Source: Homalodisca vitripennis
Lineage: Eukaryota > Arthropoda > Insecta > Hemiptera > Cicadellidae
NCBI RefSeq assembly: GCF_021130785.1
Contig: NW_025776214.1
Coordinates: 124,001 to 188,000, forward strand
Direction of reading: 5' to 3'
DNA length: 64,000 nucleotides
In this document: positions 1 through 64,000 of the stretch, piece after piece
Position numbering within the stretch: the first letter of the stretch is position 1
Layout: each line of letters starts with the position of its first letter
The notes under the pieces: generated by a model
Database searches by the model: none
Seen by the model: the letters and a program-made list of their open reading frames with translations, nothing else
Told to the model about the DNA's origin: nothing
Made by a program: the position numbers and the translations under genes

Positions 1-726
1 TAACAGGAATCTAAATTTAAAATTTGATGGCAGAAGGCCTTAAATTAACCAAGTAGGCTATAAGGGGGAGTTATGGGCTAAAAGACCCGAAGAACGTTAC
101 ATCTCTCAGAAAGGCTTAAATTTAGCAAAATGAACCTTCAGCAGTCTCTCTGGGTTTGTTTACAAAAACTACATAACAAGTGACACATTACAAACAATAT
201 TGGCTGCAGAATAAAAAGAACTGTAACATAAGCCTAGGACTGGTCCTCACTGAGAGACAGAAAAATAATTTAAGCTGAAGAGAAAGGGTGAAAACTAATA
301 AAAGTGTAAGAGAAATAATTTGAAAGCTAATTTAAAATTTAGTTAACAGCCAGAAGTACTAAAATTTAATAAAAAGCAAAACTACAATTTGGAAAACCAT
401 GTGCTCTTAACCTTCACAGTTTGAAAAATGAAAATAATCACTAAATTTTAAAAAAAAGCAAAACTTACTCATCAGTGAGGGGCCGTAAACCTAGCCGCAC
501 ATGTTAGAAGGAAACAGCTCAGCAAAATTCCAAAACACTTAATTAAACAAAAATATTAAATCTGGAGCTACTTCTAACCAGTACACCACGGCTCAGAGTC
601 TCTACGCCACTCTGCCGGAAAGGCCAAACGCCTTCAAAAGGTCAGTCGCCTCTGCAGCCAATAAACCACACACACACTATATAAAACACACATGAGCCGG
701 GGAGATATAGGTATTGAACCGGCTCA
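1..726 (-). repeat. 3' LTR of G1, truncated by window edge
   Basis: It matches 7182-7908 almost base for base. Its right end is fixed at 726: left copy and right copy share ...ccggctca and then diverge, and on the minus strand this gives an LTR starting TGAGCCGG directly after a purine tract. The first 34 sense bases have inverted ends (TGAGCCGG and CCGGCTCA, plus-strand counterpart 7875-7908). A TATA-like stretch lies near 679-687. The other end of this LTR is outside the window. Confidence 0.92.
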
Positions 727-999
727 GACTCCCCCCCCAAAAGGAGGAACTCCCCTCTGTTAAATTTCTTCAAAAGAAAAATCGAACGAAATGCCTCTCC
801 CCCCCAATGATTGAAGAATTATAAACCGGAAACCCTTAAGTCTGCAGAAGGGAAAACCAAGAAAATCCAGTTGGAGGCAAGTAAACCCTCCAAGAGTAGC
901 GTGGGTACAAAGAAGAACACAGGAACCTAGATCAGGAAGAAGGAGCAGAGGTGATCAGGCCTCTGGACCTAAAACCCTCCCGCACAGACTAAAGAGAAA
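727..999 (-). other. Polypurine tract and 3' untranslated tract of G1
   Basis: On the minus strand, TTTT followed by eight G and AGTC (727-742) abuts the 3' LTR and is the expected plus-strand primer tract. The rest, up to the integrase stop codon, is purine-rich sense sequence with no open frame. No env gene is present. Confidence 0.8.
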
Positions 1000-1842
1000 T
1001 CACGGATGACTCCGGCAAGGCTTCAGATGGGATATGTGCGCCTTCCTGAATATCTTCCCGGACTGAGGATCTCCCAGTCGGGCAGTCACCGGAGTCAGAA
1101 ACTTCAAGATGCGGTGGGGACCAGTCCACCTGTAGCAAAGTTTAGCAGCTCTTTTATCCACAGCCGAACTGACTGGGTGAGCCTTGCAGTAAACTAGATC
1201 CCCCACCTGGAAGGGATTGGCAATACGACCTCGGTTGTACTTCCTCCTTACTAACTCCCTAGCCCGAATGAGATTCCGCCTGGCTGCCTCCCAAGTGGCT
1301 TTCACATTGGGAGTACCAGGAGGTGGCAGAAGATCGCTAATTTTCCAAAGGTTCGCCAAAGGGTTGTTTGGCGGAAAGCCAAATAATAACTCGAAAGGTA
1401 CCGCCTTGTGACTTTCATGCTGGGCCGTATTAAAGGCAAATTGGATCCAAGGTAGTTGTTGATCCCAGGTGGTCTGATTTTCCGCATGAAAGGCAATGAG
1501 AGCAGATCGAAGATTGCGATTAAACCGTTCGGCGTGAGAAGGCTGAGGATAGAAAGGGGAAGTAGTCACATGGCGGATTCCGTGCCCAAAGCACATTCTT
1601 TTAAAGATATTGGAGACAAACTGTGAACCATTATCGGAAACTAAGGTGGCGGGGATTCCAAAGTGTTGAAAGAAATGGTTACGAAGTGCTTGCACCGTGA
1701 GCTGCGCGGTAGCACTCCGCAATGGGAACAACCAAACAAACTTGGAGAAGGCATCCACACAAACAAGTAGGAACTTATTTCCGGACTTGCTACGCGGGAG
1801 AGGCCCAACATAGTCAATGAAAACCTTCTCCAAAGGTTTTTT
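1000..1842 (-). pseudogene. G1 pol: integrase catalytic core and C-terminus
   Basis: The 277-codon frame ending at a TGA (1000-1002) carries the DDE integrase core. The first Asp is in FIDYVG near its start, the second in VSDNGSQF, and the Glu in HAERFNR, with the spacing usual for retroviral-type integrases. The C-terminal half (RKYNRG...GDLVYCK...YRWTGPHRI) is the GPY/F-type module that binds DNA ends. The integrase joins element cDNA to host DNA in the nucleus. The frame has no proper start. It is the continuation of the zinc-finger part in the neighbouring frame and is cut off from it by one base at the A7 run (sense) near 1838-1846. The catalytic residues themselves are intact. Confidence 0.9.
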
Positions 1843-1843
1843 T

Positions 1844-2966
1844 CCGCCACCTCAGATGACAAAAGACCCAACTTGGTATTTTGAGCGGGTTTGCTTAGCG
1901 AGCACAGTTCACAAGAACGTACTCGAGCTGCAATATCCCGGTCCATACCTTTCCAGATGAACTGATCCCTAATCTTCGCGATGGTCTTATGAATTCCTAG
2001 ATGTCCGCCCACAGGAGAAGAATGAAAATACTGAAAGACCATCGGTACAAGAAAGCTTGGCAGCACTAACTTAGGTTTTCTCCGCTGCTTGTCACGGCAG
2101 CATAGAGCACCTCGGTACAGAAAATAAGGAGGGTGGGCACCTCCGTTTTTAAGCTCATTGATGATAGCAGTCAGCTCGGGATCCTTAAGTTGGTGTGGAA
2201 CAATGTCCGAAAATGCCAGAGGAAAGTCTAGGAGCACGCCACAACATGGCGGCTCTGATAAATTCTGGTGGTCGTTGGGTAAGTGATACATGCGTGACAG
2301 AGTGTCCGCTATGATATTTTGGGTGCCTCGCACGTGCTGCACTGTGAACTTAAGGGCAGAAATTTGGACTACCCAGCGACCAATCTTCCCGAGCTGACGG
2401 GGGTGGGCAAGGAGCCAAGAAAGTGCCTGGTTGTCGGTTTCCAACAAAAATTCTTTATGTTCTAGGTAACGCCTGAACTTATTAATTCCAAACACGACAG
2501 CCAAACATTCCAGCTCATAAACAGAACAACTCTTCTTCTCACAAGGGGTTAACGTGCGTGAAGCATAAGCTATGGGCTGCCGGATACCATCTACTTCTTG
2601 TGATAAAACAGCAGCAACGGCTAAGGAGGAGGAAGCATCAGTTTGCAAGACGAACTTACGACTGAAATCAGGCATAGCCAAGACTGGAGGCTGCATCACT
2701 GCCTCTTTCAGCTGCTCAAAAGCAGTCTGTTGCGCTTCACCCCACTCAAACTTGGCACCCTTTTTCCTAAGAGAGTTGAGAGGGGCCGCCACTTCAGCAA
2801 CATTGGGGATGAAACGACGATAAAAATTTATCATTCCCACAAAACGGGCAATCCCCTTGGCATCCTTAGGAGGAGGAAACTCCCTGATTGCCTGGGTTCT
2901 CTCTGGATCAATACAAACACCTCGAGAAGAGACAAGATGACCCAGAAACGATATTTCAGGCTGAGC
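1844..2966 (-). pseudogene. G1 pol: RT connection, RNase H and integrase zinc finger
   Basis: This frame continues the reverse transcriptase after a frame break. It starts with the thumb/connection segment (FVGMINFYRRFIPNVAE), then RNase H with all four acidic positions visible (QTDASSS, YELECLA, ETDNQALSW, ADTLSR). Next is the H2C2 zinc module of integrase (HSSPVGGH ... CELCSLSK). RNase H removes the RNA strand during reverse transcription. The zinc module helps integrase multimerise. An open frame starting at Met exists only from 2840, but homology runs in the same frame back to about 2966. It therefore has no start of its own and belongs to one polyprotein. It leaves the integrase frame near 1843. 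Confidence 0.9.
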
Positions 2967-4740
2967 AAAAACTCACCTTTTCAGGATTGACGGTAAGGCC
3001 AGACTCTCGCAGCCTAGTTAGAACTTCCTCTAGATGAGTCAAGTGCTCCTCATAACTCTCACTGTACACAAGCAGGTCATCCAGATAGTTGAACACGAAC
3101 TTAAATTTGACATCATGAAAGATAGAATCCAGGAGTCTGGTGAGTGTTTGGGCCCCCACAGCCAGGCCCATTGGCACTCGGGTGAACTGGTACAAATTCC
3201 AAGGCACACAAAAGGCAGTGAGAGGTCGAGACTCGTGTTTTAGAGGAATCTGATGGTATGCCTGATTAAGATCAAAAATGGAGAAATACTTGGCCTTACC
3301 AAACCAGTCGAAAGCAGAATGCAAATCGGGGAGAGGCACGGAGTCAATTTCTATCTGATCATTGAGCTTTCGATAATCCAGGACCAATCTGGACTTCCCA
3401 TTAGGTTTCGGCACTAGAAACGCTGGACTGGAAAAATTTGAACAAGACGGCTCGATCACCCCACTCTTAAGTAAATCATCAATCATATTTCTCAGAATTT
3501 CCATCTTGGGCGGAGCAAGCTTATATGGATGGGAACGTACAGGACGGGTGTCTGTAAGACGAATCTCGTATTCCAAGAGATTGGTCGTACCCAGTTTGTC
3601 AGTTAGGACTTCAGGAAAACTGGAACAAATCTGCCTTATGTCCTCAGCCTCTTTCGGCGTAAGATGTCCTAGTTGGTCAGGAGGAGTCAAGCTCTTATCT
3701 TCCATCTCTAAGGCAGCAGTCCCACGAGACTCGACATCTGAAAAGGGAACGATCACCCGCCTGGCGAAAGCAAAGAAAACATGACTGGAGGCCAAATCCA
3801 AAATCATGCCAGTTTTTCCAATAAAATCTGCTCCCAAGATGAAAGGAAAAGTCAGGTCCTTAGCGACCAAAAAGGTCCAATCCCAAGATAAATAATTAAT
3901 TTTGATGTGAATCTGGGCACTACAGATAATAGGTAAAGGTGTGCGTGAAGCAGTCCAGCAGATAAGTGAACTAGGCTCAACCTGCCGTATTAGCCCAGAG
4001 GATTTTAGATCTTCAAAAAACGATAAAGAAATCAGGCTGCGTGCTGACCCAGAATCAACCAGGGCCTTCTGCACCACATTCCCCACAAGCACATCCAGTT
4101 GTGGGCAGGTTGAGCGGGCAGCCCTTACTCCCTGCGCAGCCAGAGCAGCAACCTCCCCTCTCGGCCAACGATGATAACTGCCCCCACGTCTATTTCTTTC
4201 TGTTCTCTTTCTGTTCTGTATTAAACCAGCTACCCTTTTACCATCAAAATTAGGTACATATTTGCCCTCAAAATTACCTTTACGGCACGAGTCGGGCTTA
4301 CTCGTCCGCAAGCTTACTAGTTTTTTTTTATTAAGTGGACAAAACGGTCTAATATGTCCCACTTGCTTGCAGCCATAACAGGTAGGAGGCTGCCTACGGG
4401 AAGGAGCAGCTGCTGGCTCAGACTGCACCGGAGCATGGACCGGCCCCGGAGGCAAGTGAGGAAGATGCCTCGACATGGCCTCCCTTTGATCATCCGCATC
4501 CTGAACCCCTCTGGAGATGATGGAGAGGCGGTCCAAATCCGCAAAAGATGCGGGACGGCTACAAAAAATCAAACGGGAGCGTTCTTCAGGTTTAATGCCC
4601 TCCAAAATAAGGCTCACCAAATCCGTTTCGCTCAAGCTCAAGCGCAACACCCGGGCTACATCCCGTATCTCCCCGACAAAATGGCTCAACGTCTCGTCTG
4701 GTGCCTGAGGACGGTAAACGCGTTTCCACCCGCAAGCGCT
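2956..4740 (-). pseudogene. G1 gag-pol: capsid C-terminus, CCHC knuckle, protease, RT
   Basis: A single long frame of about 600 codons runs from Gag into Pol, so Gag and Pol are fused with no frameshift signal at their boundary. In order: the capsid C-terminal half; one zinc knuckle (CYGCKQVGHIRPFC, C-x2-C-x4-H-x4-C); the protease with the catalytic triplet in VDSGSARSLIS and the ILGADF flap-side motif; and RT fingers and palm with LVLDYRKLND, FDLNQAYHQI and the YLDD active site (3076-3087). RT copies the RNA into DNA. The protease would cut the polyprotein. The frame ends at a stop just after the palm because of one extra base in a T5 run (sense) near 2967. Its left edge corresponds to a frame switch inside capsid. 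Confidence 0.92.
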
Positions 4741-5638
4741 CCCTAACCCGAGCAGGTACAAAGAACTCCAAGATCTCGGCGTGGAACTGGTCAAATGTGG
4801 CACCTCGCTTAAGGCAGTCTAGAAGGCGATCAAAAAGCGGCCTTAAGGAAAACTGCGCTAAAATCTGCATAAGCATGGCATCTGTCATACCAGGAAATTC
4901 TCTTAGCTTAAAAACTTCCAGAAGGAAATGGATAAGTAAATTAGTGTCAAGTCCATCAACTCTGGGGAAGTGTTGTAAAACACTCCCCAAAGGATGAGGC
5001 AGTTTGCCAAAGCTAGAAAAGGAAGGCACAACTATAGATGATGCCTCACCAGCCGCTTCAGGAGGGCCACTACCCATCGGAGACATAGTAACTCTGGGAG
5101 TCTCGAAAGAAAGAGCCGGTGGATGGTTAGCAAAGGTAATGGTAGTGGGAACCTCCGTTGGAGTGACAGCGGTAAATAGTACCCCCTTCTCTTTCACCGA
5201 GCGCACCTCACTCAAACCATCTAAGGCTTGTTTTAATTTATTACTGGCCGAAAAAGCCCAACTTTTAATATCAGAGTCTAAACTAGGAGCTGACATAAGT
5301 AAAACTATTCTGTCACGCCAATGTAAAAGCTGAGATGCCAATCTAGCCTTTGCTGACCCGGACATGGGAAGTGACTCAAAATTAATGTCGTCTTCTAACT
5401 CTTCCATTCGGGTTTTACAAAACTCAAATTCAGTATTAATTTGGAACCCTGCATTCCAGCTGCGGTCCAACGCTATACAAGCCCGTAATTGAGCTCTTAA
5501 TGCCCTCACATCTCCCTCGGGCTTCTGTCCTCTCGCCAGGACCTCAAAAACCAACTCGGGCTTGCGCAGATGTTTCAGGCACCAGGGAAAACGCCATACC
5601 AAACAATTCAGACAAAATAAATACAACAAAGCGTACAC
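4728..5638 (-). pseudogene. G1 gag: SAP-like N-terminus and capsid N-terminal part
   Basis: This frame begins at an ATG at 5638. After about 30 residues of doubtful value it reads ELVFEVLARGQ followed by VRALRAQLRA, resembling the SAP-like helix pair at the N-terminus of many insect gypsy Gags. A helical capsid region of the Retrotrans_gag type follows (GVDGLDTNLLIHFLLEVFKL, FVPARVRERLR). Gag forms the particle that packages element RNA in the cytoplasm. Near 4725-4735 homology jumps to the frame of the next gag-pol segment, so about one base has been gained or lost inside capsid. That is not where a programmed gag-pol shift would sit. The true start codon is uncertain. Confidence 0.8.
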
Positions 5639-6402
5639 AACAATTACTTAGTAACCTAAGTGGACTCAACTCACAAAGGGCTTACACTGACGAGGTCCAA
5701 GTGAAGAACTTAATACCTGCCACCTAATAGAAGGATACCCTGCAAATATACACTAACCACAACCTACAAACACAGAAGCAATAAATATAACAAAACAACA
5801 CATTGATAGGGGAGAAGTAGAGTACAGTTAGATAAATTTAGCGGTTAAGCAATTTAGAGTCCCTTGCTCCCTGCAAAGGGTAAGTCTGCAGGAAGCAAGA
5901 CACTAAACCAATTCCACCCGGTATCCTGTGCTAGGGCGAGCTCCTAATAAAAAAGTTGTGTACTCTAACCTCCCCCTACCAACACTAACCTACACCAACA
6001 AACAAAACCAGAACTGAGAGACAGCTGAGAGAGCAGCTAACCACGCTCTGCTACCATTGAAACCGCACATCGCCGCTCGCACACCCACAGCAGACCAACA
6101 GGGAAGCGCGTGCCCATGGCGGCGAACGGGATGCCGGATCAAAACTAAACTAGGTAAAAAAAAAAAGAACACCGTGGTCAGTATACTCAGGTTCATTTAC
6201 TAAGACAATAACATGGGCCTATCCAGTCAATATAAATATGTATATATATATACTATAAAAAAAAATTAAAAAGTGCCCACAGTAGTATACCTCAAACAAT
6301 TCTTGTCAGGTGCACCTGCATACCAAAAATTAGAAACGCCATAATTTGAAACAAGAAATGCCAATTCCACCCGGTATCCTTCGGCTAAGGGCGGGCTCCT
6401 AA
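5639..6402 (-). other. G1 5' leader between LTR and gag
   Basis: This stretch has no convincing coding frame. It carries a segment of about 41 bases (ccaattccacccggtatc... then cctaat) twice, at 5908-5948 and 6361-6402. The right-hand copy lies where the primer-binding site would be expected if the LTR starts at 6403, but I could not match it to a tRNA 3' end. The leader probably holds packaging signals, which is inferred from its position. Confidence 0.5.
5908..5948. repeat. Direct repeat, first copy, in G1 leader
   Basis: Near-identical to 6361-6402, about 450 bases away: both start ccaattccacccggtatcct and end gagctcctaat or gggctcctaat. The middle differs (gtgctagggc versus tcggctaagggc). 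This looks like a tandem duplication within the leader. Confidence 0.75.
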
Positions 6403-7908
6403 TGAAATCCAAGAAATAACTAAATAATATCTAAAACTAACTTAAAATTAAATAACAAAATATAAACTATATAAATGGCAACAATAACAATATCACAGGG
6501 TATCACAGATGTTGACTGGTAGGTATGTCCATCATGGTGGCCGTCCTTCAGCAGAGCGCAAAGGCGAAGTTCTCTGCGACCACGCATGATGGAGAGATGA
6601 CAGGAGAAAACAATTCATCCCTTGGACCCTGAAACCAGGTTTCAGCCTAGTACCCTTTTAAAGTTAATAAAAATTAATAAATAGTTGCCAAACAATATAG
6701 ATTTTAATAAAAGTAAAGTTGCCAAAAGTTATCTATCAAGAATTTTAAGTTAAGTTAAATTACCAAAATTTCAAAATATCACAGACCAATCAATTACTGA
6801 TAAAAATTAAAATAAACCTTAATATAGAAGCTGGTAACATTAGAAAACAATAAATAAACAAGATATTCCATTTGAAAGACTAAAACAATAAGTAATAAAG
6901 GAATTTATTTTAGGTATACGCAGTAGCCTACCATACGTAACAATTTGGTTCAAACATTTTTAAAACAGGCATTTATTGACAGAATAGGCTCAAAATTGGT
7001 GAAAAGCAGGGGAAGGGCATTCTGCACTTAAAATAAAATTCCCAACTCAAAACAACAACCCCAAGGAAAGTTAGTATGAAAATCCCCTCTGTCACAGAAC
7101 AAAAATTAAGCGTTTTACTCTTGGTAAAAAAAAAATTTAATGATTAGGAAAAAAAACTGATGGCCAAAAGTAGCAGCCTAATAACAGGAATCTAAATTTA
7201 AAATTTGATGGCAGAAGGCCTTAAATTAACCAAGTAGGCTATAAGGGGGAGTTATGGGCTAAAAGACCCGAAGAACGTTACATCTCTCAGAAAGGCTTAA
7301 ATTTAGCAAAATGAACCTTCAGCAGTCTCTCTGGGTTTGTTTACAAAAACTACATAACAAGTGACACATTACAAACAATATTGGCTGCAGAATAAAAAGA
7401 ACTGTAACATAAGCCTAGGACTGGTCCTCACTGAGAGACAGAAAAATAATTTAAGCTGAAGAGAAAGGGTGAAAACTAATAAAAGTGTAAGAGAAATAAT
7501 TTGAAAGCTAATTTAAAATTTAGTTAACAGCCAGAAGTACTAAAATTTAATAAAAAGCAAAACTACAATTTGGAAAACCATGTGCTCTTAACCTTCACAG
7601 TTTGAAAAATGAAAATAATCACTAAATTTTTAAAAGAAAGCAAAACTTACTCATCAGTGAGGGGCCGTAAACCTAGCCGCACATGTTAGAAGGAAACAGC
7701 TCAGCAAAATTCCAAAACACTTAATTAAACAAAAATATTAAATCTGGAGCTACTTCTAACCAGTACACCACGGCTCAGAGTCTCTACGCCACTCTGCCGG
7801 AAAGGCCAAACGCCTTCAAAAGGTCAGTCGCCTCTGCAGCCAATAAACCACACACACACTATATAAAACACACATGAGCCGGGGAGATATAGGTATTGAA
7901 CCGGCTCA
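6403..7908 (-). repeat. 5' LTR of G1 (right-hand copy)
   Basis: 7182-7908 is proven LTR because it repeats 1-726. The remainder is inferred, since the left copy runs off the window. The right end is ...ccggctca at 7908. A start at 6403 (TG, giving TG...CA ends and a length near 1.5 kb) is a reasonable guess because the leader repeat abuts it, but it is not proven. On the minus strand this LTR would drive element transcription leftward. Confidence 0.7.
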
Positions 7909-10751
7909 GTACACTGTCTATAAATAAAATTGAAACTAAACTATCGTTTTTAACTTTATTCAATTATTACTTTTATTGAAGAGTGTTAGGTTACAGTTAA
8001 AAAATAGTAAATAATAGAGTGATTTACATCTTATCAGTTTAGATTTTTATGTCATACGTACGTTATTTAATCTTAATTCAGTTTAAATACACTGTATTAT
8101 TTTTAATGGGAACTGTGAAGTTTACTGATGTAAAAGTATAATATATGTTAAATCAAGGAAAGGTGTGTAATTAAATTAAAACCTAAATTACTGTCAGCTA
8201 ATGGGAAACGCAAAGCTGTCTTGGAAATCATAAATTAGTATTAATTCCCCGAGATTGCAAGATTTGTAAATCAGATTACAGGAATACCACAATCTAATAA
8301 TCATAATGAAAGTAGAATTATTGATGTGGAATTAATTGAATTTAATTAAAACTTCTACTTGTTTATATTACGTCCTGCAGTAAAGTTAAAGAGTGAGATA
8401 TTGGACAGGTATAATTAATAATACATTAAAATATACTTAATTTTACGTTTAATTGAAAATTCCACGATAAATGTAGGGGAATTTGCGACCATAAATTATT
8501 TCTCTATTGTGATCGAATAATTCGTATGACCCCTTAGATATTGGATTGTAACGAAGAACGGCCAAAGATCTCTTACTTTTTGTTGCGTATAGCAATGGAG
8601 GACAATCTCTATATAGAGATATAGATACGCTACTTACTCATTAATATTAGGCCTACTAATATATTTTGATGAAATCTATGGAGATCATAGTTAAAGAGAA
8701 AACTGGATATGCCACTTGTATCTGTAAGAAGTGGATTTTATAAAATAACATATGTTTTTATACGAGAATGTACCACACTTCTCTCACAATCTGATTATAT
8801 CTATTTTACAATTACATTTATTTTCTACACATCTGTCTATATCGGGAACAAAAGTACACACATTTTTTTTCATCCGCGTTTGTAAGATGCCAGAGGAAGA
8901 ATCGATACTTTTTAATATTTATATATAACTAAGGAGATAATATTGCAAATTAATAAAAACATCGAAAACAGACTGGATCGATTTCCAAAAATTATGAAAA
9001 TTTTATAGTGTTTTCTAAGAACTCCCTTGAACAATGATGGAAGGATACACTCGACTAATAATGGGGTATAAATAAAACTATTAAATACTATTTACAATGT
9101 ACTTACTTTACCCGCGTGCCAGTAAAGATTTTAGTAGTTAAGATACATTTAGCTAATGGTAAAGGGTCCTATTATTCACCTTCTTATTTAAAAAGAAGTA
9201 GATTTAAATGCTTCTTACGGAAGATTTGCTTTACATCACTGATAATTCTCTCTTCAATAGTCACCAATAATCTCATTTCTTTCTCTTCTCAATCCAAATA
9301 AGTCAAGTTTAGGCTATATACATTTTTAATTTTAAAGACAATAGAGGATATCATCACGCAATGGAAAACATTGCTCATGAATAGGAACATTTATGCAACG
9401 AGGAATAACCGATTTAAGATTGTATCGGTATTTTGCATATTGACAATCAACTAATGATAACCTGTTGCATATTAAAAATGAAAAAACATGTTTTTAAATT
9501 TAAAGGGTGAGTTAAATATAGGATTCAACGTAATAATAATACAACAATGAAATGTTAATAATGGGACAGTTTAATTTTTCCCTTCGTGTATGTTTTAACT
9601 ATAGAAAAGTTTATTTTCAAAGAGTTAGAGTTATTATTTTGTAAAGTATATATTTTAATATAGATAAAAATAAAATATAGGTTACAATCGTTAGTAATAA
9701 GCCTATTCTTAAAATTAATATTTTTTTACTACTGTGTATTCTCCACTATTTATTCTTTATTTCAAACTTACAAAAGAATTTACATTATACAAACTCTAGT
9801 GTCACATTCGAAAATGCATGTCAACTCGCAGTTAATCGGCCGTATTATTATTTATACATACCAGGTCATGCAATTACCAAAACACGGCAAACTTTGGTTT
9901 AAACCTAAATAATATTGACACTACCTAAAAAAACCTCCTTTGTTTAAGAATAGTATTACGTTTAAAGTTACTATTTTACTAATAAGACAACATAACACTC
10001 ATCCCTTAAATATTGTCGATAATTGAAGGATCTACATACAAAACTAAGTGCAAGTACGTAACGTTTATTGAAAAAATAAATTCGTAATGGTAAGAGAAGA
10101 AAGTGGTGGCACTTAAACCCGTTCCAGGAAATCCTCTCCACTTTATGAGTGAATCCTCTGCCGATATTGCTCTATGAAAGTGTTTCAACACTTATAACTC
10201 ATTTTCAGTTGTTCATCAAAGCTCTAAAATTGTACTCCTAAGTATTTGATTTCTTATATGGGATATTTCTTTCAAAACACCCTATAACAATTATGGACTA
10301 TAATATTTAAAAATAATTAAATAAAAAAAAATAATGTTACTACGTCATAAAAAGTATTCCATGTGATCTTAGACTGAAACCAAGTATTGCAAATGGTATA
10401 ATTCCGGTATAAGATATTTTCTAGACTAAAATATCTGTTATAACTTAGGCTGAAGGCGGTGAAACTAATAAAAAATTAAAAATACATAAAAATTAATATT
10501 TATTATTGTTTATTTTGTACACGTATGTGTACAAATTGTACATGAAAAACTATATGGTGACTCTCATAGTTGGCATTGTAATATAAAATTACGTTCAAAT
10601 ATTTAGCAAACAAAACAGTCAAAACTCATTAACTAATTAATGATATAAATCAGTTTGTCAAATCATGGACTTCATCTAGCTAAAGTTATTTATTGTTAAC
10701 TACTTACCAACACAGAATGTTATTGTATTGTATTATGAAAGCTATCTTGAA

Positions 10752-10755
<4 letters not shown>
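7909..10755. repeat. Diverged partial copy of the macro-repeat (copy 0), non-coding
   Basis: No gene is seen. Several blocks match the 21-25 kb part of the macro-repeat at roughly 70-85 percent by eye. 8190-8350 (gatttgtaaatcagattaca and flanks) matches 21350-21500, 8560-8740 matches 21630-21780, 9600-9960 matches 24190-24530, and 10110-10230 (ttccaggaaatcctctccac and flanks) matches 24700-24790. The order is conserved, so this is an older copy of the same unit rather than scattered elements. Confidence 0.7.

Positions 10756-10812
<57 letters not shown>
10756..10812. repeat. (TA)n microsatellite
   Basis: About 28 uninterrupted TA units, just left of the tRNA palindrome. A shorter TA run (about 11119-11137) borders the palindrome on the other side. 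Confidence 0.95.
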
Positions 10813-10816
<4 letters not shown>

Positions 10817-10878
10817 AAACTGTATAAATGGCAATAGCCTTATTTAATTTCAATAAACATTGAATCGCAAAAAGTACT

Positions 10879-10947
10879 TGCTCCGCCGGGAGTCGAACCC
10901 GGATCTCTCACTTGCCGGGTGAATGTGCTACCATTACACCACAGAGC
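10879..10947 (-). tRNA. tRNA-like gene, anticodon read as GGC (Ala), left palindrome arm
   Basis: This is the exact mirror of the plus-strand copy at 11018-11086, and the two copies are transcribed away from each other. Cloverleaf: D arm GTGT/GCAC; anticodon arm TTCAC/GTGAG with loop CCGGCAA; T arm CCGGG/CCCGG with loop TTCGACT. The acceptor has six pairs plus a C-A mismatch at the outer position. The anticodon would be GGC, but position 33 is C instead of the near-universal U, so it may be a tRNA-derived pseudogene or SINE head. Internal A box and B box fit the pol III consensus, and a T5 run follows the 3' end. Confidence 0.6.
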
Positions 10948-11017
10948 GCTTACTTTTCCCGATTCAATTATTTTGTATTTGGCCAAATACAAAATAATTG
11001 AATCGGGAAAAGTAAGC

Positions 11018-11086
11018 GCTCTGTGGTGTAATGGTAGCACATTCACCCGGCAAGTGAGAGATCCGGGTTCGACTCCCGGCGGAGCA
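11018..11086 (+). tRNA. tRNA-like gene, anticodon read as GGC (Ala), right palindrome arm
   Basis: The A box TGGTGTAATGG (11024-11034) and B box GGTTCGACTCC (11066-11076) match the pol III promoter consensus. TTTTT at 11092-11096 would end transcription. It folds as a cloverleaf with a 7-bp T loop arm and a good D arm. Oddities are C at position 33 before the anticodon and a mismatched first acceptor pair. A genuine but diverged tRNA, a tRNA pseudogene and a SINE head are all possible. I cannot place it with a standard insect alanine tRNA. Confidence 0.6.
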
Positions 11087-11138
11087 AGTACTTTTTGCGA
11101 TTCAATGTTTATTGAAATTATATATATATATATATATA

Positions 11139-12832
11139 ATATGAGATTTTGACTTTAACTTTCCTAACATTAAAAAATGGACATGAGGTGTTTGTTGAGG
11201 TGTTTGAGGGTCATTTGAATAACTCATTAAATTGTAAACAGTTTTAGGTTAGTAAACTTAAAATCAAAAAGCTCATCAGTGTATTTTGTTACATTAACCT
11301 AAGTTGCAAACTCTTAGCCATCTTTGAACAGCTGTCATTTTTGACTTGGTTGTCCGTTTGAGGTCGGGGTTGCGGCTCTGTACTCTACTAATATAGACCT
11401 TTAATTTTATATGCATATCAACCTATGCTTACATTTAAGATTTTCTTCTGACTCCTAGCGGGCCGCCCACCTGAGGAAGTAGCGGATGACTGAATATGTG
11501 ATAAAATCGATTTTTTATGTCCATAAAGTTTGTGTAAGGCTTTGTAGATCTATTTAAAATATTTTGAAAAATATTTAACCGACCCGGGACTTTTTGGACA
11601 CCCTGTATATATATATATATATATATATATGTAATGAAAATAAATAAATAATAAACAATGAGATTTACACATGTGGACCTTTTAAACATTTTATTTATTT
11701 ATATATTTGGTTATTTATTTCTATTGCTACAACTTCTAAACTACTCTAGTCAAGTCGTTTTGAAAACCAGTACAACGTAAAAATGACCTGCTCAAAGTTA
11801 AAGTATAGTAACCTACAAATAGCGATCGTGATGGTTTCTATTCATGAAGCTTAGTTGATTAGTTTTTATGTACAATCATTCGATGGTCATAAATTACTTT
11901 TTATCCTTCCATGGCATAATACTAACCACGTCTTTTATCGCGTTGTGGAGGAAGTTAGCATTAAGCCCATAGTTACTACTAAAAAGCATTGGTATGGAAA
12001 TAATATGTTAGTGATATTAATATTGTAGAAATGGTATATAAAAATTTGTATTACCAGTGAAAAAATTGATTATTCAATTAAAATTTATAAAAATACTAGT
12101 ATAGTATTGTGCCCCTAAAACGTTAAGACTGTTTTTATCTACTAAAAATATTTTTGAATAAAATTATAGTTTACACTTTAATTCAATGAAGTAAGTAGTT
12201 TTAAAAGTATAAATTTGTCAAAATTAAAGGCCTTCGAAGTTAGTTTTATTATTAAAGAGTTTAGAACTATTCCTTTCCATAAGACATGGTTTTAACAAAT
12301 ATTATACCTGAAACATAAAATAGTTTTTTGAATTTTATTTATATGTTGTATCTCCTTGCCGCTTTCTTTGTAAACCTAACGGCACAATCTTTTTTTACAG
12401 CTGATTGATATTATTTGTTAAGATATTCATTAAATTTGAATTTATCACATTGTGATCCTAATGTCTGTAATACGTAGTTAGGACACAAATAACGATGATA
12501 AAACAATATACATTCATAAATAAAAATCTTAGAATATCTTAAGACCAAGATCAAGTTATCAACCAAAGGTACAGAGATGGAAAGGAATACCAAGCTCTTG
12601 TAAAAGACTGACAACAGTAAAAAGTTTTATTTTGTTTCAGTAGGCCGACTGCTACAAAAGAACCTCCAGCCAGCTACAAAACTGTCAGGCCTGTTAAATC
12701 TCTTCTTAGTCCTGTCAGCTTTTTAGTTCACTGTAACAGAACTGCATTCTCTTTGTATGTTTGAAAAATAATCAGCATTCATCTTTAATCAGTTTCTTAT
12801 TGCAATATTATAAAAACTTCCGCCAAGATGTA
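11139..12832. other. Non-coding stretch with a probable transposon end
   Basis: No gene is seen. At 11440-11605 a more GC-rich segment ends in actttttggacaccctgtat followed by (TA)n. Its reverse complement starts with a CAGGGTGTCC-type terminus common at ends of insect DNA transposons, so it is probably a fragment of one. No partner inverted repeat was found nearby. 12640-12730 is another GC-richer patch after a tttgtttcag sequence, unassigned. Confidence 0.4.
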
Positions 12833-14246
12833 AGTAAATAAAAAGTTCCATGATATGAGTATAAAAAGGATAATTCGAACGAGATATATCAAGTTATATA
12901 ATGTATCTGAAATGTTTTATGTACTAAGAAAGCAGACCCAATTTCTAGTTGATTTCAGACACCAGTTTTGAATATAACATTGAGATAGCGCAAGTTAGAA
13001 TCATGTATTCGATTTGGGCAATTATTTTCAGAACCACTTTACTCTATATACTCTTCCCTTAATCTGTTTGATAAAATTGAGTAAGCATATGACTGGAGTA
13101 GTATTGGCATAATATGGCTTATAAGGATAAATTAATTAGACATGCTATGATAAACAAAAGTAAAATATTAAGTCACAGATTATGGATAAAATGTTTTCGT
13201 ATTCACAACGACATATTAATTAGTGTTATCACTGCAGTTTATTGCATGAGAAATAATTCACCCAAAATGTATATTTGTGAATTTCTACTGGCAGGAGTGT
13301 TAGCGTGCACTATCGTGCTCTAAATTTGCTAAATTAGTTATGACTTCACTTTTATTGCTTGTGGACATGCATCACATGTTTTTGATTGTTTTATATTTGG
13401 ACATTGAAACCTGACGCCCAAGTTTTTAAGTTTTCAAATTACATAACGAAATGGAGTAAACACTTAATAGTTTAAAAATTTTTTAAATGTAATAGTTCTT
13501 AAAACTTTCTAAAAAATACGTTGAACTAGAAAAATTCCTCGTCATAACAGCATTTGAACTGAGCATTTCATTCAACGTTAGCAAATATACCCCTATATAC
13601 ATAGTTTACCATCCAAATATAAAATTTAAAATGTTAGCTCTGAAGTAATTGTATTTTTGAAAGTATTTTAATCCATTTTTGCGAGCCCGTTTACTTCTCA
13701 CTGTTCTTTACTTCTCACTTCTTCATTGAAAATATGAAGATACTAGTTTAATAGCACTTCTGAAGTAAACTGGAAAGCATTAAGAAAAGTTATATCCCAA
13801 TTGGAAGAAAAAATATTGTTCCCCGGATACCATCTGTATCCATAAGTAGAAAGCGAAGAGGGCGGAAACCATCAGTAAACTTATGCACTTTATAGCCGAG
13901 CATGTGCGCATAACAGACGCTGAGATGATACTACTAGATAGTCATGTATACAAAATATTGTAAATCTTTGCAGTACGTTATAAATTTACCATATTTCAGA
14001 TTCACGGTCAAATCAAAAGTGAATTTATAAAACAAAGAATCTGACACGCGTTAAAACATACTTTGAACGTTGAAAATTTTAAATTTACTGGCCATAAACC
14101 CTTGGTTATTTAGGAAAAGGATAATTTCTTCGACAGGTTACAGTTTAGTTAACCGCGGAGAATGCTTGCTAGATTCACTGTGAGTTTCTTGAATTGAAGA
14201 CTCAAGTAATCTTAAAAATAAGGATAATATATCCTAATATATATGC

Positions 14247-14249
<3 letters not shown>

Positions 14250-14311
<62 letters not shown>
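14250..14311. repeat. (TA)n microsatellite
   Basis: Long TA run within copy A. The matching position in copy B (about 34460-34497) is much shorter and interrupted, so it varies between the copies. Confidence 0.9.
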
Positions 14312-16509
14312 TTGTTTCAATTTAATGTTCCATTATACTAATATACTTACTAATAAAAACTTTTATATTTAGTATGATTAAAAAAGGGGAGGATACTACT
14401 TTAAATGAGCCTTATCTAATTAGCTGAGCGCCAGCGAACCATATAACACCAGGGGCGGGAACAATATTATTCATACCTCTCTTTATTTTGACAGACTATT
14501 CAAGTAGTATCTTGAAAACAGAAGATTCCATAGCAAAAAATGTTACACGAAGCCTCGCATCCATAATTTATTTAACATTCAGTTATAGTATGAAACATAT
14601 CATTCCATGAGATATGGTTCAGCGTTACCGAGCATTTTTATGGCTGTATTGGGTAATTATAAAGGAAGGGGGAAACAATTGCAGAGTATTTAAATTTGGA
14701 AACAGTATAATTATATAGCACTTGAACCCCAAAAAGCAATATTTAGCACAGGATTTACAATGTTTGATATTATTATGGCATTGTTTTTAAATCTTAATAA
14801 AGGTTTATTTAAGGTTCTTAAAGGGTCATGAATTCATACAAATTAAATTGAAAAACGTTTTTTGCAATTTCTCTGATCATGGCACTTACAACGCAAAAAC
14901 CTACAAAGTAAAACAATTATTACTGTTGGATTGATTATTACTCAATTTTCACATACAAATATAAACTGTCTGAGTTTCGTATTGTAAAGTTTCTAAATTT
15001 GTAAAGTGATATGTCAACTTTGAGAACGATATTACCATCAGGTTTATGCAACTTAAAATTATTCAAACGATATTTCTATATGAAAGCCACATATTAAATA
15101 TACTGTCTTGTAATTTAAGCGGGAAGAGTATTATGACATGTTATAAAGTAAAATGTTTAATTTTATAATAGGTATTGTAAAGTATAACTATGTAACGAAA
15201 TTTGATATAGAAATAAGGGTGATAACGTACTACCATATTGGTTGGTTGGCCTTTATAAACACTTATGTTTAGAATTACATAATATTGCTTGACAATAATA
15301 ATTTTACATAACTCTGTAAATACTCCATCTAAATACTTAAGGGCTGATAGTTTGAGTTATATCTGTATTTATGATAGGAGTGTAAACTTGTGATCTTAAT
15401 AATAACAACTCAAACTATCTTTGATCCACACTAAACAATATCATCAGTTGCAAAAAAATTAAACCATACAGTATATTTTACATATAACACGATTATATTT
15501 GGTCAATTAATCTACTATGCTTACTAAAAATCCACAAAATTGTTCACTAAATATACTTTTACACTTATCAATAAGATTTTATTGTTACATAAAAACACAT
15601 ACACAATTATTGATGTGATCATTTTGTTTGTTTTAAAGCTCTAAACTTTAAAATATTTTTATACTTAAAATAATATTTCCATACATTAATTTGATCTTTA
15701 TAGCTATGCAAGAAATCACAGTTGTAGAAATGTTGAATAAATAACTACTATATGATATAAACACAAATTTAACATTCTAAAATAAACCTCTGTACAAACT
15801 CAACCTCCACAGAAAGTAACTTTGCAGTGAGTTTAACTATGTGCCACGAAATACGTAACCAACAACCACCAGGAAACCGAATTGTTTGTTGCTAATTTAT
15901 TATCAATATACGCCCAATTTGTTTAAAGTTGTATACACGTAAAAACTTATGGGCACGTTGTTGAAAATGTAAATATTACGTGACTCAACCTGGAGTCCAC
16001 TCTCTACCTCATACTAAAAGGTAATATGGGGATTTAGAGTTATTTTTGTACATTTATTAATAAAAACTTAGGGAGTGCCAAACAATGTTTTTACAGTGTG
16101 TTATTCGAACACTGTACACTTGTATCATGGAATAAAAAATTTATGCCTGCACATTGAATAGTATTGGTAAGAACTGCGTGGTACCTCTTTAATTAGAACT
16201 GATAATTTGTTTCATCATATAATTGACGATTTTTTGTATTATAAATAATAAACTTCTGAACCAATCGTTACTAAAAGAGAGCAACCTAATCTGATATATA
16301 ACTATAATTTTCTTCAATATTAATACAGCCGAAATAAAACTGACTGAGTTACCACAAATTGTCCGAAACATAGTGAAAAAAATCATAAATGTTATGAAGT
16401 ATTCTCTTACAAACAACAATAAAATTAATTTAATAGCCCAAACTCATTCGTAATATTTAGGAACATTGTGCTGTGGATGAAGAAAAGTGGAGTTGGTACA
16501 TTTCAATGG

Positions 16510-16620
16510 TGTGTTGTCTGTCGTGTGGTCAAGCATTGTAATTAGCCATCAGTAGAGTGCCGCGGGGGACACCCCACTCAGCATCTGTCACTGCATTCGT
16601 CCCCCAGATCCTTTTTATCA
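16510..16620. other. Conserved GC-rich island 1 of 5
   Basis: A block from gttgtctgtcgtgtggtcaa to ccgcgggggacaccccactc and onward is retained in five macro-repeat positions (also 20170-20272, 27661-27770, 36661-36777, 40821-40920), although the surrounding AT-rich DNA has drifted. It contains GGGGGAC ... GTCCCCC, a 7-bp stem enclosing about 28 bases. On the minus strand a splice-acceptor-like tgctttag precedes a short frame ending DLGDECSDRC-stop. Structured RNA, exon remnant and constrained repeat core are all open. Confidence 0.5.
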
Positions 16621-19600
16621 GTCTTTTTGACAACTTTATATTTCTAAAGCAGATAATAAAGTTTCCTTATCAAAACAAATTTGCGTGTTTGTGAGGGACT
16701 TTCCGTTTGATAATATCTTAATTTCATGATAACTACTAAATTAGTAAACTTACAAAACTGTGTGAATAGGAAGGTGAACTGTTTGTATAAAAGTATGCAA
16801 ATATTCTGGTATTTTAACAAGCTGTGTGTGCATACGAATTGACTTTCTTATTCACAATCCTTTTACATAAGTGCTAGTAGATGTGTGAATTGGAACACCA
16901 ATTTTAATTGTAGTTATTAAGGAACCTACAGGTCCATTTAAAATCGTGTATTTATTTGCCTGTTAGTCTGGCTGTCTGACATTCCATGCGATATCTCTAG
17001 ATATAAAAGCCCTAACGAATTTAAGGTTTCTCTTAGTCAATGGAATATATGCTTTGATTTTTTTATTGAATTTAAAAGTAAAATATTTTCACATTTGTTC
17101 CAAATGAATAGCTATCAGGCTAATAGTCCTACCCATTATTATGGGTTATAATTAACTAAAAATCGGCAAATAATCCAATATCCATACAAACTTATTAAAT
17201 TCATAGTGAAATTTCATCATGCGACATAGTAATGAATGTGCTAAAGGTACTTAGTTGAATTAATAAGTCAAGTTTTCCTTACTTTCTTTTGAGTTTTCGT
17301 TGCCCCGTTGTAATTTTTATTATTATTTAAAGCTCAACCATGCTTAAGAGGAATCTACATTTTTACCTGATAATCAATTCATTGAATTAAAAATTTTATT
17401 CCCAGGGAGTAATTTTCATACAATACGTTACACAAATCCCAAAATCCCAAATAACATAAGGTTTTAATACCATTAAGATTTATTTAATTCAAACATATTG
17501 TATATTAACAATTAGTCACATAACTTGTCATTAAAAATCAAACTAGAAATTTTTCAAATTTAGCCTAAAACTATATTTTCATATATTAAAATCTCAAATA
17601 TTGTTTTGTTTGATTTTTTCCAACATATTAACAATATTTATCACTCAAAGATTTAATCTTAAGATTAAAATGTGAATGAAGCCTGTCTATTTAGTTAAAA
17701 ATCTCTTTATACAATTATGTTATTCACATGTCAAACCAACTACCAAAATTACTATTTAAAATGTAATAATAGTTGTTAACTCTTAATACTATTCATCAAA
17801 ATTTTAGATTATTGAAAAGATATATACTCACAGGTTTAGTAGAAATGATATATGTAAACAATAACATATTATTATTTAAAATACTACTCCCTAAATGCTA
17901 TTATTAGTCTTTCTTTCTGTGATAAATCAATTTGTTTGTATTTAAAAAATTATATGTATCTAATTTAAACGTAAGTATGAAAGTTTAACAACGAAGTTCC
18001 TCAAAAGCAAATGATTTTACTAAATTTGTACAAAATAGAGTACAAAATAATGCTATTATATAGTGTGGTATCCCATCTAGTCGTTATTAAATACTACACA
18101 AAATGTCAACAATTAGTTAAATGATTTGCATCAAATTAATTGATGTTTGTGGAAAGAAATTAACATATTTACTTCGAAAGCAGTGAACATGTTAATTGTA
18201 TATTAAGGCAAACGAGAAAATAATCTAACCGCATTCTAAACTAGTCAAAATAAGCCCAAGTATTACATGACGCTTACATATTACAATACTATAAAACTAC
18301 CTGTATTAAAATTTTATTTTAATGAATAATTTTGCTATGAGTTAAAACATCTTTCATATTTTAATATCTATAATAGTTTATATTATACTTTATCATTCCT
18401 GAGTATCTGTGCAGTATAAAAACAATAGGATACATACATATAAGGTAAATCAATATTGCTTTAATAAATATTGAAATACTCCATGCAATCATATATTAAA
18501 ATAATACTTTTGTTTCTAGTTTTATAGGACATAACGATCGTTATTATTTTATATTTAATTATTTTAATATATTATATTATATTATTATATATTAATATTA
18601 CAAAGGTATAAATAATTTAATAATAATTGTTACTAAAGAAAAGATAAAGTAATTTAATTTATTATCTGTTTGTTTAAGTTAATGTCACAATAAAAGATTG
18701 ACGTAGCAAAGGATTACAATAACATACTCTGTATTGTATGGAGCTGAACACAAATATTACAATGACGTCACATCCTGTATCCAGAAAACTGGAAGTCCCA
18801 CCAGCATTTCCGGTGAACTAGTTGACGTTGTTTAAATTAGGTTGAACAAAAACATAGAATCATGTGACATATTTATGATTTCTTATGATGTTAAAGTTGT
18901 TAAACAAAACAGAGTTTCTACCTGAAAACAATAAACTCGTATTCTTTATTTCATTATCCCATATACATTGTTTAAAAAGTCCAAAGTGGTTAATCTATGT
19001 TAAAAGAGAATAAATTCTCTTTAACTTCAATGTATCATCTTGTATACTACGCCAAAGATCACAATTATATTAAGTTTCTTACATGTTCTACGATTATGAT
19101 ATAAACATACATCTTACATATTAAAATAAGCCTCTACCAAGCTCCACAGACTTCAGTAACTTTACGGTGAGTTCAAAATTCGACCACGAATTCCATAACC
19201 ACCAGCCACCAGGAAACCGCATTGTTTCTGCTCATTTATTATGTATAAGCGCCCAAACCGTTTAAAACTGTATTCCCATACAAAGTAACATTAAGTAAAG
19301 AAATATGTAATAATATCACACTGATACATATTTCTTATGGAGACATTGTCGATAAAGTAACAATTTCGGAATACAATCTCAATTCCATCCTTAAACATCA
19401 TACTTATAGTAAATATGTGGTTTTGCATAACTTTAGTGCGTTTTAATAATAATCATTTGTGGTGTACCTACAAATGTTTTTGTATGGATGTTTCAAAACA
19501 TTTATGCCATTCAGGATCATGTAAATATTAAGAAGAATATTACGATATACACATTCTATAAGACTAAAGTGACTACTATGTATGAAATACGCTCGAAACT

Positions 19601-20169
19601 CGTTTTTTTTCTATTACGATATTTGTGTAAGTCCGCTCTATCAATCACGTGACACAAACATTGATAAAATCACAGTAAATTTACAAACGGATATAAAATG
19701 AAAAACGTTTGCTTATATGGTGTACATAATAGTACACCGCAATCACAATATTTCAACCAATGAGATTACAGATTTAGCATTGGAGAGAGTTAGATTGGGA
19801 AAAGTGATTCATTCTAATGATAAGAATATATATTTTAGCATTACATGGAACAGGTCTCAACTACAAACAACTCTTCCATTTCTATACGTGGAATCGCAAC
19901 GGACTTAGTCACCTCTATTTAATTTTACATAATGAATAAGGTAAAAAGAGAAGAAATATTTGTCCAAACTGACATGTTACAACTTAGTAAGTATAAAATT
20001 AGATTAAATTGTAAACAAATATAATATTGCATAACAACATTTGTTAATGTTAACATTTAATGTTGATACTACGAGAATTCAAAATAAATAACTGCGTTGC
20101 TCAAACTCTTTCATAATTCGGAATAACATCGTCTTGTAGAGAATGAAAAATGAAGATGTGTATATTTCA

Positions 20170-20272
20170 ATGTTGTTTTGTCTGTCGTGTTGCCAAGCCA
20201 TCAGTATAATGCCGCGGGGGACACCCTACTCAGTATCTGTCACTGCATTCGTCCCCTAGATCCTTTGTATCA
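20170..20272. other. Conserved GC-rich island 2 of 5
   Basis: Homologous to the island at 16510-16620. On the minus strand a textbook acceptor (pyrimidine-rich, tgttattgttatttcag, about 20300) precedes a short frame ending DLGDECSDRY-stop. The hairpin stem is kept except for the last pair. Confidence 0.45.
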
Positions 20273-22035
20273 AAACTTTTAACAGCTGAAATAACAATAA
20301 CATTAAATGTATTTTCCTTATCAAAACACATTTTGCATGGGAAACACTGCATTAGTAAACTAACAATGCCGTGAATGTAATAAGATGAATATCATATATT
20401 AATATGATACAAATTTGTTAATTTTTCATTACAATTCATGCAATATTTTATTCTAAATAACTGAATTATTTATATAGTCTTTTTATATACGTGCACTGAA
20501 CCAGCCTCTCCAGTCAAAGCAGTTAGGGGTGGTACACCCTTGTTAAGGTTAACAAGAACCTCGAACCCTTTGGGGTTTACAGTTATCTCCTAGAGTATAC
20601 TAGACCAATCGAATTACCCTTGTATTCCATAATCTCGACATTTGTGGTTAGTGATGTGGCGCTCCTGAACATCATTAAGGTTACTCAGTTTTAAGTAAAA
20701 TGTTGGATTTTTCTGTGATCAGTAGTAGGTTCAACTGGAAGGTATGAATCAGCCAGAAGTGATCTCAGCTGGGTCTGATAGTCTCTTTACATTTGACATT
20801 AATATTAATCTGTTCACTTATGACAAAAATTATTCTTTTACATTTTTTAATTACAAGTTTTTTTTTATATAAGCTTAGCTACACATTTTATCGTTCAACA
20901 AAACAACTACTGACTTTTTCAGGATGACCTCTCTTAAAATATATCTATTTAATGATAATAAAATGTTCAATTTGAAGCGACTTAAGTGAACTCTTCACTT
21001 ACGGAATTACTGTCTTTGAATAAAATTTCGTTTTTAATTTATATAAATGAGTAATTGTACTGATGAATGTTAAATAACAGTTTAAAAATTGAAAACTATT
21101 GTTTGTAATTTATTTAAATGTATATTTTTAATAATCTTTTAATGAGAAACAGTTAACAAATTGTAAAAAATTTCAATTTAAATCTTGTCAGTTTTGTATG
21201 TGTTTGGCTATACGTATGATAAGAGTCTTAATTCTATTGAAATCACACACATTCACACATATGAAGCATACAGATGTAAGGAAATAATTGATTTGTATAT
21301 TTGTATAAACATGAAGGAAATGTGCGTGAGTAAATTAAAACCAAAATTAATGTTAGGTACTGGAATACGAAGAGCTATCTTGAAATTCATAAATTATTAT
21401 TAATTCCCGGGAATTGCCTGATTTGTAAATCAGATTACAGGATTACCACAAACTAATCATCATAATGAAAGTGGAATTATTGACGTTGCTTTAATTGACT
21501 TTAATAATTCTGCTACTAGATCATATTAGACTTAGCAGTAAATTAATTTTGATTAAAGAGTGAGAAATGGAATAGGCGTGGTTACTAGTACACACAAATA
21601 TATTCAATATTGACGACATACCATCAATACATACAGAGATAGAAACGCTTCTTACTCATTAAGTTAGGTTTACTACTCTATTTCTCAAATCTGTAGAGAT
21701 TCTTCAAAGTGTTAAGTTAAGAAAAATCTGTATCCAAATAAAATAAGTGGATTTATAGAATCCATATTTTAATAGATTCCGAAATGTATGTAGCTTACAT
21801 TTGCAATTAAATTTTTATGTTTTTATATGTCAGGAACTATGTAGGATTTGCAATATGCAAAGTCCATATAAAAGTCCAAAGTTTTATATTTTTCTGTTTT
21901 TGAATGCTGGTTTTGAAAAACTGTTAAATATGTATATAATTATAAACCTTTTAACACTTTTTAAACTTTTATTTTCATACTATGTACATTTCGAATTCTG
22001 GGAATTCATCTTCAGGTACTAAGGTTAAGTTAAAT

Positions 22036-22038
<3 letters not shown>

Positions 22039-22102
<64 letters not shown>
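22039..22102. repeat. (TA)n microsatellite and flanking insert in copy A
   Basis: About 32 TA units start an insert of roughly 400 bases (to about 22450) absent from copy B, where the join at 42657-42683 holds only a short TA tract. The insert also carries a T23 run (22265-22287) and aatttcaataaatattgaat, similar to the ends of the tRNA palindrome. Confidence 0.85.
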
Positions 22103-22109
<7 letters not shown>

Positions 22110-22919
22110 ATTTCAATAAATATTGAATAGCATTGCCAGTTATACAAATTTTATATATATATATATATAATTTTTGTACTATTTGATTTTATAAATAAAT
22201 TCAGAACGTGTTCCTTTAATTGAAAATATATACAATGGGTAAAATTACAAACTTAGATTGGTTGTTTTTTTTTTTTTTTTTTTTTTTAAATATTCCATAT
22301 TCCTTTAATAAGGTGTTATAGAAATATAAAATTACATTTTAATCTTATCGGTAACATGATTATATATGTAAAGATATAAAGTGGAGAACGCTTTAAACCG
22401 CATATTATTGCCCTTAAACCATAATAATACAAATATACATAAGTATATTCATGTTACAGTACACATGAATGCCAAAATTAAGGATTAGAGTTTGGAATGT
22501 ATTGCAGTCTACTAAACAGTCACAAGATCCCCATCACTTCAAGATTATCTCCATTATTCACCTTCCATCCTGCTGTAATATGATTACCTTTACATCCCAA
22601 CAAACTCGCTTTACTTTTTCATAGCCACTTCATTGTTTATTGACAGAGTAATAAAAAATTCTACGATTTACAATTTTCAAAAGTTGAATAAAGAATTATT
22701 ACATTTATAAAATCTGGTCTTTTAATTATCGTTGGTTTTTAATACTAGCAAAACATTTTGGAACAGTTTTATTTATGGTAATGAAGATGAAAATCTAATA
22801 TTCGTTGTTGATGTGTAGATTTTGATAACTATTTGAGTTTTTAAACTTAATTATGTTTCATATCGAAAGCGCTATCTTTTGTAGCGTAATTTTAAAAAGA
22901 AAAGAACGGAGTATTTTAA

Positions 22920-23186
22920 GGGGGTTCGGTATGCCCTATCCTTCCCATGTTAATTTGGCCAATTTTATGTACCTTTTTCTCAGAAAACTTTAAAGCTATC
23001 ATCATCAAAGTTTAGGACACTACTATTTAGACCTTTGTTAACATTTAGAGAGGAACTCTAAATGTTAACAAAGGTCTAAATAGTAGTGTCCTAAAGTTTG
23101 ATGATGATAGCTTTAAAGGTTTCTGAGAAAAAGGTACATAAAATTGGCCAAATTAACATGGGAAGGATAGGGCATACCGAACCCCC
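22920..23186. mobile_element. TTAA-flanked long-inverted-repeat MITE, loop lost
   Basis: The two arms of about 130 bases are nearly perfect reverse complements. They start GGGGGTTCGGTATGCCC and end GGGCATACCGAACCCCC, with only a few bases between them. TTAA (22916-22919) precedes it. The right target copy reads ttat, apparently altered. It is the same insertion as 43144-43538 in copy B, but the central loop of about 125 bases is missing. It has no coding capacity. TTAA duplication suggests mobilisation by a piggyBac-type transposase. Confidence 0.85.
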
Positions 23187-25433
23187 TTATTTACGTCAAA
23201 TACATAAAACCGTAGAATTTTTCAGAAACTATAAACATCATGCACTATTTAAGTTAGGACGGATGAATTAATAATATAAAAGATATGATTTAAACTTTCG
23301 AGAAGAGAAATTTATGTTGATTTTATATATTTTAGTTTTCAATAGCGATTATTTACGTAAAATACTGTAACAATAAATTAATATTTACCAAAAATAAAAT
23401 TTACTCTATAGTGTTGGAAAGTCGATTCTCGCCTGCACATCTCTATCCCACATGATAACGTACAACTTTACAAATAGTCTATATATGAATAACGTTATAA
23501 AAGCATTGAATAAAACTAAAAAAGGTCTAATGTAAGTTTTATTAATAAATTATTTGTAACGAATATAGTACATTCCATTTCCCAGTTTCGTGTTTTGTAG
23601 TAACCAGCATAAGGATACTCCTTTTTGCCTATTTTTGGCAGACACCGGCAAAGAATATACTGAATTTCTCTACATAACAGGAAAGTCAGACTGATACATA
23701 GTACTTTGGTATCTACCGAAGGATTTGTATTGAGCTTTATCAAATTGTAAACCCAAAATCCAAAACCTTACAATATGCTGCAAATGACTGCCATAGGGAA
23801 GTACCGGCCTTGATGATTTTATCGTTATTTAAAGCAACGGTTCTGCTATGTATAGTTTAATTTATATAAAGCGGATACCAATATTTTGCTAAACAGAATG
23901 TTGAAAAGAAGTAAAACATAATTTGTTTACGGTACCTCGAACTCCAAACCACATTAAGACCCGATCGTAGTGGTAAGAATACTAATGGAACCCTACCGCC
24001 AAAGTTTTAAATGTTAGGAAAATCTGTTCCATAGTTATAAAGGAAAACATGTTTCTCAAAGTAAGCGTTTATTAGAGACGTATTCAAAATAAAACTATTT
24101 GTATGGTTTATTTTAATATGAAAATTTTATTTTTTTAACTAGATAAAATGGTATTGACTAAGTTACTTGTACTAAAGATTGTTGGAGTTATTTGATATAA
24201 ATTACATTAATAATAATATATTTAATAATAAATATAACGTCAATGGAAGTAACAATCGTTAGAAATTAACCCAGTCTTAAAATACAACTCAGTTTACTCA
24301 TACCATATTCTCCACTACTTAAAATTAATTTAACTAGCTTCATAATATACATTTAAAAAAAGGCTACTCTAGTGTTTAAGTCTTTTCAACTCACAGCGAA
24401 TCGGACATGTTATTTTTCGGACAAATAAGGTCAGGCAACAATCAAAACACGGTAACTTCATTAGTTTTATCCTAAATAATTTAGACGTTACATAAAAAAA
24501 AAATACTACCGTTTGAGAGTATTACTAACATTTTCATACTTTATTATATTTATGCAGTGGAGTTTTAGTAATAATACAACACATACAAACCTTGAAATCG
24601 TAACAAAGTTATTTTTTAATAAAACCTTTTGAAAAATAAAACCCCTGTTGAAGAAATAAAATAGTGATAGTAACAGAAGGAGGTGGTGGTACTTACGTCA
24701 GTTCCAGGAAATCCTCTCCACTTTATGAGTGAATCTCCCCCGATATTGTTCCATGAAAACGTTTCCAACACTTCCAATAAATCTTCTATTGTTTATCTAA
24801 GCTCTTTTATTTTACGATTAAGTATTAAGCATACTTTTATTATACGATATTTCTTACAAACACCTTATAACATTCAGCAATATAAATATTTCTAAATAAG
24901 TACGAAAATAAATACTGTTACTACATGAAAGAAAATGTAATTGTACAATCTTAGATTCAAATAGAGTATGTGAACTAGATGCCCTGAACTTCTTAACAAC
25001 GTAAAAATGAAAAAAATAGTGAGACAATTAGTTATCTACTAAATGACTGCAAATTTCCAAAAAATTCATGTTAGATTTATAACGTTCCAACAAAGGTTAT
25101 CTGATGGTTTGATAAAAATAAAGTTAATACAAACTTGTTTTTAATAGCTTTATTTTTTAAATTACACCATTACTATATATTTTAATTTTAAAACAAATCC
25201 ATCTCTTTTGAATAGAAATCTTTACGCTTCTCTTAAATAAAGTCAAATATAAACAATTCTTTCAATAGGTATCCAACATTGTATTATCGTCTATTATATT
25301 AGTTGTATTACACTGTCACTAAATACCACTGTTATAAGTAAGGTGAAATTCCCACACTCCTCGCAATCATATAATTGAGAAAGAGTTTACCTATAGTGAG
25401 ATGGAAACGTTAATTTAATTTACAATCTAAGTA

Positions 25434-28400
25434 CTATTAGAACACTACACTAAATAGTTAATAAATGTCCTTGTCACATTAAAAATATTGCAGTAATGAA
25501 ATTTTGCTATAGGAACCTTCCATCCTACTTTCATTAAAATAGCTAGCTATGGTTAGAATTATTTTTACTCAGTTTAATACATAACATCGGATTCGTAATG
25601 CTAACTTCTAAATATTATATCTTTTGAAGTAAATGTATGCGTATGTTTTTATTATCAGTTAACCTTTTTAAAAGGGGCTTCATCTTAACTTAATAAATTT
25701 AAAATGTTAATTTTTTTTGTTGATGGAAATTAATAATTATAAAATTAATCTAAAATATAGTTTATGTAAGAAAAAGAGTTTTAATTGTAATCGTTAAAAA
25801 TACATCTTTATAAAAAGAAACGAAATTATATTAAAATTTTGTTTAGTATACATTAAACAAAAAATATCCATTATAGCGTACGGTTACAGAAACCTATGAA
25901 ACATTTATACCATGGTTCAAAGAATTTGTTTTGGCACCAGGTACTAGGGCAAAGTTTTTTTTTTTTTTCATTTATGCGAACCTACTAAGATCATTCCAGT
26001 TTGTCTATGTACGATTACAAATTTTCAAGGAACAACAAGCACCACATGTAATAAGGAACGCAAATTGTAGAGCATGGCAATAATTTGTAACTGATTCGTT
26101 AGAAAAATGCTGCTACTTAATAATGACTAGTTTAGGTAGACAGACTAAGAAACAATTTTATTTATATAAAACATGCAGTAGTCCTATTTCATATGAACAC
26201 GGTAATTTCGATGATATTTGGTGGAAATGGACATAGAGTAAAATTTTACGTACGTTACGAACACATACCATAAATAAAATAGACAGAAAATGGCCTATCA
26301 TGATATAACACTCTGAAGTAAAATATAAAATCAGACATATTATTAATCCATTAATATTCTTATATTATATAACGTCTCATATTCATCAGTGAAATAGATC
26401 TCTTGCCATCAATGTCACAGATTTCTGATAAGCACGTCTTTGAAAAATGAAAAATACGGACTGTAATCTTATTTCCATCTTTAAACCTCGTTATGATAAG
26501 AAATATGGAGGTTTTGCATGAATTTTGCATATGCTTTTTGTGCATTTACTATTCATCACATGTCATTATACCACTAATATTGTTGTGTGGTTAATTCAAA
26601 CACATTAAACAAGTATCATGAGATAATAAAATAATGCATGCACATTGAATAATATTGGCAATAATTGTTTTATACTTCTTTAAATTGAACTGATAATTTC
26701 ATTTAATCTTATAATTTTTAATTTCCGAATTAAAAAATCTAACAGCACAATCAGTTTTTTGTAAAATAGAGCCACGTATTCTACAATATACATTTTACAT
26801 AATTCAATACTCATACAACCCGAATACAACTGACTGAGGCATCATAAAATCCCCAAAACACGTTGCAGACTTACATTAAATATTTTTCACGTTGATTTCT
26901 TAGCCTTTATGTTATTGATTTAAATTAGTTTTGAACTTTTCCATCGTAAACACGGAAATCAACGAAAGATAATGATATTTAAATAACAACTTTTATCATA
27001 TTCAGGATTCTTAAACTATTACGACTACCATTGGAGTATACATAATTTACAACACTCCACATATGACCTATAGATGAAATACAGTCTAAACGAGGTGTTC
27101 CTCACGTTTTTCATATTCAATTACAATAATTGTGTAAAATCACTCTATCACGTCCGAACCTCATACTGTTTTTAAATATATAAAACTGAACCTTGTCATA
27201 AATATTTAAAACGTTTGTTATATGATGAATATAATAGCACTCCTTATTGAGCATATTTTAACCCATCAAATTGCATATCTGTAACAATGGGGAGAGTTAG
27301 AGTGGAAAAAAGTTATTTTTTCTAACGAATATCATTGTCTTTACCAATATTTGGGGACAGGTCCTACCAATCGCCTACGTAATGGTTTCTACTCATTCCA
27401 AAACCGAAATCGCAATATACAATTAAAGCAAGGAGTCTCTAATGTATTGTGCAATAATGGTTGAATATTCCATCCTAAAATGTTAGTACTTAGTAATATA
27501 TAATTAGTTTTTTTTTATTGGAAATAGATAAAAATATTGCATGTATCATATTTTTACAAATTGTGATAAAAGTTATAAATAATTGCATTGTTCAATATCA
27601 TATATAATACTAAATAACATTGTATTTGGGGAGTGAAAAATGGAGTAGGGATAGTTCAATTCTGTGTTGTCTGTCGTGTTGTCAAGCATTGTAAGTAGCA
27701 AACAGTAGAGTACCGCGGGGGACACCCCACCCAGAATCTGTCACTTCATTCGTCCACTAGATCCTTTGTATCATTCCTTTAGACAGCTGTATATTTCTAT
27801 AAACAGCATACGCAGTTTTCTGTATTAAAACAAATATGCAAGTTTTTAAGGTTGTTTTCTGTGTGTAAAAAATAAAACTTTAGTAAACCAACAAGAATAT
27901 GTTTCATTACACTTTTTATTCCAATGCATTATGTATTTTGTTCATAAACCATGAAACTATTCACAGTCTTTACACATATGTGCAGTTGGCTTTTTAAAAT
28001 TAGAATAAAACTTTTAGTTTAATTTATTAAGAAACTAAGATAAACTTTTACAATAAACTTTTTTTATGTTTCAGTAAGTTTGTTTGGCCACACGACAACC
28101 TTTGATATAAAAGGAAAATAGCACTTAAAAGATACGAAAATGTACGTATATTTACTGGTACATGGAAGATCTCCAGTGATTTTTTAGTATAAATAAAAGG
28201 TAAATATTTTGATATTAGTATTGTAAATAGCAATGTGGTAACGAGAAATTTGCAGAATCAACCAATTTGTGACAAATGGAGTAAGAATATATGGCATTTT
28301 ACCACTTGAATTAATAACTAATGTGGTTAAAGTTCTTTGCTGAATTAGCTGCTAAGACACGTTATTATTGAGTCATTCGATAATCCATTGTATTGTATTT

Positions 28401-29760
28401 TTTATCATTCTATCGGATTCTTTCTCAAAAGATTTAAATTATAAACTTATATTCTTATGTAAAAAATGTATGCTAAAACAATATATTTTTTAAATAAGTC
28501 GTAATATAAATAAATTGTGCCATAATATTTTATTAATTTAGTGTAATATGTTCAAAGTTGATTAAAAATTTTAAACATTTAATAATTTCATTTTACTTCT
28601 AACTTATGAATTATAAATATCTCACTTGGCTTTCAAATATTACCGTCTAACTGTTTCCTTTAAAATGTTTATAAACATTCAAATCCTCTACGTCCTTAAA
28701 TAAGGTAATAATTTTTCTAAACTAATTAGTAATTTTTATAATTCATTATTACTTTTCAAAATTATCAACTTCTAAATAGATTTGCATAAATATTATATGT
28801 AAAAATATTAATTTTTAAAACATTTTATCACATATATTTATTCAATTATTCCTCCCAAAATTATATCGTTAGATTTATTTCTGTAAATCATAACTATAAA
28901 TAAACTTAGTAAATGTAATGTAATGTAATTGATTAAAGCTTATTTACGAAATATTACCAACGCAGTTTTAAGGACTAATAATACTACTTACACTGTAGCG
29001 TATACACATTAATGTCATTACATCGTGTGGTATCCCGACTGGCTTTTGTCAAATACTTATTTAAATATGGATAATAACCTACTAATCAAATTAATAATAA
29101 ACTGTATTTATATTTAGAACTAGTCTAGAGTTTAAAAAAATATTGCATAACGTTAATGAAATCATAATAATATAATACTACCTGTTTGTAAAAATACAAT
29201 TTTATTCCAAATAACGATTTAAAGTTATAACCTTATTTTAATTTTTAATCAATTTCATTTATACATTATCAATAATTTATATTTCGTATGTTATTATACG
29301 AAAAAGGGATATATGCATTAAACTTAATTAATTATTACTTTAAGAAAGGTTAGATTATACTTTGAAGTTATAAATTAAATTATAATAGTAGGCGATGATA
29401 GCAATTTAATTTTAATTATTTCATATAACATAATAAAAGATATACCATATCATTATAATATATTTTTACAAATAAAAATTAATCTAATGAAGCATATTTT
29501 TATTTCTGCAAACTACCATTCAACATAAATGATTAAACTGATAATTAATAATAATGAAACAGTTTTTACATTTAATATTTTTTGTGTTAAAACTAATGTA
29601 ATCGTTGAATTGTAACTATTAAACATTAACAAACTCTTATTGTATAGGGCATAAAACAAATATTACAATGACGTCACATCCTGTATCAAGAAACCTGGAA
29701 TTCCCTCAAACATGTCCAGTGATCTAGTTGGCGATGTTTAAAGTATATGGAATAAGTTGC
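25434..29760. repeat. Older diverged macro-repeat copy C, non-coding
   Basis: From about 26300 the sequence follows the 15-20 kb part of copy A at lower identity. 26440-26720 matches 19366-19440 and 16098-16230, 27661-27770 carries the GC island, 29028 repeats gtgtggtatccc, and 29668-29740 matches 18762-18835 (tgacgtcacatcctgtatc). 29168-29580 also recurs at 46545-46956. No gene is seen; the longest frames are short and not conserved. Confidence 0.7.
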
Positions 29761-30339
29761 CAAAAATAGTTCAATGTTTTGACATAATTAGGAATCTTGT
29801 GACCCACTTATAATTAAATATGTTGTTATTATTGCCATGTTTTGCTCACAATTTCATTTTGAGTAACATAAAATGTATAGACCTATCCTTTACAATGGTT
29901 TTATAAACTCTCCTAAAATGCTTACTGGAATAATTACCACTCTTTAAGTTGTCACTGGCTAATATTTTAATGACCTCTTTTGTAGTCCTAAAGTACTACA
30001 GTGAAACAATTGTTATCAGCACAAATGAAATACCTTTCTCTGCAAATTTCCATAATATTTAAATGAATAGTTCCAACCATTAATCCAGTAACATTAACTA
30101 GTAAACGTAGAGGAAGCACTTGTAATATGATGAAACCCTATAATGATTTTGAATCAGGTGTAGACTCGTTTATACTACGTATTATGTCAGTGTTCATTGC
30201 TAACATGTCCAAAAGACACTAAAATTCTTCATTCCAATTTTCCACAAATTCCACTGGCTCTTATTTTATTTTTGTGTTTGATGAAGCATTTCTAGTTCGG
30301 ATAAATTATATCAAATAAACGCCATAACAGAGTATTCTG
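29761..30339. other. AT-rich stretch with nothing recognised
   Basis: No open frame, tRNA, transposon end or repeat match was found by eye. Confidence 0.5.
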
Positions 30340-31110
30340 GTTAATAGGGTATAAATATATACTTATTCTGTATATATGTTTCTTGTTAATAGAATCCAGA
30401 AATATATAAATATACTGTAAGCATTTGTCCTGTTAAAAGGTTAAACAGTATATAAATATTCGTTATAGATGTTTTGTTAATAGGACTAAACAAAAATATA
30501 CATATTAGGCATAAAAAGCATTAACCAAAAGTGTGTACTTTTGGCCCTTTTAATATTTTCCCGATCAAATTTTTGGATGACCAAGTAACGTTTGCACTGT
30601 TACACCTTGAATAAAATACATATCTTGGCCTGAAAAGTCTAATTCAGTAAAGAAGCATCTGCCTCAGGACACTGTTATCTTTTTTTGTGCCGGGGTGCTT
30701 GCTCCAATGTAGGAAATATAAGTCTAGGTCTAAAAGTCTACTTTAGTGCAAAAGAATCTACCTCAGACCATTTAAATCTATTTTAGGTGCCGGGGTGGTG
30801 TTTGCTTTCTTGCTCTGATCAATAACATATAAAATCATGGTCTGAAAAGTCTATTTACGTAAAAGAGCATCTACCTCAGGCCACTGTTATCTATTTTTTT
30901 ATGCCGGGGCACTTGCTCCAATGTAAGAAGTATAAGTCTATGTCTGAAAATTCTACTTTTAAATATATTTTTCAAGTAGTGGTGGTAATTTCATTCTTCC
31001 TCCAATAAATAAAATATATATCTTGGTGTGAATAATTTACTCTGGTAAACAGCGACTTAGTTTCAAAGCTGTTTGGAGCATGATAGTGTTAGTGTTATGG
31101 TCCCAATATA
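30340..31110. repeat. Minisatellite-like tandem repeats
   Basis: Two families lie side by side. At 30340-30505 there are about four imperfect units of roughly 40-60 bases centred on gttaatagg...tataaatata. At 30612-31110 there are about five units of roughly 100-115 bases. Each of these begins tctgaaaagtct or similar and holds catctacctcaggcca, then gtgccggggtg and cttgctccaatgtaggaaat. Later units degrade. Confidence 0.75.
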
Positions 31111-31574
31111 GGTAATTTATACATACATAAGTTTAAAAAGTGTATAGTCACATATAAATAATGTTTAATTAAAATACATTTCCAGGCACATTGTGTAATA
31201 ATAATAACAATTTTATGAGAAGAACAAACATTGTTATGAATTCTGATATGTGTTTTGTAATAGATTTATAGTTCAGACTCGTATTAGGTGCAAAGAGTGG
31301 CGCCACTCGTGTTTCATGTATGATGGCGTACACACGTGTGGTAGTGTCGCGTGCTGTCATCGAATAGCGTGTCCATGAACACATCAATGTGTGAGAGGGT
31401 GTAACCTAGGTGCCGCAACATAACTTTGTTACAGATCAATCCTTCCTAATCTCACTTCCCCTATTGGCCACTTTCATTATAGCTATATATATATCGGGAA
31501 AAAGTACACACTTTTTACTAACGTATTGTATGCATAATATGTATAATTTGTTTGGTTCTATTAACAAAACATCT

Positions 31575-31658
<84 letters not shown>

Positions 31659-33057
31659 AATGTAATTTATACCCATTAGTTAAAAATCATTTAAATTAGT
31701 GGTACTACCACATATAACATAAATTTGATGACCAAATAAAGAACTATGAATCCGAATTTCTTTCAGCTCTCAATAGCAAAACTAATTTAGTGGTGTCCTG
31801 AAATATTTGTTTTTATCACTTACAATGATTTGATTTATCACATACAATGATCATTCATAACAATGTTATGATTTCATAAGTTTACACGACCGATAAACAA
31901 TGTATATATAGGATGTGAGATAAACTATACATTATTTTATTATGGGAAATATGAACGCTCATAATCCGCGCTTCAAGGTTAAGTATCATGATCAAAATGC
32001 CAGCAAACAGCTGAAAAATCTTTTTAGTCCTTATCCGAACAGTATACTAGCAAAATAATGGTATTATTGACGCAACGGTATAAACAAATATAGATAAAAT
32101 GTTAAAACGTAAATAATATTCGTGGTTTCATAAAAAATGTCTCAAACCGGTTATGCTAGTACACATTATAGTTGAATAGTTGATTAAATAGTTCTCTATA
32201 ATTATATAAATCTTAAAGAACAATTTTAAAATTGATTCTTGAATTAGATTATACAATACTTATTGATTACGTATGAGGTTTGAATGTAATACAATACTTG
32301 TTCAAATGCAAACATATTTAAAATGACATTTTTATATAAGTGAAGTACAATAATAATTTTCATTACAATTATTTGTTTGATTATAAGAGTTGTAGAAACG
32401 CTATCTGGTTACAAAATATACAGATTATATTGAACACTTACCTATTCCAATAGCATGCCGGCAAGCATACTACATAAAGTATGGCACGGTAGCTTTAATA
32501 CAGTGTTTAAAAAATAATACATTTATCCCAAAATGATATGTTTTAAAATATTATTTACAAGATTAAAATATTGCTTTAGAACTTTTTGGTAATTAAACTC
32601 CAAATTAATAAGAAATTAATAGTTTTGTTCGATTAATTTCCATTAAATATTGATCTATTTATTGCATTTAATATCAAATCTACGATAAGGACCAATGACA
32701 TGCGCAATCAGTTATGTTATGGTTATTATTATTACGGCTTTTCGTTATTTTTTACAGTAAAAATCGTTGACATGAATAAAAATAAATTAAATTAAAGTAA
32801 AACCAAAGTTTAATTAAAATCTCGTTTTTACGTTATACCCTATTAACTAATATAGGATGATAGCGGCTTTATTAAATTTTAAATCCGATTCTAGGATTGA
32901 CATACTGAGTGTCATTTCCTCACACTGGACATGATAGGGTTAATGTTTTAGTAATGGTATGTTATTTTCTGCTGCCTAGCAGGCAGGAACATGCCTTAGC
33001 GAGTATAGTTCTGGAAGAATAATATGTTTCTTTAATAAGTTATATTCACTATAACCT
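31111..33057. repeat. Non-coding stretch with a long (TA)n array
   Basis: 31575-31653 is an uninterrupted TA array of about 39 units. 31460-31540 (tatatcgggaaaaagtacac) resembles 8840-8870 of copy 0, so part of this may be another macro-repeat remnant. 31260-31410 is GC-richer but matches nothing recognised. 31660-33057 is AT-rich with no gene seen. Confidence 0.6.
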
Positions 33058-36000
33058 AGTAAATAAAAAGTTCCATGATATGAGTATAAAAAGGATATTT
33101 CGAACGAGATATATCAAGTTATATAATGTATCTGAAATGTTTTATGTACTAAGAAAACAGACCCAATTTCTAGTTGATTTCAGACGTCAGTTTTGAATAT
33201 AACATTGAGATAGCGCAAGTTAGAATCATGTATTCGACTTTGGGCAATTATTTTCAGAACCACTTTATTCTATATACTCTTCCCTTAATCTGTTTGATAA
33301 AATTGAATAAGCATATGACTGGAGTAGTATTGGCATAATATGGCTTATAAGGATAAATTAATTAGACATGCTATAATAAACAAAAGTAAAATATTAAGTC
33401 ACAGATTATGGATAAAATGTTTTCGTATTCACAAACGACATATTAATAAGTGTTATCACTGCAGTTTATTGCATGAGAAATAATTCACCCAAAATGTATA
33501 TTTGTGATTTTCTAATGGCAGGAGTGTTAGCGTGCACTATCGTGCTCTAAATTCGCTAAATTAGTTATGACTTCACTTTTATTGCTTGTGGACATGCATC
33601 ACATGTTTTGATTGTTTTATATTTGGACATTGAAACCTGACGCCTAAGTTTTCAAGTTTTAAAATTACATAACGAAATGGAGTATACACTTAATAGTTTA
33701 AAAATTTTAAAATGTAATAGTTCTTAAAACTTTCTAAAAAATACGTTGAACTAAAAAAATTCCTCGTCATAACAGCATTTGAACTGAGCATTTCATTCAA
33801 CGTTAGCAAATATACCCCTATATACATAGTTTTACCATCCAAATATAAAATTTAAAATGTTAGCTCTGAAGTAATTGTATTTTTGAAAGTATTTAAATCC
33901 ATTCTTGCGAGCCCGTTTACGTCTCACTGTTCTTTACTTCTCACTTCTGCATTGAAAATATGAAGATACTAGTTTTAATAGCACTTCTGAAGTAAACTGG
34001 AAAGCATTAAGAAATGTTATATCCCAATTGGAAGAAAAAATATTGTTCCCCGGATACCATCTGTATCCATAAGTAGGAAGCGAAGAGGGCGGAAACCATC
34101 AGTATGCACTTTATAGCCGAGCATGTGCGCATAACAGACGCTGAGATGATACTACTAGATAGTCATGTATACTACATATTTTAAATCTTTTCAGTACATT
34201 ATAAATTTACTATATTTCAGATTCACGGTCAAATCAAAAGTGAATTTATAAAACAAAGAATCTGACACGCGTTATAACATACTTGAACGTTGAAAATTTT
34301 AAATTTACTGCCCATAAACCCTCGGTTATTTATGAAAAGGATAATTTATTCGACAGGTTACAGTTTAGTTAACCGCGGAGGATGCTTGCTAGATTCACTG
34401 TTAGTTTCTTGAATTGAAGACTCAAGTTATCTTAAAAATAAGGATAATATATCGTAATATATATGTATATATATACATATATATAATATATATATATTTG
34501 TTTCAATTTAATGTTCCATTATACTAATATACTTACTAATAAAAACTTTTATATTTAGTATGATTAAAAAAGGTGAGGATACTACTTTAAATGAGCGTTA
34601 TCTAATTAGCTGAGCGCCAGCGAACCATATAACACCAGGGGCGGGAACAATATTATTCATACCTCTCTTTATTTTGACAGACTATTCAAGTAGTATCTTG
34701 AAAACAGAAGATTCCATAGCAAAAAATGTTACAGGAAGCCTCGCATCCATAATTTATTTAACATTCAGTTATATTATGAAACATATCATTCCATGAGATA
34801 TGGTTCAGCGTTACCGAGCATTTTTTATGGCTGTATTGGGTAATTATAAAGGAAGGGGAAACAATTGCAGAGTATTTAAATTTGGAAACAGTATAATTAT
34901 ATAGCACTTGAACCCCAAAAAGCAATATTTAGCACAGGATTTAAAATGTTTGATATTATTATGACATTGGTTTTAAATCTTAATAAAGGTTTATTTAAGG
35001 TTCTTAAAGGGTCATGAATTTATACAAATTAAATTGAAAAAACGTTTTTGCAATTTCTCTGATCATGGCACTTACAACGCAAAAAACCAACAAAGTAAAA
35101 CAATTATTACTGTTGGATTGATTATTACTCAATTTTCACATACAATTATAAACTGTCTGAGTTTCGTATTGTAAAGTTTCTAAATTTTGTAAAGTGATAT
35201 GTCAACTTTGAGAACGATATTGCCATTAGGTTTATGCAACTCAAATTATTCAAACGATATTTCTATATGACAGCCACATATTAAATATACTGTCTTTTAA
35301 TTTAAGCGGGAAGAGTATTATGACATGTTATAAAGTAAAATGTTTAATTTTATAATAGGTATTGTAAAGTATTACTATGTAACGAATGATATAGAAATAA
35401 GGGTGATAAGGTACCACCATATTGGTTGGCCTTTATAAACACTTAGACTTACATAATATTGCTTAACAATAATAATTTTACATAACTCTGTAAATACTCC
35501 ATCTAAATACTTAAGGGCTGATAGTTTGAGTTATATCTGTATTTATGATAGGAGTGTAAACTTGTGATCTTAGTAATAACAACTCAAACTATCTTTGATC
35601 CACACTACACAATATCATCAGTTGCAAAAAAATTAAATCATACAGTATTTTACACATAACACGATTATATTGGTCATTAAACTATGCTTACAAAAATTAT
35701 TCACTTAAATATACTTTTACACTTATCAATAAGATTTTATTGTTACATAAAAACACATACACAATTATTGATGTGATCATTTTGTTTGTTTTAAAGCTCT
35801 AAACTTTAAAATATTTTTATACCTAAAATAATATTTCCATACATTAATTTGATCTTTATAGCTATGCAAGAAATCACAGTTGTAGAAATGTTGAATAAAT
35901 AACTACTATATGATATAAACACAAATTTAACATTCTAAAATAAACCTGTGTACAAACTCAACCTCCACAGAAAGTAACTTTGCAGTGAGTTTAACTATGT

Positions 36001-38867
36001 GCCACGAAATACGTAACCAACAACCACCAGGAAACCGCATTGTTTGTTGCTAATTTATTATCAATATACGCACAATTTGTTTAAAGTTGTATACACGTAA
36101 AAACTTATGGGCACGTTGTTGAAAAATGTAAATATTACGTGACTCAACCTGGAGTCCACTCTCATACCTCATACTAAAAGGTAATATGGGGATTTAGAGT
36201 TATTTTTGTCCATTTATTAATAATAACTTAGGGAGTGCCAAACAATGTTTTTACAGTGTTTTATTCTAAAATTGTACACTTGTATCATGGAATAAAAAAT
36301 GTATGCCTGCACATTGAATAGTATTGGTAAGAACTACGTGGTACCTCTTTAATTAGAACTGATAATTTGTTTCATCATATAATTGACGATTTTTGTATTA
36401 TAAATAATAAACTTCTGAACCAATCGTTACTAAAAGAGAGCAACCTAATCTGATATATAACTATAATTTTCTTCAATATTAATAGAGCCGAAATAAAACT
36501 GACTGAGTTACCTCAAATTGTCCGGAACATAGTGAAAAAATAATAAATGTTATGAAGTATTCTCTTACAAACAACAATAAGATTAATTTAATAGCCCAAA
36601 CTCATTTGTAATATTTAGGAACATTGTGCTGTGGATGATGAAAAGTGGAGTTGGTACATTTCAATGGTGTGTTGTCTGTCGTGTTGTCAAGCATTGTAAT
36701 TAGCCATCAGTAGATTGCCGCGGTGGACACCCCACTCAGCATCTGTCACTGCATTCGTCCCCCAGATCCTTTTTATCAGTCTTTTTGAAAACTTTATATT
36801 TCTAAAGCAGATAATAAACTTTGATTATCAAAACAAAATTGCGTATTTGTGAGGGACTTTCCATTTTATAATATCTTAATTACATGATAACTACTAAGTT
36901 ATAAAACTTACAAGACTGTGTGAATAGGAAGGTGAACTGTTTGTATAAAAGTATGCAAATTTTCAGGTATTTTAACAAGCTGTGTGTGCATACGAATTGA
37001 CTTTCTTATTCACAATCCTTTTACATAAGTGCTAGTCGATGTGTGAATTGGAACACCAATTTTAATTGTAGTTATTGAGGAACCTACAGGTCCATATAAA
37101 ATCGTGTATTTATTTGCCTGTTAGTCTGGCTGTCTGACATTCCATGCGATATCTCTATATAAAACAGCCCTAACGAATTTAAGGTTTCCTTTGTCAATGG
37201 AATATATGCTTTGGTTTTTTTATTGAATTTAAAGGTAAAATATTTTTACATTTGTTTCCAAATGAATAGCTGTCAGGCTAATAGTCCTACCCATTATTAT
37301 GGGTTATAATTAACTAAAAATTGTCAAATAATCCAATATCCATACAAATTTATTTAATTCATAGTGAAATTTCATCATGCGACATAGTAATGAATGTGCT
37401 AAAGGTAACTTAGTTGAATAATAAGTCAAGTTTTCCTTACTTTCTTTTGAGTTTTCGTTGCCCCGTTGTAATTTTTATTATTATTTAAAGCTCAACCATG
37501 CTTAAGAGGAATCTACATTGTTACCTGATAATCAATTCATTGAATTAAAAATTTTATTCCCAGGGAGTAATTTTCATACAATACGTTACACAAATCCCAA
37601 AATCCCAAATAACATAAGGTTTTAATACCATTAAGATTTATTTAATCAAACATATTGTATATTAACAATTAGTCACATAACTTGTCATTAAAAATCAAAC
37701 TAGAAATTTTTCAAATTTAGCCTAATCCTATATTTTCATATATTAAAATCTCAAATATTGTTTTGTTTGATTTTTTCCAACATATTAACAATATTTATCA
37801 CTCAAAGATTTAATCTTAAGATTAAAATGTGAATGAAGCCTGTCTATTTAGTTACAAATCTCTTTATACAATTATGTTATTCACATGTCAAACCAACTAC
37901 CAAAATTACTATTTAAAATGTAATAATAGTTGTTAACTCTTAATACTATTCATCAAAGTTTTAGATTATTGAAAAGATATATACTCACAGGTTTAGTAGA
38001 AATGATATATGTAAACAATAACATATTATTTTTTAAAATACTACTCCCTAAATGCTATTATTCTTTATTAGTCTTTCTTTCAATGATAAATCAATTTGTT
38101 TGTATTTAAAAAATTATATGTATCTAATTTAAACGTAAGTATGAAAGTTTAACAAGGAAGTTCCTCAAAAGCAAACGATTTACTAAATTTTTACAAAATA
38201 GAGTACAAAATAATGCTATTATATAGTGTGGTATCCCATCTAGTCGTTATTAAATACTACACAAAATGTCAACTATTAGTTAAATGATTTGCATCAAATT
38301 AATTGATGTTTGTAGAAAGAAATTAACATATTTACTTCGAAAGCAGTGAACATGTTAATTGTATATTAAGGCAAACGAGAAAATAATCTAACCGCATTCT
38401 AAACTAGTCAAAATAAGCCCAAGTATTACATGACGCTTGCATATTACAATACTATAAAACTACCTGTATTAAATTTTATTTTAATGAATAATATTTTGCT
38501 ATGAGTTAAAACATCTTTCATATTTTAATATATTTAATAGTTTATATTATACTTTATCATTCCTGAGTATCTGTACAGTATAAAAACAATAGGATACATA
38601 CATATAAGGTAAATCATTATTGCTTTAATAAATATTGAAATACTCCATGCAATTATATATTAAAATAATACTTTTGTTTCTAGTTTTATAGGACATAACG
38701 ATCGTTATTATTTTATATTTAATTATGTTAATATATTATATTATATTTTTATATATTAATATTACAAAGGTATAAATAATTTAATAATAATTGTTACTAA
38801 AGAAAAGATAAAGTATAATTTATTATCTGTTTGTTTAAGTTAATGTCACAATAAAAGATTGACAGCA

Positions 38868-39350
38868 TAAAATCTGGTCTTTTAATTATCGTTGGTTTTT
38901 AATACTAGCATAACATTTTGGAACAGTTTTATTTATGGTAATGAAGATGAAAATATAATATTCGTTGTTGATGTGTAGATTTTGATAACTATTTGAGTTT
39001 TTAAACTTAATTATGTTTCATATCGAAAGCGCTATCTTTTGTAGCGTAATTTTAAAAAGAAAAGAACGGAGTATTTTAAAGTTACCTTTACCTAGTGTGG
39101 TATCCCATCTAGTCGTTATTGAATACTACACAAAATGTCAACTTTTAGTTAAATAATTTGCATCAAATTAATTGATGTTTGTGGAAAGAAATTAACATAT
39201 TTACTTCGAAAGCAGTGAACATGTTAATTTTATATTAAGGCAAACGAGAAAATAATCTAACCGCAAATTATTTAAAAATAATTGTTACTAAAGAAAAGAT
39301 AAAGTAATTTATTTTATTATCTGTTTGTTTAAGTTAATGTCACAATAAAA
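38868..39350. repeat. Patchwork insert inside copy B
   Basis: After gattgacag the sequence jumps to a duplicate of 42935-43143 (aaaatctggtcttttaatta...). It continues into a second copy of 38226-38400 (ctagtgtggtatcccatctagtc...), then returns by repeating the aaagaaaagataaagtaatt...gattgacg stretch. The first piece ends at an unoccupied TTAA (39076-39079) where the two full copies carry the MITE. Confidence 0.8.
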
Positions 39351-42300
39351 GATTGACGTAGCAACGGATTACAATAACATACTCTGTATTGTATGGAGCT
39401 GAACATAAATATTACGATGACGTCACATCCTGTATCCAGAAAACTGGAAGTCCCACCAGCATTTCCGGTGAACTAGTTGACGTTGTTTAAATTAGGTTGA
39501 ACAAAAACATAGAATCATGCGACATATTTATGATTTCTTATGATGTTAAAGTTGTTAAGCAAAACAGAGTTTCTACCTGAAAACAATAAACTCGTATTCT
39601 TTATTTCATTATCCCATATACATTTTTTTTAAAGTCCAAAGTGGTTAATCTATGTTAAAAGAGAATAAATTCTCTTTAACTTCAATGTATCATCTTGTAT
39701 ACTACGCCAAAGATCACAATTATATTAAGTTTCTTACATGTTCTACGATTATGATATAAACATACATCTTACATATTAAAATAAGCCTCTACCAAGCTCC
39801 ACAGACTTCAGTAACTTTACGGTGAGTTCAAAAAGTCGACCACGAATTCCATAACCACCAGCCACCAGGAAACCGCATTGTTTCTCCTCATTTATTATGT
39901 ATAAGCGCCCAAACCGTTTAAAACTGTATTCCCATACAAAGTAACATTAAGTAAAGAAATATGTAATAACATCACACTGATACATATTTCTTATGGAGAC
40001 ATTGTCGATAAAGTAACAATTTCGGAATACAATCCTAATTCCATCCTTAAACATCATACTTATAGTAAATATGTGGTTTTGCATAACTTTAGTGCGTTTA
40101 ATAATAATCATTTGTGGTGTACCTACAAATGTTTTTGTATGGATGTTTCAAAACATTTATGCCATTCAGGATCATGTAAATATTAAGAAGAACATTACGA
40201 TATACACATTCTATAAGACTAAAGTGGCTACTATGTATGAAATACGCTCGAAACTCGTTTTTTTTTCTATTACGATATTTGTGTAAGTTCGCTCTATCAA
40301 TCACGTGACACACACATTGATAAAATCACAGTAAATTTACAAACGGATATAAAATGAAAAACTTTTGCTTATATGGTGTACATAATAGTACACCGCAATC
40401 ACAATATTTCAACCAATGAGATTACAGATTTAGCATTGGAGAGAGTTAGATTGGGAAAAGTGATTCATTCTAATGATAAGTATATATTTTAGCATTACAT
40501 AGAACAGGTCTCAACTACAAACAACTCTTCCATTTCTATACGTGGAATCGCAACGGACTTAGTCACCTCTATTTAATTTTACATAATGAATAAGGTAAAA
40601 AGAGAAGAAATATTTGTCCAAACTGACATGTTACAACTTAGTAAGTATAAAATTAGATTAAATTGTAAACAAATATAATATTGCATAACAACATTTGTTA
40701 ATGTTAACATTTAATGTTGATACTACGAGAATTCAAAATAAATAACTGCGTTGCTCAAACTCTTTCATAATTCGGAATAACATCGTCTTGTATACAATGA
40801 AAAATGAAGATGTGTATATTTCAATGTTGTTTTGTCTGTCGTGTTGCCAAGCCATCAGTTTAGTGCCGCGGGGGACACCCTACTCAGTATCTGTCACTGC
40901 ATTCGTCCCCTAGATCCTTTGTATCAAAACTTTTAACAGCTGAAATAACAATAACATTAAATGTATTTTCCTTATCAAAAACACATTTTGCATGGGAAAC
41001 ACTGCATTAGTAAACTAACAATGCCGTGAATGTAATAAGATGAATATCATATATTAATATGATACACATTTGTTAATTTTTCATTACAATTCATGCAATA
41101 TTTTATTCTAAATAACTGAATTATTTATATATTCTTTTTATATACGTGCACTAAACCAGCCTCTCCAGTCAAAGCAGTTAGGGGTGGTACACCCTTGTTA
41201 AGGTTAACAAGAACCTCGAACCCTTTGGGGTTTACAGTTATCTCCTAGAGTATACTAGACCAATCGAATTACCCTTGTATTCCATAATCTCGACATTTGT
41301 GGTTAGTGATGTGGCGCTCCTGAACATCATTAAGGTTACTCAGTTTTAAGTAAAACGTGGGATTTTTCTGTGATCAGTAGTAGGTTCAACTGGAAGGTAT
41401 GAATCAGCTAGAAGTAATCTCAGCTGTGTCTGATAGTCTCTTTACATTTGACATTAATATTAATCTGTTCACTTATGAAAAAAATTATTCTTTTACATCT
41501 TTTAATTACAAGTTTTTTTTATATAAGCTTAGCTACACATTTTATCGTTCAACAAAACAAATACTGGACTTTTTTCAGGATGACCTCTCTTAAAATACAT
41601 CTATTTAATGATAATAAAATGTTCAATTTGAAGCGACTTAAGTGAACTCTTCACTTACGGAATTACTGTCTTTGAATAAAATTACGTTTTTAATTTATAT
41701 AAATGAGTAATTGTACTGATGAATGTTAAATAACAGTTTAAAAATTGAAAACTATCGTTTGTAATTTATTTAAATGTATATTTTTAATAATCTTTTAATG
41801 AGGAACAGTTAACAAATTGTAAAAATTTCAATTTAAATCTTGTCAGTTTTGTATGTGTTTGGCTATACGTATGATAAGAGTCTTAATTCTATTGAAATCA
41901 CACACATTCACACATATGAAGCATACAGATGTAAGGAAATAATTGATTTGTATATTTGTATAAACACGAAGGAAAATGTGCGTGAGTAAATTAAAACCAA
42001 ACTTAATGTTAGGTACTGGAATACGAAGAGCTATCTTGAAATTCATAAATTATTATTAATTCCCGGGAATTGCCTGATTTGTAAATCAGATTACAGGATT
42101 ACCACAAACTAATCATCATAATGAAAGTGGAATTATTGACGTTGCTTTAATTGACTTTAATAATTCTGCTACTAGATCATATTAGACTTAGCAGTAGAAT
42201 TAATTTTGATTAAAGAGTGAGAAATGGAATAGGCGTGGTTACTAGTACACACAAATATATTCAATATTGACGACATGCCATCAATAAATACAGAGATAGA

Positions 42301-43143
42301 AACGCCTCTTACTCATTAAGTTAGGTTTAGTTTAAGAAAAATCTGTATCCAAATAAAATAAGTGGATTTATAGAATCCATATTTTAATAGATTCCGAAAT
42401 GTATGTAGCTTACATTTGCAATTAAATATTTATGTTTTTATATGTCAAGAACTATGTAGGATTTGCAATATGCAAAGTCCATATAAAAGTCCAAAGTTTT
42501 ATATATTTATCTATTTTTCAATGCTGGTTTTTGAAAAACTGTTAAATATGTATATAAATATAAACCTTTTAACACTTTTTAAACTTTTATTTTCATACTA
42601 TGTACATTTCGAATTCTGGGAATTCATCTTCAGGTACTAAGGTTAAGTTAAATTAAAATATATATGTATATATATAATATAATACACACATGAATGCCAA
42701 AATTAAGGATTAGAGTTTGGAATGTATTGCAGTCTACTAAACAGTCACAAGATCCCCATCACTTCAAGAATATCTCCATTATTCACCTTCCATCCTGCTG
42801 TAATATGATTACCTTTACATCCCAACAAACTCGCTTTACTTTTTTTAGCCACTTCATTGTTTATTGACAGAGTAAAAAAAAATTCTACGATTTACAATTT
42901 TCAAAAGTTGAATAACGAATTATTACATTTATAAAATCTGGTCTTTTAATTATCGTTGGTTTTTAATACTAGCATAACATTTTGGAACAGTTTTATTTAT
43001 GGTAATGAAGATGAAAATCTAATATTCGTTGTTGATGTGTAGATTTTGATAACTATTTGAGTTTTTAAACTTAATTATGTTTCATATCGAAAGCGCTATC
43101 TTTTGTAGCGTAATTTTAAAAAGAAAAGAACGGAGTATTTTAA

Positions 43144-43538
43144 GGGTGTTCGGTATATGCCCTATCCTTCCCATGTTAATTTGGCCAATTTTATGTACCT
43201 TTTTCTCAGAAACCTTTAAAGCTATCATCATCAAACTTTAGGACACTACTATTTAAACCTTTGTTAACATTTAGAGCAGAACAAAGTTAAAAAAAGAAGT
43301 TTTTTTTAATTTGTTGTAAATAAAAAATGTATTAATTTTTTGTAAAATAATTTATAATTATATTTTTTTTAATAAAAATTTAAAATAGATTTTTATAATG
43401 TCTTCCGCTCTAAATGTTAACAAAGGTAGGTATAGTAGTGTCCTAAAGTTTGATGATGATAGCTTTAAAGGTTTCTGAGAAAAAGGTACATAAAATTGGC
43501 CAAATTAACATGGGAAGGACAGGGCATACCGAACCCCC
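43144..43538. mobile_element. TTAA-flanked long-inverted-repeat MITE, full length
   Basis: 395 bases between TTAA duplications (43140-43143 and 43539-43542). Arms of about 130 bases (GGGTGTTCGGTATATGCCC... and ...GGGCATACCGAACCCCC) flank an AT-rich loop of about 125 bases. The site without insertion is preserved at 39071-39086. It is non-autonomous, with no coding frame. Confidence 0.9.
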
Positions 43539-45895
43539 TTAAAGTTACGTCAAATACATAAAACCGTAGTTTTTTTTCAGAAACTATAAACATCATGCAC
43601 TATTTAAGTTAGGACGGATGAATTAATAATATAAAAGATATGATTTAAACTTTCGAGAAGAGAAGAGAGAGGTTGATTTTATATATTTTAGTTTTCAATA
43701 GCGATTATTTACGTAAAATACTGTGACAATAAATTAATATTTACCAAAAATAAAATTTACTCTATAGTGTTGGAAAGTCGATTCTCTCATGCACATCTCT
43801 ATCCCACATGATAACGTAAAAATTTACAAATAGTCTATATATGAATAACGTTATAAAAGCATTGAATAAAACTAAAAAGGTCTAATGTAAGTTTTATTAA
43901 TAAATTATTTGTAACGAATATAGTACATTCCATTTCCCAGTTTCGTGTTTTGTAGTAACCAGCATAAGGATACTCCTTTTTGCCTATTTTTGGCAGACAC
44001 CGGCAAAGAATATACTGAATTTTTCTACATAACAGGAAAGTCAGACTGATACATAGTACTTTGGTATCTACCGAAGGATTTGTATTGAGCTTTATCAAAT
44101 TGTAAACCCAAAATCCAAAACCTTACAATATGCTGCAAATGACTGCCATAGGGAAGTACCGGCCTTGATGAGTTTATCGTTATTTAAAGCAACGGTTCTG
44201 TTATGTATAGTTTAATTTATATAAAGCGGATATCAATATTTTGCTAAACAGAATGTTGAAAAGAAGTAAAACATAATTTGTTTACGGTACCTCGAACTCC
44301 AAACCACATTAAGACCCGATCGTAGTGGTAAGAATACTAATGGAACCCTACGGCCAAAGTTTTAAATGTTAGGAAAATCTGTTCCATAGTTATAAAGGAA
44401 AACATGTTTCTCAAAGTAAGCGTTTATTAGAGACGTATTCAAAATAAAACTATTTGTATGGTTTATTTTAATATGAAAATTTTATTTTTTTAACTAGATA
44501 AAATGGTATTGACTAAGTTACTCGTACTAAAGATTGTTGGAGTTATGTGATATAAATTACATTAATAATAATATATTTAATAATAAATATAACGTCAATG
44601 GAAGTAAAAATCGTTAGAAATTAACCCAGTCTTAAAATACAACTCAGTTTACTCATACCATATTCTCCACTACTTAAAATTAATTTACCTAGCTTCATAA
44701 TATACATTTAAAAAAAGGCTACTCTAGTGTTTAAGTCTTTTCAACTCACAGCGAATCGGACATGTTATTTTTTGGACAAATAAGGTCAGGCAACAATCAA
44801 AACACGGTAACTTCATTAGTTTTATCCTAAATAATTTAGACGTTACATAAAATACTACCGTTTGAGAGTATTACTAACATTTTCATACTTTATTATATTT
44901 ATGCAGTGGAGTTTTAGTAATAATACAACACATACAAACCTTGAAATCGTAACAAAGTTATTTTTTAATAAAACCTTTTGAAAAATAAAACCCCTTTTGT
45001 AGAAATAAAATCTTGATAGTAACAGAAGAAGGTGGTGGTACTTACGTCAGTTCCAGGAAATCCTCTCCACTTTATGAGTGAATCTCCCCCGATATTGTTC
45101 CATGAAAACGTTTCCAACACTTCCAATAAATCTTCTATTGTTTATCTAAGCTCTTTTATTTAACGATTAAGTATTAAGCGTATTTTTATTATACGATATT
45201 TCTTACAAACAACTTATAACATTCAGCAATATAAATATTTCTATATAAGTACGAAAACAAATACTGTTACTACATGAAAGAAAATGTAATTTACAATCTT
45301 AGATTCAAATAGAGTATGTGAACTAGATGTTCTGAACTTCTTAACAACTTACAAATGAAAGAAATAGTGAGAAAATTAGTTTTATACTAAATGACTGCAA
45401 ATTTCCAAAACATTCACGTTAGATTTAGTTAATGTTACACTTATAACGTTCCAACAAAGGTTATCTAATGGTTTGATAAAAATAAAGTTAATACAAACTT
45501 GTTTGTTAATAGCTTTATTTTTTAAATTACACCATTACTATATATTTTAATTTTAAAACAAATCCATCTCTTTTGAATAGAAATCTTTACGCTTCTCTTA
45601 AATAAAGTCAAATATAAACAATTCTTTCAATAGGTATCCAACATTGTATTATCGTTTATTATATTACTTGTATTATACTGTCAGTAAATACCACTGTTAT
45701 AAGTAAGGTGAAATTCCCACACTCCTCGCAATCATATAATTGAGAAAGAGTTTACCTATAGTGAGACGGAAACGTTAATTTAATTTACAATCTAAGTTGA
45801 TTTTAAATGTTACTGTATGTTGCACAGATGAATTCTTGTTTATTATCTTGAAGTGGTAGTAATGTTGTTTTAGATTTTCTTAATTTTAATTGCAG

Positions 45896-46345
45896 AAAAT
45901 TTTTAAAAAACATACAAACAAATCTATCACTTATAAAACAAACAACAAATTATCACAAATATTAGGAAATCCCAAGGACAAAACCACATTCGAAAACAAA
46001 TCAGGAATTTATGAAATTAAATGCAACGACTGTGATAAATTGTACATTGGCCAAACTAAAAGGAACATTAAAACACGATTTAAAGAACACTTTGCACACA
46101 TAAAATATGGAAGAAATGAAAAATCTGCTGTGGCGAATCACTGTATTGAATCTGTACACACAATCTCTAATAAAAATTTACGATTATTAAAAGAAGTTAC
46201 AAACACAACACACTTAAATGCTTGGGAAACATTTTACATTACCATAAATCAAGAAAAAATATCAATAATGAAAGACGGACCAATTCAAAATTCAGTTTTA
46301 CTCTCATCTCAATTTATAAAAAAATTAAAATTAAATTCTGATTAA
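45896..46345 (+). CDS. GIY-YIG endonuclease, terminal exon of a Penelope-like element
   Basis: The frame of about 149 codons ends at TAA (46343-46345). The GIY and YIG motifs are in SGIYEIKC and KLYIGQTKR. A CxxC pair (CNDC) lies between them, the catalytic-type Arg is in TRFKEHF, and the usual Glu position is NAWETFYI. CxxC plus downstream His residues (ANHCIESVH) is the form carried by Penelope-like retroelements, where this domain nicks target DNA. No ATG starts the frame. A stop at 45887-45889 is followed by ttgcag, so the frame most likely opens after a 3' splice site, consistent with the known retention of introns by these elements. The endonuclease motifs look intact, but without the RT the copy cannot move by itself. 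Confidence 0.85.
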   Translation, partial: KIFKKHTNKSITYKTNNKLSQILGNPKDKTTFENKSGIYEIKCNDCDKLYIGQTKRNIKTRFKEHFAHIKYGRNEKSAVANHCIESVHTISNKNLRLLKEVTNTTHLNAWETFYITINQEKISIMKDGPIQNSVLLSSQFIKKLKLNSD

Positions 46346-46444
46346 ATATTTGATACTGGCTAACCATACATCCAAATTGTTTACCATATGTTATTATAAA
46401 ATTAATTATTATTACAAAAATGTAAACATTTGATAATTTGTGAA

Positions 46445-46485
46445 GTGCCTGATGATGGAATCTTTGATTCAGAAAGGCCTTGCAC
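46445..46485 (+). ncRNA. Hammerhead ribozyme motif, minimal type I
   Basis: All conserved parts are present in order. Stem I is GTGC (46445-46448) with GCAC (46482-46485). The core is CTGATGA (46449-46455). Stem II is TGGAATC/GATTCA with a TTT loop and one bulged G. Then GAA (46472-46474), a two-pair stem III AG/CT with a GC dinucleotide loop, and the cleavage position U at 46481. Very short stem III is typical of hammerheads in Penelope-like elements. AGGCCT is self-complementary, so a dimer would give a stable stem. It lies 100 bases after the endonuclease stop codon. Confidence 0.85.
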
Positions 46486-46544
46486 AAAATAAAAAAATTA
46501 TATATTGGAAAATGTCGTATTCCTTTATCTAGTGATACTACAAT

Positions 46545-46956
46545 AATACTACCTGTTTGTAAAAATACAATTTTATTCCAAATAATTATTTAAAGTTATA
46601 ACCTTATTTTTAATTTTTAATCAATTTCATTTATACGTTATCAATAATTTATGTTTCGTATGTTATTATACGAAAAAGGGATATATGCATTAAACTTAAT
46701 TAATTATTGTACTTTAAGAAAGGTTAGATTATACTTTAAAGTTATAAATTAAATTGTAATAGTAGGCAAAAATAGAAATTTAATTTTAATTATTAAATAT
46801 AACATAATAAAAGATATACCATATCATTATAATATATTTTTACAAATAAAAATTAATCTGGTGAATCATATTTTTATTTCTGCAAATTACTATTTAACAT
46901 TAAATGATTAAACTGATAATTAATAATATTAATGAAACAGTTTTTGCATTTAATAT
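46545..46956. repeat. Macro-repeat remnant equivalent to 29168-29580
   Basis: Begins aataatactacctgtttgta and follows copy C at about 95 percent until it is cut by the G2 LTR at 46957. This shows the repeat array continued rightward before G2 inserted. Confidence 0.85.
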
Positions 46957-48258
46957 TGCAACGGATACGTTACAATAAAATAAATATTAAAAATAGATAG
47001 GCTATGTGAAAAGTGTATTAGCTTTAGATTTTTTGATTAGTAGGCTAACTTATACCTTTTAATTTTGAAACTAGGCCTTGCCTAGTTAGGTATTTTTTTT
47101 TAATTATGAAACTTAGCCCTAGGCTAGGACTATGCCTACACCTAGGATTCTGAGACCTTTTTTACAGGGTCATTTTGCAATGGGTGAGGCGTAGGGCAGC
47201 TATGTGTGTGTGGTGAATGAAAATCAAATTTTAATAGAAACAAATTTTAAATGTATTGAATAAAAACTAATACTAATGAAACATGATTTTGATGAAATGA
47301 AATTAAGGCTATGCTTAAACTAACATCCTACAACACAAAATCCAATTAGGTTGAAATAATTATTTAGAAAATACCCCTACTCCCTAGCAGTTAAAATTTA
47401 GAGTCTGATTAATTAAAAATGTTGTTCGAAAAGGTTTAAATACTCTTAAACATATTCACCAAATCCTATGATGGCGACACGGCGGTCCTCACAGACTGAA
47501 ACTATCACGAACACAGATGAAACTTTTTGGACACTATTTGAATGTAATTAATGGATTTAATTATGAATGGCACTGTTACTTTCATAAAAGGTTAAATTTG
47601 GATCACATTGGAAAAAAGCCTGATTACTAATTGAAAAATTTTGACACTGTTTCACAACGTACTAAATCATCAAGAGGTCGAGGAAGAAGACTCTCTCCTT
47701 CCCCAAACTCCGCGTCAGTAGCGCAGAGAGGGAAAAGTGTTAACCTTCAAAACGGAAATTTTCCGTTTTTCTGGTCGAAAAAATGGTCCGCTTTTACTTC
47801 TGGCTAACAACCCAAAACCTCGAAATCGGTGCGCAGAAAACAAGTTTGCGTACCCGCGGGGTCGCTACCCTCCAATGAGAATATTCGTTACGTTAGCCAA
47901 TCGTGGCACGCGTTTTGCCGTGTTTAGCTTTGTTCTTCGATGTTGATGAAGAACTATCGAGTTTTATTAAATATGGCCGCTTTACCATTCCAGATTTACG
48001 TTTGAGGTTACAAAACTGTCAGTGACGGCCTATGTCACCATGCACAACTAACCTTCATAATAAATTGAAATTTGATTATTCTCAAATATGAGAATGATAA
48101 CATGAACTAAGCAATGAAATTGTCAGTTTGGATTCCTATTCATTTAGATTTATTATTAATAGAAAAATATTATTTATTGTATTATATTATTCTCGAATTT
48201 ATTATTAATTGTAAAAGTTGATTTAGGTTACAGGCTAGGCCTATACCCGTTACTGATA
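46957..48258 (-). repeat. 3' LTR of G2
   Basis: 46957 to about 47520 is proven by the match to 63450-64000. The rest is inferred: at 48259-48264 a run of six C (sense G6 after AAATTT) looks like the end of a polypurine tract, which would put the LTR boundary at about 48258 and its length near 1.3 kb. No canonical TG/CA pair marks this inner edge, so it remains tentative. Confidence 0.65.
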
Positions 48259-48463
48259 CCCCCCAAATTTTGTGGTAAAATTGAAAATTTTCAATACAAA
48301 GTTTTACTCATTAAAACTTTTACAGTGAATGATTTAAAATAACAAAGATATACATATTAAACAATCCAAACAACAAAACATATAAATTGAAGAACAAAGA
48401 ACAAACAACTGTCAATTAAATCTAATATTACAAATTTTTCTTCATGCTTCTTAACGAACAAAT
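48259..48463 (-). other. G2 3' non-coding region next to the LTR
   Basis: A short internal stretch of G2 between the presumed polypurine tract and the first nested insertion. No coding frame is seen. It continues, after the insertions, at 49247-49444 and 54140 onward. Confidence 0.45.
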
Positions 48464-49246
48464 TTTTGACGTGACAACGTCTTAAATTAGGTTGCGGCTC
48501 GGAGTCACTCATGAAAAAGTGTAACGCCCGGTAACGTTACGATGCCCGTCCAGTGGGTCCGCCGCACGGGATCCGCACGGGATAAAGCAGATAACTGTGG
48601 GTCCGCCGCACGGGATAAAGCAGATAACTATGTTTTATTCGTGAAAAATGTGGAGTGCTTAGATTCGTCATTTACAACAACTACAACAATAAAGGTAAAT
48701 AACTGTACACTGATATTTCATTATCGTAAACTATGATTGATTGATTAATTGTTAGATTGACACAAAAGTTGGGAAACTGAGTTTATAGGTTATGTCATAC
48801 TATTGACAAATGTTGATAGTGTTAAGTAAATTATTAGTTTAAATCACTCTGCAATCAATCGTAATTCAGTCGATTGAGAAGAAACAGCGCGTATTGCTAG
48901 TCCAAACATTTAAAATAACAAACTATAACCTCTAACCTGTCATAACAGTGCGACCAAACAAACGAACTAAACCGACCAATCACCACGCGCGGAGTTAGAA
49001 TTTAACTGTGTTTAGCAAGAATTTCAAATTCCAATTTTAGTAAATGTTTTATTCAACTTTACCATTTACAATAACAAATTTTAATTAATTTCAAATTATG
49101 TACAATGTTTTAGTAAACAAAATATATTTCTATAGTTAAAATTTGTTCAATTCTTATTTTCATTCAATTCCTTGTTCCTAATGTTCAATTTAATAATATT
49201 CATATCAATAAATATTCTACCGAGAAAAAGACGTTGTCACGTAAAA
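48464..49246. mobile_element. Non-autonomous element with 19-bp terminal inverted repeats
   Basis: ttttgacgtgacaacgtctt at the left and aagacgttgtcacgtaaaa at the right are inverted copies with one extra base. The 780-bp interior has no transposase. A roughly 40-base unit (gggtccgccgcacgggat ... aaagcagataact) is repeated around 48556-48628. I see no clear target duplication, so the family is not assigned. Confidence 0.55.
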
Positions 49247-49444
49247 TCTTCGCCCGTAAAACCGACTTTACAGGCAACCATAATTTTTTTACTTAAAGTT
49301 AAAATTTTGTGAAGTTTAAGGCTATTGTTTACAGGCTAAGTTATCACAGTTTACTTTCTTAGTTCATAGACTTACAGTCATGGTGTGTTATCACAGCTTC
49401 TATATTTATTGGCCCAGCGCTTTATCTGTCTGACTTCATTGAAC

Positions 49445-49540
49445 TGTGACACCTCGGTGTTAACGCCCAAAGCTTCAACAAATAAATTCATTTAAACTAA
49501 TATTAAACTGAGAATTCTACGAAAATTTACATAACATTAA
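49445..49540 (+). repeat. 5' LTR remnant of the env element
   Basis: About 95 bases matching 53316-53411 with three or four differences. Similarity ends after acataacatta. Confidence 0.8.
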
Positions 49541-49556
49541 ATTTCAAACCATTCTA

Positions 49557-50983
49557 GGGCAATTAACAAAGTTATCTCTACCCTAAAAGAATATCACCAC
49601 GTAATGCACATAACTATGGCCCGTAATTATATAGGAGAACTTATGCATGCTAACCAGATGAGAACGCTTCTGAAATACTTAAAGTTGAGCACCGCCCTTG
49701 CGGAAGTTAAAGATGCCATAAATTTAGCTGTCCAGAAAATGATCCGGCTTCACCTGGCCATTGAGGATTTAGCGGCCGGAAGAATGACTAGTAACCTGTT
49801 GCCTCCCAATCAGTTCTTCCGTGGAGAGTGTAATACCACCCCCAGAGAAGTTGTTTTTAGATGTAAAACTAGAGAATCTCCATAATTTCTACAAAATTTC
49901 TACAATCCAGGCATATGTAACGAAATCTCAATTGAGGGTATTGATTAGGCTACCCCTGAAAAATGATAATCAGTTGTTTGAAATTTTCAATGTGATAGCT
50001 TATCCCGTCTACGACCCCTCACTCACAAAGTGGGTGAAATGGGACGTGGCAGATCAAAAACTTGTGATTAGCAATGACAGACAGACTTATTCACTCTATT
50101 CGCCAGATGTCTTTGTAAGGGAATGTAAATTTGGTAAACTCACGGTGTGCCCGTTGTCAGACGCCTTGTTAAGCGTCTACAAACGGCCCAATTGTGTGGT
50201 AAATTTAATTGATGAAAGAACACGTAACATTGTGTAGTAGGAAGTTGATATCTGGCCTACAGTTCCCCGTTCTCATTAGAACACCCACCCGCTGGCTCTA
50301 CGCCACATCAGAAGAGACAAAGGTTATATTAAATTGTTTTTGGGCGCGATGCAAACCCGAATGTAAGTGCTATCACCCTGAAAGGTGAGGGTGAAATACC
50401 AAAGCATGATAGGTGTGATCTGATTGCTGACGGTTACAGGGTGCCTGCCCGATTTATCGGCAGCTCCACATATTCGAGTGACTTTGGAAAGATTGTTTTC
50501 CCGGAAGTAGATGGGATGTACAGTAGCGAAGAACGCAGCTTACTGGTACATGATGTTATTGAAACCCTGAAAGTCCTGCAGGGACTAGATGATCAGCTGG
50601 GCTCCCTATGTGTTAAGGAATACTCCCTAGAAGGGACAATTCAATTACTTAGGACCCACTATCGTAGACGTGTGGTTATCAAGTATGTAACCTTTGGTGG
50701 TGCATCTCTTGTAGTCGTACTAATTGTTGTCACTGTGTTGTTAAGATGGAGGGTGCGAGTTGCCGATCTGCTCCGTGCCGCCCTGGGGGTTAACAGACGA
50801 AGCTCGCAGGCCGCCCGGACAGAGTCGCATCTCCCGACCCTCGAAGCGACTGTACGCACTGCGAGCAGACCAGATGCTGAGGATGCTGAGAGGTGGCGCG
50901 AGCAGGACGAGACTGACCAAGACCAGAGTGGGAGCATGTCGACCCCACGCACCAAGACTGACATTAAATTGACCGTACGGTAA
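49557..50983 (+). pseudogene. Degenerate envelope gene, baculovirus F/errantivirus Env type
   Basis: Three consecutive plus-strand frames (to 49885, 49821-50237 and 50441-50983) carry parts of one membrane fusion glycoprotein. The first has the helical segment with LLPPNQFF typical of insect F-like Env. The second has the region around EIFNVIAYPVYD with scattered Cys. The third has a single transmembrane segment (roughly residues 82-103 of that frame: GGASLVVVLIVVTVLL) and a charged cytoplasmic tail, ending TAA at 50981-50983. The signal peptide, the N-terminal subunit and any furin site are missing. Frame changes lie near 49860 and between 50237 and 50441, and stop codons occur in that gap, so no functional protein can be made. 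The Env type is assigned from its general pattern, not a search. Confidence 0.65.
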
Positions 50984-51188
50984 TCGGACGAGAAATGAAG
51001 AGTGGGGCCCTGGACACTTGAAGTAAGTGTGAAACTAGTTAAAAGAATGTAAACTTCAGACTTCAGCGATACGTCGTGTGTGCACCGCGATGGGAACAGT
51101 AAATCAACCTGTGTCGGAACTGAACGAGTGGTTTTAGACTTTACGTTGTGGGAACATGGCAGAAGAGTGATTGGGGATCCCCTAAATA

Positions 51189-51223
<35 letters not shown>

Positions 51224-53315
51224 TTTTCTAAGTTCTTGTATCGCTAATTGTAATTTATGTATGGTTGTTGATGCAGACTGGTAATGGCAAGGTTTTTTAT
51301 AATTATTTGAACAATCTGTTAAAACAAGTAGCATTAGTAACTTAAGAGGAATCTAGAACGCTGAGCCAGACTGGTATCCATGGGAAGGTAATGCCGGCAC
51401 CCCCAACCCTAAATACCCCTTCCTTTCAACTCCCCAACTGGACTGTGGATGCCCGGAACAGCTCGAATAACTTCTAAATTAAAGTGAAATAACCAGTAAC
51501 AACACTATGAAGAGTGTCTTGCTAAGGGATTTTTCCGGACCCCATTAGCAAGACAGGAAAGGTGCCCATACCAGGTCTGCAGGAATTTATTTATAATTTA
51601 TTTACGTTTATTTTACTTCTTTATTCGTTGGAACGTAACTGTTAGCTAAGGAACTTTTGTGTCGCATGTAAGTTGAAATGGGGTTAGACTTGTTAGAAGC
51701 TCTAAGGCACCAGTAGAATGTAAAGGCCAGTAGGAGGAAGGTATCGGTGAGCTTCCCTGCTCCCAGGGGTAAGCGAGGTGAAAACCATGGGGTGCCCCCA
51801 GGTCCACAAATGCCCTTAAATACCAAGTGTGGTGGGCGGAATATTGTAGTTGTAGATTCTTTTTTTTCTGTGTTGATGTTCTTTTGTGAGTTTGAGAGGA
51901 GTTGAGGAGTGTGGGGACAGTGTCCTCCTGTCGTTGTCTGTTCGGAAGAACGTCAACGTTATGCCTATAAAACTAAATGATGGTTTGTGAACCGCCTTCC
52001 AGAGTCCCCCCACGCATTTACAGTGTAACGGCTATCCAGCCACTAGTTATAAGTCTTTTCACAGGGCCCTTAAGGAATAGAGTTCAGTAATTGTTGGTTG
52101 GTGCCTTAGCAGCTTGATAGAAAATTTTGTGTAAGCCTGTAACGTGATGAATAATCTGAAAATTACTATGATAATTAACGAATGCCGTCCCAATTATATG
52201 TAACAAGTTACAACTTATCGTCAATTTTGTTATTTTAAGATTGCTATTATTACGAATTGTTGTCGTAAGATGTAGGAACAGCTTTGGGTATGCTTTATTG
52301 TATTGGGTTCGAACAGTGTAACTGTTTACTTTGAGTATCTTATAGTTTTGTATTCTAATCGACGTACAAGTGAGCTAACTCAGGATAACTCCACTATAAT
52401 CTATGACAGGGGTGACAGAGGAAACCGGCCCCGAGTGAAAACCCACGAGGCTTAACCAGGATTGGGGGAGTAGCGTTCGAAATTTACCACGAATTAGACT
52501 ACCACCTATAATTACTTTGAACTTAATTGGACCATGCAGTATGTGGTATGTCGCAAAACAATGACTTTCATTATCAAAATTTAAATCTAATAAAAACACA
52601 GTTATCCTGGAGTGCTTAATAAATGTATCTTGTCTAAGATGGTGTGATGTACATTGAACTTTTGATGTACTTGAGTAGTTTCAGAAGCACTAATTAGTTC
52701 CCTTGTACTGTTCGCTGTATTGTTACGTTAAATACTTTATTATAATATTGGTTAGCTGATTATCATGCGGTTATAGAAAAAAATATTTAATTGTTGTCTA
52801 CTGTTTGCTGAATTAGTTTATTAAATTAGTGATGCGATGCTAACGCATAAGTGATGATGCTTTGGAATTGTTCATGTTTTTTTTTTTCCTTTTTTTTTTT
52901 GCGTAACGGGGTGTGTTTTGATATTGTAACTTGGGTGTATTCTATGTTTAAGCCATACATATGCAGATAGGTAGTTGGATAAGAAATCTTGTAAAGAGAG
53001 AGACCGTTGTAATAGTGAGTAAGAGAAAGAGAAAGTTATGTACAAATTGTTGTAAAGAGAGGAAGCCTAAGCCGCAAGCAAGCGTCCAAACTTTAAATTT
53101 CGTGGTAAAATTCTGTCCTTATTATGAACTGTAATGCTGAAGCCTTTCTGCATTTTTACCCTTATCAGTTTCATGCACCTACCTGTGGCATATAAAAAAA
53201 AAATGTATACGGAGTGGCGGTTGTACGTTTGGCTGGGATGGAGGCACACCGAGAGCTCCTCAGTACTCTACGAGTACCCCATGCTGAGGGCAGCATGATC
53301 TAAGGGTGGGGGGAG
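50984..53315 (+). other. Long 3' region of the env element, ending in a polypurine tract
   Basis: No convincing frame in 2.3 kb. An A31 run (51190-51221) could mark the end of an inserted processed sequence or simply be a homopolymer. GC content is higher than in the macro-repeat. The tract aagggtggggggag (53302-53315) directly before the LTR is the plus-strand primer. Confidence 0.55.
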
Positions 53316-54140
53316 TGTGACACCTCGGTGTTAACGCCCCAAAGCTTCAACAAATAAATTAATTTAAACTAATATTAAACTGAGAATTCTGCGAAAATTT
53401 ACATAACATTAATTTAGTGACTACTTCTAATCACTATTTAGAATGGAAGTCAAGACCTCCACAAGGTGTAATAATGCCACCGTACACATTAAGTGCCATC
53501 CGGAATAATATAGCGAAATATAGGCGCTGAGCCGACTTCAGAGGAAGGGGACAGGGAATTTTTCACAGCCTGCAGGTGCATTAAACTAAAGCTAATGACC
53601 TGGTGTTGCCGCAGACACGTGTAAGGAATCCGCTGACATCAGCAAAGAGCTGTGTTCAACGCAGGCCTCGAGCCGTCCAAAGTACCATGTAGTTTTGTTA
53701 ATTACTGGGTGAATAGTTGGCGGCAGCACCTGATGGACAACCACCAGGGAAGAACTGGCGCTCTGATTGGTCGGGGGCCAAGAGAGAAGGGAAGGGGCAT
53801 CACTGGAGGCGATCTTAGAGCAGGGAGTCGTAAAATTGGTTCGGGATGCGGTAGATCATAATTCGGCTCCTCTCTCTACAATTCTCTAATTCTATTGTTC
53901 TAGAGCCAAATTCTAAATTTTCAATCATGTGTTAATTTTTAATTCAATTAGTTTTAATCTTTTGTTATCTTAATCTAAATCTCTAATCACAAACGTTCGA
54001 AATTAAACAAGTAAGATTTTATTCCGACTTCGCTGTTTTATTTCTAAAGTTCGACCTTTCCTCGCCGCGAACTCAAGAACGAAGATCCCTTCTTTTGTCT
54101 CCCACTGGGCAAACTACAGGTCGGCGGCAGATCACATAAC
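53316..54140 (+). repeat. 3' LTR of the env element
   Basis: It starts TGTGACACC right after the polypurine tract. The right end is not fixed: several CA dinucleotides near 54110-54140 are possible, after which the sequence turns T/C-rich like the rest of G2. Non-coding. Confidence 0.6.
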
Positions 54141-56390
54141 ATCACCTTTGGAAATTGAATTTGATTAAAATTTCTTGCCTTTCCACATTTCTATTTCCTT
54201 CTGGGAGAACAGTTTTTTATTTCATCACTTGTTTCCAAAGTGAATTGTATTATTGCAGTGAATTGATCCAAACGTTTTTGACTTTTCTCACATCCAATGC
54301 TTTTAAAATGTTCCATTTTAAACACCATTCTCATCTTCACTGACAAAAACTTCTTCAAACTTATGTGTCCTTAGACTTATTTTCAGACATAAAGAAAAGC
54401 ACACCATGACTGTAAAAGTGTCCAAGTCCAGTTGCTTTGGTGATTTAATTTGTTGTGATTTGCCTGTGATATTCGCGCACCACCACATTTTTTTTTACAC
54501 TAAACATTTCCTAATATTTCAAATTAAAGTTTATCACAAATAGTACCTACATTATTTATTAAACATTCTTACAACTAAGTCAAAAACAATCAACATAACA
54601 TAAATATGAACCATTATTTTTTCAAATAAATTATTACTACTATATTGTCACTAGATAAAACCTCATTCTCAGCATTTTTCATCTTACAAATTAATTCATG
54701 ATTAACTAACAATCTCTCCCATTTGTTTCTCTATAAAATTTTTAATAAAATAAAAACAATAAAATTTGTTTCTCTACTTACTTTTTTTTTAGAGAAATTA
54801 TACACCATAAATGATAAAAATTTATTTAATTAATTATCCTTTGTAGTAATCTTGCATAATTTAAATATTGTTGTTTTGTTTATTTTGATCGAGGTTATAA
54901 TAATTATACCCTGTCTATTTTGTAGTTTATTTTTATTTACCCTCCTTGTTACCTATTTGTTGTACTATTTTACTTCAAGGAACTATCTAATAGTTATCAC
55001 CTTTTATTAATCAATTACCAATTTTTAACTAATGAAATTCCTTTGCAACCCCCCAAGTCATAATAATACAATTTTGTCCCTCTGTTTTGAGTTTTATTTT
55101 TATATTAGCTGAATTCTTTTCTTCTCACCCATTTATTTGTATTCATTTAATACAATATTCTCCTAACTTCCTCATACCAGAAAATACCCATTTCGCACGG
55201 TAAAATCCCTTTTAAGTGTCCTTGCACTTCATTATTATAACTTGATTAAATGATTATTAAACCAAATATTTACTAGCCTAATATATTTCCTTTTTATTCA
55301 TCCCCCCTCTGAATTAATTAATTCAGTACTGACTTTTGAATTTATTTTATTGGCTCAATTCTATTTCATACATTATCCTGTAACTCCTATTTTCCATTCC
55401 ACTTTTAAATTGTTCCCAACCTCTCAATTTCCACTCCTATTCTCTACTATTATTTATCCACTCCAATCACAATATATCCTTCACCTTTAGCCTTTGTTCA
55501 GTGTATTTTACACTACCCCTCTATCTATCATTATCATATTAACTATTAAACAGGCCTACTTGACCTTCATCATATTAAACAGGCCTACTTCACCTACCTC
55601 TAACATTTTACTTTAAGAATAATTACTTTTATACCAGTATACCACCCAGTTGGCTTTATTATTATTATCATCTCAGTATCCCCCATGTTACTTCATTATT
55701 ATTATTATTTTATCCGTACAACAAAATAAACTAACTCATCAGAAAAACAATACACTATTTCAATAATAAATATTTTAATTAGTCTTTTTGTGCTTTTTAC
55801 TTTTCTCTTCTTCTTTCTTTTCTTTAGAATTTACTGTAGTTTCAATTTAAATAAACTGTGTTTCCTCCCTTACTTGGAATGTCATTCTCCTATTCAATCC
55901 AACCATATTTAATAATTTGTTATGAATCTTAAACTTTTAACTATTTACAAAATATGTTTGAAGTTTTAATTTTTTATACAAATGTCATCTTTTATGTATG
56001 TTTTTTTTTTGTGTTAACCACCCATAAACAATAAACTGTGAGTGATTATGTACCTTGTACTGTAAGTTGACTTCAATCGTCTTAGATGAGTATGTTTTTT
56101 GTGTTAACCACCCAGAAACAATAAACTGTGTGTGATCGTGTACCTTGTACTGTTGTCTTGAAATCATATTTCAAGTATGTTTTTTGTGTTAACCACCCAG
56201 AAACCTAACTGTGTGTGATATGTAGCTTTTGACATTTATTTGTCCCATGGCCGTCAAATCGTACAAAATCCAGCCATGCCATTTTATTCTGTTTTGTAAG
56301 ACTTTTTTATCTTTCGAAGGGAAAAAGCTACAAAGGAATAATAAAAAATCACGAAACCCATGTTGTTTTAACCCCCCATCTTTGTTTGAA
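54141..56390 (-). other. G2 3' non-coding region
   Basis: Strongly pyrimidine-rich on the plus strand, hence A/G-rich in the sense of G2, like its coding part. No env or other gene is seen. Three tandem repeats sit near its upstream end. Confidence 0.55.
56001..56220 (-). repeat. Three direct repeats downstream of G2 integrase
   Basis: Units start near 56001, 56093 and 56177. Each contains tttgtgttaaccacccagaaac, then aataaactgtgtgtgat and tgtaccttgtactgt (shortened in the third). Spacing is about 85-92 bases. They could be RNA-level elements of the 3' region or slippage products. Confidence 0.8.
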
Positions 56391-57614
56391 CTAAACCAAA
56401 TTTCTATAAAACTTTTTTAATTGTGTTACATTAAATGTTCCTATCACACCACCATCTTCGTTGACCACAACATATGCGTTTTCCAATTTTATTTGTGACA
56501 CCCTATACGGGGCCCTCATAAAGCAGAAAGAACTTCTTAATTTTCTTGTCAAGTTTGTCAGACAGATAATGTGTTTTTACTAGAACTTCATCTCCTATAC
56601 TAAATCTAATTGGTTTTGACCTTATTATCAAATTTTCTTTTCCTTATTTCCCCTTTTGAAACTAGTCTATCTTTGACTAATCTTATTTTACCTGGATAGT
56701 CAGCTAACATTCTTTTCTCTTTGGGAAATTGAACCATATCCTGTAAAAAAATTCCTATCTTTCCTACCAAACATTAGTTCAAACGGGATTTCTTCCGGTG
56801 GTCTCTTATGCACGGAATGATTTAAACACTTTTCAATGAAATTTAGTACTAATGGCCATTTAGTATGTTTCTCATGGCAGTATATCCTGCATATTTTAGT
56901 AATTTCCTTATTAGCCCTTTCAACTGGATTGAGGCTGGATGCCAAACAGAAATATGAATAGTTTTAATGTTTAAGTCTCTAAGGGTATTATACCATAAAT
57001 TACTAGTGAACTGCGAGCCATGATCGGACCAAAACACTACCTATCTCACCTACCTCAGGTATGTATTCATTGATCAATTTATTTAGTAATACTCGGCTAG
57101 TAGCTCTTTTGACCGGATACAACTTCACAAATTTAGAGAAAACAAATCCAACACAACAAATATGTATTTTAGACCTCCTCTTCCTACAGGCAATTCTCCT
57201 ATCAAGTCAACTGAGATTATATCTTTCAATTTTTTAGGAATTATTGGTTGTAAAAACTCCTATTGATTTAACAGTGGTGTGTTTGGCACATTGACACAAT
57301 TGACAACATTTTAAACTGATTCTTTACTGAAAGTTCCATCTTAGGAAAAACACAATATTCCCTTAGTATTAAATAAAATGTTATGTCCCCCCAAATGACC
57401 ATATTTTCAAATGCGTAAATTGAATTAATTCTGATTGAATTTTCTTTTGGGTACAGACTTTAAAACTATTACCATTATTTAAATTTTTCTTAAAAAGTAT
57501 TCCATTATGAATAACAAATTGATCTTTTATTTGTTGATCATTACCATCCATTTTAGTAAAAATAGGCCCAAATTTATCATCACTCCTTTGTTTTTCTTCT
57601 ATATTTCTGAACAT
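56391..57614 (-). pseudogene. G2 pol: integrase
   Basis: Parts of integrase appear in several frames. Near 57400 is the zinc-module tail. Near 57030 comes the core motif with the second catalytic Asp (WSDHGSQFTSN), then the Glu motif as NPVERANKEI near 56920, and PFELMFGRK further on. Near 56510-56600 is the C-terminal GPY-type module (DEVLVKTHYL and LLYEGP). The sense stop TAG at 56391-56393 ends Pol. At least three frame changes and a loss between the zinc module and the core make it inactive. Its job would have been cDNA insertion. Confidence 0.8.
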
Positions 57615-57629
57615 TGGTTTAATCTTCCT

Positions 57630-57888
57630 ATCGCTAACTTCAATTTAAATTTTATTTTGTAGAACCATTACCGAATTCCTTTCAACTGGATTTTTATAAT
57701 TTTTCGTCCGTTACTCTTGAAAGAATTTCAGCGGGAATATTTTGCCTTCCGCTGATGTACTCAATAGTGAGATTGTATTCTTGTAATGCCAAAATCCACC
57801 CTCAAAATTCTACCATGAGATAGCCTACAGGTTGTAAGGAAAGATAATGCCTTGTGGTCTGAACGAACAATTACTTGGCTTCCGCCAA
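57630..57888 (-). pseudogene. G2 pol: RNase H, downstream part
   Basis: In sense, after the LINE insertion, the frame reads VIVRSDHKALSFL (a catalytic Asp of RNase H). Then comes EYNLTIEYISGRQNIPAEILSRV, where the last acidic position has been replaced by Glu. It links directly to the upstream part at 59172 when the LINE is ignored. A frame break near 57800 and others make it non-functional. Confidence 0.75.
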
Positions 57889-57889
57889 G

Positions 57890-59168
57890 GGAAATCCACT
57901 ACATCAGCCATCTTCAATTTTATAAAACGAAACTATCGCTTTCTTTGGACATTAGACTTCATTTCCCTTGGTGTTTTTCTGTGATTTAAGCAAAGCGTTT
58001 GATTTCCGTTGATCATAATATTCTCCTTGGAAAAACTAGAAAAATATGGAGTTAGAGGTCACTCTTTTCAATTCATGAAGTCGTATTTGTCTGATAGGAA
58101 TCAAACCGTCCAAATCCATGATGGCCAAAATAAAGTTTTCTCATCATATAGAGCCGTTACTTGTGGTCTTCCTCAAGGCTCTATTCTTGGTCCTGTATTA
58201 TTTCTCATTTATGTAAACGATCTTCCAAAAATTTCAACAGACCTCAAAGTTTGCGATGTTTGCTGATGATTGTTCTTTTCTTGTTTCCAATAAATCCCCA
58301 CATTTGGCTATATCGAATTCAAACATCCAGTTGCAAAGTTTAAATCTGTGGTTCAATTTAAATAAACTTAAATTAAACATCAGCAAAACTAATATCATCC
58401 AGTTTCATCTAGGGAACATAAACCAGTTTAATATCCATGGTATTATCAAACTAGGAAGCGAGGAAGCCAAGCAAGAAATCTCAGTTAAATTTCTGGGTTT
58501 ATATATCGATAATAGGCTCACATGGGGCGGCCACGTGGAACATGTCTGCAAAAGGCTTCGAACCATGGGATTTGCTCTCAACCGTCTCGCCAAGGTCTGT
58601 AGCCAAGAGGTTCTACAAACAATATATTTTTCTCACATTCAATCGATTTTGAGGTACGGGTTAATGTTCTGGGGTCCATCCAGTGTAGTAAATTTTAATA
58701 GAGTATTTGTCCTCCAGAAATGGTGTTTGCGAATCATCTCAGGACGTAGGAGATTCGAAACTTGTAAACCTCTTTTCGGTGAATTAAAAATACTTACTCT
58801 GGCGGGTCTGGGTGGGGTACGAGCTGTGCTCTTTTGTTAAGGGCAATCCAAAGCTTTTTGTAAGCAATGGACACTACCATCAGTATCCGACCAGATCAAG
58901 AGGGCTGATATCTGTGGCTGCACATAGTACTAGCGCATTTGAGAGGGGTCCATACCACTTGGGTGCAAAAGCTTTTCAATGCACAGCCATTGAATATTAA
59001 AAATGAGCAAAATCTACGTTTATTAAAAAAAAAAAAAACTAAAGACACAATTTCTTGATAAATGTTTTTTACTGTGTAAGAGATTTGTCAAGTTAGATAT
59101 AATTTTAGTATTTTGACGTGTAATGTAAAAAATGTATTTTGCATTTACGAATAAAGATCTTGAATACT
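57890..59168 (+). mobile_element. Jockey-like LINE fragment inserted in G2 RNase H
   Basis: A plus-strand non-LTR reverse transcriptase begins abruptly with GFRQGKSTTSAI. It continues through LPQGSILGPVLFLIYVNDL and the FADD active site (about 58256-58270), and ends with the thumb and C-terminal region. A short 3' region finishes aataaagatcttgaatacttg. The start is cut off as in most 5'-truncated LINE copies. tacttg occurs at both junctions and may be a short target duplication. Confidence 0.85.
58009..58840 (+). pseudogene. LINE reverse transcriptase, broken
   Basis: Two overlapping frames (58009-58266 and 58256-58840) together hold RT palm blocks: the LPQGS motif, then FADDCSF with the two catalytic Asp residues, then KTNIIQF and FLGLYIDNRLTWGGHV, the usual end of a Jockey-type RT domain. 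Later text in the next frame (to 59000) continues with a PTRSRGLISV block. A single-base shift lies between the two main frames near 58255, upstream stops occur near 57960, and another shift lies near 58835. No endonuclease or ORF1 is present. The assignment to the Jockey superfamily rests on motif wording and the 3' tail style. Confidence 0.8.
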
Positions 59169-59171
59169 TGA

Positions 59172-60458
59172 AAAATGTCCAATAATATAAGATCGGAATT
59201 TTCTACAAGCTAAGACCACAGCCAATAATTCTTTTTTCTGTTATGCTATAATTTTTCTCTGTTGCTAAAAGAGTTCCTACTTGCAAAACTTATCACTTCA
59301 TGTTCCCCCTGATCATTTACTTGATAAAGAATGGCTGACACACTGATGTCTAATGCATCTGCACTTAAATAGAATGCCCTACTCCAATTTGGATGATGTA
59401 ACATAACTGAGTCTAAAAATGTTTCTTTTATTATCTCCAACAGATTTTGTTTTGTCTTTATCCCAAAAACCATTTACTTTTAGAACTCAAAATGTCACCA
59501 AACTGACCAGTCAAATCTGAATAGTTCTTCTGAAATGTTCTGTAATAATTACATAAATCTAAAAACGATTGCAGTTCTTGTTCTTTGGGGTTGGAAAAAT
59601 TCTTTATCTTTTCAACTTTGTCCTCATCCATCTTTATCCCATCTTTACTAAGAACCAAACCCAAAAACTTTACTTCCTGTTTCAAAAAATCTGATTTTTT
59701 AAGTTTAACAGTCACTCCACTCTCATGCGTCTTTTCAGTACTTTATCGATATGATTTAAATGTTCCGAAAAAGTTTTGGACGTAATTAGAATGTCATCAA
59801 CGTAAAAAGTTACGAAATCACTAAACCTCATGGCCCAAAATTTTATTCATCGCTTTAGTAAAATGAGCCGTGCTTACATTCAAACAAATGGTAATCGCTT
59901 AAATTGCAAATTTTTTCCGTTTGAATGTGAAAGCTACAAATGTTCTAGATTCTTTGTCGAGTTTGATCTGGAAAAACCCTTGCGTTAAATCTAATGTTTT
60001 AAAATATTTTAACTCCCATAAGTTTTTGAAATATATCATCAGTTGTTTCTGTATTTTGTCTATCCTGAACAAGACACGAATTTAATTTCCTACTGTCTAA
60101 GCACAATCTTATACTCAAATCTTTCTTTACTACACAGACTAAGGGATTAGAAAAAGGGCTATTTGACTCTTCTATAATATCTTGTTGTTTCAGTCTTTCT
60201 AATTCTTCCTCTACAGATTTTTCTTTTACTGAATGGAACCGGATAAGACTTGCCAATATATGGGACTTCACTTTTAACATTCAGCTTTGCTGTGAATCCT
60301 TTGACACACCCTGGTTGATCCGAAAAAACTTCTTTATTTTCAAAAAGTACTACTCTTAATAATTCTAGATCCTCATCCTTAATACTCACATTATCTGCCT
60401 CTAATTCACTTATTCTGTCTACTAAACCTTTGTTCAATTGCTTCTGATTCAGATTCAT
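59172..60458 (-). pseudogene. G2 pol: reverse transcriptase and RNase H, upstream part
   Basis: In sense from 60458: a linker, then RT blocks with IEESNSPFSNPLVCVVKKD and LCLDSRKLNS. Next is a damaged stretch, then the YVDD active site (59793-59804) followed by ILITSKTFSEHLNHI. The thumb/connection follows (VKFLGLVLSKDGIKMDEDKV, SFLDLCNYYRTFQKNYS). RNase H begins with YLSADALDISVSAIL (first Asp) and reaches the Glu block before the LINE interrupts it at about 59172. At least four frame changes are needed to follow it (near 60230, 59990, 59720 and 59470). Activity is lost. Confidence 0.85.
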
Positions 60459-60649
60459 GTTTGATCTTAGTAATTTTTTTGTTCTAGGCCTACTTGATTT
60501 GATTTGTGTTCAAAAAATGGATTTAAATTCGATAAAGTATTGTCTATTTCATTTTCATCTTTATACAAGTTAATACTGTTAATATGTATTATTCTTAACC
60601 CCCCCCCCCACAAATTCTTCACCATTTCTATACACTAATTTTAGTCTCT

Positions 60650-61015
60650 AGATATTTTCCCGTCATGTCTATAGCATAAAAGTATTGGTATCAAAGTTTA
60701 GTACAGCCTTATGATTGCTGAAAAAGTCACAACCAAGTATCAACTCAAATTTTTTAGTCCTTGAACAATTAAAAATGTTATTGGGACAACTTGTTCACCA
60801 ATATTTACCTCTGGTCTTATTTGAACATTTATTCTTGTGGACCTGACTCCTGTAACACCTACAATTGACAGATTACTAACAGGTAGCTCTGGAATGTTGT
60901 ACCCCACTTGATTTTTTATTTTCTTATAGAATTCATCTGACATTTATACATGCTTGACTACCTAAATATACTAAACACTTGTATTTTACCCCCCCCCCCC
61001 CAATACCAATATCAA
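60650..61015 (-). pseudogene. G2 pol: retropepsin-like protease
   Basis: Recognised from its C-terminal block FELILGCDFFSNHKAVLNFD and a middle frame of 67 codons (60740-60943) with IPITFL-type strands. The N-terminal block reads CLVYLGSQACI: glycine and serine of the usual D-T/S-G-S are there, but the catalytic Asp is not in frame. A G13 run (60996-61008) just upstream suggests slippage. It would cut the Gag-Pol precursor. Confidence 0.65.
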
Positions 61016-61035
61016 TTTCTGGTAAAGACTGAGCC

Positions 61036-61790
61036 CTAATCACGCATTACTCCATCATTGTAGTTGCTTTCATCTAAAAAATCATCCGCTATATTTTGAT
61101 CCATAATGATTTGATTCTGGTTACTTTGCACAACCCCTTTCAACTCTTCATTAGTTTGATTGAAAAACTCATCAATGCTTTCTTTTAAAAGTTTCAACCC
61201 ATCAATATTCAGATGAACCAAATCAGCAAATGTTTTTCCTCCAAAGTTGATGTTTTGTTCAAAATATTTTAAATTACACCCTAACTCATTGTAGTCAACA
61301 AAAGCGTGGTGTGTGACATGATTAATTTTGATTGTATCCCCATTGTCTAATGCCCGTATGAACCTGTTAAAATCTTTAACCTTTTCTCTGATGCCAATGT
61401 CTTTGGCAACTTTAGGAATTGGAGGTAGAGTCAAAATGATTAATTTCTTATTACAATTTATTAGGTATTCAACTAAATCTTTCATGTCAGTTTTTCATTT
61501 GCTTAAGTGAATTATTTTTTATAATGTAATTTGTACCACTAAAAATCATTAGGTTTTCAGATAAACTTGATGAATGTATTTTTACCTGCTCATATAATTG
61601 TTTAAATCATTTGACCCCCCCACACAAAGTCCTATTGATGTTTTACCACCAGGGGTTTTGACTGTATCCATTTGCAAAAATTTGGTTTGATAGTCTACAA
61701 AACTGACTATCGCCTATCAATTCAAAGTTGTTTATTTTTGGTCTTTCGTCAAATTTTAAGTTCGGATTTATTTCCCCTGGAATTGTTGGT
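61036..61790 (-). pseudogene. G2: SGNH (GDSL-type) hydrolase-like domain between Gag and protease
   Basis: Sense text shows a first strand with the nucleophile block FELIGDSQFCRL (GDS codons 61706-61714). A glycine block follows with PGGKTSIGLCVGGSND (GSND codons 61606-61617), then a strand ending in the Asn block LMIFSGTNYI (61529-61537). Next is a strand KKLIILTLPPIPK, and finally the catalytic pair block FADLVHLNIDG (D-x-x-H, 61213-61224). Ser to Asn is about 59 codons and Ser to His about 164, close to small SGNH enzymes. These hydrolases act on esters or acetyl groups. The role in the element is unknown. At least three single-base frame changes break it, as elsewhere in G2. The longest intact frame (61036-61485, 149 codons) covers the second half. 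Confidence 0.7.
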
Positions 61791-61794
61791 TTGT

Positions 61795-62254
61795 CAATTT
61801 TGACCATTTTCAATTTCCCTAGGCCCATAAAAGTTTTCTGAATTGTTCCTATAGTTGTGTCCCCCCCGGTAATTTGGTCCACCCCTGTAATTTCCCCTAC
61901 CTCGAAATGTTCTGAAACCCTCGGGTCTGTTGTATCCCCTATTATTTTCCGGATTCCTTTCAAAATGATTCCCATTAGTGTGATTGGCCCTACCATTGTT
62001 GGTATGAGAAAACTGTGTGGTATTTACCGCCCTGTTCTCATGATTTGGCCTATACTGCTGCCCTTGGGTATTGTCATGAAAGTTTGTGTTGGCCTTCCCG
62101 TGTATGTTTTTTGTCTATTTACATTTTTATGATTAGTGTTGTATGTATCCCTAAAACTTTCTTTTTTGAAAGGCTTTACATAACTGAGCTGATTTAATAC
62201 TACTTCTAGTTCTTCCCTACCAGCAAGGGATTGTAGAATTGCCAGGCTTGGCAC
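61795..62254 (-). pseudogene. G2 gag: basic RGG-type tail
   Basis: One frame reads from the end of capsid into a Gln/Asn-rich linker (to 62024). Another carries GFRTFRGRGNYRGGPNYRGG (about 61865-61925 in sense), an Arg-Gly tail that presumably replaces the zinc knuckle as the RNA-binding part. No CCHC knuckle is seen in G2. The tail runs into the SGNH-like domain after one more frame change. Confidence 0.7.
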
Positions 62255-62640
62255 TTATGTGTGGCGGCAAATGCCGACAAATAAAGCCAACAAAACGTAA
62301 GGTTATCCATCTGGTTGTCCAATTTCTTTGCTATGTCAAAATACCCAAGCACATAGTTTGTCAAATCGGTTTTACCTTCACAAAAATTCCCATTACCCAT
62401 CAATTTGTTTTCAAAATCTTTTTGTTTAGTAATGCCCCAGAATCTCTTTTTGAAATCATTTTTAAATTGTTCAAAACCCTTCCATTTGTCAATGTTTCTC
62501 CGAGCCCACTCAGATGCTTCCCCCTTCAAGTATTTTACAATGTACAAAAGTTTTGTTTCCCAGTGTTCTTGATTACTATTAGTAAATTTTTCAGCCAATT
62601 TCAAAAAATTTCATAGGGTGAGTCCTATCATTACCCTCAT
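62206..62640 (-). pseudogene. G2 gag: capsid region
   Basis: The frame of 132 codons from 62604 has the helical, charged text of the Retrotrans_gag family: KLLYIVKYLKGEASEWARR, FEQFKNDFKKRFWG, then a YFDIAKKLD helix. It would form the particle shell. It overlaps the frame of the Gag tail at 62206-62254, and the upstream part of Gag is in a different frame (break near 62620-62700). Confidence 0.75.
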
Positions 62641-62700
62641 CAAACTCGGTTCAAATAGAGTTCCGCCATAATATTACAAGCCGGTTGTTGATTAAGACCG

Positions 62701-63353
62701 CTACCCTCTATTTTTACGCTTTTTCACAGTGGTCTGAACTTTGTTCGACTCAACTAGTAGGCCTGATTCCTCTTTTAAATTTGATTTAGATTCTTCCCCG
62801 TTTATGCCTACCTTAGTACTTTCACTCATCCGTACATAATCTTTTATGCTCAGTATCTCCGTTGCATGTGTATCGATTTTATTTGCAATCTCATCAACCG
62901 GAGAAACTAATCTGTGAAACCTCTTGATCGAATTTTTGATTGACTTTAGCAATTTTAGTTTCAACTTCTTCCCCCACAACTTTAATTTCTCCCTTCAATT
63001 CACTTTGAACGTTCTCAATTTTTGTGTTTAATTTTTGTTCAATTTGTGTCATGCCCGTTTGAACGTCATCCATTTTGCTATAAATATCGGTTTTTAGATC
63101 ATCCATCTTTGTGATAAATATCGGTTTTTACCTCATCCATCTTGTTATTTAACCCATTTAATTTGTCATTGAGTTGTGTCATCAAGAACAACAATTGCTA
63201 ATATGCATCACTTCTATCTAGGCCTACCACCGTTTCAACATTATTCGCATTAGCCAAAGAGCTGTCTGATCTAGGCCTATTAGCTAGCTCCGCGAGCGTT
63301 ATCTCACTACTACTGTCCGAATTGTCAATATTCTCTAAGTTCTGATCCATCAT
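62701..63353 (-). pseudogene. G2 gag: N-terminal coiled coil
   Basis: The sense ATG pair at 63348-63353 opens MMDQNLENIDNSDSSSEITL, about 95 bases after the primer-binding site, so this is the probable Gag start. After a stop near 63200 the text continues as a heptad-rich coiled coil (MTQLNDKLNGLNNKMDEV, later IEQKLNTKIENVQSELKGEI), broken by at least two frame changes. It probably drives Gag multimerisation. It is unlike the SAP-like start of G1, so the two elements belong to different lineages. Confidence 0.7.
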
Positions 63354-63429
63354 TTTTAAATTTTGATTTAGCCTATTTCAAATTAGAAAACCCCTAGACA
63401 ATTATTAAGCTACACCACTTTTAGCTGCC

Positions 63430-63447
63430 CCACGTTGCTGGGCGCCA
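63430..63447 (-). other. G2 primer-binding site
   Basis: In sense TGGCGCCCAGCAACGTGG, starting two bases inside the 5' LTR edge (63450). TGGCGCC is the usual start where a lysine tRNA primes, but the primer was not verified. Confidence 0.8.
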
Positions 63448-63449
63448 TG

Positions 63450-64000
63450 TGCAACGGATACGTTACATAAAATAAATAGTAAAAATAGATAGGCTATGTG
63501 AAAAATGTATTAGCTTTAGATTTTTTGTTTAGAAGGCTAACTTATATCTTTTAAATTTTGAAACTAGGCCTTGCCTAGTTAGGTATTTTTTTAAATTATG
63601 AAACTTAGCCCTAGACTAGGACTATGCCTACACCTAGGCTTCTGAGACCTTTTTTACAGGGTCGTTTTGCAATGGGTGAGGCGTAGGGCAGCTATGTGTG
63701 GTGAATGAAAATCAAATTTTAATAGAAACAAATTTTAAATGTATTGAATAAAAACTAATACTAATGAAACATGATTTTGATGAAATGAAATTAAGGCTAT
63801 GCTTAAACTAACATCCTACAACACAAAATCCAATTAGGTTGAAATAATTATTTAGAAAATACCCCTTACTCCCTAGCAGTTAAAATTTAGAGTCTGATTA
63901 ATTAAAAATGTTGTTCGAAAAGGTTTAAATACTCTTAAACATATTCACCAAATCCCATGATGGCGACACGGCGGTCCTCACAGACTGAAACTATCACGAA
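63450..64000 (-). repeat. 5' LTR of G2, truncated by window edge
   Basis: Matches 46957-47520 with about a dozen differences, including a shorter GT repeat (tatgtgtggtg versus tatgtgtgtgtggtg). It contains the sense end CCGTTGCA. The promoter end is outside the window. Confidence 0.9.

What the first reader, a model, noticed from the sequence alone, without database searches (positions are those of the whole stretch)
61036..61790. SGNH (GDSL-type) hydrolase-like domain in a Ty3/gypsy element, between Gag tail and protease
All four signature blocks of the fold are readable in order on the minus strand (GDS, a glycine block, GTN, DxxH), at spacings (about 59 and 164 codons from Ser) close to E. 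coli thioesterase I/lysophospholipase L1. The hydrophobic strands that should precede them are also there. From memory, SGNH/esterase domains occur in ORF1 of CR1-like LINEs; I do not know of a Ty3/gypsy lineage with one at this position. If intact relatives exist, an esterase carried as part of Gag-Pol would be a new element architecture.
Basis: partly seen in the sequence, partly recalled or inferred. Interest (0 to 1): 0.87.

Follow-up and report, generated by a model that had tools for sequence, protein, structure and literature searches.

The report
Oskar-like enzyme domain in a retrotransposon
A decayed insect retrotransposon carries, just before its protease, an enzyme-like domain of the same family as the OSK domain of the insect germ-line gene oskar, which bears on the debated origin of that gene.

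Summary
On the minus strand, in two frames, the window reads IGDS, LCVGG, SGTN and DLVHLN in order. A profile of six OSK-family proteins, none from the element, ranks the two open pieces of this stretch first and second of 264 pieces (75.1 and 17.2 bits; best of 1000 shuffles 12.0).

A near-identical Homalodisca vitripennis protein scores OSK 69.3 bits, Lipase_GDSL_2 35.3; its best solved-structure match is Drosophila Oskar.

The architecture is real: P0001 runs from the domain into the protease, and two 1313-1318 aa proteins run OSK-PR-RT-RNaseH-integrase unbroken. Seven block residues are invariant in 4 of 4 related domains. The nucleophile Ser is read only in the window copy and in OSK proteins outside the element.

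Element and Oskar domains form one clade apart from 10 bacterial and four unplaced SGNH proteins (92/93). The direction of transfer is unresolved. OSK is published as a bacterial acquisition; this element makes that claim testable.

The parts
61036..61494 (-). Open 152-aa piece: C-terminal two thirds of the OSK/SGNH domain with LTLPPIPK (61411-61434) and DLVHLN (61207-61224), plus the linker to the protease
   Evidence: OSK E 1.9e-5; 96% identical to P0001 and P0002; 75.1 bits with the OSK profile lacking element sequence
61495..61642 (-). Frame-broken middle of the domain: LCVGG (61615-61629, starts in the neighbouring frame) and SGTN (61529-61540)
   Evidence: Three-frame reading, motif positions, tblastn of P0002 over 61671-61132 at 77.6%
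61643..62023 (-). Open piece with the nucleophile block IGDSQFCR (61694-61717) at its downstream end
   Evidence: second-ranked piece, 17.2 bits
60740..61037 (-). Retropepsin (PR) remains directly after the domain
   Evidence: tblastn of P0001 residues 153-181 at 61037-60945 (83.9%) and 182-226 at 60943-60809 (95.6%); 48-50% to P0003/P0004
59163..60509 (-). Reverse transcriptase and first part of RNase H, frame-broken
   Evidence: 43-65% identity of pieces to P0003/P0004; RNase H Pfam hits; end
56391..57889 (-). Rest of RNase H, integrase and C-terminal tail, frame-broken
   Evidence: tblastn with P0003/P0004; pieces 35-61% identical
62206..62610 (-). Gag capsid-like piece
   Evidence: Retrotrans_gag 1.1e-3 and Ty3_capsid 4.4e-3, both under cut-off
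61794..62114 (-). Gly/Arg/Asn-rich Gag tail; no CCHC knuckle seen in this broken copy
   Evidence: Open frame; no Pfam family at E 1 or better

Best explanation
It is an OSK-family SGNH hydrolase domain built into the Pol polyprotein of a Ty3/gypsy lineage, between Gag and protease. The window copy is a dead, frame-broken insertion. SHOWN: the domain, its place, its continuity with PR-RT-RNaseH-IN in natural unbroken relatives, conservation of its checkable block residues, and its closeness to OSK domains. INFERRED: it is made with Pol and so carried in the particle at Gag-Pol stoichiometry; it is freed or exposed by the adjacent protease; and it acts as an ester hydrolase or lipid-binding module that helps the particle with host membranes or an acylated substrate, much as proposed for the esterase of CR1-type ORF1 proteins. 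Element and Oskar domains descend from one ancestor and split long before the hemipteran host lineages; which way the domain moved is open. Confidence by step: OSK family and place 0.95; part of a functional lineage 0.9; catalytically active 0.65; membrane or lipid role 0.35. The figure below is for the whole statement up to catalytic activity.
For: OSK 69.3 vs GDSL_2 35.3 bits in P0002, 70.5 vs 49.3 in P0003, 37.5 vs 34.7 in P0004, 77.7 vs 40.6 in P0005. Oskar is the best solved-structure match of P0002 (1.4e-5) and of the element profile (3.5e-9). OSK profile lacking element sequence: element-type rows 140.6-161.4 bits (4 of 4), bacterial rows 8.6-33.0 (10 of 10). One unbroken chain OSK-RVP-RVT_1-RNaseH-H2C2-rve in P0003 and P0004, each above its cut-off. 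Shared lineage: RT 66.4%, integrase 67.7%, OSK 37.2% between P0003 and P0004. All seven block residues invariant in 4 of 4 rows, where 36 of 174 columns are invariant. Clade of element and Oskar rows 92/93, 94/95 without dipteran rows.
Against: The Ser block was not seen in any intact element protein: the models of P0003, P0004 and P0005 start 2-3 residues after it and P0002 later still. P0004's OSK score (37.5) is only just above that of a Bacteroidales protein (33.1), and two of the eight bacterial proteins scanned pass Pfam's OSK cut-off. The window piece alone finds no SGNH structure. No activity, processing or packaging was measured. P0005 is assigned to the elements by sequence only.
Confidence: 0.7

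Rival explanations
1. Host to element: an ancient element captured the domain from a host oskar-like gene, early in insect history and before flies lost the active site.
For: Element and Oskar rows share a clade (92/93). AU does not reject element plus hemipteran OSK as one clade (p 0.149) nor element monophyly (p 0.278). The window copy and hemipteran OSK share GDSQFCR.
Against: Element domains are as far from hemipteran (32.1%) as from cricket OSK (32.6%), near the hemipteran-cricket value of 35.1%, so not a recent hemipteran capture. Element rows keep C[VI]GGQ like the outlying P0063 group, while Oskars read CVSG; but SGQT also occurs in bacterial SGNH proteins (alignments), so this is weak.
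Confidence: 0.35
2. Element to host: Oskar's OSK domain is a domesticated piece of such a Pol polyprotein, fused to a LOTUS domain in an early insect.
For: P0003 branches below the remaining rows in a tree without dipteran Oskars (81/78 with them, 82/79 without). C[VI]GGQ is shared with the outlying group. The domain is a stable part of the element lineage. A mobile vehicle is ready-made.
Against: Supports are low, and neither element monophyly (p 0.278 and 0.277) nor Oskar monophyly (p 0.435) is rejected. Oskars of most insect orders were not on hand; hosts of P0003 and P0004 are unknown.
Confidence: 0.3
3. Common source: both took the domain from a third eukaryotic or viral SGNH family, such as that of P0063, P0066-P0068.
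For: These four form the nearest outlying group (87/61, 89/74), share CVGGQT and are about equally distant from element and hemipteran rows (27.0 and 27.5%).
Against: Their organisms and contexts are unknown (tags lgn and ena only).
Confidence: 0.3
4. The domain is not an enzyme in the element but an RNA-binding module, as reported for fly OSK, standing in for the missing CCHC knuckle.
For: Fly OSK is reported to bind RNA and to lack the triad (PMC8662646, passage). No CCHC knuckle was seen in this broken Gag.
Against: Asn and Asp/His, lost in dipteran OSK, are invariant in 4 of 4 element-type rows.
Confidence: 0.25
5. Chance resemblance, or a host gene fragment inserted into this one copy.
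For: The window copy is badly frame-broken.
Against: Top of 264 pieces and above 1000 shuffles; the same join in P0001 and in two diverged unbroken polyproteins.
Confidence: 0.01

Closest known systems
OSK domain of Oskar (Pfam PF17182; PDB 5a4a, 5cd9)
   Same: Best family score in 4 of 4 element-type rows; motif run GxC[VI]xGQ, IGTND, T[LI]PPIPK, FE, D[LM]VHLN shared with hemipteran and cricket OSK proteins
   Different: Sits in a retroelement polyprotein instead of behind a LOTUS domain; keeps Asn and Asp/His that dipteran OSK has lost; C[VI]GGQ instead of CVSG
SGNH esterase in ORF1 of CR1/RTEX-type LINEs and Penelope-like elements (Schneider et al. 2013, PMC3905857, passages; PDB 4c1b)
   Same: SGNH fold family carried by a retroelement in a Gag-like position; proposed membrane role
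   Different: Separate ORF1 of elements without Gag or protease; 4c1b scores 19.6 bits with the element profile against 39.7 for Oskar
GDSL ORF3 of rotifer Vesta LTR elements (Rodriguez et al. 2017, PMC5408684, passages)
   Same: GDSL/SGNH domain in an LTR retrotransposon
   Different: A separate third ORF, placed by the authors apart from pol; here the domain is fused ahead of the protease. Sequences were not compared
Ty3 Gag-Pol (PDB 7q5b)
   Same: Best solved match of RT to integrase of P0003 and P0004
   Different: No match to the first 440 residues of either protein, where the OSK domain lies

Membership tests
OSK domain family (PF17182) | Profile score above the curated cut-off of 27 bits | tested here: met
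   P0002 69.3, P0003 70.5, P0004 37.5, P0005 77.7 bits. The window's own piece alone 24.4, below. Two of 8 bacterial proteins also pass (33.1 and 27.4)
OSK domain family (PF17182) | Groups with Oskar OSK domains to the exclusion of bacterial SGNH proteins | tested here: met
   Clade 92/93 and 94/95 with 10 and 6 bacterial rows from plasmids; the bacterial set of Blondel et al. was not on hand
Oskar protein | N-terminal LOTUS domain in the same protein | tested here: not met
   Pfam on P0001-P0004 shows no LOTUS domain; retroelement domains instead in P0003 and P0004. So it is an OSK-family domain, not an Oskar
SGNH hydrolase | Blocks with Gly, Asn and Asp-x-x-His | tested here: met
   Invariant in P0002-P0005
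SGNH hydrolase | Nucleophile Ser in the GDS block | tested here: inconclusive
   Present in the window copy at 61706-61717 in a frame apart from the histidine block; outside the gene models of P0002-P0005
SGNH hydrolase | Esterase activity | not testable with these tools
   Needs an assay
Ty3/gypsy (Metaviridae) | Pol order PR-RT-RNaseH-IN | tested here: met
   P0003 and P0004; Ty3 is the best solved match; window pieces in the same order
Ty3/gypsy (Metaviridae) | Flanking LTRs | tested here: not met
   No LTR pair for the window copy in 54000-64000 or between 55301-56700 and 63001-64000; the 5' LTR may lie beyond the window edge or be lost. DNA of P0003 and P0004 could not be read

The most novel reading that the evidence does not exclude
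The OSK domain of the germ-line determinant Oskar is a domesticated piece of a Ty3/gypsy Pol polyprotein: an element-borne SGNH hydrolase fused to a LOTUS domain in an early insect, so that the gene's nearest source is a retrotransposon rather than a bacterium.
Probability: 0.3. Interest if true: 0.96.

Novelty: new variant of a known kind. Interest (0 to 1): 0.86.

Why it matters
Blondel et al. 2020 (PMC7250577, passages seen) report that BLAST with the fly OSK domain at E < 10 found no eukaryotic sequence resembling it, that HMM searches of a 2016 database found only fungal CAZ3 proteins besides bacteria, and conclude that OSK came from bacteria. A 2026 follow-up (PMC13389597, passages) repeats that attribution; its screen removed metazoan transposable elements as confounders. 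A eukaryotic, element-borne relative that scores four to five times higher with an OSK profile than any of ten sampled bacterial SGNH proteins changes the comparison set for that claim and offers a vehicle by which such a domain could enter and move between insect genomes. A deeper bacterial origin of the whole family is not excluded. Separately, a hydrolase fused ahead of the protease in Pol is an element architecture that I did not see described in the listings and passages (open-access library only; searches list only part of their hits).

Tried and rejected
Chance or a host-gene insertion in one copy: rejected. Generic thioesterase-I type: not supported, OSK scores higher in 4 of 4 element-type rows. 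Recent capture from a hemipteran oskar: not supported by identities, though AU does not exclude element plus hemipteran (p 0.149).

Polarising the transfer by tree failed. One search used 33 rows: 23 of the 68 proteins held plus 10 bacterial (P0065 dropped beforehand). One search used 21 rows, after dropping 12 of these (six dipteran, P0053, P0062, four long-branched bacterial). None of the five AU tests nor the two rejects its grouping. The one holding Oskar and bacteria on one side of a branch (p 0.23) means that Oskar may be the first branch among the eukaryotic rows.

Scans: IMG/VR gave one weak fragment (L001, query residues 4-27), not followed. The bacterial/archaeal genome scan with A4 confirmed none of 19 stretches. 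Plasmids: no match for P0050 or P0002. The bacterial sample is therefore not the set nearest to OSK: three rows came through P0063, seven of the 20 records through a copied GDSL fragment. The phage protein L005 was fetched and left out of the trees. NCBIfam gave only transposase and group II RT matches below cut-off in the pol part. Profiles of the outlying group do not rank Oskar first.

Papers read as passages: PMC5408684, PMC3905857, PMC7250577, PMC13389597, PMC8662646, PMC3286476, PMC6431247, PMC5718144. PMC3286476 has only a host esterase gene near an insertion; PMC6431247 and PMC5718144 only mention the rotifer GDSL ORFs. (oskar in Hemiptera, Homalodisca elements, leafhopper oskar) were seen as listings and added only PMC8662646.

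Full report
WHAT WAS CHECKED. The finding names four SGNH blocks on the minus strand at 61036-61790. They are there: IGDS 61706-61717, LCVGG 61615-61629, SGTN 61529-61540, DLVHLN 61207-61224. From those coordinates Ser to Asn is 59 codons and Ser to His about 164; in the unbroken hemipteran protein P0047 the distances are 58 and 164 (positions). The copy is frame-broken, so the blocks lie in two frames. To test chance without joining frames, I built a profile from six OSK-family proteins with no element sequence among them (P0045, P0047, P0048, P0049, P0050, P0056; two from unnamed sources) and scored every stop-to-stop piece of at least 50 aa in the window. Of 264 pieces, 61039-61494 came first (75.1 bits, E 3.8e-22) and 61646-62023, the piece with GDS, second (17.2 bits); the best of 1000 shuffles of the first piece had 12.0. 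A plain single-sequence search of the 152-aa piece against solved structures found no SGNH protein (best E 0.42), so the identification rests on profiles and on close relatives.

WHAT IT IS. Pfam on the 152-aa piece alone names OSK (E 1.9e-5, 24.4 bits, cut-off 27). The protein search found two Homalodisca vitripennis (glassy-winged sharpshooter) proteins 96% identical to the piece, P0001 and P0002, so the window comes from that species or a near relative (inference). P0002 scores OSK 69.3 bits, Lipase_GDSL_2 35.3 and Lipase_GDSL 28.6. Its best solved-structure match is Drosophila Oskar (5a4a, E 1.4e-5). A profile of three element domains plus the window piece puts Oskar first among all solved chains (3.5e-9, 39.7 bits), ahead of a bacterial GDSL protein (7ddy, 32.4) and the non-LTR ORF1 esterase 4c1b (19.6).

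ARCHITECTURE. P0001 runs from the C-terminal part of the domain into a retropepsin-like stretch with DSG (protease families below cut-off). Two longer proteins, P0003 (1313 aa) and P0004 (1318 aa), from unnamed sources, carry OSK, RVP, RVT_1, RT_RNaseH, Integrase_H2C2 and rve, each above its cut-off, in one unbroken chain; their RT to integrase part matches Ty3 best among solved structures. Between P0003 and P0004 RT is 66.4% identical, RNase H 72.7%, integrase 67.7%, OSK 37.2%, linker plus protease 40.1%; the window's pieces fit the same order. The join from D[LM]VHLN through a D-E-[NS]-N-[FY] ... LPE linker to the protease is alike in P0001, P0003 and P0004 (reading). So the domain is a stable part of the lineage. 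The gene models of P0003 and P0004 start 2-3 residues after the expected Ser.

CONSERVATION. Among P0002-P0005 (P0005 is placed with the elements by sequence only; 98/97 with P0002), 36 of 174 ungapped columns are invariant, and all seven block residues tested are among them (G of GGQ; G, T, N, D of GTND; Asp and His). Mean identity of the four is 38.3%. The Ser could be read only in the window copy and in OSK proteins outside the element. dN/dS was not possible.

RELATION TO OSKAR AND BACTERIA. The OSK profile without element sequence gives 140.6-161.4 bits to the four element-type domains, 8.6-33.0 to ten bacterial SGNH proteins, 47.8-70.1 to six dipteran Oskars and 50.3-78.3 to the four unplaced relatives P0063, P0066-P0068. 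With Pfam's OSK model the margin over bacteria is smaller: element-type rows 37.5-77.7, best of 8 bacterial proteins 33.1. In a 33-row tree ten bacterial rows are split from the 23 others (99/96), and element rows, Oskars, P0056 and P0057 form one clade (92/93) apart from the four unplaced relatives. Without dipteran and other long or partial rows the same splits have 100/100 and 94/95. Inside the clade the order is not resolved. P0003 falls below the remaining non-dipteran rows (81/78 and 82/79), but AU tests reject neither element monophyly (p 0.278), Oskar monophyly (0.435) nor element plus hemipteran (0.149). Mean identities: element-hemipteran 32.1, element-cricket 32.6, hemipteran-cricket 35.1, element-bacteria 16.7. 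So this is not a recent hemipteran capture. Element rows read C[VI]GGQ, as the outlying group and P0057 do; Oskars read CVSG and P0056 CISG. Bacterial SGNH proteins can also read SGQT (alignments), so this letter does not settle the direction.

MECHANISM. Committed reading: a catalytic or lipid-binding SGNH module made as part of Pol, packaged with it and processed by the adjacent protease, acting at membranes or on an ester substrate. This leans on the ZfL2-1 ORF1p esterase, reported to bind negatively charged membranes (PMC3905857, passages; the same passages say that this ORF1p is dispensable in a HeLa assay). The rival is RNA binding, as reported for fly OSK (PMC8662646, passage), attractive because no CCHC knuckle is seen in this broken Gag. 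Retention of Asn and Asp/His, lost in dipteran OSK, favours the first. Packaging, processing and activity are inference.

KNOWN AND NEW. SGNH domains in retroelements are known: ORF1 of CR1 and RTEX LINEs and Penelope-like elements (PMC3905857), and a third ORF in rotifer Vesta LTR elements, shared with Athena elements (PMC5408684, passages). In (20 of 1,114 listed; 8 of 8; 2 of 2; 3 of 3; 12 of 586; 12 of 15; 4 of 4) I saw no paper that has the domain fused ahead of the protease and none that links OSK to a retroelement; passages of eight papers were read, the rest only as listings. Blondel et al. report that BLAST found no eukaryotic sequence resembling OSK and that an HMM search found fungal CAZ3 proteins as the only eukaryotic ones (PMC7250577). 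The element is thus a new variant of a known kind, with unusual weight because of the family to which its domain belongs.

LIMITS. The genome search and structure prediction did not complete; organisms of the long proteins are unknown; Oskars from most insect orders and the bacterial set of Blondel et al. were not on hand; the protein search scored only 8000 candidates; the paper library is open-access only.

Noticed in passing
P0047, P0048, P0049, P0052, P0053 (named Hemiptera) and P0045 (unnamed); not in the window: Leafhoppers and a spittlebug encode OSK-domain proteins, with the Ser, Asn and His blocks intact in P0047, although oskar is reported as nearly absent from Hemiptera (PMC8662646, passages). 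Pfam shows no LOTUS domain in the five named ones and P0045.
   Followed up: partly
P0050 and P0062 (Gryllus): Cricket OSK proteins keep GDS and DLVHLN, and P0050 also GTND, whereas fly OSK is described as lacking the catalytic triad; some insect OSK domains may still be enzymes.
   Followed up: partly
window 1000-4818 (-), possibly to 5647: A second, better preserved Ty3/gypsy-type element with a CCHC motif (read by eye), RT, RNase H and integrase; none of its pieces is among the top 8 with the OSK profile.
   Followed up: partly
window about 57890-59162, RT pieces 58003-58840 (+): A reverse transcriptase fragment on the opposite strand, probably a LINE, splits the RNase H region of the element (both RVT_1 matches below cut-off).
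   Followed up: no
window 56000-56238: Three tandem copies of a 64-base unit about 85-90 bases apart, just beyond the integrase end of the element.
   Followed up: no
P0063, P0066, P0067, P0068: Four short proteins of unknown organism with GDS[IL]..RR-like and CVGGQT blocks form the nearest group outside the Oskar-plus-element clade; their origin would help to polarise the transfer.
   Followed up: partly
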